Positions 1-64,000 of a stretch of DNA of 64,000 bases are shown one piece after another. Within the stretch, counting starts at the first letter, position 1; each line of letters opens with the position of its first letter. The notes beneath the pieces were generated by a model. That model saw nothing but the letters and a program-made list of their open reading frames with translations, was not told the DNA's origin and made no database searches. A program made the translations under genes and the position numbers. Source of the stretch: Gemmatimonadota bacterium (GTDB lineage Bacteria > Gemmatimonadota > Gemmatimonadetes > Longimicrobiales > Gaopeijiaceae); NCBI GenBank assembly GCA_022560615.1, contig JADFSR010000022.1:1-64000 (forward strand), given 5' to 3'.

Positions 1-1872
1 CCCGTCGTGATCCCCAACTCAGAGGGCGGACGGACGACCCCCTCGGTCGTCGCCCACACGAAGGACGGTGAGCGCCTCGTCGGTCAGATCGCGCGTCGCC
101 AGGCGATCACGAACCCGGAAAACACGGTGTCCTCCATCAAGCGGTTCATGGGTCGCAAACACGACGAGGTCGCCGAAGAAGAGAAGCTCGTCCCGTACGA
201 AGTCGGCCACGACGCCAGCGGTCGGGTGACCGTGAAGATCCCGAACGCGGACAAGACGTTCACGCCGCCGGAGATCAGCGCGATGATCCTCCAAAAGATG
301 CGGCAGACGGCCGAAGACTACCTGGGCACGAAAGTGAGCCAGGCGGTCATCACGGTCCCTGCGTACTTCAACGACGCTCAACGCCAAGCGACCAAGGACG
401 CGGGCAAGATCGCGGGCCTCGATGTGCTGCGTATCATCAACGAGCCGACCGCAGCCGCGCTCGCATACGGCCTCGACAAGAAGACCGAGGAGAAGATCGC
501 GGTCTTCGACCTCGGAGGTGGTACGTACGATATCTCGATTCTCGAGCTCGGTGACGGCGTCTTCGAGGTGAAGTCGACCAACGGCGACACGCACCTGGGT
601 GGTGACGACTTCGACCAGCGCGTCATCAATTGGCTCGTGCAAGAGTTCAAGAAGGATCAGGGCATCGACCTCGCGAAGGACTCGATGGCGCTTCAGCGTC
701 TCAAGGAAGCGGCAGAGAAGGCGAAGATGGAGCTGTCCACCACGTTGACGTCGGACATCAACCTTCCCTTCATCACCGCGACGCAAGACGGCCCGAAACA
801 CCTGAACTACAGCCTCTCGCGGTCCAAGTTCGAGCAGCTCGTCGACGACCTCATCCAACGGACCATCCCGCCCATGAAGATGGCTCTCGAGGACGCCGGG
901 CTGACGACCGACGACATCGACGAGGTCATCCTCGTGGGCGGCTCGACCCGGATTCCGAAGCTGCAGGAGATCGTGACCGACTTCTTCGGCAAAGACCCGC
1001 ACAAGGGCGTGAACCCGGACGAAGTGGTGGCGGTCGGTGCCGCGATCCAGGGTGGCGTGCTGGCCGGTGACGTTACCGACGTCCTCCTGCTCGACGTGAT
1101 TCCCCTTTCGCTGGGAATCGAGACGCTGGGCGGCGTCATGACGGCGCTCATCGAGCGAAACACCACGATCCCGACGAAGAAGGCCGAAGTTTTCTCCACG
1201 GCGGAGGACAACCAGACCACGGTCGAGATCCACGTGCTCCAGGGTGAGCGGAAAATGGCGGTGGACAACAAGACCATCGGCAAGTTCCAGTTGACCGGCA
1301 TTCCGCCGGGGCCGCGCGGGATGCCCCAGGTCGAAGTGACCTTCGACATCGATGCGAACGGCATCCTGCACGTGTCGGCGAAGGACCGGGCAACGGGCAA
1401 GGAGCAGAAGATCCGGATCGAGGCGTCGAGTGGCCTCTCCGACGCCGAGATCGACCGCATGGTCAAGGACGCGGAGGCCCACGCGAGCGAGGACGAGGAG
1501 CGGCGGGAGAAGGTCGAGTCCCGCAACCAGCTCGACTCGCTCGTCTATCAGGTCGAGAAGGATACGGGCGAGTGGGGCGAGATGGTCTCCGAGGGCACGA
1601 AGGAGCGTCTCGACGGGGCGGTCGAACAGGCCAAGGAGGCACTCAAGGGCGATGAACTCGCCACCCTCAACTCTGCCCGCGACGAGTTGATGCAGGCGTT
1701 CAGCGCCGCGGGACAGGAGATGTACCAGTCTCAGGCCGCAGAGGCAGAAGCCGGTGACGGCGATGCAGAGGGCGAAGGAACGGAGAAGGGCGCCGACGAA
1801 GACGGTGGATCCGAAGCCGCTGCCGACGACGTTGTCGAGGCCGACTACGAGATCGTCGATGAAGAGGCGTAA
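1..1872 (+). CDS. dnaK: Chaperone protein DnaK (Hsp70), 5'-truncated by the window edge
   Basis: This is the Hsp70 chaperone, an ATP-driven cytoplasmic foldase that works with DnaJ and GrpE. The reading frame is open from the first base, and the first residues ([15 protein letters not shown]) match the DnaK segment that normally lies about 25 residues in, so the start codon is upstream of the window. The GTG near base 7 is an internal Val codon, not a start. Visible landmarks are the ATPase motifs [38 protein letters not shown] and VGGSTRIP, then the peptide-binding domain with SLGIETLGG, then a charged lid. The tail is acidic and ends in DYEIVDEEA, like the usual EEVD-type DnaK end. Two strong hairpins follow the stop codon, so it is probably transcribed apart from the next gene. 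Confidence 0.98.
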
Positions 1873-1891
1873 GCCGCGTCCAGCGCCAATC

Positions 1892-1921
1892 GGGGGACGC
1901 CGGGGCAACCCGGCGTCCCCC
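1892..1921 (+). terminator. Perfect GC-rich hairpin after dnaK
   Basis: A 12-13 bp stem (GGGGGACGCCGG pairing with its complement) with a short GGCAA-type loop begins about 20 bases after the dnaK stop. It is not followed by a run of T, so it may act in RNA protection or as the first of two tandem hairpins rather than as a classical intrinsic terminator. Confidence 0.6.
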
Positions 1922-1945
1922 GAGGCGCATCTCAAACAGGTGTAG

Positions 1946-1970
1946 AAGGGCCGGACCCGGGTCCGGCCTT
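1946..1970 (+). terminator. Second hairpin after dnaK
   Basis: AAGGGCCGGACCC pairs with GGGTCCGGCCTT, giving a near-perfect hairpin with almost no loop just before the htrA leader. Two successive hairpins between dnaK and htrA suggest transcription ends here and that htrA has its own promoter, which I could not identify. Confidence 0.55.
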
Positions 1971-2043
1971 CCCGTGTAACAACTTTATCGGCTCGCGACG
2001 TGGGCCGATCACCATATTCAGAATGCTTCGGGAGGGCGCCGAG

Positions 2044-3597
2044 ATGTACGACCCCCTTCGTACAAAGACCAAGGTCGTTTTCTACAGCGCAGTCGCGTTC
2101 GTCATCGGTCTGGGGATGGCGAGCGGACTCGGCTGGACCAGTCCGACCTACGCGATGCCAACGCTCATCGAGACACCACAGGTCGCCGCTGAGGCGGTGC
2201 AGCCGGCGCTGGATCTCAGTGAGGCGTTCACCAACCTGGCGGATGCGGTGACGCCTGCGGTGGTGCGGATCGAGGCTCGCCGTCCCCCGACCCAGGCAGC
2301 GCAGCAGCTTCCGAGGGGATTCCGGGACTTCTTCGACATGCCTCAGGATCGGCGTCGACCCCCGTCGCAGGGCATGGTCGCCGGCGGCAGTGGCTTCGTG
2401 GTGTCCGCGGACGGCTACATCCTGACCAACAACCATGTGGTCGAAGGCGCGGACCAAGTGACGGTCTACTTCCCGGACCGTCAGCACTTCGAGGCCGAGA
2501 TCGTCGGGAGCGATCCGTTCACAGACGTTGCGCTGCTCAAGATCGACGCCGGTGAGCCACTACACGCGATGTCGCTCGGCGATTCGGACGAGACCAAGGT
2601 CGGCGAATGGATTCTGGCGATCGGCAACCCTGGCTTTGGCCGCTCGGCGCAGCTCGACTTCACGGTGACGGCTGGAATCATCAGCGCCCTCGGACGGGGG
2701 CTGCGGCTGCTCCAGAACGACCTGCGGAACGATCCCCGATACGGCCCCGAGGCAGCCGGTTTCGCGATCGAGGACTTCATTCAGACCGACGCGGTCATCA
2801 ACCCCGGTAACTCGGGTGGCCCCATGGTGAACCTCAGGGGCCAGGTCATCGGCATCAACTCCGCCATCGCCTCCACGACCGGCGCGTATCAGGGCTACGG
2901 CTTCGCGATCCCGATCAACCTCGCGCGGCGCGTCATGGAGGACCTGATCGAGTACGGGCATGTGAAGCGGCCCCGCATGGGCGTGGCTATCACGGACGTG
3001 AGCGCGGAAGACGCCGAGCTGTACGAACTGCCGTCCGTATCGGGCGTTCTCGTGCAGACGGCCAACCCCGGAGGCCCCGCCGAGGGCCAGCTCGAGAGCG
3101 AGGACGTGATCGTGGCGCTCGATGGGAAGCCGGTCGGTTACGTCGCCGAGCTCCAGGCGCGCATCGCGCAGCACAGGCCTGGAGACAGAGTAACCGTCAC
3201 GGTGTATCGGGACGCCCGACCGATCGATGTCAGGATCACGCTGGACGAGGCGCCGATCAATGAGATCGCGACCGTGGTCGCGGCGCGTGCGGTCCACGCC
3301 GAAGAGCGCCTGGGTATCAACGTCGAGACCATGGACCTCGAGCTCGCACAGATGTGGAGATTCCAACGAGCCGGTGGAGTGATTCTCACCCAAGTGGCTC
3401 GCGGTAGTCCTGCGGATCGGCGCGGGGTGGGGACCTATATCGGATCCAAGCTCGTCCAGGTCCAGGACAAGTCGATCGCTAACCCGGACGATGTGCGCCT
3501 GGCGCTCGACGGGGTCAACGGCGGCCAGATCGTCTCACTACACTTCGAGGACAATGTCGGCGCCGTTCAAGTCGTGAACGTGCGCATGCCCAACTAG
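2044..3597 (+). CDS. htrA: HtrA/Deg-family periplasmic serine endoprotease with two PDZ domains
   Basis: This is a trypsin-like protease/chaperone of the cell envelope (DegP/DegQ/DegS family). I chose the ATG at 2044 because GGAGG lies about nine bases upstream; an in-frame ATG at 2023 would add seven residues. Residues about 10-30 form one hydrophobic segment, a signal anchor or signal peptide. The protease domain follows with the catalytic triad visible: His131 in TNNHVVEGA, Asp161 in DPFTDVALLKI and Ser257 in NPGNSGGP. Two PDZ domains fill the C-terminal 230 residues (GVLVQTANPGGPAEGQL and GGVILTQVARGSPADRRG are their ligand-loop regions). The length (517 aa) is usual for the two-PDZ type. 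The stop codon is followed by three more in-frame TAG codons. Neighbouring chaperone and protease genes suggest a proteostasis cluster. Confidence 0.93.
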   Translation: MYDPLRTKTKVVFYSAVAFVIGLGMASGLGWTSPTYAMPTLIETPQVAAEAVQPALDLSEAFTNLADAVTPAVVRIEARRPPTQAAQQLPRGFRDFFDMPQDRRRPPSQGMVAGGSGFVVSADGYILTNNHVVEGADQVTVYFPDRQHFEAEIVGSDPFTDVALLKIDAGEPLHAMSLGDSDETKVGEWILAIGNPGFGRSAQLDFTVTAGIISALGRGLRLLQNDLRNDPRYGPEAAGFAIEDFIQTDAVINPGNSGGPMVNLRGQVIGINSAIASTTGAYQGYGFAIPINLARRVMEDLIEYGHVKRPRMGVAITDVSAEDAELYELPSVSGVLVQTANPGGPAEGQLESEDVIVALDGKPVGYVAELQARIAQHRPGDRVTVTVYRDARPIDVRITLDEAPINEIATVVAARAVHAEERLGINVETMDLELAQMWRFQRAGGVILTQVARGSPADRRGVGTYIGSKLVQVQDKSIANPDDVRLALDGVNGGQIVSLHFEDNVGAVQVVNVRMPN

Positions 3598-3622
3598 CAC
3601 TAGCGCTAGCGCTAGCTGCTAG
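3594..3622. repeat. Tandem CTAG-containing hexamers / multiple in-frame stops after htrA
   Basis: Five CTAG tetramers occur in 29 bases (at 3594, 3600, 3606, 3612 and 3619), four of them exactly six bases apart, so the htrA stop TAG is followed in frame by CAC TAG CGC TAG CGC TAG. CTAG is usually rare in bacterial genomes. The same TAG CAC TAG pattern follows the symporter gene that ends at 54861. Confidence 0.6.
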
Positions 3623-3649
3623 ACGCGGAGAAAATCGGCCGGGCTGTGG

Positions 3650-3680
3650 GCGCGGGCGGCGGCTGGTCGCCCGCGCTTGC
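3650..3680 (+). terminator. Intrinsic terminator-like hairpin after htrA
   Basis: GCGCGGGCG pairs perfectly with CGCCCGCGC over a nine-base loop and is followed by the moderately T-rich TTGCTATT. It separates htrA from the tRNA-Leu/tig unit. Confidence 0.6.
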
Positions 3681-3704
3681 TATTGGGGAGAAGAAGCGCT
3701 GCCG

Positions 3705-3732
3705 TTGAACGCCTCTCGGCCCCGGGTTTATC
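3705..3732 (+). promoter_or_regulatory. Sigma70-like promoter for tRNA-Leu and tig
   Basis: A TTGAAC -35 box and a TTTATC -10 box are separated by 16 bases. The expected transcription start (about 3739-3740) is seven or eight bases before the first tRNA base, a typical spacing for a stable-RNA promoter. The -10 box is a weak match. Confidence 0.45.
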
Positions 3733-3746
3733 TTTTGCCGGGCCTA

Positions 3747-3829
3747 GCGAAAGTGGCGGAATTGGTAGACGCGCGGGATTTAGGATCCCGTGGCTAAGTG
3801 CCGTGGGGGTTCGAGTCCCCCCTTTCGCA
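3747..3829 (+). tRNA. tRNA-Leu (anticodon UAG)
   Basis: The cloverleaf is complete: acceptor stem GCGAAAG/CTTTCGC, D arm with GGCGGAATTGGTAGAC, anticodon stem CGGGA/TCCCG with loop TTTAGGA giving anticodon TAG (reads CUA and other CUN codons), a long variable arm (GGCTAAGTGCC) as expected for class II tRNA-Leu, and a T arm with GTTCGAGTC. CCA is not encoded. It lies directly upstream of tig and is probably co-transcribed with it. Confidence 0.97.
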
Positions 3830-3871
3830 TTTCGGGGCTCTTTAAGGCCGGCTTTCGACCCCCCTGAGGGT

Positions 3872-5149
3872 ATGACCGTAGACGCATCGAACCTGCAGGT
3901 TTCCGTCGAGAAGCAAGAGCGGTGGCGCCGTAGTATGAGCGTGACCGTTCCCGCCTCCGTGGTCCAACAGGAGGAAAGACGTGCGGCCAAGCAATTGGCG
4001 TCGCGCGCTCGCTTGAAAGGCTTCAGAAAGGGCCGCGTGCCCACGAAGGTGATCGAGTCCCGTTTCGGCGGCGCGCTCCGCCAAAAAGCCCTCGACAAGC
4101 TGATCGGAGAGGCCTACCGCACCGCGCTGGCGGCTCAGGACCTCAAGCCGATCAGTGAGGGAGAGATTCAGGTGCTGAGCTACGAGCCTGAGCAGGATCT
4201 CGTTTTCTCGATCTCCTTCGACATCCAGCCGCGGATCGAGATCGCCCGGCTAGGTGGGTTCGCCGTCGAGCGCCCGGTGACCGAGGTGAGGGACGAGCAC
4301 GTCGACAAGGTGCTCGCCCGGATCCAGCAGCAGAACGGGGCGTGGAAGCCTGTGGAGCGGGGTCAGCCAGAGGATCGCGACCTGGTCTCCGTGCTGATCA
4401 AGAAGCTGCAGGGAGAAGCGACGGACGAGGGCAAAGAGAAAGAGTACGAGTTCCTTCTTGGTCAGGGCGACGCGCCGCCCGATATCGAGATCGCGATCAA
4501 GTCGCTGGAGGCCGGAGCGTCCGGCGAGTTCGACGTCTCTTTCCCGGAGGACTTTCCGGATGAGGCCCGAAAAGGGGATAGCGAGCGCATCCGGATCACC
4601 CTCGTCGCACGCAAGATCCAGGAACTTCCACAACTCGACGACGATTTGGCGAAGCAAGTCGGCGATTTTGAGACGTTGGATGACCTGAAGACTCGGGTTC
4701 GGGAGGACCTCGACAAGGAGGCCGGGCAGGAAGCCGACAACGTCGTCCGCGGTCGCTTGCTCGACATGCTGCTCGATGCGAATCCGTTCGAGGTTCCGGC
4801 ATCGATGGTCGACCGATACGTCGACGGCGTCATCGGAGATCAGCCCGATCTCGACCCCGAGCGGCTCGAGGAGATTCGCGCTTCGATCCGAGTGGAGGCG
4901 GAGCGTGCGGTCAAGCGCATTCTATTCATCGAAAAGGTTGCCGAGACTCAAGGCTTGGTGGCCACGGAAGACGACATCGACGCTCGTGTCGAGGAGATCG
5001 CCGAGGCCAACGCCAGCACGGCCGCGAAGGTGTACGCGAATCTGCAAAAAACCGGACGCCTCGAGATGCTCGAACGGGAGCTCACCGAGCGGAAGGTGTT
5101 CGACTTCCTGAAGGAACAATCCGAGATTACTGACAGTTCGGCCCCCTGA
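3872..5149 (+). CDS. tig: Trigger factor, ribosome-bound chaperone and prolyl isomerase
   Basis: This chaperone sits at the ribosome exit tunnel and shields nascent chains. The N-terminal ribosome-binding domain carries the signature loop GFRKGRVP (canonical GFRxGKxP) near residue 50, followed by a FKBP-like isomerase domain (about residues 150-250) and a helical C-terminal arm domain; 425 aa is the normal family length. The frame is open far upstream, through the tRNA, but homology to the family starts near the ATG at 3872. The only purine-rich stretch (GAGGG) is one base before that ATG, too close for a normal Shine-Dalgarno, so initiation may be unusual or the start slightly different. clpP follows after 25 bases, the classical tig-clpP-clpX order. 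Confidence 0.95.
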
Positions 5150-5174
5150 CCTAGCTCGACGAGAGAGCACTGAT

Positions 5175-5804
5175 ATGCCGATTTTCCCACCGTACGTGAT
5201 CGAGCGGACGAGCCGCGGTGAGCGCAGCTACGACATCTTCAGCCGGTTGCTCATGGACCGTATCGTCTTCCTGGGCAGCGGCATCAACGAAGATGTGGCA
5301 AACATCATCCTCGCCCAACTGCTCTTCCTCGACGCCGAGGACCCGGAACGCGACATCTTCATGTACATCAACTCGCCCGGCGGCAGCATCTACGCGGGAA
5401 TGGCGATCTACGACACCATGCAGCACCTGCGGGCACCGGTGTCCACCTTCTGCGTAGGCATGGCGGCCTCGATGGGCGCGGTGCTGCTAGCGGCGGGCGC
5501 CGAAGGCAAGCGGAATGCTCTGCCGAATGCGCGTATCATGATCCACCAGCCCTCCGGCGGCTTCCAGGGCAGCGCAGCCGACATCGAAGTCGCGGCCAAA
5601 GAGATTCTGCACATGCGGCGACGACTCAACGAGATCATCGCAAAGCACACCGGGAAGACCGTGGAAGAAGTCGAGAGCGACGTCGACCGCGACCGCTTCA
5701 TGGATCCCGTGGAAGCGGTCGAGTACGGTCTCATCGATCGTGTCCTGGAAGGCCCCGTTTCGCAGACCAATGGAAAACCTGCGGACTCGGATAGCGGCGA
5801 GTAG
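5175..5804 (+). CDS. clpP: ATP-dependent Clp protease proteolytic subunit ClpP
   Basis: This is the serine peptidase that forms the double heptameric barrel fed by ClpX. The catalytic triad aligns with E. coli ClpP at almost the same numbers: Ser99 in GMAASMG, His124 in MIHQPSGG and Asp173 in DVDRDRFMD. The [11 protein letters not shown] segment and the (H/R)MRRRLNEI handle region are conserved. At 209 aa it is full length. A purine-rich GAGAGAG lies upstream of the ATG. clpX follows after 21 bases, so the two subunits are surely co-expressed. Confidence 0.98.
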
Positions 5805-5825
5805 CCGAACACGTGATATTTAGCC

Positions 5826-7058
<1,233 letters not shown>

Positions 7059-7197
7059 AGCCACTTTCCGGTCATCGACTTGTTGTCCGCACGACAAAAA
7101 AATCCGTGACGTCGATCTCCGGGGCGCGTCCCTGTTGCGGGAGCGGCACAAGGGGTACGATAGGCGCTGACGCCCCTCGCTGCACAAGCTGCTTCGC

Positions 7198-9609
7198 ATG
7201 GCGAACCTCATCAGGGTAGAGGACCAGGTCGACCTGCCCGACCGCCTTCCGGTGATCCCGCTGCGGGATCTCGTTTTCTTCCCCTACATCGTGCTGCCCC
7301 TGCTCATCGGGCGGCAACGTTCGTTGGCCGCGCTCGATGAGGCTCGTGATCGAGACGATTTCGTCCTGCTGGTCGCGCAGCGCGATGCGGCGATCGACGA
7401 GCCTGGCAGCAATGACCTCTTTCGCGTCGGTACCGTCGCGCGGGTGGTGCAGGTTTCCCGCCTGCCGGACGGCACGCTGCGTGTGGTTCTGGAGGGTCTC
7501 GGACGGGCACGGATCCGCCGGCTGACCACAACGACGGCGGCTCTCCGCGCATCCGTGGAACTGCTGACGGACCGGGAAACCGAAGAGGAGGGTCCAACGT
7601 CCAACGAGTTGCAGTCGCTCACGCGAACCGTGGTGAGCCTCTACGCGGAATACGCGCGCCTGCACGAACGAGTTCCGGAAGTTCTCTCGGGTATCCTGTC
7701 GGCCGAGGGCGACCGAGTGCGCTTCGCCCATCTCGTCGCCGGGCACTTGATCCTGCCGTCGCTGGAGAAGCAGGAGCTGCTGGAAGCAACCGGTGCGATG
7801 GACCAACTCGAGCTGCTGCGGCAATGCCTGGTACGGGAACTCGAGATCATGCGCATCGAGGCCAAGCTCGACCGCCAGATCCGGCTTCAACTGGGCAGCG
7901 AGCAAACGCCCGACTTTGGGCCTGCCTTCAGCACGATCCACCGGGAGCCCACAGAGACCGACGACGACGAGTGGCTGGAGATCGAGGACGCCGTCCGCAA
8001 CGCCGACCTGCCTCCGCACGCCCGAGAGCGGGCGCAGAAGGAACTCTCGCGCCTCAAGAAGCTGAATCCGATGGCGCCCGAGGCAGCGGTCATTCGATCA
8101 CACCTCGACTGGATCGTAGCGCTGCCGTGGACGGCACGCTCGGACGACAACCTCTCCGTCGAACATGCGTCGGACATCCTCGAGTCGGAGCATTTCGGCC
8201 TGGGTGAGGTCAAAGAGCGGATCCTCGATCACGTGGCGGTGCTGTCGCTGGTCCAGGAGATGCGGGGGCCGATCCTTTGCCTGGTTGGCCCACCCGGCGT
8301 CGGAAAGACCTCCCTGGGCCGAAGCATCGCTCTGGCGCTGGGACGCGAGTTCGTCCGAGTGAGCCTTGGTGGCGTGCGAGACGAGGCCGAGATCCGAGGC
8401 CATCGACGCACCTATGTGGGAGCACTGCCCGGCCGTGTCGTGCAAGGCATGCGGCGGAGCGGGACCCGGAACCCGGTCTTCCTGCTCGACGAAGTCGACA
8501 AACTCGCCCAAGACTTCCACGGGGATCCCGGCGCCGCACTGCTAGAAGTGCTCGATCCGGAGCAGAACCGCACCTTTTCCGACCACTATCTGGAGCTGGA
8601 GTACGACCTGTCCGAAGTCCTGTTCATTACCACCGCGAACACGCTCCAGGGGATCCCGGAGCCGCTTCGCGACCGCATGGAGATCATCCGCCTCCCCGGA
8701 TACCTGGATACCGAAAAGCGTGAGATCGCGAGTCGGTTCCTGTGGCCGAGGCAAGTCGAGCGGCACGGGCTCACGCCCGGTCAGCTTTCGTTGTCAGGGG
8801 CGGCGATCCACGCTGTGATCGAGCGATACACCCGAGAGGCAGGCGTACGCGAACTGGATCGCCGTCTCGCGCGTATCGCACGTAAAGTGGCACGACGCGT
8901 GGCCGACGACGTGGCGGTGGAGGCGACTCTCGAGCCGGAGGGGCTAAAGGAGCTGCTAGGCCCGCCGCCCTACTCTCGGCCCGACCGCGACCGGGACAGC
9001 GACCGCATCGGTATCGCCAACGGTCTCGCCTGGACGGCGGCGGGAGGCGAGGTTCTCGACGTCGAAGTCGCGGTGATACCGGGGGGCGGCGATCTGCGAC
9101 TTACTGGCACTCTCGGTGATGTGATGAAGGAGTCGGCCCACGCCGCCGTCACCTATGCCCGCTCCAGATCGGAGGTGCTCGGACTCGATCCCCACTTCCA
9201 CTCAAAGATCGACGTGCACATCCACATCCCTGAGGGGGCAACACCCAAGGACGGACCTTCCGCCGGTATCACGATTGCGGTCGCGTTGATCTCTGCGCTC
9301 ATCGGCACGCCCACCCGAGCCGACGTCGCGATGACGGGTGAGATCACGCTCCGCGGTAGGGTGCTCGGCGTTGGCGGAATCAAGGAGAAGGCGGTCGGCG
9401 CGCTCCGGAGCGGCATACGCAGGGTCGTGCTTCCCGCCGCGAACGCGTCGGACCTAGAGCTCCTGCCCGAGGAGGTGAAGGAGAGCGTGGCGTTCGACCT
9501 CGTACGTACCATGGACGAGGTGATGGACGCCGTACTGCTCGAGAGTCCCCTCCGGCGCCGCCGCGCGCCTCACCCGGTCGGGCTCGGATCGCCACTCTCG
9601 CACGGATGA
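7198..9609 (+). CDS. lon: ATP-dependent protease Lon (LonA type)
   Basis: This is a soluble AAA+ serine protease degrading damaged and regulatory proteins. Domain order is an N-terminal LAN domain (LPVIPLRDLVFFPYIVLPL), a coiled-coil middle, the AAA+ module (Walker A GPPGVGKTSLG; FLLDEVDKLA as Walker B) and the C-terminal protease domain with the Ser-Lys dyad motif KDGPSAGIT and GGIKEKAVGALR. 803 aa is full length. The stop codon overlaps the ATG of engB by four bases, so the two are translationally coupled. Confidence 0.97.
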   Translation: MANLIRVEDQVDLPDRLPVIPLRDLVFFPYIVLPLLIGRQRSLAALDEARDRDDFVLLVAQRDAAIDEPGSNDLFRVGTVARVVQVSRLPDGTLRVVLEGLGRARIRRLTTTTAALRASVELLTDRETEEEGPTSNELQSLTRTVVSLYAEYARLHERVPEVLSGILSAEGDRVRFAHLVAGHLILPSLEKQELLEATGAMDQLELLRQCLVRELEIMRIEAKLDRQIRLQLGSEQTPDFGPAFSTIHREPTETDDDEWLEIEDAVRNADLPPHARERAQKELSRLKKLNPMAPEAAVIRSHLDWIVALPWTARSDDNLSVEHASDILESEHFGLGEVKERILDHVAVLSLVQEMRGPILCLVGPPGVGKTSLGRSIALALGREFVRVSLGGVRDEAEIRGHRRTYVGALPGRVVQGMRRSGTRNPVFLLDEVDKLAQDFHGDPGAALLEVLDPEQNRTFSDHYLELEYDLSEVLFITTANTLQGIPEPLRDRMEIIRLPGYLDTEKREIASRFLWPRQVERHGLTPGQLSLSGAAIHAVIERYTREAGVRELDRRLARIARKVARRVADDVAVEATLEPEGLKELLGPPPYSRPDRDRDSDRIGIANGLAWTAAGGEVLDVEVAVIPGGGDLRLTGTLGDVMKESAHAAVTYARSRSEVLGLDPHFHSKIDVHIHIPEGATPKDGPSAGITIAVALISALIGTPTRADVAMTGEITLRGRVLGVGGIKEKAVGALRSGIRRVVLPAANASDLELLPEEVKESVAFDLVRTMDEVMDAVLLESPLRRRRAPHPVGLGSPLSHG

Positions 9610-10238
9610 AGATCAAGACGGTCGAGTACGCGGGTACGATCGCTCAACCGGGCGGAACATCGCCCGGTACTCTTCCTCAAATCGCGTTCTCCGGCCGGTC
9701 CAACGTCGGGAAGTCGTCGCTCATCAACACGCTGCTGCGCCGTACGCGAAAGAAGATCGCGCGAGTCTCCGCAAGTCCAGGAAAGACGAGAACGATCAAT
9801 TTTTTCCTGGTGAACGAGCGGTTCTTCCTCGTCGACCTGCCGGGGTATGGGTACGCGAAGGTGCCAAAGGGCATGCGCGACACATGGTCCGAGCTGATCG
9901 AGTGGTACCTCGGTGCCTCCGGTAGGGTGCACGGCCTCGTGCATCTGATGGACGCACGGCGAGACCCCACGGATCACGACCTCCATATGATCTCATATCT
10001 TTCAGAGTTGGGCGTGCCGACTTTGTTCGTGCTCACCAAGATGGACAAGCTGAAAAGGACTCAACGTGAGAAAGCCATCCACCGCACGTGCGAGGGTCTG
10101 AGCATCGGGGAAGACCAGGTCCTACCCTTCTCGTCGAAGACGGGAGAGGGACGAGAGACGCTGCTCGAAGCTCTCGACGAGCTCGTCGTGAAAGCGGAGG
10201 GGCGAGCGGAAGGGACAACCCCAGGAGAAGAGGCGTGA
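9606..10238 (+). CDS. engB: Ribosome biogenesis GTPase EngB (YsxC/YihA)
   Basis: This is an essential TRAFAC-class GTPase needed for large-subunit assembly. GTP-binding motifs are clear: G1 GRSNVGKSSLIN, G3 DLPGYGYAKV and G4 TKMDKL. The length (210 aa) is usual. It starts inside the lon stop codon, and the next gene starts on its own TGA, making a tightly coupled lon-engB-lipoprotein string; lon-engB adjacency is also common in Firmicutes. Confidence 0.96.
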   Translation: MKIKTVEYAGTIAQPGGTSPGTLPQIAFSGRSNVGKSSLINTLLRRTRKKIARVSASPGKTRTINFFLVNERFFLVDLPGYGYAKVPKGMRDTWSELIEWYLGASGRVHGLVHLMDARRDPTDHDLHMISYLSELGVPTLFVLTKMDKLKRTQREKAIHRTCEGLSIGEDQVLPFSSKTGEGRETLLEALDELVVKAEGRAEGTTPGEEA

Positions 10239-10867
10239 TGCGGCCCGCTTCGCGCGCATTGCTGGTCTTCGCACTTGTCGCGCTCTTCCTCCTGAGCGGC
10301 TGCGCGGTTCCGCCGGGCATGGAGGGCGGCAGTGCGACCAACACGGATTCGTTCGAAACGCTGCCTCCTCCAGGATATGGTACGCTCCGGCAGGACGAGA
10401 TCTCACTCTCGCTCACGAGCGGCGCGCTGCGAATTCTCGTCACCCCTCTCGAAGAGTCCGCGACGCGGGTGACGGCACCGGACACGTATCGCCGCTTGTC
10501 CAGCATGTCCAACGCCCATCGGAATGCTCCCGGCATCGGAGAGTCCGCGACACTCTTTCTCGTCTCGTTCTTCTCCGAACAGCCCGACGAGCGATTCGTG
10601 CCCGAAGAGGTGCAACTGGTGTCGCGCGGCATAAGGCTCCGGCCCAGTGCGATCATCGCGGTTACACCCAGTTGGGGCGAACGCCGCCTCCGCCAACGCG
10701 TCACCGAAATGGCCGTCTACGCCTTCAGCAGCACCGTCGATCTCGAATCGGACCTCACGCTGGTGTACGGCCTGGACCAGACGTCGGCGTGGAGTGTGAT
10801 CCTTCGGCGTATCCAGGCCGAACGAGCACGTGCGCGCGCCCGAGCCGGCGGACGGGGAAACGGGTGA
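10238..10867 (+). CDS. Predicted lipoprotein of unknown function
   Basis: I do not recognise this 209-residue protein. It begins MRPASRALLVFALVALFLL and has a lipobox (LLSGC), so it should be lipidated on Cys about 23 and exported. The mature part has no transmembrane segment; it contains a probable beta-sandwich stretch (EISLSLTSGALRILVTPL) and ends in an Arg/Ala-rich tail. The ATG overlaps the engB stop (TGATG), which picks this start over the longer open frame. It converges on the next gene with only eight bases between stop codons. Confidence 0.75.
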   Translation: MRPASRALLVFALVALFLLSGCAVPPGMEGGSATNTDSFETLPPPGYGTLRQDEISLSLTSGALRILVTPLEESATRVTAPDTYRRLSSMSNAHRNAPGIGESATLFLVSFFSEQPDERFVPEEVQLVSRGIRLRPSAIIAVTPSWGERRLRQRVTEMAVYAFSSTVDLESDLTLVYGLDQTSAWSVILRRIQAERARARARAGGRGNG

Positions 10868-10875
10868 ATCGACCG

Positions 10876-12489
10876 TCAGTCGTCCAGTTCGTACTTGGAG
10901 ATCTTCCGATACAGCGTGCGCTCGCCGATGCCGAGCAGCTCCGCAGCTTTCCGACGATTCCCGTTCACCGACGAGAGCACTGCGGCGATCGCCTGACGCT
11001 CGAGGTCCTCCATCGTCATGCCGGGACGGAAGACCACAACGTCGTCTGAGTCGGAGGACGATACGCTCTGTGGCACGGGTTCCGCCGAGATGACCACATC
11101 GTCGAACCCGCTGGAGTCCGCGCCGGGAGAGTACGCCCCGATCTCGATCCCCCGGCCGGGGGGGAGCACCGGACCCACGCGTCCGACCACGGCCTCACCG
11201 GGCAGCGTGATGCCCTCCCCCCGCCGATACACGTCGAACTCTCGGCGCAGATCGTCCATGTCGACTCGGAGGTCGACGAGAGTCCGGAATACGAATTCGA
11301 GTTCGGGTCTGAGATCCGACGCGCCTTTCCGGTTACCGGTCACCCTGGAGATCGGCGCCGGCAATAATGACGGGCCCCGGCCCAGGCGGACCTCATCCGG
11401 AATGTCTTCGGGTCGAATGATCCGACCGGGCGCGAGCACGACCATCGACTCGACGAGGTTACGCAACTCGCGCACGTTTCCCGGCCAGGAGTACGCGGTG
11501 AGCATCTCCATCGCCTCGGACGAGATCCCCGGGAAGTCCCGGTCGTGACGCTCTGATACTTCCTTGACGAATGACTGGATCAGGAGCGGGATATCATCAC
11601 GGCGGTCCCGGAGCGCTGGAAGCTCGATACCCAGGACGTTCAATCGGAAGAAGAGATCGCGCCGGAACTCCCCGATCGCGACGAGTTGCCTCAGGTCCTG
11701 GTTGGTCGCCGCAACGATGCGGACGTCGACCTTGATGCTCTGCTCGCCACCGACACGGTGAAACTCCCGTTGCTCCAGCACCCTGAGTAGCTTCGTCTGC
11801 GTGGAGAGCGGCATGTCGCCGATTTCGTCCAAGAATGTCGTGCCGCCGTCGGACAGCTCGAACAGGCCCTTGCGCGTGGCGATCGCGCCCGTGAAGGCAC
11901 CTTTCTCGTGCCCGAACAGTTCGGACTCGATGAGCGTGTCGGAGAGTGCCGCGACGTTGACCGCGATGAAAGGCTTGTGCCGCCGTGGCGAAAGCAAATG
12001 GATGCCGCGGGCGACGAGCTCCTTCCCGGTGCCAGACTCGCCCGTGACGAGCACGGTCGAAGCAACTGGTGCGATTTGCACCACGCGCTCCAACACCTGA
12101 CGGATCGCGTCGGTCTCACCGATGATGCCCGTCAGAGCCTGCAGCCGCCCACGCTCGATGAGTCGACTGCCCACGAGCACCACGTCGTCGACGTGCGACG
12201 TGTTCGGGAAGACCTCGTCGAATCCGGGTCGCAGAGCCGGCACCAACTCCGCGGCCGAGGCGATCGCGAAGATCGGAATGTGGAGCGCCTGCCTCGCTTG
12301 TCTCGCCAGTGCTCCCCCGCCCTCGGCGAGCCCTCCAGTGAGCACGAGCAGGACCGCGCCGTCGTCGGTCGTCAACTCTTCAGCCGGTGTCACCAGATCG
12401 GTCGAGTAGCCAGCGGACTTGAAGCCGTCCCTGAGTTGCCCAGCGCGCGCTAGGTCGTGCGTCGAGATGAGAACGCGATCCTCCGTCAT
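10876..12489 (-). CDS. Sigma54-interacting transcription activator with a degenerate receiver-like N-terminus
   Basis: The central AAA+ domain is complete: Walker A GESGTGKE, the sigma54-contact loop GAFTGA, Walker B FLDEIGDM and WPGNVREL. The C-terminus is a Fis-type helix-turn-helix ([19 protein letters not shown]). The first about 120 residues look like a receiver fold, but the strand that should carry the phosphorylated Asp reads LLVLTGG, so phosphorylation control looks lost. Between AAA+ and HTH there is an unusual linker of more than 100 residues with an acidic, Ser/Asp-rich end. The ATG is shared with the moaB stop (ATGA). It is the last gene of the argF-gcvT-moaB run; its target genes cannot be told from the sequence. 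Confidence 0.88.
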
Positions 12490-12989
12490 GACCCGTCCGG
12501 CGGAGGCTCGTGGGTCCCACCTCCACCGCCAAGAAGGTCCACGGCATGCGCGAGCAGGGGATCGAGCACCGCCAGACCGTCTCGGACGCCCCCGGGGCTT
12601 CCCGGCAAGTTCACGATAAGGGTTCGCGCTCGGGTGCCGGCGACCCCCCGAGACAGCGCCGAGTATGGCGTGTTCTCGAGCCCTACCGCGCGGATCCGCT
12701 CTGCGATTCCCGGCGCCTCGCGATCGAGCACGGACCTGGTCGCCTCCGGCGTGACGTCGCGGGGTGTGAGACCCGTGCCTCCCGTGGTCAGGATCACATC
12801 CAAGCCGAGATCGTCGCACCAGGACACGAGACAGCGGACGATGTCCGTGGTCTCATCAACGACGACGTCTCGAGCCACGGTCTCGTGTCCCTTCTCAGCA
12901 CACCATGAGCCGATGAGCGCGCCACTCCGGTCCTCGCGCTCACCACGCGCGCATCCGTCGCTCACCGTGAGGATACCGATGCGGATCAC
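12486..12989 (-). CDS. MoaB/Mog family molybdopterin adenylyltransferase-like protein
   Basis: This protein has the MoCF-binding fold used to adenylate molybdopterin during molybdenum cofactor synthesis. The hallmark [17 protein letters not shown] loop and the downstream [22 protein letters not shown] region are present. The 167-residue length fits MoaB/Mog rather than the larger MoeA. It ends in a Gly/Pro-rich tail. Its start overlaps the gcvT stop by four bases. No other molybdenum cofactor genes are nearby, so a precise MoaB versus Mog assignment is not possible. Confidence 0.85.
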
Positions 12990-14095
12990 CGTTTGATCGA
13001 GCCCCCGGTATAGAACGGCGGGCGCTGCACGACCACGTCGATCAGGCGGCCCCGCACGTCGATCTGGAGCCCGGTGCCGGGCTTGGACAGCTCGGTGGGC
13101 ACATACCCCATCGCGACTCCGACTCCGAGCGTGGGGCTGACCGTACCGCTCGTGACGTTGCCGACCACCTCACCCTCATGCCTCACGTCATAACCCGGTC
13201 TCGGGAAGCCCCTTGCCTCGAGGCGCATCGCAACGAGCCGGCGCGCAACTCCAGCCTCCTTCTGAGCGGCGAGCGCATCGCGACCGACGAAGTCCCCCTT
13301 GCCCAGCTTCGTGACCCAGCCGAGGCCCGACTCGAACGTGGTATGCTGCTCATCGAGATCGTTGCCATAGAGCGCGTATCCCATCTCCAGGCGCAGCGAG
13401 TCGCGTGCTCCGAGCCCGGCAGGGATGAGACCGGCGCCGGCGCCCTGTTGCAGCAGAGCGTCCCACAACCCCGGCGCGTCGTCCGCGTCGACGTACAGTT
13501 CGAACCCGTCCTCACCCGTATAACCGGTCCCGCTGATGACGGCGGGAACCCCGGCGACCTCCCCCACGGTGAAGCGGTAGTACTTCACACCATCGACGTC
13601 GATGCTCGTGAGCGGTCGGAGGATTTCCCGTGCGGCAGGGCCCTGTAGCGCGAGCAGTCCGGTGCGGTCCGACACGTCTTCCAGCTCGCACTCGAACGCC
13701 TCCGACTGGCCCTCGATCCAGGCCCAGTCCTTGGCGAGGTTCGAGGCATTTACGACCAGCATGTAGTGGTCCGGGAAGCGATAGATCAGGAGGTCGTCGA
13801 CGACGCAGCCGTCCTCCAGGCACATCGCCGAGTACTGCGCCTGCCCGACCTCGAGTCCGGCCGCATCGTTCACCGACACGTGCTGGACCAGCTCGAGCGC
13901 CTGAGGGCCCCGTACGACGAACTCACCCATGTGCGAGACATCGAAGAGGCCTGCAGCCTCTCGGACTGCGCGGTGTTCCGCGGTAATCCCCGTAGGGTAC
14001 TGAACAGGCATCTCGAAGCCGGCAAAGGGAACGATCTTCCCGTCGGCAGCGACGTGACGGCCGTAAAGAGGAGTGCGCTTGAGCGCGGCGGTCAT
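12986..14095 (-). CDS. gcvT: Aminomethyltransferase, T-protein of the glycine cleavage system
   Basis: GcvT transfers the methylene group from the aminomethyl-lipoyl H-protein to tetrahydrofolate. The start [20 protein letters not shown], the FDVSHMGEF motif, and the C-terminal [21 protein letters not shown] block are characteristic, and 369 aa is full length. gcvH and gcvP are not in the window, so the system is split. It overlaps argF upstream and moaB downstream by four bases each. Confidence 0.96.
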
Positions 14096-14994
14096 CCCAT
14101 GAGCTCCAGCAAGATCGCCTTCTGAGCGTGCAGGCGATTCTCAGCCTCGTCGAAGATGCGGGACTGGGGGCCGTCGATGACGCCCGCGGTGACTTCCTCC
14201 CCGCGGTGCGCCGGCAAACAGTGCAAGAAGATGGCCGACTGCGCGGCCTGACCCATGAGAGCCTCATCCACCACGAAGCCTTCGAACGCCGCCATGCGCT
14301 CCGCAGCCTCCTCCTCCTGGCCCATCGAAGCCCACACGTCGGTGGAGACGACGTCCGCGCCCTGTACCGCCTCTGAGGGGTCACGGGTCAACACGACGTC
14401 GGCTTCGCCCTGTGCCCTCGCCAGAATCTCGGGATCGGGGTCGTACCCCTCGGGACACGCCAAGCGCACCGAGAAGCCCAGGCGGTACGCGGCATTCAGC
14501 CACGAGTTGGCCACGTTGTTGCCGTCCCCGATCCACGCCACCGTGCGCGATGCGTGCTCGCTCCCGAATTCCTCGGCGATCGTCTGCAAGTCGGCGATGA
14601 TCTGGCACGGATGCAAGAGGTCCGTGAGCGCATTGATCACCGGAACCGACGCGTACGCCGCGAACTCCTCCACCTCGGCGTGGGCGAACGTGCGAATCAT
14701 GATGCCCTCGACATAGCGCGAGAGCACCTTGGCGGTGTCGTGCACGGTCTCGCCACGACCGATCTGGCTGTCCCCATCCGAGAGGAAGAGCGCGTGCCCC
14801 CCGAGTTGGGTCATGCCCACCTGGAACGACACTCGTGTGCGCGTGGAACTCTTGCGGAAGATCATCGCCAGGGTCATCCCGGTCAGCTGCGCTCTATCGA
14901 CGCCCGCCTTCAGTAAGCGCGCACGCTCGAGCAGCTGAGTGAGCTCGTCACGACTGAAGTCCGCGATCGCGAGGAAGTCTCGCTTCTTGGCCAC
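14092..14994 (-). CDS. argF: Ornithine carbamoyltransferase
   Basis: This enzyme makes citrulline from ornithine and carbamoyl phosphate in arginine synthesis. The carbamoyl-phosphate site SSTRTRVSF and the ornithine/catalytic motif HCLPAHRG are present, as is the HP.Q-type loop (LLHPCQIIADL). 300 aa is typical. It is the first gene after the palindromic repeat element that separates it from hslU, and its start lies only six bases from that element, so the element forms essentially its whole upstream region. Confidence 0.96.
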   Translation of the reverse strand: MAKKRDFLAIADFSRDELTQLLERARLLKAGVDRAQLTGMTLAMIFRKSSTRTRVSFQVGMTQLGGHALFLSDGDSQIGRGETVHDTAKVLSRYVEGIMIRTFAHAEVEEFAAYASVPVINALTDLLHPCQIIADLQTIAEEFGSEHASRTVAWIGDGNNVANSWLNAAYRLGFSVRLACPEGYDPDPEILARAQGEADVVLTRDPSEAVQGADVVSTDVWASMGQEEEAAERMAAFEGFVVDEALMGQAAQSAIFLHCLPAHRGEEVTAGVIDGPQSRIFDEAENRLHAQKAILLELMG

Positions 14995-15000
14995 GTCTCA

Positions 15001-15425
15001 GAAGGCTGTTGAAGGAGTACAGCGGGCCGCCACCCGTGGTAACGCACGGGTCCCCGGGACGCCACGGCCCCAGAGGGCACCCGCGCATCGCGCGGGTCGC
15101 GGAGCTTCGAAGTCATAGCCGTCGCGGGCACCGCCGCCGAAGGCGGTGGTCCGAGGAGCTCCAACGACGGAGATGGGGCCGTGCCACCCCAACCCGCAAA
15201 CTCGTCTGTTCATTTCATTCCGGTGTTGGGCACATGGCGACCAACGCTTTCGCGTCGGTGCCCGCGCGGTTGATCCAGCGTCTCTCCTCGTCGGACCACC
15301 GCCTTCGGCGGCGGTGCCCGCTCGGCTACGACTCCTCGTCGTTCCTTGCCTGAACGCGCGCAAGCACGGGGCACCCACGCCATGGCGTGGGTCGCGCGGC
15401 CCACTGTACTTCTTCAACAGCCTTC
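15001..15425. repeat. Long imperfect palindromic element, copy 1 (hslU-argF junction)
   Basis: This 425-bp non-coding block fills the gap between hslU and argF. Its two ends are inverted copies of each other over 28 bases with two mismatches (15001-15028 with 15398-15425). Inside are a perfect 30-base inverted repeat (15125-15154 with 15291-15320) and several strong local hairpins (ACCCGCGC/GCGCGGGT, ACCCACGCC/GGCGTGGGT). A 28-base core (15161-15188) is identical to copy 2 at 36391-36418. Conserved nested pairings are CACGGCCCC (15063) with GGGGCCGTG (15175), CCGTCG (15119) with CGACGG (15165), and CCCAAC (15188) with GTTGGG (15225). The left and right halves are also related to each other in inverted form. 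No convincing reading frame is present. It could be a structured RNA or a MITE-like element. Confidence 0.85.
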
Positions 15426-16905
15426 ACAGGATGTAGCGGATGAGGTCTTCGTCCTCGGAAATCTTGGCGAGTCGGTCATGTACGAAGGCGGGGTCGACGA
15501 GGATGGCGTCGGTTCCCGCTTCCGGGAGATTGAACAGCACTTCTTCCAACAGCGTCGTCATCACGGTCTGCAGCCTGCGGGCACCGATGTTCTCGAGGCG
15601 CTCGTTGAGCTGCATCGCAATGCGCGCGATCTCCGCTATGGCGTCATCGGTGAACTCGATCTTGGCGCCTTCCGTCTCGATCATCACCCGGTACTGCTCC
15701 AGGAGCGCGTTCTTCGGCTCCTGCAGAATGCGCACGAAGTCCTCTTCCCCGAGACTCCGCAGCTCCACGCGAACCGGGAAGCGACCTTGCAGCTCCGGAA
15801 TCATGTCAGACGGTTTCACCACGTGGAAGGCACCGGCAGCGATGAAGAGGATGTGGTCCGTCCGCACGAGGCCGTACTTGGTGGAGACCGTGGAACCCTC
15901 GACGATCGGTAGCAGATCTCGCTGCACACCCTCGCGGCTCACGTCGGGACCCTGCACACCCCGCTGTCCCACCACCTTGTCGATCTCGTCGAGAAAGACG
16001 ATCCCCATCTCCTCAGCGCGGTACAGCGCTTCGTTCACGACCTCGTCCATGTCGACGAGCTTGTCGAGTTCGTCTTGCAGGAGGATCCGCCTCGCCTCGC
16101 CGACCGACACGGTCCGTCGCTTGGTCTTCTTCGGCAGCATGTCCTGCAACATCTCGGTGAAGTTGTGATCGAGCCCGTCGCCACCACCCAACGGGAACAT
16201 CATCCCTTCGATGTTCGGGGTCTGGCTCACTTCGATCTCGATCTCGCGGTCCTCCAGTTTCCCGTCGATCAGGAGCTTGCGGAGCTTCTCCCTGGTGCGC
16301 TGCCGACGCTCGATCACGCCCTCTTCCTGTTCCTCGGCTACGCCACTCGCGTCCGTGACGAAGACATGCGGCCGCTCACCGTCCGGAGCCGGCTGCGGGT
16401 CTGGGTTGGCCACGGGCAGGAGCAGCTCCAGGATGCGTTCCTCGGTCCGCGCCTCGGCAGTCTCATTCACCTCATACTCGCGATCCGACCGTACCAGGTT
16501 GATGGAGATGTCGACCAGGTCGCGGATCATCGACTCGACGTCTCGACCGACATACCCGACCTCTGTGAACTTCGACGCCTCCACCTTCAGGAACGGCGCG
16601 CCCGCAAGACCTGCGAGGCGGCGTGCGATTTCTGTCTTCCCCACGCCGGTGGGACCGATGAGAATGAGGTTGTTCGGCGCGATCTCTTGCCGCATCTCCT
16701 CCTCGACGCGCTGCCGCCTCCAGCGATTCCGGAGCACGACCGCGACCGCCTTCTTCGCATCGTCCTGCCCGATGATGTACTTGTCGAGCTCGGAGACGAT
16801 CTGGCTCGGTGTGAGTTCGTCGAGCCAGATGGGGTCTTTTGACTCGTCGTCAGCTGTCGCCGGATGTACAGGCTGATCCTGGGACTCGAGCGCGTTGCTC
16901 GTCAT
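15424..16905 (-). CDS. hslU: ATP-dependent protease ATPase subunit HslU (ClpY)
   Basis: This AAA+ hexamer unfolds substrates for the HslV peptidase. It has [34 protein letters not shown]-type N-terminal residues, Walker [16 protein letters not shown], the GYVGRDVES pore loop, Walker [12 protein letters not shown] and the C-terminal GARRLQTVM sensor-2 region, and ends in the typical hydrophobic tail IRYIL that docks into HslV. 493 aa includes the family's inserted I domain. Its ATG overlaps the hslV stop. Its TGA stop is shared with the outer arm of the palindromic element. Confidence 0.97.
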
Positions 16906-17468
16906 GCCTCCCCTCCATCACCGTCTTCACCCAGCTCGAGCACGACGATGTCGCGATTGGTGTAGATACAAATGTCCCCGGCGATCTCCAGCGCGCGCTG
17001 GACGATCTCGGGGGCTTCGAGGTCCGAGTTCTCCATGAGCGCTCGGGCTGCGGCGAGCGCGAAAGAGCCACCGGATCCGATCGCGAGCACGCCGTCGTCG
17101 GGTTCGATGACGTCACCGGTGCCGCTCAGCAAGAACAAGTGATCCCTGTCCGCTATCGCGAGCAAGGCGTCGAGCCGACGTAGGTAGCGGTCCGTGCGCC
17201 AATCCTTGGCCAGCTCGACCACGGCCTTGCGCATGTTGGCCGGAAACCGCTCGAGCTTCTCCTCTAGCTTCTCGAAGAGCGTGAACGCATCGGCAACCGC
17301 ACCCGCGAAACCCGCGAGGATCGTGCCGTCCTTCAGCGCTCGAACCTTGCGCGCCCTGCCCTTCACCACGGTGTCACCCATTGTCACTTGACCGTCTCCA
17401 CCCATGGCGACCCGCCCGTCCCGACGGACGGCGAGAACGGTGGTCGCTCGAATTTCCGGTAGACTCAT
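16902..17468 (-). CDS. hslV: ATP-dependent protease subunit HslV (ClpQ)
   Basis: This is the threonine peptidase partner of HslU, related to the proteasome beta subunit. The catalytic Thr is the first of [10 protein letters not shown] at residue 9, so a short propeptide (MSLPEIRA) must be removed. [21 protein letters not shown] and [14 protein letters not shown] motifs are conserved; 188 aa is normal. It is preceded by a 118-base gap after xerC and is coupled to hslU. Confidence 0.96.
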
Positions 17469-17586
17469 CTATCCCAACTCTCGTGGAATTCCATCGCCGC
17501 ACGGTTGAACGGAGTGGCTAGGTGCAAGCGCGGGGCCACGAATCTAACGCTGGCGCTGCCGAAATGGCAGTCCGGACCGTCCGACG

Positions 17587-18531
17587 CTACTCGCCTCGCG
17601 GGTGCGCGTCCCTGTAGACCCGAAGCAAGCGGTCTTTCGTCGTGTGGGTGTAGATCTGGGTCGTAGACAGCGAAACGTGGCCGAGCAGCTCCTTGACCGC
17701 GAGCAGATCGGCTCCCGCTTCCAACAGATGGGTTGCGAAGGAGTGTCGCAGCGCGTGAGCGGAGAGTCCACGCGCGCCGGCGGCCACGTCGAAACACGCG
17801 CTCACCGAGGTCTGGATGGAGCGGCGCGAGAGCCGTCCACCGCGTGCGTTCACGAGCAGCGCGTCGTCCGTCCGGTTCGGTACCTCTGCGCGCCGTGGCT
17901 CGTAGTGAGCGATCGCCCTGAGAGACGCATCGGAAACGGGAACGATGCGTTCCTTCCTGCCCTTGCCCATCACGCGGACCAGCTTCGAGCCCCGATCGAT
18001 CGAATCAAGGTCCACAGCGTACAACTCGGAGAGCCGTAGGCCGCTCCCATAGAGAAGCTCGAGAATGACGAGGTCGCGGGCGCTACTCAGCGTGTTCTGT
18101 GCGGCTCGCTTCTCCGCCTCAGCGAAGACGTCTCGCACGTCCCCACGGGTCAGATGCCCAGGGAGCGTTTTCTCGGTCTTGGGAGCTCGCACGGCGCTCG
18201 CCGGGTTTCTCGGTATGCGGTCCTCGCCGTGCAAGAATCTGAAGAAGGATCGAGTTGCCGAGAGCTTTCGACCGACCGTGCGTTTGCTCAGTCCCTTGCG
18301 ACCGAGCCAGCCCATGAAACCCCGCAAGGCAAGACGATCTACGTCCTCGTCGGCCCAGCGCCAATCCGCGTGGCCGAGGTACCCGGTCAGGAATTCGCTC
18401 AGCTGGCGTAGGTCGAGCTCATAGGCCTCGACCGTGTGGCCCGAGAGTTGCCGTTCGTCGGCGAGGTGTCGTAGGAAGTCTCGAACCTCGGTGCTCGCCG
18501 GGTGACCCTCCAGGAGCCCGCCCTCAGTCAC
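17587..18531 (-). CDS. xerC: Tyrosine recombinase XerC
   Basis: This is a site-specific recombinase that resolves chromosome dimers at dif with its partner XerD. The N-terminal SAM-like core-binding domain is followed by the catalytic domain with Arg (GSGLRLSEL), Lys (GKGRKERIVP), HxxR (HALRHSFATHLL), the LGHVSLSTTQIYTH segment and the nucleophilic Tyr in it. I take the GTG at 18531, which overlaps the trmFO stop by eight bases and gives 314 aa; a GTG at 18567 would add 12 residues. The order topA-trmFO-xerC-hslV-hslU is a conserved neighbourhood also seen in Bacillus (with codV = xerC), supporting XerC over a mobile-element integrase. Confidence 0.9.
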   Translation of the reverse strand: MTEGGLLEGHPASTEVRDFLRHLADERQLSGHTVEAYELDLRQLSEFLTGYLGHADWRWADEDVDRLALRGFMGWLGRKGLSKRTVGRKLSATRSFFRFLHGEDRIPRNPASAVRAPKTEKTLPGHLTRGDVRDVFAEAEKRAAQNTLSSARDLVILELLYGSGLRLSELYAVDLDSIDRGSKLVRVMGKGRKERIVPVSDASLRAIAHYEPRRAEVPNRTDDALLVNARGGRLSRRSIQTSVSACFDVAAGARGLSAHALRHSFATHLLEAGADLLAVKELLGHVSLSTTQIYTHTTKDRLLRVYRDAHPRGE

Positions 18532-19903
18532 CAGCCGCTGGTGCGACGAAAGCCCCGGGCTCGGCACTCACCGACGCGGCCAGCTTTCCCATGTCCGCAA
18601 CGGAAAGTCCGTGTCCCACCATCCAGGTCAAAAAATCCTCCTGGGCACGCGCGGCGAGCATCTGTCGCCTCTGCTTCTTGCCCTTGATCCGCCTTTCGAG
18701 CGGCTCGACCAAACCCCAGTTCGAGTTCATCGGCTGAAAGTGACCTGGTTTGGCCTCCCTCAGGTATTGGAAGAGCCCGCCGAGCATGGTCGTCGGGGGC
18801 GGCACGATCGCCTCTTCGCCAGCGAGAACTCGAGCCAGGTTGATGCCCGCCAGGATTCCGCTCGCCGCCGACTCGGTGTATCCCTCGACGCCAGTGAGCT
18901 GCCCTGCGAAAACGACGTCCGGACGAGACGCCGGGGCCCCGTACCGCGAGAGCCGCTCGGGGAAGTTCAGATAGCTATTCCGGTGAATCGAACCCAGGCG
19001 TAGGAATTCCGCGTCGGCAAGCCCCGGAATCATGGTGAAGATTCGGCGCTGCTCACCAACCCTGAGACGAGTCTGAAAACCGACCATGTTCCACATTTGG
19101 CCAGCGCGATCTTCGCGGCGGAGCTGGACGACCGCCCAGGGTCGGTCGCCCGTCCGTGGATCGGTGAGACCGATCGGCTTCATGGGTCCGAAGCGAAGGG
19201 TGTCGAGACCACGGGACGCCATGACCTCGACGGGCAAACACCCCTCGAAGTACGGCACCGCATCCCAATCGTGGCCCTCGCGGGCTTGACCGGTGTTCAA
19301 CGCCTCGATGAACGCGGCATACTCCTCCTGGTTCATCGGACAATTCAGATAGTCGGAGTCCTCGTCGAAGCGGCCCGCTTCGAAGACCACGCTCTCGTCC
19401 ACGCTGTCGCGGTGCACGATCGGAGCGATCGCGTCGAAGAATGCGAGGCCGCCATCGCCGAGAGCCTCCTGGATCGCGCTCGAGAGCGCGTCCGAGGTGA
19501 GAGGGCCCGTGGCGATGATCGCAGGACCTTCGGGCAGCGCCGTGCACTCCTCCCTCACGACCCGGATTCGTGCCTCGGCCTCCACCGCGGCGGTCATCGC
19601 CCGCGAGAAGAGGCCCCGGTCCACCGCGAGCGCCGATCCGGCCGCCACACGCGACTGATCGGCCGAGCGCAGAAGAACCGATCCGAGCGCTCTCATCTCC
19701 CGCTTGAGCTGGCCGTGGGCGTTCTCGGGGCCCTCGCTCTTGAACGAGTTCGTGCACACGAGCTCGCCGAGGTCCTCGGTCTGGTGTGCCTCGGTGTTGC
19801 GCACGGGACGCATCTCAACGAGGTGAACGTCGTGCCCCCTCTGAGCGAGCTGGAGCGCGGCTTCACAACCGGCCAGCCCTCCTCCGACCACAGTGACCGT
19901 CAC
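18524..19903 (-). CDS. trmFO: tRNA (uracil-54-C5)-methyltransferase TrmFO, folate/FAD dependent
   Basis: This flavoprotein uses 5,10-methylenetetrahydrofolate to make ribothymidine-54 in the tRNA T loop. The FAD-binding start is TVVGGGLAGCEAALQLA, followed by the family signature ELVCTNSFKSEGPENAHG with the functional Cys. The C-terminal ARAQEDFLTWMVGH block is present; 459 aa is full length. Its presence, rather than TrmA, is a useful taxonomic hint. It starts inside the topA stop codon. Confidence 0.95.
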   Translation of the reverse strand: MTVTVVGGGLAGCEAALQLAQRGHDVHLVEMRPVRNTEAHQTEDLGELVCTNSFKSEGPENAHGQLKREMRALGSVLLRSADQSRVAAGSALAVDRGLFSRAMTAAVEAEARIRVVREECTALPEGPAIIATGPLTSDALSSAIQEALGDGGLAFFDAIAPIVHRDSVDESVVFEAGRFDEDSDYLNCPMNQEEYAAFIEALNTGQAREGHDWDAVPYFEGCLPVEVMASRGLDTLRFGPMKPIGLTDPRTGDRPWAVVQLRREDRAGQMWNMVGFQTRLRVGEQRRIFTMIPGLADAEFLRLGSIHRNSYLNFPERLSRYGAPASRPDVVFAGQLTGVEGYTESAASGILAGINLARVLAGEEAIVPPPTTMLGGLFQYLREAKPGHFQPMNSNWGLVEPLERRIKGKKQRRQMLAARAQEDFLTWMVGHGLSVADMGKLAASVSAEPGAFVAPAAGD

Positions 19904-22383
19904 TTCTTTCCCCGCCGCCGGCCCTTCTTTCCGCCCTTCCGTGCCGCTTTCTTGGCAAGTAAGTCCACAGCGAGGTCGAGGTCCACGTCCTCCGGCTCGG
20001 TGCCCTTGGGCAGCGTCGCGTTGATGCTTCCGTCGGTCACATACGGGCCGTACCGGCCGGAAAGGATCACCAGGTCGTCGCCGGAGTCAGGGTGCTTCCC
20101 GAGCTGCTTGAGTGCCGTTCGCTTCCCGGAGACCTTGGCTCTTATCAATTCGACCGCCTCCTCCAAGGTTACCGACCACATGTGATCGTGATCCTTGAGG
20201 CTCGCGAACGTCTTGCCCCTGCGTACGAACGGGCCGAAGCGGCCGAGGCCGGCGACGATCTCCTCGTCGGTCTCGGGGTCCACGCCGATGGGACGCGGCA
20301 GCTGGAGCAGCTTCACCGCGTAGTCCAGATCTACGTCCTGTGGCTGCATGCCCTTGGGCAGGCTCGAGCGCCTCGGCTTCTTGCCTTCCGCCTCCGACTC
20401 GAGTTCTACGTACGGACCATAGGGGCCGTACTTGAGTCGGACCATGCGTCCGTCCTCAGGATGCGGACCGAGTTCGTCACCCTCGGGATCGAAGCCGTCC
20501 AGCGAGCGAGTGCTCTTGCACTCGGGGTATCCGGAGCAGCCGAGGAAGCGACCGAACCGATTCCAGCGCACGAGCATGGGCCGGCCGCACTTATCGCAGT
20601 TCTCACCCTCTGCGGCCAGAATCTCCCTGATGATCGCGTCGGAGTTGGCCTCGCCCGCCTCGATGCTCTCGCGAAGCCGCGGGTAGAAGTCCTCGAGCAG
20701 GCTACGCCACTCGACCTCACCGTCCTCGACACGGTCGAGCTCGGTCTCCATCCGGCTAGTGAACTCGACGTCGAACAGGTCCGGGAAGAGGCGGACGAGC
20801 AGCTTCAAGACGACCTCGCCAAGGTCAGTCGGGTGGAAGCGGCGCTGCTCGAGCTCGACATAGTCACGGTCGATGATCACCGAGATGATCTGCGCGTACG
20901 TTGAGGGACGCCCGATGCCGAGCTTCTCCATCTCCTTCACGAGGCTCGCTTCCGAGTACCGCGGCGGAGGCTGCGTGAAGTGCTGGTTCGGCTCGATGCG
21001 CCCCAGCTCTGCGACGTCTCCGTCGTTCAGGTCAGGCAGCGGCTCCAAATCGTCGAGGCGCCGATGCTCCCCGGCCTCGGTCGCCTCCAGGTAGAGCCGG
21101 GTGAAGCCCTGAAACTTCACGATCGAGCCGGTCGCCCGAAACAGGAAGTGCCGCCCTGAGCCGCCAGCGAGGTCGAAATCCGCCGTCGTCGTGTCGTAGA
21201 CTGCTGGCGACATCTGGCTGGCGACGAAACGGAGCCAGATGAGCTCGTACAGCTTTGCCTGATCCAGCTCGAGGTATCGCGAGGCTTCCGAAGGGAGGAT
21301 CGTGACATCCGTCGGACGAACGGCCTCGTGCGCGTCCTGCGCCGCGCGCTGCTGCTTGCCGCCATACAGTCGCGGCACTTTCGGAATGTACGAGTCCCCG
21401 AACTCGCCCGTGATCCACATCCGCGCTTCATCGACCGCGGTTGAGGAGACCCGAGTCGAGTCCGTCCTCATGTACGTGATCAGACCTATTTGGCCCCGGC
21501 CGCCGATCGTCTGACCCTCGTACAACCGCTGGGCGTTGGACATCGTCCTGCGGGCCGAAAAGCGCAGCCGCTTCGCCGCCTCCTGCTGCAACGTCGATGT
21601 GGTGAACGGCGCAGCCGGATTCTTCCGCCGCTCGCGTCGCTTGACTTCGGTGACCGCAAACGGCACGTCCGCTACGTCGCGAACCACGCCGGCAGCAGCC
21701 TCTTCGTTGTCGAGAGTGAACTTCTTGCCGTCGATCTGGTGCAGCTTGGCCTCGAACGCCTGATCGTCGCGGCTCAACTGCGCGGTGATCGACCAGTACT
21801 CCTGCTCGACGAATGCGCGGACCTCGTCCTCGCGCTCGCAGATGAGCCGGAGCGCCACGGTCTGCACTCTACCTGCCGACAGCCCCGGACGGATCGGCTT
21901 CCAGAGCATGGGGCTGACCTGGTACCCGACGAGCCGGTCGAGAATCCGACGCGCCTGCTGGGCCTCGATCTTTCTACTGTCCAGCTCCTCAGGAGCGTCC
22001 AGAGCAGCCTGAACCGCACGCTTGGTGACTTCTCGGAAGATGACCCGCTGGAAGCGCCCTCGGTCTTTCTCATACCCCAGCTGCTCCGCGACGTGATACG
22101 CGATCGCCTCACCCTCACGGTCGGGGTCGGTCGCGAGGATGATCCGATCGGCGCCCTTGGCCTTCTTCTTGAGCTCCGAGATCACCTTGCCCTTGCCCCG
22201 GATCGTCACGTACTTGGGCTCGAAACCGTTCTCGATGTCGACGCCCAACTCCTTGGTGGGCAGGTCCCGGACGTGGCCCACGGACGCCACGACTTCATAC
22301 CCCTTGCCGAGGTATTTTCCGATTGTGCGCGCCTTCGCCGGGGACTCGACGATGACGAGATGCCTACCGCCGTTGTCGCTCAT
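19900..22383 (-). CDS. topA: DNA topoisomerase I (type IA)
   Basis: This enzyme relaxes negative supercoils by single-strand passage. The N-terminal Toprim domain begins HLVIVESPAKARTIGKYLG with the DPDREGEAIAYH motif. The active-site Tyr lies in GLITYMRTDSTR. After residue about 600 there is a four-Cys zinc ribbon (CDKCGRP, CSGYPECKS), followed by several Topo C-terminal repeats (YGPYVELE, FGPFVRRG, YGPYVTDG). It ends in a Lys/Arg-rich tail. 827 aa is typical. Start overlaps the aroK stop. Confidence 0.97.
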   Translation of the reverse strand: MSDNGGRHLVIVESPAKARTIGKYLGKGYEVVASVGHVRDLPTKELGVDIENGFEPKYVTIRGKGKVISELKKKAKGADRIILATDPDREGEAIAYHVAEQLGYEKDRGRFQRVIFREVTKRAVQAALDAPEELDSRKIEAQQARRILDRLVGYQVSPMLWKPIRPGLSAGRVQTVALRLICEREDEVRAFVEQEYWSITAQLSRDDQAFEAKLHQIDGKKFTLDNEEAAAGVVRDVADVPFAVTEVKRRERRKNPAAPFTTSTLQQEAAKRLRFSARRTMSNAQRLYEGQTIGGRGQIGLITYMRTDSTRVSSTAVDEARMWITGEFGDSYIPKVPRLYGGKQQRAAQDAHEAVRPTDVTILPSEASRYLELDQAKLYELIWLRFVASQMSPAVYDTTTADFDLAGGSGRHFLFRATGSIVKFQGFTRLYLEATEAGEHRRLDDLEPLPDLNDGDVAELGRIEPNQHFTQPPPRYSEASLVKEMEKLGIGRPSTYAQIISVIIDRDYVELEQRRFHPTDLGEVVLKLLVRLFPDLFDVEFTSRMETELDRVEDGEVEWRSLLEDFYPRLRESIEAGEANSDAIIREILAAEGENCDKCGRPMLVRWNRFGRFLGCSGYPECKSTRSLDGFDPEGDELGPHPEDGRMVRLKYGPYGPYVELESEAEGKKPRRSSLPKGMQPQDVDLDYAVKLLQLPRPIGVDPETDEEIVAGLGRFGPFVRRGKTFASLKDHDHMWSVTLEEAVELIRAKVSGKRTALKQLGKHPDSGDDLVILSGRYGPYVTDGSINATLPKGTEPEDVDLDLAVDLLAKKAARKGGKKGRRRGKK

Positions 22384-22925
22384 TCAGTGTCTGTTGTGGG
22401 TTGATTCAGCCTCAGAAGCTCCATGACTCGGATTGACACATCTTCTACGGAGAAGCCCTCCGTGTCTACCTCATACTCCGATCGCGCATAGAGCGGCGTT
22501 CGCAGAAGCAACAGTTCTTGTGTCGCCGCGAGAGCGTCCGGCCCCCTCAACAGCGGCCGGTAGTGCGGCTGAGTCCCCGCACGCCGAACCGCCTCCTCGG
22601 CGCTCACGCGGAGCCAGACGGTAGTGGTGCCCCGAGAGAGGTCGTCCAGTCGGCCGGGCACCGCTGCCCAGCCCCCGCCACTCGCGACGACGACATGCTC
22701 CTCCATCAGGAGGGCCTGGGTTACCTCGTGCTCGAGCTCCCGGAATCGAGGCTCACCGAGCTTCGAGAAGATGTCCGGGATCAGAATGCCCTGTTCTCGC
22801 TCCACGACGTCGTCCGCATCAGCGAAGCGCCAACCCAGACGCCCTGCCAGGTCCGCACCGACGCTGGACTTGCCCGACCCCATGAATCCCACGAGCAGTA
22901 TTCGGAGGAGGTCGGACCCAGTCAC
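22380..22925 (-). CDS. aroK: Shikimate kinase
   Basis: This enzyme phosphorylates shikimate at the 3-OH in aromatic amino-acid synthesis. Walker A is GFMGSGKSS, the substrate Asp pair is in FADADDVVE, and the ASGGGWA loop and HYRPLLRG lid arginines are visible. The frame is open far upstream, but the GTG at 22925 overlaps the aroC stop (GTGA) and places the P-loop near the N-terminus as usual, giving 181 aa. Coupled to aroC, the enzyme two steps later in the same pathway. Confidence 0.93.
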   Translation of the reverse strand: MTGSDLLRILLVGFMGSGKSSVGADLAGRLGWRFADADDVVEREQGILIPDIFSKLGEPRFRELEHEVTQALLMEEHVVVASGGGWAAVPGRLDDLSRGTTTVWLRVSAEEAVRRAGTQPHYRPLLRGPDALAATQELLLLRTPLYARSEYEVDTEGFSVEDVSIRVMELLRLNQPTTDTE

Positions 22926-24127
22926 CGTTCGCCGAAACCGCGCTCGGCCAGGTACGCGAGATAGCCATCGAAGTTTCGACGGATCTCGCTGATCGAGTCT
23001 CCGCCGAACTTCTCCAGAAACGCGTCCGCGAGCACCAACGCGACCATGGCCTCTGCTACGACCGCAGCGGCCGGTACCGCGCAAACGTCGCTGCGCTCGA
23101 CGGCCGCGTCACCCTCGGAGCCGTCCCGCAAGTCCACGCTCGGCAGCGGCTTCCTCAGCGTCGAGATCGGCTTCATCGCGCCACGAACAATGAGCGGCTC
23201 ACCGGTCGTAACTCCACCTTCGAGCCCCCCGGCCCGATTCGATGCCCGGCCGAAGCCACCCGTGCGCGGCTTCTCTTCCGCTCGCACGATAGGGTCGTGA
23301 ACCTCGGAACCCGGACGTCGCGCGCCCTCGAACCCAAGGCCGAGCTCGACCCCTTTTACCGCCTGAATCGACATCACGGCTCCGGCAAGCCGGCCGTCCA
23401 GCCTCCGGTCCCATGAGACGTAGCTCCCGAGCCCTACGGGCGCGCCGGTAACGACCACCTCGAAGATCCCTCCAAGCGTATCACCGCGCTCCTTGGCCTG
23501 ATCGATCTCCTCCATGATCCGCGTCGCCGCACCGTCGTCGAGGCAGCGTACCGGGTTGGGGTCGGCGGCCGCGTTGATGTCCTCGGGTAGCTCGCCGATC
23601 TCCGCCTGCACCGGGCCGATCGAGACGACATGACTCCCGATGGAGATGCCGAACTCACCGAGCAGGCGCTTCGCTACCGCTCCACATGCGACGCGCGCGG
23701 CGGTCTCCCGTGCGCTGGCCCGCTCGAGGATGTCACGCACGTCCCGCCGATCGTACTTGAGCGCACCGACCAGATCCGCGTGTCCCGGGCGTGGTAGGTA
23801 GTGGGGCCGCAACGCCTTGGGATTCGCGTCCTCGGCAGGCGAATGGTGGCTCATCGCGGTGGTCCAGTTCTTCCAGTCCCGGTTCCAGATCGTCATGGAG
23901 ATCGGGGATCCGAGCGTCTCGCCCAGGCGGACTCCACTGAGCAGTTCCGCCTGATCGGACTCGATCTGCATGCGCCGGCCCCGACCGTACCCACCCTGTC
24001 TTCGCTTGAGCTCGGGATCGACGTCGCGGGACATGTCGAGCTCCAGTCCCGCGGGTATGCCCTCGATGAGGGCGGTAAGCCCCCGGCCGTGGGATTCGCC
24101 TGCGGTGCGGAACGAAATGCGCGTCAT
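22922..24127 (-). CDS. aroC: Chorismate synthase
   Basis: This is an FMN-dependent lyase forming chorismate from 5-enolpyruvylshikimate 3-phosphate. Signatures are FRTAGESHGRGLTALIEGIPAG at the N-terminus, RRQGGYGRGRRM, and GALKYDRRDVRDILERASARETAARVA. 401 aa is full length. It is the first gene of the long leftward housekeeping operon, with a good sigma70-like promoter about 50 bases upstream. Confidence 0.97.
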   Translation of the reverse strand: MTRISFRTAGESHGRGLTALIEGIPAGLELDMSRDVDPELKRRQGGYGRGRRMQIESDQAELLSGVRLGETLGSPISMTIWNRDWKNWTTAMSHHSPAEDANPKALRPHYLPRPGHADLVGALKYDRRDVRDILERASARETAARVACGAVAKRLLGEFGISIGSHVVSIGPVQAEIGELPEDINAAADPNPVRCLDDGAATRIMEEIDQAKERGDTLGGIFEVVVTGAPVGLGSYVSWDRRLDGRLAGAVMSIQAVKGVELGLGFEGARRPGSEVHDPIVRAEEKPRTGGFGRASNRAGGLEGGVTTGEPLIVRGAMKPISTLRKPLPSVDLRDGSEGDAAVERSDVCAVPAAAVVAEAMVALVLADAFLEKFGGDSISEIRRNFDGYLAYLAERGFGER

Positions 24128-24175
24128 GCTCGTCTACGAACTCACTGTTCGAGTGCACCGGATGATGCTTGAGCA

Positions 24176-24204
24176 TATATAGACAAGGTGCTCAGGCGCA
24201 CCAA
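24176..24204 (-). promoter_or_regulatory. Sigma70-like promoter of the aroC-aroK-topA operon
   Basis: Read on the - strand, TTGGTG and TATATA are separated by exactly 17 bases, about 50 bases before the aroC ATG. The AT-rich -10 stands out in this GC-rich DNA. Confidence 0.65.
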
Positions 24205-24225
24205 GGGCGAACGTCGCTCTAAGAA

Positions 24226-24262
24226 GGAAAACGCCCGGTGAGTCCGCAGACCCGCCGGGGCG
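24226..24262 (-). terminator. Intrinsic terminator of the pilMNOPQ-lipoprotein operon
   Basis: On the - strand a long hairpin (CGCCCCGGCGGGTC against GACTCACCGGGCG, with one bulge and one mismatch) is followed directly by TTTTCC. It starts about 20 bases after the stop codon of the large lipoprotein gene and lies just before the aroC promoter. Confidence 0.75.
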
Positions 24263-24282
24263 TCCCATCGCGTTCGGTCGCT

Positions 24283-27081
24283 TCAATTCCGGGAGGGGTG
24301 ATCCCGCAGGATGTCGCTCTTGCGCACGTTGATCACGACCACGCCGCCGGCGTCCGTCGTACCGTACAGTTTGAGCACCACGCAGCGGTCTTCGGTGCCG
24401 CCTGCGCCACCGTCTTCCGGCCATGGGCTGTTGAAATCCCCGCCCTGGAAAACCTCGATCGCGGAGCCGATGGTTCGACCCGCTTGATCCGTAACCGTGG
24501 TCGAAACGCACTGGAACGGTGCCCCCGAGGGATCCTGGTTGTCCTTCGGGAACGGGAGCGACGCCCGCAACGGACCCGAGATGACGTCTCGGATGAAGAT
24601 GCGCCCGGAGCGGAAGAAGTGGAACGTGTCGTAGATGTCGATCGTGCGCTCACCCGTACCCACCAGCGCGATGTGGGTGTTCGGCCGGTACTCGCCGGTG
24701 AAATTGGTGAGTGAGACGGCATTCGCGTGCAGTGGATGGAGGACCGCACCCGAGCCACCCGAGAGCGACAGCGACGGACCACCTTGTAACCTCAGGTCGG
24801 TCGTGAAGAACGAGACCTGGTTCGTGCCACGTACCACACCCAGGGTCCCGTCGTAGTTGAGGCCGATGCCCTTCACGGTCTCACCGGCATTGGTGATGAG
24901 GTCCGTGACCTCAATGAAGCGGCTGATGGCGTCCGTGGCGGTCTCGTACATGATCACGCGGCCAATCGGGTCGATCGCACCCTCGCCGAACACCACCCAA
25001 CCTCCATCACCCGAAGCCGCCACTAAGGTCGTGTCGGTGAATCCGAGGTTCTCGATGTTCCATCTGCTCCCGGTGACCGAATAGATGTCCGACGTCGTAT
25101 TCGCGACGAGGTCCGCAACCGCCAGGTCCACTGCGTCGGTTATGCTCGTGATCGGCATGGTGATGTCACCCGGAATGTGATCCGTGATCGTCACCAGGTC
25201 GTCAGCACCCGTGTTGCTCACGACGATGTTGTCTACGTGCGCGATCGCAGTGAAATCCTCGGCGTCGTCCAGGCGCGCGTGCTCCACGAAAATCACGACC
25301 TCGGGCCGGAGACCGCCCGTGGGATGGAAGGCCTTTCTGATCGTGCCGACCTGGTCGAGCGCGGGCACGACCTTCGTCGAGAAGAGGGAGCGGCCGGTCG
25401 AATCGCGAGCGATGTATTGGGGCCGATCGGAGAAGCCCAGCGCGTCGGGGTCGGGCAGTACGGTCACGGTGAAGCGGATGACGCCAGTCTCGTCAATCAC
25501 GCGCTCAACCTCGAACAGGACGACGTCCGGTGTCAGGAAGCGACGCGACGCATCTTCCGCGGCGGGCCCGAGTCCATCATCGGGTCCGAGGTATACCATC
25601 GAGAGGTTGGTTCCTCCGGAGTTCGCCACGATCAGTGTGTCGCCACACCCTGCGGCAGGGCTGAGGGGCGCGCAGCTGTTCAACGTGATGCCCCAGGGCT
25701 CCGAGCCCACCGGAATCGAGGTCAGGAATTCCTCGTCTTGCAGACGGAAGACCTCGATGCGATCACGCCCGACGTTGGAGAGCAGCAGGTTGCGCCGCAG
25801 CGTGTCCACGACGGCATCCAAGATCTTGCCACCGGAGGGAAGCAGGACCGTCGTGCCCGCCACGATGGGGCGGATTACGCGGTCGCCGGGTCGACCGTCA
25901 GCCACCGTTTGGCCACCCGAGAGCGTAAAGCACGGGTTCGCCGCCAAGGAATCGACTCCGAGCGCGGAGGCGCAGTTGCCGTCCGCGTCGCGCAGCCAGC
26001 TGGTGATCTCGAAGATCAACGTGTCGGGCAAACTCAAGGAATCGACGTTGAAGACCGGGAACGAGAAGCTGGTCGTCACCGTGCCAGTACGCGGTGGACT
26101 GAAGGTGGCCGAATCCGTCCGGAGGATCGTGTCCCCGCGAGTCGCGGAGATCGCGAGAACCGTGTAGCCGGCCACCGCCACGCCCCCGCCCTGGGTATCG
26201 TCACCGCCCGAAACAGTGACGAGAATCTCGTCCTGCAGCTCCAGCCGCTCTGCCGCGACGGACTCGTGCGTCAGGCGCGGCGCGATTGTGTCGCCGACGT
26301 CCGCGGCGATGACAGTGAGCGTCAGCGGGCCATCTCCGCCAAGGACGCCCAGGCTGTTCCGGGCTGATGCGGAGAGGAAAATCTCACCTACAATCCCAGC
26401 CGGGATCGCGACCACGGTATCGAGCGCCACCGAGTCGCTCGCGGGCGTGATCGTCTTCACGATCGAAGCCTGGAAGACGCCCGTGATCTGCAGGGATATT
26501 TCGATGATCCCGAGCGGATCCTGCGCCAGGACCCGCGCGCTCAGGTTCAAGCCCGCCTGAACTGTCTGTCCGTCCTCGATATCGAGCAGATCGACGTCGG
26601 GACCACCGAGGATCAGGTCGACGGTGTCCGTTGTAATGTTCCCTGCTGTGTCTGTCGCCTCAACGAGGATCTGCACGGTCTCCTTCACGTCGTCCGCGGT
26701 GGGAAGCAGATAGCGGGTGAGGGTCGTATCCTCCACGTCCGGGAGGGTGATCGTTTTTTCCTGGAAGCGTTGGATCACCACGTCGGTGCCGAGATCAACG
26801 TCTCCGCGCTGCGATATTCCGAAGAACCGTACAAAACGCACAGCTACGTTGTCCGTCACACGGACCGAGACGAACACAGAATCGCCGATCGGCTTGGCGG
26901 ACAGCGAGTCGCCCCTCGGGACGGTGATCGTCACCGTCGGGGCCTTGATGTCGTCACCTACGCGAGGCCCGCTGGGCACGCTGAACAAGTTCTCGCCGTC
27001 GCAAGCGGCGACCAAGAACACACCGGCCATCGCGGCAGTGGTGACCAGCAAGCGCAGTCCGAACGATCCATTCCGACCCAT
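24283..27081 (-). CDS. Large secreted lipoprotein with Ig-like and beta-propeller-like segments, last gene of the pil operon
   Basis: I cannot assign a function to this 932-residue protein. A signal peptide ends in a lipobox (LVAAC, Cys about 27), so it should be an envelope lipoprotein. After a Ser/Pro linker come repeated beta-sandwich-like stretches resembling Ig/cadherin-like modules (APTVTITVPRGDSL, DNVAVRFVRFFGI). The middle contains a segment resembling YVTN/NHL propeller blades (LLLSNVGRDRIEVFRL, SIPVGSEPWGITL). Cysteines are few, and no catalytic motif is visible. It starts 23 bases after pilQ and precedes the operon terminator, so it is likely made with the PilQ machinery. It could be a surface or secretin-associated factor, but that is inference. 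Confidence 0.75.
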   Translation of the reverse strand: MGRNGSFGLRLLVTTAAMAGVFLVAACDGENLFSVPSGPRVGDDIKAPTVTITVPRGDSLSAKPIGDSVFVSVRVTDNVAVRFVRFFGISQRGDVDLGTDVVIQRFQEKTITLPDVEDTTLTRYLLPTADDVKETVQILVEATDTAGNITTDTVDLILGGPDVDLLDIEDGQTVQAGLNLSARVLAQDPLGIIEISLQITGVFQASIVKTITPASDSVALDTVVAIPAGIVGEIFLSASARNSLGVLGGDGPLTLTVIAADVGDTIAPRLTHESVAAERLELQDEILVTVSGGDDTQGGGVAVAGYTVLAISATRGDTILRTDSATFSPPRTGTVTTSFSFPVFNVDSLSLPDTLIFEITSWLRDADGNCASALGVDSLAANPCFTLSGGQTVADGRPGDRVIRPIVAGTTVLLPSGGKILDAVVDTLRRNLLLSNVGRDRIEVFRLQDEEFLTSIPVGSEPWGITLNSCAPLSPAAGCGDTLIVANSGGTNLSMVYLGPDDGLGPAAEDASRRFLTPDVVLFEVERVIDETGVIRFTVTVLPDPDALGFSDRPQYIARDSTGRSLFSTKVVPALDQVGTIRKAFHPTGGLRPEVVIFVEHARLDDAEDFTAIAHVDNIVVSNTGADDLVTITDHIPGDITMPITSITDAVDLAVADLVANTTSDIYSVTGSRWNIENLGFTDTTLVAASGDGGWVVFGEGAIDPIGRVIMYETATDAISRFIEVTDLITNAGETVKGIGLNYDGTLGVVRGTNQVSFFTTDLRLQGGPSLSLSGGSGAVLHPLHANAVSLTNFTGEYRPNTHIALVGTGERTIDIYDTFHFFRSGRIFIRDVISGPLRASLPFPKDNQDPSGAPFQCVSTTVTDQAGRTIGSAIEVFQGGDFNSPWPEDGGAGGTEDRCVVLKLYGTTDAGGVVVINVRKSDILRDHPSRN

Positions 27082-27104
27082 GATCTCGTTCCCGATCGAC
27101 TCGA

Positions 27105-28820
27105 TCAGTTGGTGCCGCGCACGATGTGCGGCGTCACGAGGATGATCAGATCACGCTGGAACTCCTGCATCCGTGTCACGCGAAAGAGCTTTCCAATGAC
27201 GGGCAGGTCCATCAAGAGCGGGATGCCCGAGCGGACCTCGGTACGCTCCCTCTGAGTAAGTCCCGCAATGACGACAGTCTCACCGTCCGCGACGAGCACC
27301 CGCGTCTGGGCCCGCTGCGTGCGGAAAATGAAGCCCACGTCGGACTCCGCGAGCTCCGCCGCCGAGCGCTCGGCTTCGACTTCTAGCAGAATGTGGCCAT
27401 CGTCCGTCACGTGAGGCGTCACTCTGAGGATGATACCCGTCTCTTGTTGTGAAACTTGAGCCCTCGGGAACGTCCCGCCTGCGCCGCCGCCGGCACCGGC
27501 GTCGATCGTACGGATCGGGGTGAGCTCACCGACGAGGAGCTCGGCCCGGTGGTTGTCCAGCGTAGTGATCTGGGGCTCTGCCTCGATATCACTGAGGTTC
27601 ACGGACTGTAGCGCGTCGATGAAGCTGATGAGCTGGTGCCGGCCCACGACCAGCGAGGTCAGTATCTGGAGCGTAGGGCTAGCGACCCGGGCGGCGGCGT
27701 TTCCGAGCGCAGCGATGGAGTTCCCGCCGAGCGCAACCACCGCGGTCCCCTGCTCGACCGTTTCGAGCACACCGTCACCGTCGAAGTCGACGGCGCCGTC
27801 AGACAACTGGTTGATCTGGTTGCCCCGAGAGTCCTTGATCTCGTAGGTGACGCCAAGCTCGGCGAGGTCCGTCCGGTTCACGAAGATGATCTTCGCGGAG
27901 ATCGAGACCTGCGCAGTCTCGACATCGAGCTCACTGAGTAGCTGGGTCACACCGGCTTGGACACGCTCGATGTCCGACACGATGATCGTGTTGGTGCCCT
28001 GTGCGACAGTGATCTGGCCTCGCTCGGTTAGCAGCGGCGTGAGAGCCGCCGACACTTCGGTGGCGGTCGCGTAGTTGACCGGATACGCGACCGTCCGGAG
28101 GCGCTCGACCTGCTCCGCGGCGTCCATGTCCGCGATGTTGTTGATCCGGATGATCCCGTGCTCGTCCTCCTGAGCTATGAGACCATTGGAGAAGAGGATC
28201 GCGTCGAGCGCGACGTCCCAGGGCTGACCGTTGATCTCGGCGGTGACCGAGCCCATCACACCCGCGCCAGCTACGATCGATTTCCCCGAGAAATTGGCGA
28301 ACGCCAGGAGAACCGAGGTGATCGGCTCCTGGACATAGGTCAGGTAGATCGGCTCGGCCTGACTCTGCTGAGGCGGCGCAGCAACGGTCGCGAGCGTCAG
28401 GCTCGTCGGGTCGAATGCGCTCATGGACGTCCCGGACGACCACGGCTCGAAGTCCGCGACCTCAGGGGTTTCCAACGTGACGCGCACACCTCGCGGGTCT
28501 CGCGTCACCGAGTAGCCGACTTTGTCCGTCAATTCGAGCACGACGCGAACGATGTCCGCGGAGTACTGGCTCGCCTTGACGGTCCGGATGCCCCCTCGGT
28601 TGACCAGGGAGAACTCGTCGCGCGGAAGTGCGTTCTGAGCCCCGATTAGGTCGATGACCAGGCGGTAGGGTCCTTCCATCAGGAAATCGCGAAACTCGAC
28701 GTCTCCGTCGATCGCAATAAGGACGCTCGTCTGTTCGTTCATCGGAGTGATCGCCACCTCCGTGACGGGCCCTCCGAAGGAGAGGAGCGCGCCCGCCCAC
28801 AGGGCGAACATCGAGGTCAT
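27105..28820 (-). CDS. pilQ: Type IV pilus secretin PilQ
   Basis: This is the outer-membrane multimer through which the pilus passes. An N-terminal hydrophobic segment is followed by an AMIN domain (residues about 20-110; FRDFLMEGPYRLVIDLIGAQ), a short secretin/TonB N-terminal domain (TSVLLAFANFSGKSIVAGAGV), an N1/NolW domain with NTIIVSDIERVQAGVTQLL, and the secretin C-domain (ELLVGELTPIRTID, TGIILRVTPHVTDDGHILLEVEAERS-type strands, VADGETVVIAGL). At 571 aa it is a shorter member, with only one AMIN domain visible. It overlaps pilP by four bases. Confidence 0.94.
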   Translation of the reverse strand: MTSMFALWAGALLSFGGPVTEVAITPMNEQTSVLIAIDGDVEFRDFLMEGPYRLVIDLIGAQNALPRDEFSLVNRGGIRTVKASQYSADIVRVVLELTDKVGYSVTRDPRGVRVTLETPEVADFEPWSSGTSMSAFDPTSLTLATVAAPPQQSQAEPIYLTYVQEPITSVLLAFANFSGKSIVAGAGVMGSVTAEINGQPWDVALDAILFSNGLIAQEDEHGIIRINNIADMDAAEQVERLRTVAYPVNYATATEVSAALTPLLTERGQITVAQGTNTIIVSDIERVQAGVTQLLSELDVETAQVSISAKIIFVNRTDLAELGVTYEIKDSRGNQINQLSDGAVDFDGDGVLETVEQGTAVVALGGNSIAALGNAAARVASPTLQILTSLVVGRHQLISFIDALQSVNLSDIEAEPQITTLDNHRAELLVGELTPIRTIDAGAGGGAGGTFPRAQVSQQETGIILRVTPHVTDDGHILLEVEAERSAAELAESDVGFIFRTQRAQTRVLVADGETVVIAGLTQRERTEVRSGIPLLMDLPVIGKLFRVTRMQEFQRDLIILVTPHIVRGTN

Positions 28821-29293
28821 TGGTTGCCTCCAAGGACGCTTAGGAGCCGCATGGTCCTGCGATCCGTGATGCCGAATTCTTCGACCTCCACCTCGATCGA
28901 CTTGCGATTGATCACGACGACGGTGGTATTGCCGATCGTCTGGCCAACCTTGAGGTGGTAGGAATCGCCGATGTCAGCCGAGATCGTGCCGTCGGCCGCG
29001 ATGGTGGCGATGCTGGTGCTGACCGTAGCAACGCTTCGGCCCGGGGTCTCAAAGTATATGATCCCCGACAGGCGCAACCGTTCGTATCGCGGACCGCCAC
29101 TGTCCGTCGCGAGCAGCGGCCGGAAGGGGTTCAGCCGCTCGAAGGACGGGTAGACAAAGATCTCACGCTCGAACGCCAACTCGGTCTGCGCCGGAGGTCC
29201 ATCAGGTGGAGGAGGATCCTGCGCCGTCGCTGCTTGTGGCCACAGGATGAGCATGCCGACGAGCAGCACCACGGGAGCGGATCGTTTCATCAT
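28817..29293 (-). CDS. pilP: Type IV pilus alignment protein PilP-like
   Basis: A signal peptide (MMKRSAPVVLLVGMLILW, cleavage after TAQ region) precedes a Pro-rich linker and a small beta domain of about 100 residues, the arrangement of PilP, which links the inner-membrane PilMNO platform to PilQ. Typical features are the FERLNPFRPLL start and the DRRTMRLL end. The assignment rests on size and on position between pilO and pilQ; sequence conservation in this family is low. PilP is often a lipoprotein, but no lipobox Cys is seen here. Confidence 0.8.
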   Translation of the reverse strand: MMKRSAPVVLLVGMLILWPQAATAQDPPPPDGPPAQTELAFEREIFVYPSFERLNPFRPLLATDSGGPRYERLRLSGIIYFETPGRSVATVSTSIATIAADGTISADIGDSYHLKVGQTIGNTTVVVINRKSIEVEVEEFGITDRRTMRLLSVLGGNQ

Positions 29294-29904
29294 CAGCCTC
29301 CAGAAATCTCAGCTGCAGGGGGAGCTGCGGCCCGATCTGGGACGACATACGTCTCGATGCGAAACGTCGCGATCACCGGCGACACCATGTCCGGGTAGCG
29401 TCCGGGCTGGTCATACAGCCGAACGTCTACCTCGACCGACGTGACGATTCGAGACAAGCTGGCGACACCGGTCAGGAACCGACCCACGTCGTGGTACTCG
29501 CCTACGACCGCCATGCCGTAGGACGTCTTGTCGTAGAACGTGCCTGTCTCGGCGGGCTCCGGCACCATGCGGTCGATACGGACGTCGGTAAGTCTCCCCA
29601 CGTTGCTGATGTCGTTCGCGAGGGTGCCGACCTCTTCTGCTGCGGGGATCAACTCCTCGAGCTTTTGCACGTGACGCTCGTAGATGCGGTTCCGCTCCTC
29701 CAAGTCACCGCCCCCACGAGCCGCCTGAACTCGAGCTCGACGGTTCTGGCCGTCGAGCGTCTCGACGTGTGCCAAGACCTCTGCGTTGTCGGCCTCGACG
29801 GGGGCCAGCAAATACATGTGGAACGGCACGATCGCTACGAGGAACGCGACGCCTCCAAGCATCCAGTTGCGCTGCCTCGGATCGGTTGGGTAGTACCAAG
29901 CCAT
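29293..29904 (-). CDS. pilO: Type IV pilus inner-membrane protein PilO
   Basis: The protein has one N-terminal transmembrane segment (MLGGVAFLVAIVPFHMYLL) after a short cytoplasmic start, then a coiled coil (about residues 40-90; AEVLAHVETL, RNRIYERHVQKLEELIP) and a ferredoxin-like C-terminal domain (YGMAVVGEYHDVGRFL). The FYDKTSYGMAVVGEYHDVGRFLTGV-type region is the conserved PilO part. 203 aa is normal. Start four bases after pilN, stop touching pilP. Confidence 0.88.
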   Translation of the reverse strand: MAWYYPTDPRQRNWMLGGVAFLVAIVPFHMYLLAPVEADNAEVLAHVETLDGQNRRARVQAARGGGDLEERNRIYERHVQKLEELIPAAEEVGTLANDISNVGRLTDVRIDRMVPEPAETGTFYDKTSYGMAVVGEYHDVGRFLTGVASLSRIVTSVEVDVRLYDQPGRYPDMVSPVIATFRIETYVVPDRAAAPPAAEISGG

Positions 29905-29907
29905 TCG

Positions 29908-30597
29908 TCAATCCCCCCCAGTGCTGCCCGGAGCGGCTTCCTGCGCCACGCCCGTCTGGTCGTCGAAGAGCGGCACCGTCTCCAGTTCATCGAGCGGCGG
30001 GTTTTCGTAGGTGGCGATCAGCTCGAATTCGTAGATCACATCTGCTGGATTCTCCGCAGACGTCGTCTGCTGCATCAGCTCCGGAAACACTAGGCGCAGG
30101 AACGGAGACGCCTCCAGGTTCGCCATATAGGCCGTGATCGCCGGAATGCTGCCCGCGCGACCGTTGATGCGGACCTCCAGCGGGTCCTGGCTGACATACA
30201 GGACCTCTCTGAGCCATGTGTACTCAGGAACGGCGCGCGCGATCTCGTAAAGAAGGTGCGGCCAGACGTAGCGATCGACATCGATTTCCTGAATGATCGC
30301 GACACGCTGAGCGATGGAATCACCTCGCGCGATGAGTTCGTTGGCCCGTGCGATCTGGTCCGCAAAGAGGGTCGAATCCTGTAGGCCTTCCGTGAGCAGC
30401 ACCGCCAAATCGTCGGCCTCGACGATCTTGGCGTCGTAGTAGGCGTAACCCATGTAACCGAGAGCGACGATCCCGGCTGCGACACACCAGAGGGTGTACC
30501 GGTCCGGCGTCCCTCCAGTAGGAAGCCCGGGCAGCTTGAACTGGAAGCCGCGCGAGCGCCCTTTCTTGGCGCCGGGTAGTAGATTGACTTCGATCAC
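29908..30597 (-). CDS. pilN: Type IV pilus inner-membrane protein PilN
   Basis: It begins MIEVNLLPG, the PilM-binding motif (INLLP) that defines PilN. A transmembrane segment follows (about residues 37-55), then a coiled coil and a ferredoxin-like periplasmic domain (RINGRAGSIPAITAYMANLE). 229 aa is a normal length. The gene follows pilM after 21 bases and partners pilO. Confidence 0.92.
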   Translation of the reverse strand: MIEVNLLPGAKKGRSRGFQFKLPGLPTGGTPDRYTLWCVAAGIVALGYMGYAYYDAKIVEADDLAVLLTEGLQDSTLFADQIARANELIARGDSIAQRVAIIQEIDVDRYVWPHLLYEIARAVPEYTWLREVLYVSQDPLEVRINGRAGSIPAITAYMANLEASPFLRLVFPELMQQTTSAENPADVIYEFELIATYENPPLDELETVPLFDDQTGVAQEAAPGSTGGD

Positions 30598-30618
30598 GGC
30601 TCAGCCGGTTCTCATCAT

Positions 30619-31656
30619 CTAGACGCGCAGTGCCAGCCCGAGCGATAACAGCAGCATCGGGGCGGCCTCGTCGATAGACATGTTACGCGCTGCGTCCGGG
30701 TGAACCGGAACTCGTTCGAACGGGTTCACCAGCTCCGTTTCCACGTTCATTCGCGTTCCGAGCGCCTCGACCATCCCGGGAATACGGGCGCCACCTCCAC
30801 TCAGGAATACGCGCCCGATGGTCTCGCCGTCCTCACGGGTCATGAGGAATGCACTTGCACGTTCGATGCCAACCGCCACTTCGTCGGCGGAGGCCTCGAC
30901 GATCTGCTCGAGGTTCTCGACGGTTTCCTTGCCTTGCACCACGTCTTCGGCCTGCTCGGCAGTCAGCCCCCGCTCGCGCTGGAGGTCCTCCCGGATCTTG
31001 CGCGAACCGAAAGGAATGTCGCGCGTCAGGATCGGCACGCCGTTCTCGAGGATGTTCACGTTCGTCGTCTCATGGCCGATGTTGACGAGGCCGATGATCC
31101 CATCCAGGGCATCCGGATAGTTGTGCTCGAAGGCGTTGTGGAGTGCGAATACCTCGATGTCGATGACGACGGGGTTCACCCCTGCGTCCTGCAGCAAGCC
31201 AACCTTGTTGTCCACCAACTCCCGCTTGGCCGCGACGAGTAGCACCTCCATCTGAAGCCCGTCGTCGTGAGGGTTCAGAATCTGGAAGTCCAGCTCGACG
31301 CTCTTGATGTCGAAGGGTACGTGCTGCTCCGCCTCCCACCGGATCACGTCGCGAGCGTCCGACTCCTTCATCCGATCCATCTCGATCTTCTTGATGATGA
31401 CGTCGTGGCCACCCACAGCGGTCACGACTTCGGCACCCTTGAGGTCCATTTCCTCGAAGAGCCCCATGACGGCATCGGATACGAGACCGTAGTCCATGAC
31501 CTCCCCTTCCACGATCGCGTCGGGAAGCAGCGGGCACATGGCCACTCGCGTCACTTCGGGTTGGTCACCCGAGTGATCGACCTCCACGACCTTCACGAAC
31601 CCGGACCCGATGTCCAGACCGATGGAAGATCTCTTTCTTCGTCCAAAGAGCGCCAT
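30619..31656 (-). CDS. pilM: Type IV pilus actin-like ATPase PilM
   Basis: This cytoplasmic actin-fold protein binds the N-terminus of PilN. The FtsA/MreB-like phosphate-1 motif is IGLDIGSGFVKVVEV, and the second nucleotide motif is LVNIGHETTNVNIL. The adenosine motif region is FLSGGGARIPGM. 345 aa is full length. It is the first gene of pilMNOPQ; its ATG is about 55 bases downstream of a TTGACA-type promoter. Confidence 0.95.
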   Translation of the reverse strand: MALFGRRKRSSIGLDIGSGFVKVVEVDHSGDQPEVTRVAMCPLLPDAIVEGEVMDYGLVSDAVMGLFEEMDLKGAEVVTAVGGHDVIIKKIEMDRMKESDARDVIRWEAEQHVPFDIKSVELDFQILNPHDDGLQMEVLLVAAKRELVDNKVGLLQDAGVNPVVIDIEVFALHNAFEHNYPDALDGIIGLVNIGHETTNVNILENGVPILTRDIPFGSRKIREDLQRERGLTAEQAEDVVQGKETVENLEQIVEASADEVAVGIERASAFLMTREDGETIGRVFLSGGGARIPGMVEALGTRMNVETELVNPFERVPVHPDAARNMSIDEAAPMLLLSLGLALRV

Positions 31657-31710
31657 GCGGTGCCTTCACCAGGAGAGACTGAAAACAAATTTCCCCAAGA
31701 ATGTTGATTG

Positions 31711-31740
31711 AGCTTACCACCAAAAGTTAAGTCTTGTCAA
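31711..31740 (-). promoter_or_regulatory. Candidate sigma70-type promoter of pilMNOPQ
   Basis: On the - strand a perfect TTGACA -35 box is followed after 18 bases by TAAGCT, a weak -10. The start would lie about 45-50 bases before the pilM ATG. The stretch is notably AT-rich compared with its surroundings. Confidence 0.55.
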
Positions 31741-32299
31741 GAACAATGTGCCGATCGGGCTTAACAAAGTTTTGGTAAACATTTGGCGCCAAAATCCTGC
31801 GGCGAGAGCCGGTGACTCCGTTCGGCCGGCGCGTCGTTTAGCTGACGCTCTATCATTACAGGGTTGAAACTCTCCGTGACAGCTTCGGCTCGGTGCCAGC
31901 TTTAGCTGTCGGCGCAGGGACTGCCTGCATCGGAGTCTTGGAGATGGATCCCCAGATGGCGACATGGAGGCCGCGTCACTCGACTGGCGTCGAGGGGGTG
32001 CAGTTTCTCGACTAGACCAGGCACCTCGGGAGACGTCGGATCCTCGGCTTGACACGGCCGGTGCGACTTTACGGAGCGCACTTCCATTCAGGTGGGACTA
32101 CCGCCGCTTCTGGAGATGGCAAGGAGCGCGCCAACTATCGCTCACGGTGCGGTGCGAGGCAGAAGGTGGCCGAAGAAGCAGGAAAACAGGGATGTTCGGC
32201 GTTTGTGACATTACGTTGCACGGGCGGCTGTGGCGCGGAAAACTCTGCGTGTGAGGGAAAAAACTACTCGGATCAAACCGCTTGGCTTGGTGACGACCA
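31741..32299. other. Non-coding region upstream of pilM with a perfect 12-bp palindrome
   Basis: About 560 bases without a supportable gene lie upstream of the pilM promoter. I see a perfect 12-bp palindrome TTTGGCGCCAAA at 31782-31793, about 42 bases upstream of the -35 box, which could be an operator; an AT-rich TTAACAAAGTTTTGGTAAAC just beside it; and a GACAGCT/AGCTGTC hairpin near 31880-31910. Open frames on the + strand have no family resemblance and look like chance. A small RNA is possible but not demonstrated. Confidence 0.4.
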
Positions 32300-32345
32300 A
32301 TGGACGCAAGCTCGCCGAGCGTCCGAGACGGCTACATGGTTGGAT
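32300..32345. repeat. 46-bp direct repeat, copy A, after the PilX-type gene
   Basis: This block is 44/46 identical to copy B at 34844-34889, in the same orientation. It holds a bulged hairpin GGAC-GCAA-GCTC-GCC-GAGC-GTCC; in copy B one of the two differences turns a stem pair into G:U and the other falls in the bulge, so the fold is kept. The two copies enclose the minor-pilin genes exactly. Confidence 0.85.
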
Positions 32346-32346
32346 G

Positions 32347-33417
32347 CTAGCGCGGTCCCAGAGACCGAGGACCTCGGATTGGAACCGGCCTGGCGAGATC
32401 CGGAGACTCGAGAGCGGCGGCAGCCCAGCACGTCGACCCGACGATCGACGCGCCGGTCTCGACGCTCGCGCCGCCGGCCGAACGGACCAACCCGCGCACG
32501 GTGGCCACGCCGCGAAGCGTGAGCCGACCGCTCACGATGATCAGCCCGTAAAACTGCGTGTCGAGCATGTCGGCATCTCCCGTGACCACGAGCAAGCCCT
32601 GGCCGGCACCACCTACCGTGGCGAGGTCACCCTCTGCGAGGATCGTCACAAAATGGTGCCCGCAGGGTCGGGTCGGACGGTCGGGGTCACCCCAGTTCCA
32701 GGCGTCCTCGGTGACGCAGACACCGCCCCGTTCCCGTGGTGCCGGCGTGCCCGTCCCAGCGACGTGGACCCGAATCCGGGCGCGTAGCGAGTCGATGTCC
32801 AGGAGACCCAGGGCCGATACGACATCAAGAGGCTCGGTTGCCGTGGGCGGAAGCGCACCGGTCGTGATGAGCGAGTCCAAAGCCGCGCTCCACGGCTCGC
32901 AGCGGTCGAGCTGCTCTGGCGTCAGAGACCGGTTCACGCGGCTGCCGTCGATTGTTCCATCGACTCGAACGAGGCTCCCCTCCCCGTAGACCAGGACGGC
33001 ACCCATCGCTGCGACACGGGCGACCGGATCAAGGATCCATATGGGCCGCGATACCGTCGCTGGGGCCACCTGACCCCGCTTGCCCCACCCCTCGGCCAGC
33101 CACACTTCGCGTGAGAGGCGCCGGATCCATCGCGAGTAGCGCGCGTCGCGTACGGTGCCGCCGGCGGAGTCGGTCGACTGCCACAGCGGAGTCGAGGCGC
33201 GTCCGGGTCCGACATCCAGTCCGAGAGCGGTATTCACTGCGGCTTCAGCGGCCAGACGCGCTCCGAGCTGGTCAACCCCCGCCCGGGCCGCGAGATACTC
33301 GAATCGAGCGAGGAGCAGTAGGCCGTGCGCCACCGCGGTGATGGCCATCATGAGCAGCACAACGATGATCAGCGCTGCGCCCTCCCTGGCGCGCGGCCCG
33401 CCCCCCTTTCCGATCAC
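32347..33417 (-). CDS. pilX: PilX/GspK-type minor pilus assembly protein
   Basis: The N-terminus (MIGKGGGPRAREGAALIIVV) leads into one long hydrophobic helix, AALIIVVLLMMAITAVAHGL, with a prepilin-like Gly before it but no Glu at position 5, as in PilX and GspK proteins that initiate pili. The rest (356 aa in total) is a globular domain with IVSGRLTLRGVATVRGLV-type beta repeats near the end. The GTG at 33417 overlaps the pilW stop (GTGA) and decides the start. The first codons lie in a 25-bp repeat also present at 38786, which explains the odd Gly-rich leader. Confidence 0.8.
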   Translation of the reverse strand: MIGKGGGPRAREGAALIIVVLLMMAITAVAHGLLLLARFEYLAARAGVDQLGARLAAEAAVNTALGLDVGPGRASTPLWQSTDSAGGTVRDARYSRWIRRLSREVWLAEGWGKRGQVAPATVSRPIWILDPVARVAAMGAVLVYGEGSLVRVDGTIDGSRVNRSLTPEQLDRCEPWSAALDSLITTGALPPTATEPLDVVSALGLLDIDSLRARIRVHVAGTGTPAPRERGGVCVTEDAWNWGDPDRPTRPCGHHFVTILAEGDLATVGGAGQGLLVVTGDADMLDTQFYGLIIVSGRLTLRGVATVRGLVRSAGGASVETGASIVGSTCWAAAALESPDLARPVPIRGPRSLGPR

Positions 33418-33419
33418 CC
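33395..33419. repeat. 25-bp repeat at the pilW/pilX boundary
   Basis: These 25 bases are identical to 38786-38810, just downstream of the TMTC-like gene. On the - strand the unit reads GGGTGATCGG, then AAAGGGGGGCGGGCC. Here it supplies the stop of pilW and the start and first codons of pilX. Confidence 0.8.
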
Positions 33420-34103
33420 CCCTAGGTAGCCGAGCCAGTGCCACGCGCCGCCGTCCTGCAATCGAATCCATTCGAGCGCCAGGGACCCTCCTCTCTTCAC
33501 GAAGCCGCTCGGCGGCGTGTCGAACACTTCCGGTGTCAGCGGCTGCCGCCCGCCGCGGCCTCGGCGGTAGCGGAGCGCTGCGCCGGAAACGTGATACGAG
33601 CCGCGCTCGAATAGCCTGGCGAGCACGATCGACTCCTCGGGGGTGACCGAGATCTGCCACCGCTGCAGCTCTGTCCGAGGGTCCGTGGCACAAAGGTCCG
33701 AGGTAGGCCGAACGCTCAATAGATCGGCTCGAATCCACGCTCCCTGCCCGGTCAGCAGCAAGACTGAGTCCTTCTCGGGCGCAGGAGCGCGCATTCCCGA
33801 CCAGGCGACCATGAGATCCGGCGCCAGTGCCCCATCGGGACACACGACACCCACACCCCGGAAAGCCCGCAGGCTAATCGAATCTGGTGCGAAATCCACC
33901 CAGTCGACGCCTCGAACCCCGAATCGCAGCTCTCGACGCAACACGACTCGAGAGACACGCAACGCCGCAAGGATCTCTGACCTCTGCGTCAGGCGGAGCC
34001 CGACCGACCGGACCCTGGCGAGTCCCGCGAGTGAGAGCTGGACTACGAGAAGCCCGCATATCAACGCGATCAGGACCTCAGCGACCGTCGCCCCATTTCT
34101 CAC
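33414..34103 (-). CDS. PilW-type minor pilin
   Basis: The protein starts MRNGATVAEVLIALICGLLVVQL, a class III prepilin signal with processing after Gly4 and Glu at +5, followed by the hydrophobic stalk helix. The rest (229 aa) is a globular pilin-like domain with no other known motif. The GTG start overlaps the stop of the PilV-type gene (GTGA), which selects it over a longer open frame. The position between PilV-type and PilX-type genes supports PilW. Confidence 0.78.
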   Translation of the reverse strand: MRNGATVAEVLIALICGLLVVQLSLAGLARVRSVGLRLTQRSEILAALRVSRVVLRRELRFGVRGVDWVDFAPDSISLRAFRGVGVVCPDGALAPDLMVAWSGMRAPAPEKDSVLLLTGQGAWIRADLLSVRPTSDLCATDPRTELQRWQISVTPEESIVLARLFERGSYHVSGAALRYRRGRGGRQPLTPEVFDTPPSGFVKRGGSLALEWIRLQDGGAWHWLGYLGG

Positions 34104-34420
34104 GAATCCGTCACAGGCACGACGCCAGCCACGCGTAAGAAAACGTGCTCGTCGCGACTGAACTCCACGGTGAAACCACCGTCTGGCTCCACGCTCCAAT
34201 GGATTCGCCCGCCGGCCACGTCCTTAGACCCCTGGCCGGGGGTCGCGGTCAGCGAGAGCGAGTCGGCGGTGCCCTCGAGCGCCGACACGGCCCGCTCGAT
34301 CGCCTCGGCCTCGGCCATCGTTCTCGATGCCACGACGACGATTCCCACGGCACCCAAGATCGCGACCTCGAGCACGACGAGTGCGACGATGACCTCGACC
34401 AACGAGAAGCCGGACTTCAC
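34100..34420 (-). CDS. PilV-type minor pilin
   Basis: A canonical prepilin signal (MKSG, then FSLVEVIVALVVLEVAILG, Glu5 present) and only 106 residues define a small minor pilin. It overlaps both neighbours by four bases. PilV is the best match by N-terminus and gene order. Confidence 0.8.
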   Translation of the reverse strand: MKSGFSLVEVIVALVVLEVAILGAVGIVVVASRTMAEAEAIERAVSALEGTADSLSLTATPGQGSKDVAGGRIHWSVEPDGGFTVEFSRDEHVFLRVAGVVPVTDS

Positions 34421-34851
34421 CGCCTCCGTACCCTTCCGTATCCGGAAACGACCAGTGACCGCTCCGCCTCACCACGCCGGAACGTGAGCGTCTCGCTCGC
34501 TACCCGTCCCAAAGCCATCGCATCATACGCGAGCTGGGTCTCAGTCCGTCCACGAGCGAGTTCGAGAGTGACGCCGAGGTCGCTTCCGAGCGAGAGAACG
34601 CGCACGACCGAATCGGTCTGGGTGACCCATGCCCGGAAGGGATCGCCCCCAAAGTGAACGATGATGCCCCCCTTTCCGAGCGCCCGGACACGGGCTTCAG
34701 CAATGAGACCGACGACCGACTCGCGTGCGGCGACGACCGTAGACGAGTCGCGGTACCTACGCGCGGCCGGTGCGAGAGACGCCACCGTCATCGCGAAGAT
34801 TGCGACGACCATGATCGTTTCGACGAGGCTGTATCCACGGGACATGGACAC
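34417..34851 (-). CDS. FimT/GspH-type minor pilin
   Basis: The prepilin signal is MSMSRG, then YSLVETIMVVAIFAMTV with Glu5, followed by a GspH-like beta domain (EARVRALGKGGIIVHF, SLGSDLGVTLELA). It is 144 aa from the GTG at 34851 or 142 aa from the ATG at 34845; both starts fall within the 46-bp repeat, whose GGCGAG may serve as ribosome-binding site. First gene of the minor pilin cassette. Confidence 0.82.
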   Translation of the reverse strand: MSMSRGYSLVETIMVVAIFAMTVASLAPAARRYRDSSTVVAARESVVGLIAEARVRALGKGGIIVHFGGDPFRAWVTQTDSVVRVLSLGSDLGVTLELARGRTETQLAYDAMALGRVASETLTFRRGEAERSLVVSGYGRVRRR

Positions 34852-34889
34852 AAGCTCGCCGGGCGTCCGAGACGGCTACATGGTTGGAT
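34844..34889. repeat. 46-bp direct repeat, copy B, at the FimT start
   Basis: This block matches copy A (32300-32345) at 44 of 46 positions. Here it forms the leader and start codon region of the FimT-type gene, 25 bases after the regulator stop codon. CTAGAAGGG, also found at other gene ends of this locus, is just beside it. Confidence 0.85.
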
Positions 34890-34914
34890 CGGCCCTTCTA
34901 GGACACCACTCGAA

Positions 34915-36273
34915 CTACTCGACCCCGTACTCTTGGATCTTGTAGCGAAGCGCGCGCGGAGACAGCTCGAGCAGCTCGGCGGCGTGAGTCTTGTTACCTC
35001 CCGTTCGATCCAACGCGAGCTGGATGAGGTGTTTCTCCATCCTCGCGCCGTGCCGCTTGACCGACAGGTCGTCGGAGTCCACGCCGATGCCAAGTCCCTC
35101 AGGCGCCGGGCGACGGACCGCCTCCGGCAGGTCGTCGAGCGAGATGCTCGGGCCCTCGGTCAGAACCAACGCCCGCTCCAAGACGTTCTCAAGCTCGCGG
35201 ATATTCCCCGGCCAGGCGTACGTGAGGAGTACTGCCATCGCATCCGGGTCGACGCCCTCAACCTCCACCCCCAACCGCGCACTCTGTCGCGCGAGCAGAT
35301 AGGTCACCAGCTTCGGGATCTCCTCGCTTCGGTCCCGCAGTGGCGGCAGGTGAATCGGCACGACCGCCAAGCGGTAGTACAGATCCTTCCGGAACCTCCC
35401 ATCCTCGACAGCCGCTTCTAGGTCCAGGTTGGTCGCTGAGATCACGCGTACGTCCACACGCTGGATCTCAGTGGCACCGAGTCGGCGCACCTCCCCTTCC
35501 TGAAGCGCCCGCAATAACTTCACCTGAAGCGCCCCCGGGAGTTCACCGACTTCGTCGAGGAAGAGCGTCCCCCCGTCAGCCGCCTCGAAGAGCCCCTCCT
35601 TGTCTCGGTCGGCTCCCGTGAAGGCACCCTTCACATAGCCAAAGAACTCGGACTCGAGCAGCTGCTCGGGGACACCACCACAGTTCACCGGGACAAACGG
35701 CGCCGCAGCCCGAGGACTCTCGCGGTGCAGCATGCGTGCGACAACCTCCTTGCCGGTACCGCTCGCGCCGGTCAGGAGGACAGGAGAATCGTGCTTCGCG
35801 ACTCTCTCGACGACGTGCAGCGCCTTTCTCATCGCCGGAGAGCCGACGACAAGCTCTCCGAAGCGCGCATCCGCTCTCACCTCCCGACGAAGGCGGCCGA
35901 CCTCCTTGCGCAACTGTTCCCGTTCTTCAGCCTTGCGTATCGTGAGTAGGACTTCGTCGGCACCGAACGGCTTCGCCAAGTAGTCGTATGCACCCCGCTT
36001 CATCGCCTCGACCGCCAGCTCCATGCTGCCGTACGCGGTCATCATGAGGACGAGCGCCTCACCACCTGCCTCCCGGTACGACTCGAGGAACGCGAGCCCG
36101 TCGACCCGTGGCATGCGCACGTCGCAAAGGATGAGATCGGGCTTCTGTGCGTGCGCCGTTCTCAGCCCGCTCTCACCATCCTCGGCCAGCACGACCTCGT
36201 AGTCGGCATCCCCTAGGATGAGCGAAACTGACTCTCTCAATCCGGCGTCATCATCGATGATCAGGATCTTCAC
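34915..36273 (-). CDS. NtrC-family sigma54 response regulator, PilR-like
   Basis: A complete three-domain regulator: receiver with phosphoacceptor Asp in LILCDVRMPRVDG, AAA+ domain (Walker A GASGTGKE, GAFTGAD, FLDEVGEL, WPGNIRELENV) and Fis-type HTH (NKTHAAELLELSPRALRYKI). 452 aa is standard. The start is a GTG (VKILIIDDDAG). It forms a pair with the kinase at 36577-37839, from which it is separated by the palindromic element. Lying between pilA and the minor pilins, it is the likely activator of the sigma54-type promoter in front of pilA, as PilR is in Pseudomonas and Myxococcus; the other regulator at 45221 is an alternative. Confidence 0.9.
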   Translation of the reverse strand: MKILIIDDDAGLRESVSLILGDADYEVVLAEDGESGLRTAHAQKPDLILCDVRMPRVDGLAFLESYREAGGEALVLMMTAYGSMELAVEAMKRGAYDYLAKPFGADEVLLTIRKAEEREQLRKEVGRLRREVRADARFGELVVGSPAMRKALHVVERVAKHDSPVLLTGASGTGKEVVARMLHRESPRAAAPFVPVNCGGVPEQLLESEFFGYVKGAFTGADRDKEGLFEAADGGTLFLDEVGELPGALQVKLLRALQEGEVRRLGATEIQRVDVRVISATNLDLEAAVEDGRFRKDLYYRLAVVPIHLPPLRDRSEEIPKLVTYLLARQSARLGVEVEGVDPDAMAVLLTYAWPGNIRELENVLERALVLTEGPSISLDDLPEAVRRPAPEGLGIGVDSDDLSVKRHGARMEKHLIQLALDRTGGNKTHAAELLELSPRALRYKIQEYGVE

Positions 36274-36290
36274 AGCGTCTCCACCAGTCT

Positions 36291-36591
36291 GGCAGCCCGT
36301 GGTAGAAGTACAGCGGGCCGCGTTACGGTGCCACGGCTCCAGATCCTAGGCGGGGCGACGACGCCATAGCCGTCGCTACGGATAGGAGCCCCAACGACGG
36401 AGATGGGGCCGTGCCACCGTAACCCAAGAACCGGTAAGTATTGTCACACTCGGTGTTGGGCGCAGGGGGATCGCGGCCCTGGAGGTCGTTTCTCCTCCTC
36501 GCCGTAGAACAACTACGACTCGTCGTCGTGCCTACTCCAGATCTCGCGAGACCCCTGCGCTCGGCCCACTGTACTTCTACCACGGGCTGCC
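36291..36591. repeat. Long imperfect palindromic element, copy 2 (kinase-regulator junction)
   Basis: This 301-bp block has inverted ends matching 28/29 bases (36291-36319 with 36563-36591). It shares with copy 1 the inner end sequence AAGTACAGYGGGCC, the 28-base core at 36391-36418 and the conserved pairings CACGGCTCC (36332) with GGGGCCGTG (36405), CCGTCG (36370) with CGACGG (36395), and CCCAA/TTGGG (36423/36456). The outer 15 bases of each arm are unlike copy 1, yet still pair perfectly; one arm is the last four codons plus stop of the kinase gene. Confidence 0.85.
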
Positions 36592-37839
36592 TGCCTCATG
36601 GGACTTCTCGGGGGCACCCGGAAGCCGAACGGTAAACGCCGCGCCCCCATCGTCGCAGTTCGCAGCAAGGATTTGACCGCCCATTCCGTCGACTAGGCGA
36701 GCACAGATAGAAAGACCCAACCCACTCCCCTCGCCGGGCTCCTTCGTGGTGAAGAACGGGTCGAATATGTCTTCGAGGTCGTCTTCGGCGATGCCGGGCC
36801 CGTTGTCCTCGACGCGGATCACCGCGACACGCGGGGAATTGAACACGAGGTCGATGCCATAACCTGCACCGTCCTTCGACACGCGCCGACGGTGCATGTA
36901 GTTGATGCCCTTCGGGTCATCCGCGCGCTTCGCCGGGAGGCGCATCACCTCACCCGAATCCCCGAACAGTTCCACCGAGATCCGTGGATTCTCAGTCGAC
37001 TCGACAGCGGCGAGAGCGTTCAGGAGTAGGTTCACCATGACCTGCTCGAGCCGATGACGCCCCATGACCACGTCGGGCGCGTCGCCCGACAGGGTCCACG
37101 TCATCTCGGTGCGGTCCAACTTCCCTTGGGACTCCAGCAGGTCGCGGACACGGGCCAACACCTGTGCCGGGGCGACGGGCGCGACCTCATCGTCCCGTGG
37201 ACGGGCGTAGTCGAGCAGACCTCGCACGATGCGATCGATCCTTTCGGCCTCTCCGCGAACGGAGTCCAGCAAGGCGACGTCGCCGCCCACCTTCTCGGCT
37301 CGTGCCTTGGCCACGTCGACGAACGCCATGATCGCTCCCAGCGGGTTGCCGACCTCATGCGCGATACCCGCCGCCAGGGTGCCCACAGACGCGAGGCGCG
37401 CAGTGTGGATGATCTGGTTCCGAGCTTCGATGAGGTCCTTGTTGGTCTCCTCGAGTGATTCGACGTTCTCGGCCAACAACTCCTGGTCGGCGATGAGCCG
37501 ATCCGCCATGTCGTTCACGCTCGACTGCACCTGTTGGAGCTCGAGGCTGTCCAAGGTCCCGATGCGGTGATGATAGTCGCCTCCGGCGATTCGGCGCGCG
37601 TCTTCGGCCAGTAACTCCATCGGCTTCACCATGAACTTTCCCAGAATGGCACTTCCCAAAACGAAGAGCGCCCCGAGGTCAATCGCGACGAGCACACCAA
37701 TGATGAGAGTGCGCCGGGCCGTCGACTCGATTCCAGGCAACAGTACGACGATCCCGAACAAAGCGAACAGGAGGGCAAGCACGAAGAGAAAGCCGAACCG
37801 AAACAACAGCTCTCGCCTGAGTGGGATCTGTCGAGACAT
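36577..37839 (-). CDS. Membrane sensor histidine kinase (HAMP, HisKA, HATPase)
   Basis: Two transmembrane helices (about residues 12-33 and 43-65) flank a very short outer loop, followed by a HAMP domain (KPMELLAEDARRIAGGDYHHRIG), a coiled coil, the H-box GIAHEVGNPLGAIMAF, and a catalytic domain with N box (QVMVNLLLNALAAVE), G1 (VEDNGPGIAEDDLEDIFDPFF) and G2 (GSGLGLSICARLV). 420 aa. The short sensor loop suggests it senses a membrane or cytoplasmic cue. It pairs with the regulator downstream; its last codons are part of the palindromic element arm. Confidence 0.92.
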   Translation of the reverse strand: MSRQIPLRRELLFRFGFLFVLALLFALFGIVVLLPGIESTARRTLIIGVLVAIDLGALFVLGSAILGKFMVKPMELLAEDARRIAGGDYHHRIGTLDSLELQQVQSSVNDMADRLIADQELLAENVESLEETNKDLIEARNQIIHTARLASVGTLAAGIAHEVGNPLGAIMAFVDVAKARAEKVGGDVALLDSVRGEAERIDRIVRGLLDYARPRDDEVAPVAPAQVLARVRDLLESQGKLDRTEMTWTLSGDAPDVVMGRHRLEQVMVNLLLNALAAVESTENPRISVELFGDSGEVMRLPAKRADDPKGINYMHRRRVSKDGAGYGIDLVFNSPRVAVIRVEDNGPGIAEDDLEDIFDPFFTTKEPGEGSGLGLSICARLVDGMGGQILAANCDDGGAAFTVRLPGAPEKSHEAGSPW

Positions 37840-38168
37840 GCCGGAGGGCTAAAAGGGCTATGACGTTCGCACAAGGTGCGAAGGGCAGTCGGGCTTCGGC
37901 AAGGCGGCGACACGTCCTTGCGACCCTTACGGCGTGCTGTTGGGATCGACGCGTAGGGTCAAGCCCGTGCGAGGTTGTGGGCCTCGCCAAACGTGACCGT
38001 GACCCCTATCCGTGCCCGAGAATTCGCGCGATGGTGTTGGTCGAGTACGAATAGTGCTGGGGCTGCTGTCGCCTCGCTGGGCGGCCCAGGCTTGACGGCC
38101 CGGACCGCCCACGAGCAGCTGTGCTCATCACAACGTCGCGGAGGAGATCCGCTGGTGCATCAGCGTCA
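37840..38168. other. pilA-kinase intergenic region with a GC-rich hairpin
   Basis: About 330 bases between pilA and the kinase gene hold no supportable gene. A hairpin with GGGCGG (38079) pairing CCGCCC (38105), extended inward with GG/CC pairs, and an adjacent GAGCA/TGCTC hairpin could stabilise or end the pilA transcript, although no T-run follows. No clear promoter for the kinase was found. Confidence 0.4.
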
Positions 38169-38561
38169 TCAACTGGTGCAGGCGAGCTCACCTGGAGCGG
38201 TCGATGTCGTCGGTGTGGCCGGACTGGAAGCCGTACCGTAGTAGATGACGCAACCTTCGCTGGAACCGAGCGCGGCGTGGACGACGCTCGCAGACCAGCC
38301 GGAGCTGGAAGCGGCCGAAGACACGGTGACACCACTGGAGCTCGTGAACGAGAGATCCGTGGTTACCGTCGTGTAGGAATACGCGTCGGAGTAGTAGATC
38401 TCCTGCTGGCTGGCCAGGTTCTTGAGATCCGACTTCATCGCTGCGAAGTACGCCTTCTCCCGAGTGGCGGAGAACTTCGGAATGGCGATGGCCGCCAGGA
38501 TTCCGATGATCACGACCACGATGAGGAGTTCAATAAGCGTGAACCCCTTCTTGTCTCGCAT
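38169..38561 (-). CDS. pilA: Major type IV pilin PilA
   Basis: This is a type IVa prepilin: short leader MRDKKG cleaved after Gly6, then FTLIELLIVVVIIGILAAIA with Phe1 and Glu5 of the mature pilin and the long hydrophobic helix. It is 130 aa with a C-terminal Cys pair (Cys104, Cys128) for the D-loop. The head is strikingly Ser/Thr-rich: 17 of residues 61-90, and much of the C-terminal D-loop (ASSPATPTTSTAP). Such surface is the usual target of pilin O-glycosylation. It has its own sigma54-like promoter, and genes for GT-C type enzymes lie directly upstream. Confidence 0.95.
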   Translation of the reverse strand: MRDKKGFTLIELLIVVVIIGILAAIAIPKFSATREKAYFAAMKSDLKNLASQQEIYYSDAYSYTTVTTDLSFTSSSGVTVSSAASSSGWSASVVHAALGSSEGCVIYYGTASSPATPTTSTAPGELACTS

Positions 38562-38615
38562 GATCTGAAACTCCAGAAATGAGTGAAACAGGGCCCTCCA
38601 ACTACGATGAGAAAC

Positions 38616-38631
38616 GGCAAGCCTGGGCCCA
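38616..38631 (-). promoter_or_regulatory. Sigma54 (RpoN)-type promoter of pilA
   Basis: On the - strand TGGGCCCAGGCTTGCC has the obligatory GG and GC of a -24/-12 promoter at the correct ten-base spacing, with TGG and TTGC matching the consensus. The predicted start is about 43 bases before the pilA ATG. Two NtrC-type activators are encoded in the same locus. Confidence 0.65.
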
Positions 38632-38785
38632 AAATGAACTCCAATGGCCTAAGATATTGTCTGACAACGTGTTATGGTTGATAACGAGGGCTCGGTGGAG
38701 CCCTTGGGACAGGGAGTGGGAGTGGGATTTTGCAAATAACGAGGCCGTTTGCAAGACCGGGGACCCGTGCGGCAGCACGCGTGGT

Positions 38786-38817
38786 GGCCCGCCCCCCTTT
38801 CCGATCACCCTTCTAGT
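38786..38817. repeat. Repeat at the end of the first TMTC-like gene
   Basis: The first 25 bases equal 33395-33419. The overlapping segment 38800-38817 (on the - strand ACTAGAAGGGTGATCGGA) equals 50562-50579. It lies directly at and after the stop codon. A short frame beginning here (38602-38808) encodes the same MIGKGGGP start as PilX but no further similarity, so I do not call it a gene. Confidence 0.75.
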
Positions 38818-40690
38818 TCACCTGCCCAAGCACCTCTGCGCGCAGGGAATCGACTAGCGCACGCTCGACCGTCGAGAGGTCCAGGGCGAGCGCTGCGTCA
38901 AACGCCATCTGCACGCCTGCCGAGTCGCCGGCGTGGGCGTTCAAATACCCTAGCGTTACCCACTGCTGCCAGAAGTTCTGCAGTCCAAAACGCTCGATGG
39001 TGGCTTGTCGGAGTAGTTCTGCCTCCTCGAACCGACCGCGCGACGCAAGGGACCAGGTGATGATGTTGGGACGGAGCGGATCTCGATCGTCGATCGTGAG
39101 CGCCACGCGGCTGAGACGTTCCGCCTTTGCGGGCTCTCCCCAGATCGAGTAGATCTCGGCCAGAAGGCCAGGTGCGAGGGCAAAGCTCGGCTCCCTTCGC
39201 CACGCGTGCCGCAGGAGACCCTCAGCGGACTGGTACAGCTCCTTGTTCATCAGAGTCTGCCCGATGTCGGTGATTATCTGGTAGTGCGAGTCCAGCAGAT
39301 CGACCGCGGCTCGATAGGAGCGCAGCGCGTCCGAGGTGAGACCGCGGTTCATGAAGGCGTCTCCGAGAATCCATTGGGCGCGACCCGAGTAGGGGTAGTC
39401 CGCAACCAAAGTGTTCCACACGGACTCGTTGTCCTTCCAGGTCGGGTTCCGGGTCCAGGTCCGGACGCTGGCGAGCACCAGAATCACCATGATCGCGACC
39501 AGCGCCCCGCGCGGCCGTGCCTGCCAGAAGCGGACGAGCATCCAACCCGTCGCCGCCGCGAGCCCGACCGAGGGCAGATAGAGCGTCCGTTCCGCGAGCA
39601 GCACGCCGGCGAGGAAGAAAACGTTCGACACCGGCGACACCGTGATCATGAACCAGACGACACCGAAACCGGCGACGCGGGCCGACGCCCGACCCACGGC
39701 CATGACACCTCTTCGCCACGCCACCAAGGCCAGAGCCAGCACGCCGAGCGCGAGGGTGATGCCGACCAAGTTGCTCGGGCCCCAGCCTAGTGAGATCGGG
39801 ATGACGTTCGGCGCGTAGTCAGCGGAGAGGTCCATGGGGAAGACCCACAGGCGCACGTAGTTCCCCCAAACCTCCGAGACCGTCCAGATCCGCGGGATCT
39901 CGAGCAGCAGATCCGCTCCGAGTGGGCCCAGAGGCTCAGCAATCGTGCCCAGGATCTCCCAGCGCGCGACGAACATGACCGTCGCTGCCGCCACGAGCGC
40001 CACATAGACCCTCCACCGTTCGGCCAGGTACCGTGGAATGTCCTTGACGGAGAGATCCCTACGGGCGGCATCGAGCAAGAAGACGATGCCCGGCAAGGTC
40101 ACCGCCCCCTCCTTGGCGCCAAACGCAGTGGCGTACAGCAGCCCGATGGCCGCGGCCCTTCGCCACGAGGTCTCGGTCGGTCCCCGCACATGAACCAGAC
40201 ACGCCGTCAGGAAGCACATCGCGGAAAGGACTTCCCCCATGCCAACGATGTTGGCTACCGCTTCGACATGCACCGGATGGACCGCGAATACGAGCGCGCC
40301 GACCAGGGCTCCTGGCAGCGACATCAGCTCGGCGAGAAGAAGAAGAACCAGCGCCGTGACGGCGGCATGCCCGACCAGGTTGGTAAGGTGGAATAGCCAG
40401 GAACTTCCATCCGAGACAATCCACTGCAGCCCGAAAATCAGCTGGGTCGTGGGCCGCCACAAGCCGTTGTCACGCCCGTAGATGCCCGGCCAATAGGGTG
40501 AGACCACCGCCCGTGGAAGCGTCTCCAGACTCTGGATCGCCTCGTTGTTCGCGACGATGTGGTGGTCGTCGTACGCAAAGCCGTTCGGGATCGTGTTCGC
40601 GTACACGAGTGCCGCCAGCACGGTCACGAGCAGCAGCGCAGCGCGGCGGTCCCTCAGCACGACTTGCAGCGCCAGCGCGAGGCGCTTCAT
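38813..40690 (-). CDS. TMTC-like GT-C membrane glycosyltransferase with TPR tail (paralogue 1)
   Basis: An N-terminal half with about ten hydrophobic segments is followed by a soluble C-terminal part with several TPRs (ARWILGDAFMNRGLTSDALRSYRAAV-type helices). The first outer loop has the paired acidic motif FAYDDHH (Asp41, Asp42), typical of GT-C enzymes that use lipid-linked sugars, and the FAVHPVHVEAVANIVGMGE block is the TMTC hallmark. TMTC proteins are O-mannosyltransferases in animals; bacterial members are uncharacterised. 625 aa. Closely related to the genes at 40687 and 43365. Being directly upstream of pilA and coupled to a dolichol-phosphate-mannose-synthase-like gene, a role in pilin O-glycosylation is my inference. 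Confidence 0.82.
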   Translation of the reverse strand: MKRLALALQVVLRDRRAALLLVTVLAALVYANTIPNGFAYDDHHIVANNEAIQSLETLPRAVVSPYWPGIYGRDNGLWRPTTQLIFGLQWIVSDGSSWLFHLTNLVGHAAVTALVLLLLAELMSLPGALVGALVFAVHPVHVEAVANIVGMGEVLSAMCFLTACLVHVRGPTETSWRRAAAIGLLYATAFGAKEGAVTLPGIVFLLDAARRDLSVKDIPRYLAERWRVYVALVAAATVMFVARWEILGTIAEPLGPLGADLLLEIPRIWTVSEVWGNYVRLWVFPMDLSADYAPNVIPISLGWGPSNLVGITLALGVLALALVAWRRGVMAVGRASARVAGFGVVWFMITVSPVSNVFFLAGVLLAERTLYLPSVGLAAATGWMLVRFWQARPRGALVAIMVILVLASVRTWTRNPTWKDNESVWNTLVADYPYSGRAQWILGDAFMNRGLTSDALRSYRAAVDLLDSHYQIITDIGQTLMNKELYQSAEGLLRHAWRREPSFALAPGLLAEIYSIWGEPAKAERLSRVALTIDDRDPLRPNIITWSLASRGRFEEAELLRQATIERFGLQNFWQQWVTLGYLNAHAGDSAGVQMAFDAALALDLSTVERALVDSLRAEVLGQVN

Positions 40691-42474
40691 ACCCCTCCCC
40701 CACCGTCGTGCGAGGCGAGGATCTGAGAGGCCCGCTCGCGAGCAGCGCGCGCCTCGTTCTCCTTGCCGTCGAGTGCGAGCAGCTCCGCCAGGCGGCTCCA
40801 GCCGGGCTCGAAGTCGGGCTCCTGCCCTAGCGAGGCCCGGCCGGCGCGGATCGCCGCAGTAAGGTCACCCTTCACGACGTACGATTCCGAGACCAACGAC
40901 CAGAGCTGCCGGTCGGAGCCGGCGCGAGCCAGGCCGCTCAGCGCCGCGGCGTGCGCGGCCCGCCCCTCACCACGCAGCAGCCGCTGCTTCGCCAGCTCTG
41001 CGTACGCAGCCGGATGCGTCGGAAGCAGGCTGATGGCGGACGCAAAGAGCTGCTCGGCGCGCTCGTGCTGCCCTAGCCCGGAGTATAGGACGCCCACCTC
41101 TACAACGAGCTGGTAGTTGTCCGGAGCGAACCCCAGCGCGAGCTCATACGCTTGCCGCGCTTGCTCAATCTCGCCCACCCGTTCGAATCCATGCGCCCGT
41201 GCACGGAGCGCGAGTGAGGATTCCGGGTGCTCGACCGCAAGCGTGTTGAGCATCGTGAAGGTGTCCAACCAAGTGGGGTTTCTGGTAACGGTGCGGACGG
41301 TCATCGCCGCAAGTGCCACGCCGACGAGCCCCGCGAGTACGCGTCGTCTCGAGAGTGGTATCGACGGTACGAGCTCGTGCGCGAGGCCGGCAAGCACCAG
41401 AGCAAGGCCGACCGACGGGAGATAGAGCGTCCGTTCGGCCAGAAGGACATCGGAGCGGACCACCAGGTTCGAGACGGGAAGAACCGCGACGAAAAACCAC
41501 GCCAGCCCGAGCGCTAGCGTTCGTGAGCGATCTCGCAGCAGCCACGCGCCAGCCACCACGCCGAGCAGCAGCGCAGTACCCACGACGACTTCCACCGTGA
41601 GCGAGGTCGTGACGAGGAAGACCCCCGGTGCATAGTCGGCACTGAGATCCAGCGGAAAAACCATGAGCCTCAGGTACTGCGGCCACACCGTGAGCGCGGT
41701 CAGTAGCCGCTCCCCGAGTGAGAGGCTGACGAGGCCCGCGGCTGGACTCTCGCCAGTCAGGCCACCGATCACCGCAGCGCGCGTCAGAACGTAGATCGCC
41801 AGCGTACCCGTCAAAGCCACATACGTAGGCGTCTCGGATCTCAGCCTGGTCAGGAGGGCGACGTCGCTCCGCCTGTACACCTCGAGGACGAGCAGCACGC
41901 CGGGGAGCGTGATCGCGATCTCCTTGCTGCCCAGCGCGACTAGGAAGAGCGCGATGAGGCCGAGCAATCTCGCCGGCGAACGGGGCCGCGTTCCGCCCCC
42001 CGTGTCGAGATAGAGCAAGCAGGCGCCCAGATAGGCCACGGCCGTATAGAGTTCCGCCCGCCCGACGACGTTGGCCACCGCCTCCACGTGCACTGGGTGC
42101 ACAGCGAAGAGAAGCGCTCCAACGAGCGCCGTGGGGATCGGCACGAAACGACTGAGCAGCGCGAGCACGAGCAGGCACACGAGCGCGTGCGCAAGCACGC
42201 TCACGATGTGAAAGCCGAGCGGCCCCCCGTCGAAGGCGGCCCACTCGAGTCCGAAGCTCGAGAGCGTGATCGGACGATAGTTGCTCGCTCCGGGACGCGC
42301 GCCGGGCCAGGAGGGAGCCATGAACGCGTCCACGACCCTGCCCTCCGTGACCACTGGATTCTCGACGATGAACCAGTTGTCGTCGTAGGTGAACCCATTC
42401 CCGAGCGAGTTCGCATAAACCGAGATGGCGACGAACAGCAGGAGGACTCGCGCCCTCGGGAGCGTAGTCGGCAC
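40687..42474 (-). CDS. TMTC-like GT-C membrane glycosyltransferase with TPR tail (paralogue 2)
   Basis: The architecture is the same as its two neighbours: a DD motif in the first outer loop (FTYDDNW, Asp31-Asp32 from the chosen start), LFAVHPVHVEAVANVVGRAE, many hydrophobic helices, then TPRs (ARAHGFERVGEIEQARQAYELAL). I took the GTG at 42474, eight bases beyond the end of the GT2 gene and preceded by GAAGG, giving 595 aa; an upstream frame to 42537 would overlap the GT2 gene by 56 bases. It overlaps paralogue 1 by four bases. The divergence among the three copies suggests different acceptor or sugar specificity. Confidence 0.8.
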   Translation of the reverse strand: MPTTLPRARVLLLFVAISVYANSLGNGFTYDDNWFIVENPVVTEGRVVDAFMAPSWPGARPGASNYRPITLSSFGLEWAAFDGGPLGFHIVSVLAHALVCLLVLALLSRFVPIPTALVGALLFAVHPVHVEAVANVVGRAELYTAVAYLGACLLYLDTGGGTRPRSPARLLGLIALFLVALGSKEIAITLPGVLLVLEVYRRSDVALLTRLRSETPTYVALTGTLAIYVLTRAAVIGGLTGESPAAGLVSLSLGERLLTALTVWPQYLRLMVFPLDLSADYAPGVFLVTTSLTVEVVVGTALLLGVVAGAWLLRDRSRTLALGLAWFFVAVLPVSNLVVRSDVLLAERTLYLPSVGLALVLAGLAHELVPSIPLSRRRVLAGLVGVALAAMTVRTVTRNPTWLDTFTMLNTLAVEHPESSLALRARAHGFERVGEIEQARQAYELALGFAPDNYQLVVEVGVLYSGLGQHERAEQLFASAISLLPTHPAAYAELAKQRLLRGEGRAAHAAALSGLARAGSDRQLWSLVSESYVVKGDLTAAIRAGRASLGQEPDFEPGWSRLAELLALDGKENEARAARERASQILASHDGGGGV

Positions 42475-42481
42475 GTGCCTT

Positions 42482-43363
42482 CTAGCTGTCCTCGGGGGAC
42501 TCAGGGTCTCCCACCCCGGCGCCGGGGTCCGCTCCACCCTCGGAACCGGACGTAACCCGATCCGGCTCGTTCCACGGATCCGTCAACGGCGGAATCCACT
42601 TCGGTACCCGCGGTGGCAACATGTTGTACCTGAGGATCGACCAGAACGCGGACACGCCGTCCTTCCAGCCGATCTTCTTGCCCTCTGCGTACGAACGTCC
42701 GTGGTAGCTGATCGGCAACTCGTAGATGCGGGCACCCGCCTGCGCGAGCCTGGCCGTCAATTCCGGCTCGATCCCGAACCGGTGCGCGGAGAGCGGTAGC
42801 GACTGCAGGAGCTCCGTGCGAACCATCTTATAGCACGTCTCCATATCGGTGAGGTTCAGGTCGGTAAGCATGTTGGAGAGCAGCGTGAGCAAGCGATTGC
42901 CAACCGAGTGCCAAAAAAAGAGCACGCGGTGCGGCCCGCCCAGAAAACGGGAGCCGTACACCGCGTCGGCCCGTCCGCTCAGAATCGGCTCGAGCAGGAT
43001 CGGGAATTCGTAAGGGTCGTACTCGAGGTCTGCGTCTTGGACGACGACGACGTCTCCCGTCGCTCTGCGGAAGCCTGTGCGCAGCGCGGCACCTTTGCCC
43101 GCATTCTTCTCATGGAACACGAGGTGGTCGATCAACTCGCCCTCGAGCTCCGTCAGCAGATCGCGGGTCCCGTCGGTAGAGCCGTCGTCCACGACGATCA
43201 CCTCGAGGTTGAGCGGCACTTCGCGCACCCGGCGCAGAAGGCGCTCGACGGTCGCACTTTCATTGTACGCGGGAATCACGACGGACACCGTGACGCGATC
43301 CCAAGGGAGCTCCGTCAGTGGGGCGCCAGGGAAGTTGACGCCAGAGCTTTGATGATTGGACAT
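42482..43363 (-). CDS. Glycosyltransferase family 2, dolichol/polyprenyl-phosphate mannose synthase-like
   Basis: This GT-A fold enzyme should load a sugar from a nucleotide donor onto a polyprenyl phosphate. Motifs are VVIPAYNESATVERLL, the nucleotide-binding VIVVDDGSTDGT and the metal-binding DAD in VVVQDADLEYDP; the YGSRFLGG and ELTARLAQAGARIYELPISYHGR regions are DPM1-like. No C-terminal transmembrane helix is seen, so it would be a peripheral protein. The ATG at 43363 follows the paralogue 3 stop after one base; 293 aa. Sandwiched between TMTC-like genes, it is the likely source of their lipid-linked sugar. Confidence 0.88.
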   Translation of the reverse strand: MSNHQSSGVNFPGAPLTELPWDRVTVSVVIPAYNESATVERLLRRVREVPLNLEVIVVDDGSTDGTRDLLTELEGELIDHLVFHEKNAGKGAALRTGFRRATGDVVVVQDADLEYDPYEFPILLEPILSGRADAVYGSRFLGGPHRVLFFWHSVGNRLLTLLSNMLTDLNLTDMETCYKMVRTELLQSLPLSAHRFGIEPELTARLAQAGARIYELPISYHGRSYAEGKKIGWKDGVSAFWSILRYNMLPPRVPKWIPPLTDPWNEPDRVTSGSEGGADPGAGVGDPESPEDS

Positions 43364-43364
43364 G

Positions 43365-45224
43365 TCAGTCGAGCTCGTTGGAGTCCGAGGATGAAGCCAG
43401 CGCGAGTCGTGCAGCCCGAATCGCGTCGAGGTCCGCGGCAGAGCCGGTGCGTGCCTCGGCCGAGTCGAGAGCCGCGAGGGCAGCCAATGTGTCACCTGCG
43501 CTCGCGTGATCGCCGGCGAGAAGGAACCACGGTCGAAACTGCGAGCCCAGCCCGGACTCGAGGGCCCGAATCCGGGACGCGATCGCGTCCTCGTGCCGCC
43601 CCAGACGCGACAGGGACTGGGCAAGCAGGTGGTGCAGGCTCCCGTTCGACGGTTGCGCGAGCGTGGCGGCTCGGGCGGCCGCCTCCGCCTCGGAGAAGCG
43701 TCCCGCGGTCAACTCGACCGACGCGAGCAGCCCGGGGGCCGTGGGCCACTCGGGCTTCTCCCGCCACGCGCGCTCGAGGAACAGGCGTGCCGAATTCGGG
43801 CGACCCATGGCCATGAGATGCGACGCAATCTCGGTGCTCTCTTTGTACTCGGAGTTAAGGATGCCCACCGCGTACGAAAAGGCCCGCCGTGCCTCCGACT
43901 CTCGGCCTTCCGCGAGCAGCCGCTGTCCGAGCGCGAGCCACCCCCGTCCCGACTCCGGATGATCTTCGATGAGCGCGCTCATCACGGATTCGGTGCTGTC
44001 CCAAACCGGTACCCGCGCCGCGCTGCGCGCCGCGCCGGCCACGACGAGCACGGTCGCGAGGACTTTCGCATGGCGAGGGCGCACGCGATGGAACTCTCCG
44101 AGCAGCCATCCGCTCGCGATCGCCAGGCCGACCGAGGGGAGATATAGGGTTCGCTCCGCGATGAGCACGGGACCGAGGTAGAACACGTTCGCGACGGGGA
44201 GCAACGCGACCGCGATCCACAGCACGCCCAGCCCGAGTAGCCGCTGAGTGCCCGCCGGGCCACCCCGACGCCAAGCGAGCCCCGCCAACACAAGAGTCGA
44301 GAGAACGAGGGTCACCCCGAGAACTCCCTCCGCGGTCCAAGCGAACGCGATCGGAATCACGTCTGGCCCGTAGTCCGCCGACAGGTCGAGCGGGAAGAGA
44401 AGGAGCCGGAAATACTCCGGCCAAACCGCGGCCAGAGTCCAAATTCTCGGAATCTCTTCGAGAACCGAGCCGCCGGGAGGCGGCGTGGCGGTCGTCACAC
44501 CGCCCACGACACCCACTCGAGCGACGAGCAGGCCAGCGAGCGTCGCGAACATGAGGCCGAAGACGATCCCTTTTCGCCGGAGCCACGGCACGAGCGTCCC
44601 ATACTCCCACTCTCCTCTCGCGGCATCGATCAGCAAGAGCAACAGCGGGAGGATCGCCGCTCCCTCCTTGGCGAGCACGGCGAGCGCGTAGCACGACGTG
44701 ACGACGATCGCTCGCCTGACCCCGTAGCTGCTCCGGGCTCTCAAGTGCACGATGGCCGCAGCCAAAGCGAACGCCGTGGCCAGCGGCTCCGCCGTACCCG
44801 CAATGTTGGCGATCGCCTCCACGTGAACGGGGTGCACCGAGAAGACGAGCCCCCCGAGCAGCGCCGCGGGCAACGACATCAGCTCGGCCAGCAGGAGAAC
44901 GACGAGCCCGCATGCACACGCGTGAAGCAAGATCCCCAGCAAGTGGAAGCCGACCGTGCTTCCGCCGGTCGAGATCCACGTGACTGCCCACAACGCCGTG
45001 GTGAGGGGCCGCCACCCACCCACCTGGTCTCCGAAGGAGCCGGGCCAGGACGGTTCTCCGAGGCGATGCAGGAGCCCATCGAGTGTGCGGATCCCTGGAT
45101 CGCCTGCTATCAGGACCACGTCGTCGTAGGCGAACCCGTTCCAAAGAGCGCCCACATGAACGAGTGCGCCGAGGCTCGCCGCGAGCAGCGCGGCGCGGCG
45201 CACCGAAAGCGCCGGTGCGCTCAA
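43365..45224 (-). CDS. TMTC-like GT-C membrane glycosyltransferase with TPR tail (paralogue 3)
   Basis: The protein has the same plan as paralogues 1 and 2: FAYDDVV (Asp34, Asp35), VFSVHPVHVEAIANIAGTAE, multiple hydrophobic helices, YLPSVGLAIASGWLLGE, then TPR helices (GWLALGQRLLAEGRESEARRAF, LHHLLAQSLSRLGRHEDAI). 619 aa. Its start overlaps the stop of the sigma54 regulator at 45221, so it is translated with the two-component genes, tying the glycosylation genes to that control system. Confidence 0.82.
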   Translation of the reverse strand: MSAPALSVRRAALLAASLGALVHVGALWNGFAYDDVVLIAGDPGIRTLDGLLHRLGEPSWPGSFGDQVGGWRPLTTALWAVTWISTGGSTVGFHLLGILLHACACGLVVLLLAELMSLPAALLGGLVFSVHPVHVEAIANIAGTAEPLATAFALAAAIVHLRARSSYGVRRAIVVTSCYALAVLAKEGAAILPLLLLLIDAARGEWEYGTLVPWLRRKGIVFGLMFATLAGLLVARVGVVGGVTTATPPPGGSVLEEIPRIWTLAAVWPEYFRLLLFPLDLSADYGPDVIPIAFAWTAEGVLGVTLVLSTLVLAGLAWRRGGPAGTQRLLGLGVLWIAVALLPVANVFYLGPVLIAERTLYLPSVGLAIASGWLLGEFHRVRPRHAKVLATVLVVAGAARSAARVPVWDSTESVMSALIEDHPESGRGWLALGQRLLAEGRESEARRAFSYAVGILNSEYKESTEIASHLMAMGRPNSARLFLERAWREKPEWPTAPGLLASVELTAGRFSEAEAAARAATLAQPSNGSLHHLLAQSLSRLGRHEDAIASRIRALESGLGSQFRPWFLLAGDHASAGDTLAALAALDSAEARTGSAADLDAIRAARLALASSSDSNELD

Positions 45225-46585
45225 TCGCCGATCCCGTACCGGCTGAGCTTCCTGTACAACGTCGACGGGTCGATGCCCAACAGCTCCGCGGCGCGCTTCT
45301 TGTTTCCACCCTCGGCTTGCAGGACCCAGTGAATGTACGCGCGCTCCACGACCTCCATCGTCGGATTCTGGGCAAGGTCCTCAGAGCCCAGGCGCCGAGG
45401 CGGAGCTTCGCGGACTCGCTCGGGCAACGAAGCGGGCGTGATCTCCCCGCCCCCGGTGACCACGACGGCGCGTTCCAGCGCGTTCTCGAGCTCGCGCACG
45501 TTCCCGGGCCAGTCGTGCTGCATCAGAACGTCCATCGTCTCCTCGGAGATGTGGGGCGCGGGACCGTCACCACGGGCATGAGACTCCAGGAAGTATTGCG
45601 CGAGTATGGGCACGTCCTCAGGCCGCTCCCGAAGAGGCGGAAGCCGGAGTTGGATCACGTTCAAGCGGTAGTACAGGTCGCTGCGAAATGCCCCTCTCTC
45701 GATCTCCTGCTCGAGCTCCCGGTTCGTCGCCGCCATGATGCGCACGTCGAGGCGCACGGTTTTCGTCGCACCCACCGGGATCACCTCTCGTTCCTGCAGT
45801 GCCCGCAACAGCTTCACCTGGGTCGCCGCACTCATCTCGCCGACTTCGTCCAGGAAGAACGTGCCACCGGCGGCCGCGGTGAGGAGACCTTCCTTGTCCT
45901 TCACGGCACCCGTGAACGACCCCTTCATGTGCCCGAATAGCTCGCTTTCCAGCAAGCTCTCAGGCAGCGCGCCACAGTTGATCGACAGGAACGGTCCCTC
46001 GGCGCGATTGGAGAGCCGGTGGATGTAGCGCGCCAGAACTTCCTTGCCGGTACCGCTCTCGCCTGAGAGCAGTACCGTGGAGTCCGTCGGCGCAACCGTT
46101 TCCGCAAGTTCGAGCACCTCTATGAAACTGGGGGCCGTCCCGACTGGTCGACCTTCGGCGGACGTGGTTCGTTTCCGAATCTCCTTTTTCAGAGCCCTGT
46201 TCTCGACTCTCAGCTGACGAGCCTCAGCCGCTCGCTGGCAGATCGCGAGCAGCTCGTCGTTCGCGAACGGTTTCTGCAGGTAGTAGTAGGCTCCCTCGTT
46301 CACCGCCCGCACCGCGGACTGAAGAGAAGCCTGGGCCGTCATGAGAATCACAGGTATCTCGGCGTCCACCTCACGCGCCTTGGCGAGCACCTCGAGCCCG
46401 GAAGCGCCAGGCATGCGGATGTCGGTGAGGACGATGTCCGGTCTCTCTTCACTCAGCGCGGTCAACGCCTTGGCACCAGAGTTCGCGACCGTCACGTCGT
46501 ACCCGGCTCCGCGGAAGAGAATGCTGAGGGTCTCGAGGATGGCCGCCTCGTCGTCAACCAGAAGGATCTTCACATCCTGACTCAC
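45221..46585 (-). CDS. NtrC-family sigma54 response regulator
   Basis: Complete receiver (Asp in IVLTDIRMPGASG), AAA+ (Walker [10 protein letters not shown], sigma54 loop here [22 protein letters not shown]) and Fis HTH (KKRAAELLGIDPSTLYRKL). The GSFTGA variant of the usual GAFTGA is found in some active family members. 454 aa. Coupled by a four-base overlap to the kinase upstream. This is the second such regulator of the pilus locus. Confidence 0.92.
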   Translation of the reverse strand: MSQDVKILLVDDEAAILETLSILFRGAGYDVTVANSGAKALTALSEERPDIVLTDIRMPGASGLEVLAKAREVDAEIPVILMTAQASLQSAVRAVNEGAYYYLQKPFANDELLAICQRAAEARQLRVENRALKKEIRKRTTSAEGRPVGTAPSFIEVLELAETVAPTDSTVLLSGESGTGKEVLARYIHRLSNRAEGPFLSINCGALPESLLESELFGHMKGSFTGAVKDKEGLLTAAAGGTFFLDEVGEMSAATQVKLLRALQEREVIPVGATKTVRLDVRIMAATNRELEQEIERGAFRSDLYYRLNVIQLRLPPLRERPEDVPILAQYFLESHARGDGPAPHISEETMDVLMQHDWPGNVRELENALERAVVVTGGGEITPASLPERVREAPPRRLGSEDLAQNPTMEVVERAYIHWVLQAEGGNKKRAAELLGIDPSTLYRKLSRYGIGD

Positions 46586-48297
46586 GTGTCGCCTCCGACC
46601 TGCTCCCCCGGAATCCCCGGGAGAAAGATGACGAACTGGGCCCCCCCCCCTCGAGCCCGATCCACGAACGTCACGCCCTGGTGCGCCTCGACCGCGCGGT
46701 GGACCATCGCGAGACCCAGGCCACTTCCCGACTTCTTCGTCGTAAAGAACGGGTCGAAGACCCGGCTCGCTGTTTCGGCATCGATCCCAGGGCCATTATC
46801 GCGGACCGCGAGCCGCACCGGGTATTCCAGGCCGGTCCCGCGAGGGTCGCGGGCACCCGTTGCCGCGGTGAGCGACACGACGACCCTGCCACCGGCTCCC
46901 GTGGACTGCGCACCGTTGAGCACCAGGTTCAACAAGGCCCGATGCAGCAGATCCCCATCCCCCATGACGCGCACGGGGCCTTCGTCGATCTCAGTGACCA
47001 GATCAACCGCGTACAGGTCCGGATGCTGCTTGCTCAGCAAAATACAGTCGTGGACCAGTGCCTTGAGGTCCAACTCTTCTTTGTCCCCGATCTTCATGAC
47101 CGAGTAGTCGAGAAACTCGGAGAGAAGCCTGCTCAAGCGGTCCGACTCCGTAAGGACGAGCCGCTCCAGAACGGTGCGATCGTCGGACTCGAGGGAGTCG
47201 CCGCTGAGCTGCTCGACAGAACTGCGGATCGACGCGAGAGGATTCTTGATCTCGTGCGCCAGGGAAGCCGAAAGTGCCGCCACGGCCTCGAAGCGCTCGG
47301 TGCGAACATGGAGTTCGTCGATCCGTTCGAGATCAGTGATGTCCTGAAAGATCGCCGTCGCCGAGTTGGCTTCGCCACCGGAACGCTCCAAGACAGTGGT
47401 GCTGACGCCCAGCCGAACCTTCCGAGAGTTGGGAAGCGTCGCGGTGGTTCGGAAGCGCCCGACGGACCGCCCGTGGTGGATCGATCCCTCCAGCACCCCG
47501 CTCAGGCCCGGGGCGATGCGCTCGACCTCCGCGAGGACCGGCCTTCCCATGAACGCGTCGCGATCAAGTCCGAGCAGCCGTTCCGCCGCGAGATTGGCGT
47601 AGACCAGGCGACCCTTACCGTCGACCGTCAAGACGCCGGTGGCGAGGTTGGCCAGGATGTCGCTGGTGTCCAACCGCAACTGTTCGAGCTCGGACTTCAT
47701 CGCACCGAGCGCGAGCCCTGTGTGGCGGAGGCGGTCCCCAATCACTCCGGTGATGAGCGCCACCAACGTGAAGAGTCCGATCTGGAGCACCAAGCTCAGG
47801 CTCAACGTCTCCTGGAAGCCCCACACCAGGTCGGCGAAGTACGCGATGCTGGCCAGGGCACCGATCAGTACACCCCCCGGCAGGGGCAGCAGTAGCGCGC
47901 CAACGCTGATGACGAGGATGTAGAGCGGGGCGAAGGTGCTCTCCGGGCCCAGCGTCACGTGCACGGTGGCCGTGACCAAGGCTACATCGAACACGACCTG
48001 CAAGTAGAGGAAGTTTTCCCCGCCCCCGGCACCTTTGAGGTGAGTGTGCCAAAAGGAGGCCGACGTCACGAACAGCGTGACCAAGAACATCACGACCGTT
48101 ACGAGCAAGACATCCGGCTGTGCCTCGAACCACGTCCAGAACGCGCCCGCGAGAATGCCCGTGACGAGCGTGAGCCGTGCGACGTACACCCACCGTAGCA
48201 AGTCGATGCGCACTACCTGGTGCTCACCGGTGTTCAGCGGGGCGGAGGTCGGTTCAGCCACAGTGGTCGTCTCCCGGGGTCCGGGGGGAGCGTGCAC
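46582..48297 (-). CDS. PilS-like membrane sensor kinase (6 TM, PAS, HisKA, HATPase)
   Basis: About six transmembrane helices in the first 190 residues are followed by a PAS domain (DILANLATGVLTVDGKGRLVYANLAAERLLG), the H-box SASLAHEIKNPLASIRSSVEQL, and an ATPase domain (ALLNLVLNGAQS, VRDNGPGIDAETASRVFDPFF, GSGLGLAMVHRAVEAH). This is the PilS layout, in which the membrane part senses pilin level. 571 aa; the real start may be some 12 residues later (an in-frame GTG). It faces the divergent GT-C gene at 48491. Confidence 0.88.
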   Translation of the reverse strand: MHAPPGPRETTTVAEPTSAPLNTGEHQVVRIDLLRWVYVARLTLVTGILAGAFWTWFEAQPDVLLVTVVMFLVTLFVTSASFWHTHLKGAGGGENFLYLQVVFDVALVTATVHVTLGPESTFAPLYILVISVGALLLPLPGGVLIGALASIAYFADLVWGFQETLSLSLVLQIGLFTLVALITGVIGDRLRHTGLALGAMKSELEQLRLDTSDILANLATGVLTVDGKGRLVYANLAAERLLGLDRDAFMGRPVLAEVERIAPGLSGVLEGSIHHGRSVGRFRTTATLPNSRKVRLGVSTTVLERSGGEANSATAIFQDITDLERIDELHVRTERFEAVAALSASLAHEIKNPLASIRSSVEQLSGDSLESDDRTVLERLVLTESDRLSRLLSEFLDYSVMKIGDKEELDLKALVHDCILLSKQHPDLYAVDLVTEIDEGPVRVMGDGDLLHRALLNLVLNGAQSTGAGGRVVVSLTAATGARDPRGTGLEYPVRLAVRDNGPGIDAETASRVFDPFFTTKKSGSGLGLAMVHRAVEAHQGVTFVDRARGGGAQFVIFLPGIPGEQVGGDT

Positions 48298-48490
48298 ACG
48301 AGCGTCCGCCCCCGCTTGCCCTCACAGAAGGTATAAGCAGATTCGCAACCTGCAAACGCCGACGTTTCGCAGAATGCGAGACATGACCAGCCGCGTGCGG
48401 GTCTCATCTGGGTAGATCGTGAGCGGCATCGGAGCCTCGGGGCTCTGTTGGTGCTGGCCGGAAAGTTGGGTCCTGGACAGATTGTCGTCC

Positions 48491-50578
48491 ATGCCCAACC
48501 GAGAGCCCGAGCTTGTGGCCTCCGACAACACCCAGGCAATGCTGCTGCTGGCCCGAGTGCGCCTGATCGCGACGCGGGCACTCGGTACAGCGCTGCTGTT
48601 GCTCGCCTACCTCCCGCTCCATCGATTGCTGGATCCGACGGTCGCCGGAGCTGCCGGAGCTTCCACTCGTGCGGCGGCCGAATCCGCCTGGAAGGTAGGC
48701 CTCCTGGGCACGTTGATCGTCGTGGGGCTTGCTCTCCCGCTGTCGCGCTTCGTCCCAGCTGATCGACTCGCCCGGGCTGTTCGCCCTCTCGTCGGACTTC
48801 TCGAAAGACCGGGCCGCTCCGCCTATGCGCTCTCCCTGGGATTGGCATCGTTCGGGCTTTCGGCCTGGATCGCGGTGTCCCTGTTCGGCGCGTTGCCCAC
48901 GTCGGTCGACGAGATGGTTCAGTTGCTACACGCCCAGACCCTCGCTGGTGGACGGCTCGCGCGCCCTCTCGGGGTCGCCGAGGCAGCGTGGGCCGTGCAG
49001 AACGGGCTTCTGACACCCTCCGGGTGGACCTCCGTGTACCCGCCCGGACACACCGGCTTGCTTGCCATCGGGCTCATCGCGGGGGTCCCTTGGCTCGTCG
49101 GTCCGGTCGCAGTCGGGGTCGCTACAGCGGTGTTCGCGGCAGCGCTGGAGCGTCTGCTCAGCGGCGTGTGGGTCGCTCGTCTAGCAGCGCTGCTCGTCGC
49201 GTTGGGCCCGTTCTGGCTCCTCCTTGGCGGTACGCATCTGAGCCACACGACCGCGGCGGCCGGCGCAGCGCTCGTACTGTGGACCGCACTGCTGACGCGG
49301 GACGGCTCCGCGCAGTGGGGACTGGCTGTCGGCGCATCGGTCGGTCTCTTCGTGCTCGCACGCCCTTGGGTCGGCATCGTGGTATCGACGGCCGTGATAC
49401 TGTCGGTGTGCTTGCCCCCGATCCTGACCGGACTCGAGACTCGCGGCTGGGGGCTCCGCCGCCTTGCTCTCACCTTCGCAGGCGGGGCGCCTTTTGCTAT
49501 CCTGCTCCTAGCCTGGAACCAAAGGCTCTTTGGCAACCCGTTCGCGCTGGGTTACACGGCGGCGTTCGGCCCCGCCCACGGTCTGGGATGGCACGTCGAC
49601 CCTTGGGGCAACCGGTATGGATGGGTCGAGGCGTTAGCGTATACCGGCGCAGACGCGGTCCAGTTGGGTGCGCACCTGCTCGAGACACCACTCCCCGCCC
49701 TCGCGCTTATCGGCGCCGCGCTTCTGCTCGGCGGCCTTCCAAGGGGAGCGGGGGTTCTGTGCACGTGGGCAGGCGCGGCGCTCGTGGCCAACGCGTTGTA
49801 CTGGCATCACGGTGTCCACATGGGTCCACGCATGCTCTACCACAGTTCGCCCGCGTGGGCGTCCCTCTTCGCGATCGCCGCAGTCTCCTTGGTCGGATCG
49901 GAGACAGCCCCACTCCGGCGCTATCGAGACTTCCGGGCGTGGGTCGTACTCCTGGCCCTGTTCGGAGGCCTGGCGCTCGCCCCGGGGGTTGTCCGTGGCC
50001 ATGCGCGGGTTTCGACCGCAGCCACTATGCTGCCCAGCGGCGTCGGAGAGTCGAGCGTACTGTTCGTGCACGGAAGCTGGGCATCCCGGGTCAGCGCGCG
50101 GTTGGCGAGCAGCGGCATGCGGAGGGACTCGATAGAGACCGCGCTACGCCGAAACGACATCTGTGCAGTGGACGGATACGCGCGGGGTCGCGCCCGGAGT
50201 CTTGGAGAGTCCACGGACCGGCTCGACTTCGACGCCTTGCCGGGCACGCCGGGCTCGCTCGAGCGGCGAGAACTCTCGCCCGGGAACGTGATCCGTGTCT
50301 CGCCGTCTCTCACCCCCACGCCATCCTGCTTGCGTGAGGCGCGAGCCGATCGCCTGGGTGTGATCGAGTTGGAGCCTCTGTTGTGGCAGGCCCCCCCGGG
50401 CTCCGGCGAGCGCATGGTCGTGGCGCGGGACCTGGGACCCGTCGACAACGCCAGATTGATCAGCGTTCTGCGCCGCACACCGTATCTGTACGTCGACTTC
50501 GAAGGGGAGCCCCGCCTCATGGAGTACACGGCCGGAATGGAACTGATTTGGGGCGGCGCTGTCCGATCACCCTTCTAG
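48491..50578 (+). CDS. GT-C type membrane glycosyltransferase (ArnT/GT39-like), divergent from the pilus operon
   Basis: This 695-residue protein has roughly a dozen hydrophobic helices followed by a soluble C-terminal domain of about 200 residues. The first outer loop contains LPTSVDEMVQLLHAQTL, with the Asp-Glu pair found at the active site of GT-C enzymes that use polyprenyl-phosphate sugars, and YPPGHTGLLAIGL-type loop residues. I start at the ATG at 48491 (an open frame reaches 48419). Specific family and acceptor are not clear. Its stop TAG overlaps the stop of the convergent flavin reductase gene in one CTAG. Confidence 0.7.
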   Translation: MPNREPELVASDNTQAMLLLARVRLIATRALGTALLLLAYLPLHRLLDPTVAGAAGASTRAAAESAWKVGLLGTLIVVGLALPLSRFVPADRLARAVRPLVGLLERPGRSAYALSLGLASFGLSAWIAVSLFGALPTSVDEMVQLLHAQTLAGGRLARPLGVAEAAWAVQNGLLTPSGWTSVYPPGHTGLLAIGLIAGVPWLVGPVAVGVATAVFAAALERLLSGVWVARLAALLVALGPFWLLLGGTHLSHTTAAAGAALVLWTALLTRDGSAQWGLAVGASVGLFVLARPWVGIVVSTAVILSVCLPPILTGLETRGWGLRRLALTFAGGAPFAILLLAWNQRLFGNPFALGYTAAFGPAHGLGWHVDPWGNRYGWVEALAYTGADAVQLGAHLLETPLPALALIGAALLLGGLPRGAGVLCTWAGAALVANALYWHHGVHMGPRMLYHSSPAWASLFAIAAVSLVGSETAPLRRYRDFRAWVVLLALFGGLALAPGVVRGHARVSTAATMLPSGVGESSVLFVHGSWASRVSARLASSGMRRDSIETALRRNDICAVDGYARGRARSLGESTDRLDFDALPGTPGSLERRELSPGNVIRVSPSLTPTPSCLREARADRLGVIELEPLLWQAPPGSGERMVVARDLGPVDNARLISVLRRTPYLYVDFEGEPRLMEYTAGMELIWGGAVRSPF

Positions 50579-50579
50579 T
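50562..50579. repeat. Third partial copy of the gene-end repeat
   Basis: These 18 bases equal 38800-38817 (on the - strand ACTAGAAGGGTGATCGGA). Here they carry both convergent stop codons. Confidence 0.6.
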
Positions 50580-51192
50580 CCGGCCGGGAGATAGAGATCA
50601 CGGTGCCCAGCGTAGCGTAGCTGGCCCCCCAAAGCCTCCCGACAGGTCGAAGCGCTTTCGGGTCGATCGCGGACGTGCCCGCGACGCGCTCGAGCTCAGG
50701 GTCCAAACGCAATCCGACTACACGCCCGATCATCAAGGTGTTGGGCGCATCGCCAAGGGAGACTTCTTGCTCAAGCTCGCACTCCATAACCGCTGGGCAG
50801 CCATGCACGAACGGCGCGCTGACCCGCTTCGACGGCACTGCCTCGAGACCGGCCAAGGTGAACTCGTCGACGTCGGGCGCCACGTTTGCGGACGTGGAGT
50901 TCATCGCCTCCAGGAACGGCTCGGTCACGACGTTCACACAGAAAGCGCGGCGGCTGCGAATGTTGACGAGGGTGTCCTTCGGACCGCTTGGGCGGTGCCC
51001 GATCGATACGCCGACCAGCATGGGGTTGGAAGAGAGAGCGTTGAAGTAGCTGAACGGAGCCAGGTTCGGCTCCTCGTTCACACCCCAGGTCGAGATCCAG
51101 CCGATCGGCCTCGGCACGACGAGTGAGGTGAGCAACTGATACCGGTCGCGACCCGAGATCTCGTCAGGGTCGATGGTACGTACCGCAGTCAC
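50575..51192 (-). CDS. Flavin reductase-like, FMN-binding split-barrel protein
   Basis: The fold signature is visible: YQLLTSLVVPRPIGWISTWG at the start, NLAPFSYFNALSSNPMLVGVSIG with the flavin-contact residues, KDTLVNIRSRRAFCVNVVTE, and PNTLMIGRVVGLRLD. This matches the flavoredoxin/flavin-reductase group of NAD(P)H:flavin oxidoreductases. The GTG at 51192 overlaps the stop of the upstream gene and gives 205 aa. The substrate is unknown. Confidence 0.85.
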   Translation of the reverse strand: MTAVRTIDPDEISGRDRYQLLTSLVVPRPIGWISTWGVNEEPNLAPFSYFNALSSNPMLVGVSIGHRPSGPKDTLVNIRSRRAFCVNVVTEPFLEAMNSTSANVAPDVDEFTLAGLEAVPSKRVSAPFVHGCPAVMECELEQEVSLGDAPNTLMIGRVVGLRLDPELERVAGTSAIDPKALRPVGRLWGASYATLGTVISISRPD

Positions 51193-51959
51193 CGGCTCCC
51201 TGGGAGGTCCAGGACCTGTCCCACGTAGATCGTGCTCCCCCGCATCCCATTCGTCCGCTTGAGCACGTCGACCGTGGTGCCATGCTCGCGGGCGATCGTC
51301 CACAGCGAATCGCCGGACCGGACGGTGTATGCCACCTGTTGGACTCGCTGGGCCGACCGGGTCGACTTGCGCTGCACGTACGCCGCATACGGTTTCGGGA
51401 ACACCGCCACATGGTAGTGGGCCGGGTACCGCTCTCGGGTCGCCTCCAGAACGCCCGCACCCTCCAACTCTGTGAGCACACGCTCCAGCCAGGCGCGGCA
51501 GTTCCGATTTCGGCTGTACCTCAGGTCGACCGCCATTCCCGTCGGATGAACTGAACGCGAAGACGCATTGCGCGGCTGCCTGGTCGTGGGCCGCGTGAGG
51601 CTCGTCACAACCAACTGCTCACCGCAGGCGGCACGGTATTGGACGGCAAGCCGCTCGACGAAGAGCGCCACCTCGGGTCTCGCGTAAGGGAACGAGACCG
51701 AGTATAGCTGGAAGTCTCGGCCGGGTCGAACGCGTACCAACCAACCCTCAGACGCGAAGTAACGGACGCGGTCGCCGGTATCGATGAACGTGAAGTCGTG
51801 CTGAAGCGCGACGCGGTTCTGAAGGTCGAGCGACGCGGTGGAGCCCCTGAGGCTCTGACTCGACGCGGGCGCGGACGAGAGCGCCACCAGCAAGGTCACC
51901 GTGACGAGGCCCCGCACGATCGAGTTGCAAGTACGTTGAGTCACTCCGGCTCTCGTCAT
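51189..51959 (-). CDS. Secreted DUF5715-like protein with C-terminal LysM domain
   Basis: A signal peptide (SIVRGLVTVTLLVALSSAPASSQ) precedes a domain with VVTSLTRPTTRQPRNAS, SVHPTGMAVDLRYSRN and PAHYHVAVFP, the pattern of a DUF5715/peptidase M15-like fold: H, D and H in the places where D,D-carboxypeptidases bind zinc. The last 50 residues are a LysM peptidoglycan-binding module (YTVRSGDSLWTIAREHGTTVDVLKRTNGM). Together they suggest a cell-wall-associated factor, possibly a peptidase; catalysis is not proven. ATG at 51959 puts the signal peptide at a normal distance; 256 aa. Confidence 0.8.
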   Translation of the reverse strand: MTRAGVTQRTCNSIVRGLVTVTLLVALSSAPASSQSLRGSTASLDLQNRVALQHDFTFIDTGDRVRYFASEGWLVRVRPGRDFQLYSVSFPYARPEVALFVERLAVQYRAACGEQLVVTSLTRPTTRQPRNASSRSVHPTGMAVDLRYSRNRNCRAWLERVLTELEGAGVLEATRERYPAHYHVAVFPKPYAAYVQRKSTRSAQRVQQVAYTVRSGDSLWTIAREHGTTVDVLKRTNGMRGSTIYVGQVLDLPGSR

Positions 51960-52019
51960 TCGGGTCCTATGGACAACTGCCACCGTGCGACCGGCCGCTC
52001 GCCAGACACCCACTCAACA

Positions 52020-52031
52020 TATGTAAACATA
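52020..52031. promoter_or_regulatory. Near-perfect palindromic operator candidate TATGTAAACATA
   Basis: The 12-mer is palindromic except at its AAA centre and lies immediately downstream of the predicted start of the DUF5715/LysM gene. On the - strand it reads TATGTTTACATA, ten of twelve bases equal to TATGTTTATATT at the ArsR-methyltransferase promoter (56715). Confidence 0.45.
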
Positions 52032-52039
52032 CGTTTCGG

Positions 52040-52068
52040 ATTATACAAGCAAGTCTTTCCGGCAACAG
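52040..52068 (-). promoter_or_regulatory. Promoter of the DUF5715/LysM gene
   Basis: A consensus TATAAT -10 box on the - strand is preceded after 17 bases by CTGTTG, a modest -35. TG directly before the -10 adds support. Confidence 0.6.
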
Positions 52069-52074
52069 CTGAAC

Positions 52075-52695
52075 TCAGCTTCGTGCCGCACCGTAGCGTG
52101 CTCCCACGACGTCCCAATTCACGACGTTCCAAAATGCCGAGAGGTAGTCGGGGCGCCGGTTCTGGTAATTCAGATAGTACGCGTGCTCCCAGACGTCTAC
52201 CCCCAGAATGGGGCTCATCCCCTGCATGAGGGGGCTGTCCTGGTTCGCTGTCGAGAAACATTGCAGCTCTCCCTGCCCATCGACGCAAAGCCAGCCCCAT
52301 CCGGAGCCGAACTGCGCTCCCGCATTCGCTTGGAACTTGGCTTTGAAGTCGTCGACGGAAGCAAAGGCGGCGGCGATTGCAGCCGCCAGGTCCCCCGAGG
52401 GCGCGCTGGCACCACCCGGAGTCATGACGTCCCAGAAGAAGTTGTGGTTCACGTATCCGCCGCCGTGGTTACGGACTGCGCCCTGGATGGAGTCCGGGAG
52501 CGAGTCGAGCCCGCCGAGCAGCTCCTCGGCGGACTTGTCGTGGAGGTCCGGATGCCCCTCGAGGGCGGCGTTCAGATTGCTGGTGTAAGCTGCATGGTGC
52601 TTGCCGTGATGGATCTGCATCGTGCGCGCGTCGATGTGTGGCTCGAGCGCGTCGTGAGCGTAAGCGAGGTCGGGAAGCGCGAAAGGATAGGCCAT
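52075..52695 (-). CDS. sod: Superoxide dismutase, Fe/Mn family
   Basis: This enzyme removes superoxide. The four metal ligands are in place: His29 ([10 protein letters not shown]), His84 (VNHNFFW), Asp167 and His171 ([12 protein letters not shown]). 206 aa and the [17 protein letters not shown] end are typical. Sequence alone does not separate Fe from Mn use here. AAGGAG lies nine bases before the ATG. Confidence 0.97.
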
Positions 52696-52733
52696 CTGCC
52701 GGGCTCCTTGGCATTGTTGTCGTGGGCGCGGAC

Positions 52734-52762
52734 ATTGTACGTCACAAGATTGCCATCAGCAA
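52734..52762 (-). promoter_or_regulatory. Promoter of the superoxide dismutase gene
   Basis: TTGCTG and TACAAT with an exact 17-base spacer on the - strand, about 40 bases before the ATG. It overlaps the leader region of the divergent dinB. Confidence 0.7.
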
Positions 52763-52784
52763 TCCGACCAGAGCCGACGTCATC

Positions 52785-54029
52785 TTGCCGGAATCAGCGC
52801 CCGTCAAACGCATCCTCCTCGTGGACTGCGATGCCTTCTTCGTTCAGGTCGCGCGACTGGAAGACCCGCAGGGGGCGGGCAAGGCACCGCTCCTCATCGT
52901 AGGGGGCTCTCCGAGCGGGAGAGGCGTCGTGACCTCCGCTTCGTACGAGGCGCGGGCGTACGGCGTGCGCTCCGCGATGCCAACGGCTCACGCGCTGCGC
53001 CTTTGTCCCGAGGCTACCGTCGTCGGCGTGCCGCGAGGCGCGATCAGTGCCAGAAGCCGGTCGGTGAAGGAGGCTCTCGTGGAGCTGTCTCCGGTCGTGC
53101 AAGCCGCGTCGGTCGACGAGTTCTATCTCGACCTGACGGGCACCGAGCGTCTCTTCCAGAACGAGAGCTTCCCCGAAACCGCGTGGCGGATCCGCAAGAC
53201 GGTGCTCGAGCGGACGCAGGTCTCCGTGTCGCTCGGCGGTGGAACGCGCAGGGTGATCGCCAAGTTGGCTAGCAACTTCGCCAAACCCGCCGGCGTGCAT
53301 ATCGTGCCGGCCGGTGAAGAAGAGGTTTTCCTGCGCGGACTGGACTTGGCCGACCTGCCCGGTATCGGCCCTTCGTTGGTCGCAGCGCTCGGGAAGCGGG
53401 GCCTGGTTCGCGTCGAGGACGCTTACGCAGTGCAGATCGAGTGGCTACAACGCTGGTTCGGAGACCGACGAGGGGCGTGGTTATACCGGCGTATCCACGG
53501 AGTCGACTCGAGCGAGGTGGACCCGCATGAGCGTCGGAAGTCGATCTCTTCCGAGCGCACCTTCTTCGAGGATATCGATGACGACGAGGAATTGGAGCGG
53601 CGGTTGATGCAACAGGCCGGGTCGGTGGCGGGTACTTTGCGACACCAGTCATTCCGGGCCAAAACCGTAACGGTCAAGCTGCGTGACCACGACTTCAAGA
53701 CGCGTCAGCACAGTCGCACGGTGCCGGAACCGATCGAGTCGGACCAGGCCATATACAGCATTGCCAAGACGTTGCTCGCGGAGCTCCGGCGGAAGAGACG
53801 GGTCCCCGCCCGTCTGCTGGGCATTGGCCTGAGCGGCCTCGTGGCATTGAGCGACGCATCCCAGTTGGGCCTGTTCGCGGTACCGGTCGTGGGCGAGACG
53901 GAACGGGAACGTACGGTCTCCCGCACGGTCGACGAGCTGAGGAGCCGATTCGGGCGAGAAGCCGTCATGCCCGGCCGACTCGTCGAGGCCGACCGTGCGC
54001 CGGGGGCCCGCAAAGGAGAAGTAAAGTGA
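52785..54029 (+). CDS. dinB: Y-family DNA polymerase, DinB/Pol IV
   Basis: This is a translesion polymerase. Palm residues are visible in RILLVDCDAFFVQVA (Asp14, Asp16 region) and SVDEFYLDLTG (Asp-Glu), with the finger motif YEARAYGVRSAMP and the helix-hairpin-helix LADLPGIGPSLVAALGKRG. A little-finger domain ends the protein (HQSFRAKTVTVKLRDHDF). The start is not certain: the TTG at 52785 (MPESAPVKRILL) fits the family, while a GTG at about 52719 would place 22 unconserved residues in front and lie in the sod promoter. Coupled to the next gene by a four-base overlap. Confidence 0.9.
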   Translation: MPESAPVKRILLVDCDAFFVQVARLEDPQGAGKAPLLIVGGSPSGRGVVTSASYEARAYGVRSAMPTAHALRLCPEATVVGVPRGAISARSRSVKEALVELSPVVQAASVDEFYLDLTGTERLFQNESFPETAWRIRKTVLERTQVSVSLGGGTRRVIAKLASNFAKPAGVHIVPAGEEEVFLRGLDLADLPGIGPSLVAALGKRGLVRVEDAYAVQIEWLQRWFGDRRGAWLYRRIHGVDSSEVDPHERRKSISSERTFFEDIDDDEELERRLMQQAGSVAGTLRHQSFRAKTVTVKLRDHDFKTRQHSRTVPEPIESDQAIYSIAKTLLAELRRKRRVPARLLGIGLSGLVALSDASQLGLFAVPVVGETERERTVSRTVDELRSRFGREAVMPGRLVEADRAPGARKGEVK

Positions 54030-54841
54030 GCGGCAGCGCGCGCGTGCAAGGAATCGCCGATATCTGGCCCGACATCAAGCCGCTCATCGGGATGGTGCAT
54101 CTGCTCCCCCTCCCCGGAGCACCGCGGTGGGACGGATCGATGGATGCCGCGCTTGATCGGGCGGCACTCGACGCCCGCGCGTTGCAGGAAGCGGGCTTCG
54201 ACGGGGTCCTTGTCGAGAACTTCCTCGACGCTCCGTTCTTCGCCGACTCCGTCCCGGCCGAGACCCTCGCCGCGCTGACCGCCGCGGTACTCCGAGTCAT
54301 CGGCACAGTCCCACTACCCGTCGGCGTGAACGTGCTGCGAAACGACGCTGCCGCGGCGATCGCGATCGCCGCGGTGACGGGAGCTGCGTTCATTCGTGTC
54401 AACGTGCACACCGGCTCCATGTACACCGACCAGGGGCTCATCGAGGGAAAAGCGCATGACACGCTCCGCCGTCGCTCCGACCTGGGAGTGGACGTCCGCG
54501 TCCTCGCCGACGTGCACGTCAAACATGCGTTCTCGCCCGCTGGATCGACGCTCACCGACGCAGCAGCCGACAGCTGGCACCGAGGCCTGGCGGATGCGCT
54601 CATCGTAAGCGGGTCCGCAACGGGTCGCCGAGCGAGCGCGGACGACCTGCGCATGGTCAAGGACGCCGTAGGCGAAGCGCCAGTGCTGATCGGAAGTGGG
54701 CTAGCGCCGGAGTCCGCGTCTGAGCTGCTCGCACTGGCGGACGGCGCGATCGTCGGCAGCGCGGTCATGAACGAGGGACGGCCCGGCGCCGGAATCGATC
54801 CGGGCCGAGCCACCGCCTTCATCGAGGCTGTGAGGAGCTGA
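54026..54841 (+). CDS. BtpA/SgcQ family TIM-barrel protein
   Basis: The start KPLIGMVHLLPLPGAPRW and the GFDGVLVENFLDAPF, VNVHTGSMYTDQGLIEGKA and VSGSATGRRASADDL blocks mark the BtpA family, named after a cyanobacterial photosystem I biogenesis factor but widespread in non-phototrophs, where its role is unknown; a phosphate-binding (beta-alpha)8 fold is expected. 271 aa. Nothing photosynthetic is nearby. Translational coupling to dinB is unusual and not explained by known function. Confidence 0.85.
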   Translation: MSGSARVQGIADIWPDIKPLIGMVHLLPLPGAPRWDGSMDAALDRAALDARALQEAGFDGVLVENFLDAPFFADSVPAETLAALTAAVLRVIGTVPLPVGVNVLRNDAAAAIAIAAVTGAAFIRVNVHTGSMYTDQGLIEGKAHDTLRRRSDLGVDVRVLADVHVKHAFSPAGSTLTDAAADSWHRGLADALIVSGSATGRRASADDLRMVKDAVGEAPVLIGSGLAPESASELLALADGAIVGSAVMNEGRPGAGIDPGRATAFIEAVRS

Positions 54842-54860
54842 GACCAAGCAGCTGCTAGTG

Positions 54861-56570
54861 CTAGTCGCTGCCGCCAGCCTTCTTGGCTTGCATCGCTTCC
54901 CAAGGCTTCCGCCCGAAGTAGCTCTTTGTCTCCTCCACCACAACCGGCGCCAGCAGCAGCAACGCGATCAGGTTCGGCCAGATGACGATCGACAGAGCGA
55001 CATCACCCAGCGCCCAGATCACTGCGACGGGGAGTGCCGCGCCCAGGTAGTGCGCCCCAAGGAAAACGATCTTGTACGGCACGAGCGCGCTCTGCCCGAA
55101 GAGGTAGTGCGCACATCGATCTCCGTAGTAGCTCCACGAAATCGCCGTCGAAATACCGAAAAGCAGCACCCCGAACACCACGATGTAGTGGCCCCAGTCC
55201 CCGAGCGGCTGCAATCCCCGGTTGAAGGCGGCTGACGTGAGCGGAGCACCGCTCTCGACCGCGTCACCGTACAGCGACGTGAACGTACTGCCATCGGCGG
55301 CCACTGCCTCTGCCCGGTCCGGAAAGACCGTCCCTGTGAAGAGCTGGGTCTGGGCCTCGTCCGTGTACAACGGCTCGACACTCGCCTCGTGCCAGGAGAT
55401 GAGCGCCGCGCCGGCACCGGAGTCGGCGTGTCGACCGTCGGAGATCGCGATCTCCGCGGGGGGCGTGACGCCTTCGGACCGATTGTCCGCGGTCATCGTC
55501 GTATACGTGATGTCGCCTCCACCCAGCGTCAACTCGGTGGGGAAGCGCTCCGTGTAGACACCCGTCATGACGATGACGATACCCGTGAACGAGCAGATGA
55601 CGATGGTGTCGATGAACGGCTCGAGCAGCGCCACCACGCCCTCTGAGACCGGCTCGTCGGTCTTCGCCGCCGCGTGCGCGATCGGAGCGGAGCCCTGCCC
55701 CGCCTCGTTCGAGAACAGACCCCGGCGGACACCCCACATGAGCGTCATGAGGAAGACGCCAACGCCGACGCCGGCGACGCCGGCTTGCGGGTTGAAGGCC
55801 TCAGTGAAGATCGTCGCGATCGCGTCCGGGAGCGCTCCGATATTGAGTACGATGATGAGCAACGCACCGGACACATAGATGGCTGCCATGAGCGGCGCCA
55901 AGAACGCGGTCACCTTCCCGATCCGACTGATGCCGCCCAGGATCACCGCCGCGACGACGGCCATCGTGAACCCACCGGTGAGCCAAGTCGGAATCAAGAA
56001 CGAGTCGAACATCTGGTCGGCCACGGTGTTGGCCTGCACCGCGTTACCGGTGAGGAAGGCGGTGAAGCCGAGCATGACGGCGAAGAAGATCGCCATCGGC
56101 TTCCAGCGCGGACCGAGGCCCTTTTCGATGTAGTACATCGGTCCACCCGCCACCTTCCCGACCTCGTCCACGACGCGGTATTTCTGCGCGAGCGTCACTT
56201 CCGAGAACTTGGTGGCCATCCCTAGGAAGGCGGTCACCCACATCCAGAACAGCGCACCCGGGCCACCGTAATGAATCGCCATGGCCACGCCTGCGATATT
56301 GCCGATGCCGACGGTGGCCGACAGGGCGGTGGTCAGCGCCTGGAAATGCGAGACGTCGCCGGGGTCGTTCGGATCGTCGTACTTCCCGGAAGTCACGCCG
56401 AAGCCGTGGCCCAGCCGGGAGAGCTGCACGAAGCCGGTTCGGACCGTGAGGTAGAAGCCGGTGCCGAGCAGAAGGATCACCATCAGCGGGATGTTCTCGT
56501 CCCCGACAGGGATCCCGATGTCGATGACCCACTTTTGGGCGAAGCCGATAACGGCCTGTAGCCAGTCCAT
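54861..56570 (-). CDS. Sodium:alanine/glycine symporter, AGCS family
   Basis: A polytopic secondary transporter importing alanine or glycine with sodium. Family signatures are FQALTTALSATVGIGNIAGVAMAI, GGPGALFWMWVTAFLGMATKFSEVTLAQKYR-type residues, GGPMYYIEKGLG and GLFSNEAGQGSAPIAHAAA. At 569 aa it is longer than most members because of an extra hydrophilic stretch of about 100 residues (about 345-450) between two late helices. The TAG stop is followed by CAC TAG, as after htrA. Confidence 0.93.
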   Translation of the reverse strand: MDWLQAVIGFAQKWVIDIGIPVGDENIPLMVILLLGTGFYLTVRTGFVQLSRLGHGFGVTSGKYDDPNDPGDVSHFQALTTALSATVGIGNIAGVAMAIHYGGPGALFWMWVTAFLGMATKFSEVTLAQKYRVVDEVGKVAGGPMYYIEKGLGPRWKPMAIFFAVMLGFTAFLTGNAVQANTVADQMFDSFLIPTWLTGGFTMAVVAAVILGGISRIGKVTAFLAPLMAAIYVSGALLIIVLNIGALPDAIATIFTEAFNPQAGVAGVGVGVFLMTLMWGVRRGLFSNEAGQGSAPIAHAAAKTDEPVSEGVVALLEPFIDTIVICSFTGIVIVMTGVYTERFPTELTLGGGDITYTTMTADNRSEGVTPPAEIAISDGRHADSGAGAALISWHEASVEPLYTDEAQTQLFTGTVFPDRAEAVAADGSTFTSLYGDAVESGAPLTSAAFNRGLQPLGDWGHYIVVFGVLLFGISTAISWSYYGDRCAHYLFGQSALVPYKIVFLGAHYLGAALPVAVIWALGDVALSIVIWPNLIALLLLAPVVVEETKSYFGRKPWEAMQAKKAGGSD

Positions 56571-56695
56571 GCGCGCGTCCGTTTTGGGCAGTTGATGTCC
56601 CGGGTCCAGATCGTCCCGAGAGCGAGGGCGACGAAGAATGTGCCACGCCGCCTACGGGGGCAAGCGAGGGGAAGCCGCGCCGGCGTACCCTCTCA

Positions 56696-56733
56696 TTGCT
56701 GACGGACGTTGATATATGTTTATATTCGAATGC
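56696..56733 (+). promoter_or_regulatory. Promoter/operator of the ArsR-methyltransferase gene, likely leaderless
   Basis: An AT-rich TATATT -10 (56721-56726) lies seven bases before the ATG at 56734, with a weak TTGCTG -35 at 56696, so the mRNA may begin at or next to the start codon. Overlapping the -10 is the inverted repeat ATATA-TGTT-TATAT (56712-56725), a plausible ArsR-type autoregulatory operator. Confidence 0.5.
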
Positions 56734-57678
56734 ATGAATACGAACTCGACTTCAATCCTGGACCACCTGAGTGCGCTCGGCGACGAAACTCGCACGCGCA
56801 TCCTCACTCTGTTGGAGCAGAGCGAGTTCACGGTTTCTGAGCTCTGCAACGTGCTTCAGATGCCCCAGCCCAACGTCAGTCGGCACCTCAAGACGCTTAC
56901 GTCCGAAGGGTGGCTGCGCGCGCGCGCGGACGGTCGCAGCCGTCACTACCGTCTCACCCCGACGCTGGATCGCGGCGCGGAGCAGCTCTGGGCGCTCGTC
57001 CGGACCGAAGTCGCTGGGCACGGCATCTACGCGATCGACGCCGAGCGCGCTGGCACGGTTCTGGATGCCCGGCGCCTCCGATCGGCTGCCTTCTTCGCCG
57101 ACGCGGCTGGCCGATGGGACGACCTTCGCACCGAGCTGTTCGGCCCTTCCGCGTCGTTCGCCCCACTGCTGGGCCTCCTGAACCCCGACTGGGTCGTCGG
57201 CGACCTGGGCGCGGGGACGGGCTCGTTCTCCGAGACGCTGGCCCCCTTCGTTCGCAGGGTCGTCGGTATCGATCGTTCCGCGGAGATGCTCGCGGCTGCC
57301 CGGCTGCGGCTCGAAGGGGTGGGTAACGTCGACTTGAGGCAGGGAGATCTCGAAGAGCTACCGATCGCGGACGGCGAGCTCGACGTCGCTGTCCTCGCTC
57401 TGGTCCTGCACTACGTCGTCGATCCGGCCCTCGTCTTGAAGGAAGTGCACCGTGCGCTCAGACCGGGCGGCCGGGTCATCGTCGTCGACATGCGCGCTCA
57501 TGAGCGCGGCCACGGATACGCCGAGGAGATGGGCCACGTGTGGCCGGGTTTCGAGCTCGGTCAGGTCGAGCATTGGCTCGCAGATGCCGGCTTCGACGCT
57601 CCCCGGACTCAGCCGCTTCGCCCCGACCCGATCGCGTCGGGTCCCCTGCTCTTTCTTGCATCCGCGGCACGCTGCTGA
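56734..57678 (+). CDS. ArsR-family regulator fused to a SAM-dependent methyltransferase domain (SahR-like)
   Basis: Residues 1-90 are a winged helix (DHLSALGDETRTRILTLLEQSEFTVSELCNVLQMPQPNVSRHLKTL). No metal-binding cysteine pattern is seen in the recognition region. The rest is a class I methyltransferase fold with motif I VVGDLGAGTGSFSETL, then GIDRSAEMLAAA and GDLEELPIADGELD. ArsR/methyltransferase-type proteins beside S-adenosylhomocysteine genes include SahR, which senses SAH; the adjacency to ahcY makes that the best hypothesis. I reject the ATG at 56716, because it lies inside the operator; the ATG at 56734 gives 314 aa. Confidence 0.85.
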   Translation: MNTNSTSILDHLSALGDETRTRILTLLEQSEFTVSELCNVLQMPQPNVSRHLKTLTSEGWLRARADGRSRHYRLTPTLDRGAEQLWALVRTEVAGHGIYAIDAERAGTVLDARRLRSAAFFADAAGRWDDLRTELFGPSASFAPLLGLLNPDWVVGDLGAGTGSFSETLAPFVRRVVGIDRSAEMLAAARLRLEGVGNVDLRQGDLEELPIADGELDVAVLALVLHYVVDPALVLKEVHRALRPGGRVIVVDMRAHERGHGYAEEMGHVWPGFELGQVEHWLADAGFDAPRTQPLRPDPIASGPLLFLASAARC

Positions 57679-57735
57679 CGCGGCCAATTCATCCGATACC
57701 GAAGCTACCGTCACCTGCCTAGCTGAGAGGAACCC

Positions 57736-59214
<1,479 letters not shown>

Positions 59215-59253
59215 CAGCTTCCGGGAGCGCCGGGAACTGCGCCCTCGCCCATT

Positions 59254-60012
59254 TCACCCAGCTACGAGCAGGCGGATCGCGAAGACCACGATGGTCGCGG
59301 TCACGACGCCCCGCACCCACTTCTGGCCCTTGCGCACCTGAAGACGGACCCCCACGAGCGCACCCAGGAAGGATCCGGCCGCGAGCGTGATGCCGGCCGC
59401 CCAATCCACCCTCCCGTTGTACGCGAAGATACCGAGCGCCACCGGCGTGAAGACCAGAACGAGCGTCACCTTGACCGCGTTCGAGCGGATCAGATCCAAC
59501 CCGAACGACGAGGTCACGGCGAGCATGATGAAGCCCATCCCTGCTTGAATGAAACCGCCGTAGAACCCCACGCCGCAGAAGATACTCCTCAGCAGCCAAC
59601 GCCTCCTTCCCTCGGGAGGAAGCGTGTCCGCCGCATTACGCGGAGTCATGGGGTGCCACACGATCCACGCGGCGGCCACGACCATGACGAGCGCCAGGAT
59701 CCTCTGAAACGCCATGTCGCCGACGTGTAAGGCGGCCCACGTGCCGAAGACGACACCGACCAGCGCGGGCGGCACCGCGAGTCGGATCCAGGGTCCCGAG
59801 ATCAGTCCCAGCCTGCGAAAGCTCCAAGTGGCGCCCGTGTTCTGCACGAGGATCGCGACCCGGTTCGTTCCGTTCGCGACGTTCGGTGGTAGTCCGAGCA
59901 GAATCAGTACCGGGAGCGTGATCATCGAGCCCCCGCCCGCGATCACGTTGATGGTGCCGGCGACCAGACCGACGCCGAACAGCATGACGATCGTAATGAT
60001 GTCGTGAGGCAT
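59254..60012 (-). CDS. TauE/SafE (TSUP) family anion exporter
   Basis: A 252-residue membrane protein with about eight hydrophobic helices. The N-terminal GLVAGTINVIAGGGSMITLPVLI block is the TSUP signature, with a related repeat in the second half (GGFIQAGMGFIMLAVTSSFGLDLIRSNAVKVTL). Members move sulfite, sulfoacetate or related small anions; the substrate here is unknown. It converges with ahcY. Confidence 0.9.
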   Translation of the reverse strand: MPHDIITIVMLFGVGLVAGTINVIAGGGSMITLPVLILLGLPPNVANGTNRVAILVQNTGATWSFRRLGLISGPWIRLAVPPALVGVVFGTWAALHVGDMAFQRILALVMVVAAAWIVWHPMTPRNAADTLPPEGRRRWLLRSIFCGVGFYGGFIQAGMGFIMLAVTSSFGLDLIRSNAVKVTLVLVFTPVALGIFAYNGRVDWAAGITLAAGSFLGALVGVRLQVRKGQKWVRGVVTATIVVFAIRLLVAG

Positions 60013-60030
60013 TGCGTCCCCCCGGACAGG

Positions 60031-60061
60031 GAAGGCCCCGCCACCCGAGGGCGACGGGGCC
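60031..60061 (-). terminator. Hairpin after the TonB receptor gene
   Basis: On the - strand GGCCCCG pairs with CGGGGCC over a 14-base loop and is followed by TTCCC, about 40 bases after the receptor stop codon and just before the exporter start. Confidence 0.5.
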
Positions 60062-60101
60062 GACCCACTGCTTGGGCGCTGGCGCGCCCATCGTCAACCG
60101 A

Positions 60102-62488
60102 TCAGAAGCTGATCTGGAAGCCGATGTTGAGGTTGCGCGGGTACCCGAGGAAGACCTCGGCGTCGTCCGCATCGTGATCCTGGTCGAACGCGTTGAAGCG
60201 CGAGTTATCGACCGCGTCCTGCACGTAAACGGTGTCAAACAGGTTGTAGACGTTCGCGAAGATGCGAACGTCGCCGGCGCCTGGCAGCATGTCACCGATG
60301 CGGTACGACGCATGCAGGTCGAAGACCGAATAACCCGGCGCCTTCCAGGACTGGGCCCGATCAGCCGGGTCCTGACGGCTGAACGGGTCGAAGGCCGCGT
60401 AGTGGTTCCTGTAGATCTTGGAGACCAGCGAGATGTACATGCCGTTGACCGGGAACAGCGACGCGCTGATCGCAAGCTGCGACTGCGGCGCGTCGGCGAC
60501 CTTCAGATCCTTGATGTAGAAGTCGAGCGTCTCCGTCTCGCTCTTCTGATCGTCGGGTTTGTACGTGCCCCGAACGTCATCCAGATACTTCCAGTTCCCA
60601 ATGGACAGGGCGGCGTCGAAGCGTAACACGTCTGTCGGCTGCACTGCCGCCTGTGCCTCGATGCCCATGTGGACCGCGTTCACGCCGAGCAGGTTCACCA
60701 GCCCGTCACGACCGTCACCCTCGAGGTTCCGGACGAAGAGGTTGAAGGTCCGGTCGTTCCACTTCGTGTAGTAGAAATTCGCGTCGAACGATACGCCGCG
60801 GTCCATCGATCGATACTGCACGCCACCCTCGAACGAGAGGAACTTCTCGTTCTTCGGGTCGGGGTTGATGACGCCGTTGTTGTCGTCGATGACGCCGTCG
60901 AAGATCGGCACCTTCGACACGTAGCCCGCGTTCCCGAACAGTGACCACTCGGCCGTCACGTTACGGACCGCTCCACCCTTGATCTGCAGGCCAGAGAGGG
61001 TGCCACTCTCGAGCACGAGCGGTTGGCCTGTGCCGTCGTCCGCGAAGAAGTCCTCGAACGTGTATGAGTTCTGGGACAAGCCGAGCATGCCGTAGAGCGA
61101 TCCGTCGACGGAGGTCTTCTCTCCCTGGACGTAAGCACCGAGCCAGTCCACGTCGTTCTGGTTGAAGTAGGCGATCTTGTCGCCCAGACGCCGCTGGCCG
61201 TCGTTGCCTGTCCAGAAGTCGGAGCTACAGCCAAAGCCGCAGTCGTTGTAGTAGGAGCCACCGAGCAGATCCCGCACCTCGCGGTAGTGCTCGATATTGG
61301 CCGTGCGCCAATCGATGCCGATCTCACCCGTGAACCCGGACTGGAAGTCCTTCCGGAGCTTCGAGATCGCACCAAGGGTCCACTGGTTGTTCACCGAGTT
61401 GCGCAAGATGCCGCGCGAGCCGTCGTCGTTCGCCAGATTCCGCGCGATGGTGGCGTCCCAGTCCGGGAAGCGCTGCGTGTACGTGTAGTCCCACCCGAGT
61501 GAGCCGTATGTACCGGTGCCGCCACCGTTCCCGCCGGAGTAGTAGGTCACGGTCGTCAGCGTAAGGCCATTCCCGAAGTAGGAGTACCAATTCAGGTTGA
61601 CCTGCGGCTTGTGGAAGTAGTTCTCCCGCTCGTTGATGAAGTTCGAGTCGAAGCGGTCGAACGTGCCTCCACCGCCGGGGCCCGTGCTGGCAAACTGCTT
61701 CCCCGTGTACGAGGGGCTCACCGGGCCGACGTTCGGGCTGCCTCGCCGGCCCCCCTCCTCGGCGAACTTGGTCAGAGCCGCGGGGTCGTAGTCGTCCAGT
61801 GAGCGAGCATACTCCTGATTGATCGTCGCGATGTTGAGCTTGTACAGGTTCTGCCCGTGCCGCTGGGGCGCACCCACCGCATAGAACTCGAGCCGGTTCC
61901 GCGCGTTGATCTGATAGGAAGTAGCCAAATAGTAGGACCAGGCGTCGGTCCAGGTGGCGTCACCCCCGGTGAAGCCGCGAAATATTCCGGAACCCGTCTT
62001 GCGCACCAGGGACGCCGTCACGGCGAAGCCGTTGTGCTCCCCGGAGTTCACTATGAAGGTCTCTTTCAGCAGGTTGCGGCCGAGGCCCCAGTTACCCGCA
62101 CGATCGAGGTCGCCGAGACCGACTTCCTGCTTGTACGAGAAGCTGGCTGACTGCGCCGAAGGATCGGTGATGACGTTCAGCGTGCCACCGATCGATGGGG
62201 TCGCGAGGTTGACCGCCGAGAGGCCGCGCTGGAGCTGGATGCTCGTGGCCGCATCGCCGAGGCCGTCCCAGTTCGACCAATAGACCCAGCCGTTCTCAAT
62301 GTCATTGACGGGCACGCCGTTGATCATCACGGCAAAGTTACGCTGACCTGTGCGCCGGAGACAGCGGCGCCGGTCGCGTCCGTGATGCGCCCCATCAGGG
62401 TCGCGTTGGACTGAGCGGCGAGGTCGGCCGTACCGACTGCCAGCACGGCAATGGCGGCAAGCCATTTGAGACTGTTGCTAAATCGCAT
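60102..62488 (-). pseudogene. TonB-dependent outer-membrane receptor, inactivated by an internal out-of-frame deletion
   Basis: The 5' part (62488 to about 62345) encodes a signal peptide and the start of a CarboxypepD regulatory-like domain (SNATLMGRITDATGAAVSGAQVSV), then hits a stop at 62327. The body lies in another frame and resumes at GQRNFAVMINGVPVNDIENGWVYW, which belongs deep in the plug domain, and continues through a normal beta barrel ending in NIGFQISF. Most of the regulatory domain and the first half of the plug, perhaps 150 residues including the expected TonB box, are missing. The bases at the join (CAGGTCAGCGT) fit both the upstream and the downstream reading, suggesting deletion between short repeats. 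An assembly collapse is the alternative. Substrate unknown. Confidence 0.8.
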
Positions 62489-62877
62489 ACGAAGATCCCC
62501 CCATCCATGGTAGTTGAGCAATCCCGGGGTGGGAGGGACCCCGCAGATCGTCACGGAAATTGTCACACGGACGGACGATCCGCAAAGAAACATATGACTC
62601 CGAAACGGGAGCCCGAATCGCGCCACCTAACCCATTTCCCCCCAACGCCTTACGGTCCACATATTTACACAGGCAGCGTGCCGTGCCAGAACTCACGCCG
62701 GCGAGCGGCCGTGTTGTGTCCTCGTCTGCGATTCGACAGCCCCTTTTCCCGTACTGGCGTCCACTGAACGGAAGTCACAACCGTTTCCTAACAAGATTAG
62801 TCTCCCGAAGAAGACGATTCTCCGCGAGCTCTCACGACGGTACTAGGGGACCGGAGGACAGTATACGCGCCCAGGAA
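62489..62877. other. Gene-poor stretch upstream of the TonB receptor
   Basis: Nearly 400 bases without a recognisable gene. It presumably includes the promoter of the receptor, but I cannot fix one. Local GC content is lower than in the rest of the window (for example the stretch near 62640-62670). Confidence 0.4.
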
Positions 62878-63118
62878 CGATTCCCGGCTTCTACGCAACA
62901 GCCCGAGAAGTATCAAAAGGCTGTCAACGCGCTTCTCTCAGCGCGCCTCGTCAGCGGCCACAAGGACGAGGAAGGCCACATGGCCATCGCGCTGAACGAG
63001 CTGGCGCCTCGAGGAGGTCAAGCGCGAGCTACGGCCCATCTGGGCTCACCCCGCTGTCTGGGTCGTGGTTGTGGTCGCGCTCGTACTAACCACTGTCGGC
63101 ACCGGCTTCACGGTCTAG
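62878..63118 (+). pseudogene. Remnant of a small membrane protein gene, frameshifted
   Basis: One frame reads PEKYQKAVNALLSARLVSGHKD and continues EEGHMAIALNELAPR with plausible composition, then near 63010 sense continues in another frame as EEVKRELRPIWAHPAVW, followed by a hydrophobic helix VVVVALVLTTVGTGFTV and a TAG. The second frame has a TGA just upstream and no start of its own. I do not recognise the family. It may be a decayed gene or a sequencing error; low confidence. Confidence 0.35.
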
Positions 63119-63146
63119 GACGACGCCGACCGCTAACGGCGCCCCA

Positions 63147-63172
63147 GTCCCGCCCTCGCTAGCAGGGGGCGG
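63147..63172. terminator. GC-rich hairpin in the island edge region
   Basis: CCCGCCC pairs with GGGCGGG over about 11 bases. There is no T-run on the + strand. It may end transcription of the remnant gene just upstream. Confidence 0.4.
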
Positions 63173-63310
63173 GATCTACCTCGTGAGACGACAATGACGG
63201 TTAGGACAGGGCCAGGCTCTCAGACAGCCCTCGCTGAGCGTGTAGGCGGCACGCGTTTCAGGGCAGTTACTTGGCACAGGCGTCGGAAACTTCGTTTGTC
63301 TCTGTGCCAG

Positions 63311-63361
63311 CACACCTGCTTTGGCAGCAGGGGGTCCCCGGTTCGAATCCGAGCGCCCCGA
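63311..63361 (+). tRNA. 3' fragment of tRNA-Pro (anticodon UGG), att-site-like
   Basis: The anticodon arm CCTGC-TTTGGCA-GCAGG, the variable loop, the T arm (GGTTCGAATCC, with one mismatch in the stem) and the 3' acceptor half GCGCCCCGA are those of tRNA-Pro(UGG). The matching 5' acceptor half and D arm are absent upstream, so this is not a complete tRNA. A 3' tRNA piece of about 50 bases next to an integrase gene is the usual trace left by integration into a tRNA gene. Confidence 0.75.
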
Positions 63362-63647
63362 TTAGGTAAGATGAAGTATTACAGTGACTTATGTCGGTGT
63401 GGCGTTTTTCCTTTTCGACGCACCATGGATCGAGGTCACCACATAGTCACCACAGAGTCTCGATTTCGGCCGCTCTTTCCGCGTCCTCGACACGGCAGGA
63501 ACACCGGTCTTTGGCTTAGGGCCGGGCGTTTCCGAATCACTCCGCATGTCTCGTTTCCTCTACGGAGACCGGACATTCTGAGTTTGGGCTTCTCGTCCTG
63601 TTTCGGCCCGTATCGTCGTCGTTCATGCGAGGCCCGATGGTGGTCGG
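63362..63647. other. Non-coding stretch between the tRNA-Pro fragment and the integrase piece
   Basis: About 290 bases without a supportable gene. A TCACCACATAGTCACCACAGAG direct-repeat-like segment (CACCACA twice) occurs near 63438-63458. Upstream parts of the recombinase frame are not recognisable here. Confidence 0.35.
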
Positions 63648-63950
63648 ATGGGTGGGTCAGTGGATGCCTCGATTGGATCCAGCGCTATCCCTACGATCCC
63701 CCAACGCGAAGTCAAGACAGCTATTCGCGATACGGGGATCTTGAAGAACGCCAGCTGCCATACGTTTCGGCACACCTTCGCCACCCAGCTCCTCCGCGAC
63801 GGCGTCAACGTGCGTACAGTCCAGAAACTCATGGGCCACGCAGACATCCGTACAACCATGATCTACCTCCATGCCATCGACCAGATCGGCCTGGGCGTGC
63901 GAAGCCCGCTCGACCGATCGGACGGCGAAAAGCGCGGAAGGCGTCGCTAG
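63648..63950 (+). pseudogene. C-terminal piece of an integron-type (IntI-like) tyrosine recombinase
   Basis: The 100 residues carry the second half of the catalytic domain: [19 protein letters not shown] with Hxx[20 protein letters not shown] with the nucleophilic Tyr, and [10 protein letters not shown], an end typical of integron integrases and their relatives. The first catalytic Arg, the Lys strand and the whole N-terminal domain are missing from the preceding sequence, so this fragment cannot be an active recombinase. It lies 290 bases from the tRNA-Pro fragment, at the very edge of the window. Confidence 0.75.
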
Positions 63951-64000
63951 GCCCGCGATTAAGTAGCAGAGCGGGAGCGCTCCCCACGCTCGGTTATTCC

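Follow-up and report, generated by a model that had tools for sequence, protein, structure and literature searches.

A second copy of a fimT leader beside a minor-pilin cassette, probably a lineage-specific duplication scar, in a Gemmatimonadota bacterium

Introduction

Minor pilins prime pilus assembly and shape tip binding, and turnover of the cassettes that encode them could alter adhesion or DNA uptake. According to the parts of PMC13190605 consulted here, the genomes of Myxococcus xanthus and other Myxococcota each have several fimU-pilV-pilW-pilX clusters, which may sit in the main pil locus or away from it and which differ between lineages. The genome studied below resembles them in having several minor-pilin clusters. 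In the genomes described there each cluster has pilY1, and those parts of the paper mention no leader repeat. No comparable leader repeat was reported in the titles and abstract starts found by a literature search on minor-pilin clusters, or in the same parts of PMC13190605.

We analysed a window of 64,000 nucleotides from a Gemmatimonadota bacterium (GCA_022560615.1, contig JADFSR010000022.1), in which a 46-bp sequence, R, stands at both ends of a minor-pilin cassette. Short duplication scars occur at rearrangement junctions, where a sharply bounded direct copy of nearby DNA marks the loss of genes. The extra copy of R is likewise short, sharply bounded, direct and at an apparent gene-loss junction, but unlike such scars in general it is exactly a leader up to the start codon.

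Repeat R and the genes it encloses

The features of the locus, all on the minus strand, are as follows.

30619..31656, minus: pilM, first gene of pilMNOPQ (PilM_2, E 2.5e-66)
31657..32346, minus: non-coding interval of 690 bp in place of cassette B, headed by the extra R copy
32061..32081, minus: dyad GTGCG-N11-CGCAC, common to regions upstream of other pilin cassettes
32300..32345, minus: R copy 1 (left), the extra copy, 1 nt past the pilX stop (32347) and 643 nt upstream of pilM
32347..33483, minus: pilX-like frame of cassette A with intact C-terminus (44% identity in G014)
about 33414..34133, minus: pilW-like minor pilin of cassette A (46% identity in G014; no family match)
34100..34420, minus: pilV-like minor pilin of cassette A (TIGR02523 E 8.9e-6, below cut-off; 51% identity in G014)
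34417..34845, minus: fimT, GspH/FimT-like minor pilin of cassette A (N_methyl weak; 58% identity to the G014 protein)
34844..34889, minus: R copy 2 (right), the native fimT leader, including the AT of the fimT ATG (34845-34843)
34915..36273, minus: NtrC/PilR-type sigma-54 response regulator

Re-alignment bore out the 46-bp direct repeat described in an earlier sequence-only reading: the copies at 32300-32345 and 34844-34889 have the same orientation, are identical at 44/46 positions and share a 27-nt exact run, and matching between them ends abruptly past either edge. That reading had also stated that the repeats enclose only FimT-PilV-PilW-PilX type genes. A single four-gene minus-strand cluster and nothing else lies between them, as claimed, but the names fimT, pilV, pilW and pilX are assignments from gene order and from homologues in relatives, as Pfam and NCBIfam gave a weak prepilin signature for fimT and pilV and no pilin match for pilW and pilX. 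The C-terminus of pilX is normal, so the extra R copy did not truncate it. Scanning 31600-35100 for promoters and terminators yielded nothing informative.

In 50 Markov-1 simulations of the window the longest exact direct repeat never exceeded 19 nt; thus R is not a chance match. Direct repeats that are exact over at least 22 nt and spaced 30-10,000 nt apart are uncommon: of 20 other 20-kb pieces of the same genome two contained any, and so did two of 20 pieces from G095. In the central 20 kb of the window there are two such repeats, R and a transposon-like end. R is therefore unusual for its own genome, though the ntrC-pilM locus is repeat-rich. The motif CTAG, which occurs near both R copies, was set aside, as the window contains 51 of them and one of these two is itself a stop codon.

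The sequence-only reading had proposed a genome-wide search for further copies, with many copies unrelated to pilins pointing to a general repeat family. Allowing up to three mismatches, we found two copies in the whole genome (4.5 Mb, 105 contigs), and BLAST of R against it returned nothing else of weight, the next matches having E >0.1. Of 121 family genomes, the window's own was the only one with a match to a 26-nt part of R, again at up to three mismatches; the 120 others had none. Exact searches with a 20-nt part found nothing in genome_contigs or viral_contigs, collections from which records like the window genome may be omitted. A 151-bp stretch matched nothing among plasmids or phages, and a search of genome_contigs with the fimT protein gave no match.

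Native and extra copies

We compared R with the first 110 nt after ntrC in 27 relatives. Against simple base shuffles, similarity reached p <= 0.05 in nine of these and in none of the other 18, and it was strongest in G019 (0/500 shuffles) and G014 (p 0.002). Compared with the 750 nt before pilM, R gave p <= 0.05 in 2 of 23 relatives, G011 and G023; both matches lie within pilX-like frames and were rejected as counterparts of the left copy. In 26 relatives searched for a repeat of their own leader within the interval, the only matches were two, of 19 and 24 nt. The left copy had no counterpart in the intervals of these 26 relatives, nor in the 120 other family genomes. Since some relatives show leader similarity and none has a second copy, the right copy is the native one and the left copy is extra. 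G014 and the other two-cassette relatives, the nearest of which belongs to another genus, have cassette B at that junction and no extra copy.

Cassettes A and B in relatives

Of the 121 family genomes, own genome included, 87 had pilM and 45 had this ntrC at strict thresholds. The ntrC-pilM interval was read in 22 of the 23 relatives with both anchors on one contig, and also in G091, whose ntrC anchor is doubtful, and in several split-contig cases. In the usual arrangement among relatives, ntrC is followed by cassette A (fimT-pilV-pilW-pilX), then by a second pilin cassette (cassette B) and finally by pilM. Of 23 relatives, 10 have a B-type pilW (>=285 bits) in the interval and 13 do not, G091 among the latter. 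Intervals with B measure 5.9-9.1 kb and those without B 2.6-3.8 kb, except in G091 and in G133, whose 6.6-kb interval holds a divergent second cassette and no B-type pilW. The window interval, at 3.26 kb, has cassette A only and no B.

Cassette A stays in place in nearly all relatives, G091 apart; the variable part is B, which lies outside the R copies. On a pilM tree of 25 rows the presence of B needs six changes, and well-supported branches force at least four of these. In that tree the window is grouped with G014, a near relative in another genus that has B (its locus is split across two contigs), and with G091, which is close to the window and also lacks B, in a different neighbourhood. 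The G014 ntrC homologue (C54:7130-8287) has no single open frame in the assembly, with two TGA codons within the match. The other species compared of the window's genus, G001 (99% estimated completeness), had no match to pilM or this ntrC and so provided no close same-genus comparison; the pilus system seems, from its assembly, to be absent.

Within the 690-bp interval, about 138 bp adjoining pilM (to about 31794) have 76-77% identity to G014 and G091, and the rest has no match to relatives and is mostly unrelated DNA. A remnant of cassette B was sought there by blastn and by tblastn with the relatives' frames and none was found (best E 0.001, over 23 aa).

B-type pilW genes also occur outside the interval. 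The window's own genome has one on contig C5 (276 bits), and among 20 genomes searched others were found in G007, G104, G134, G004 and G011, with a fragment in G100; in G001, G091, G029, G098, G005, G096, G143 and G133 nothing exceeded 100 bits. In a tree of B-type pilW, support was weak and branches were long around the placing of the C5 cassette, which may be the former neighbour of A or may belong to another lineage. The own genome has 19 prepilin-signature matches in all, with further minor-pilin cassettes on contigs C5 (L137, B type), C72 (L095) and C21 (L138).

Origin of the second copy

It had been suggested that the repeats are recombination sites through which the pilin cassette might be lost, duplicated or exchanged. 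R would then be a recombination substrate or cassette boundary used by RecA or a site-specific enzyme. The direct orientation and the exact bracketing of the cassette suit this idea, as does the true variability across the family of the adjoining slot, in which G133 has its divergent second cassette; we nevertheless consider it unlikely, and found no positive support for it. There are only two copies, the pair occurs in no relative, and the cassette between the repeats is the one that is kept whereas the varying one lies outside them. We recognised neither a core site nor inverted arms of any known recombinase. Among the 28 frames of the window that were scanned there is no dedicated recombinase or transposase; the single recombinase present is an Xer-type integrase (17587-18567), 14 kb away, which adjoins a GidA/TrmFO-like gene and topA in an order that we take to be housekeeping. 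Integron attC sites have the core pair RYYYAAC ... GTTRRRY; GTTGGAT is present at one end of R, but the partner core is absent from R, and attC was rejected. In principle the two copies could still recombine: at 46 bp they are close to the minimum length for RecA-dependent exchange. It is similarly doubtful that the ntrC-pilM stretch is a family-wide hotspot of minor-pilin turnover, with slot B filled, emptied and refilled, and that R is a substrate of this turnover in the window lineage, making A deletable or replaceable in some cells and so altering the pilus tip.

A different suggestion was that each copy is an RNA element. More broadly, R could be a cis-regulatory element, either an operator or an RNA leader, placed twice so that the fimT and pilM operons share a signal. 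Each copy does precede a pilus operon and run in its direction, the leader is somewhat similar across relatives, and copy 1 contains the dyad GGACGC-N11-GCGTCC. One arm of this dyad is mismatched in copy 2, however, the left copy is 643 nt from pilM, and the two weak matches before pilM in 23 relatives (G011 and G023) are inside pilX-like frames. The sequence-only reading had noted that a GGAC...GTCC hairpin is kept, one of the two changes making a G:U pair. This argument is valid on the plus strand, but the genes are encoded on the minus strand, and there the copies fold differently and no better than shuffles. Across both copies and both strands the fold z scores against shuffles were -0.23, 0.17, -0.22 and 0.66, none of which beats shuffles, and no Rfam family lay over the R copies at the gathering threshold in the window or at E up to 5 in 31600-35100. 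We therefore rejected a structured RNA element, which is unsupported, and regard a shared regulatory signal in general as improbable. Membership of a dispersed repeat family of this genome (REP or MITE) is still less probable. The genome does have MITE-like elements, some of them at the pilin locus too, but many dispersed copies would be expected and R has two in 4.5 Mb, without similarity to those elements across its length. The copy number thus largely refutes a general repeat family.

The third suggestion in the sequence-only reading, that the repeats are scars left by an earlier duplication, agrees best with these results: of the two copies the right one is native, and the left one has no counterpart in relatives and sits at the variable B junction. 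R is thus the fimT leader, and its second copy after pilX is probably a lineage-specific duplication scar. The ancestral ntrC-pilM locus probably had two tandem minor-pilin cassettes, A and B. B would then have gone from the window lineage, with a 46-bp copy of the cassette A leader placed exactly at the junction. Relatives that lack B have no such R copy, so it is the position of the copy that would link it to the loss of B.

Two routes fit these data, and we prefer neither. The leader and cassette A might have been duplicated in tandem, with the second copy then lost from the start codon onward and its leader left behind; this would explain why the copy begins directly after pilX and has the same direction. 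Alternatively, a short stretch of the leader, which lies 2.5 kb away, might have been copied into the break made by the loss of B; this requires one event. Neither a leftover of a duplicated fimT nor one of cassette B was found beside the left copy with blastn and tblastn, so neither route leaves an independent trace. Rare loss of cassette A between the R copies is a possible present effect.

By itself R is a modest clue. As a copied leader, it illustrates how whole minor-pilin cassettes may be lost and rearranged at a pilin locus, with readable scars of these changes left behind.

Other motifs and elements at the locus

About 405 nt upstream of pilM, the window contains a 21-bp dyad, GTGYG-CTCCGTAAAGT-CGCRC, whose 19-nt core was found exactly at three further places, each upstream of a minor-pilin cassette: L095 2874, L096 3312 and L097 (G104 C231:2917). 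These are a pilin cassette on C72 of the own genome and B-type cassettes placed elsewhere in G007 and G104. The four exact places compare with about 0.01 expected from base composition; the G007 and G104 sites are near copies, so the four amount to three independent cases. With two mismatches there were 9 places versus 17 for a reversed control pattern, and hence no enrichment. The dyad is possibly an operator or promoter part common to pilin operons.

MITE-like elements of about 270-420 bp with inverted ends around GAAGTACAGYGGGCC are present in the window at 15001-15425 and 36281-36601, and elsewhere at L143 14868-15225 and L149 5899-6235, making four paired elements in the 497 kb of the own genome scanned. 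Both window copies are intergenic, and one sits between ntrC and ntrB. Another MITE-like element, of 241 bp (L143 16034-16274), has a 31-nt inverted end that was also found in the window at 33393-33426, 38758-38816 and 50559-50581. This end is seen by itself both where pilW meets pilX and at the stop codon of the TPR gene upstream of pilA.
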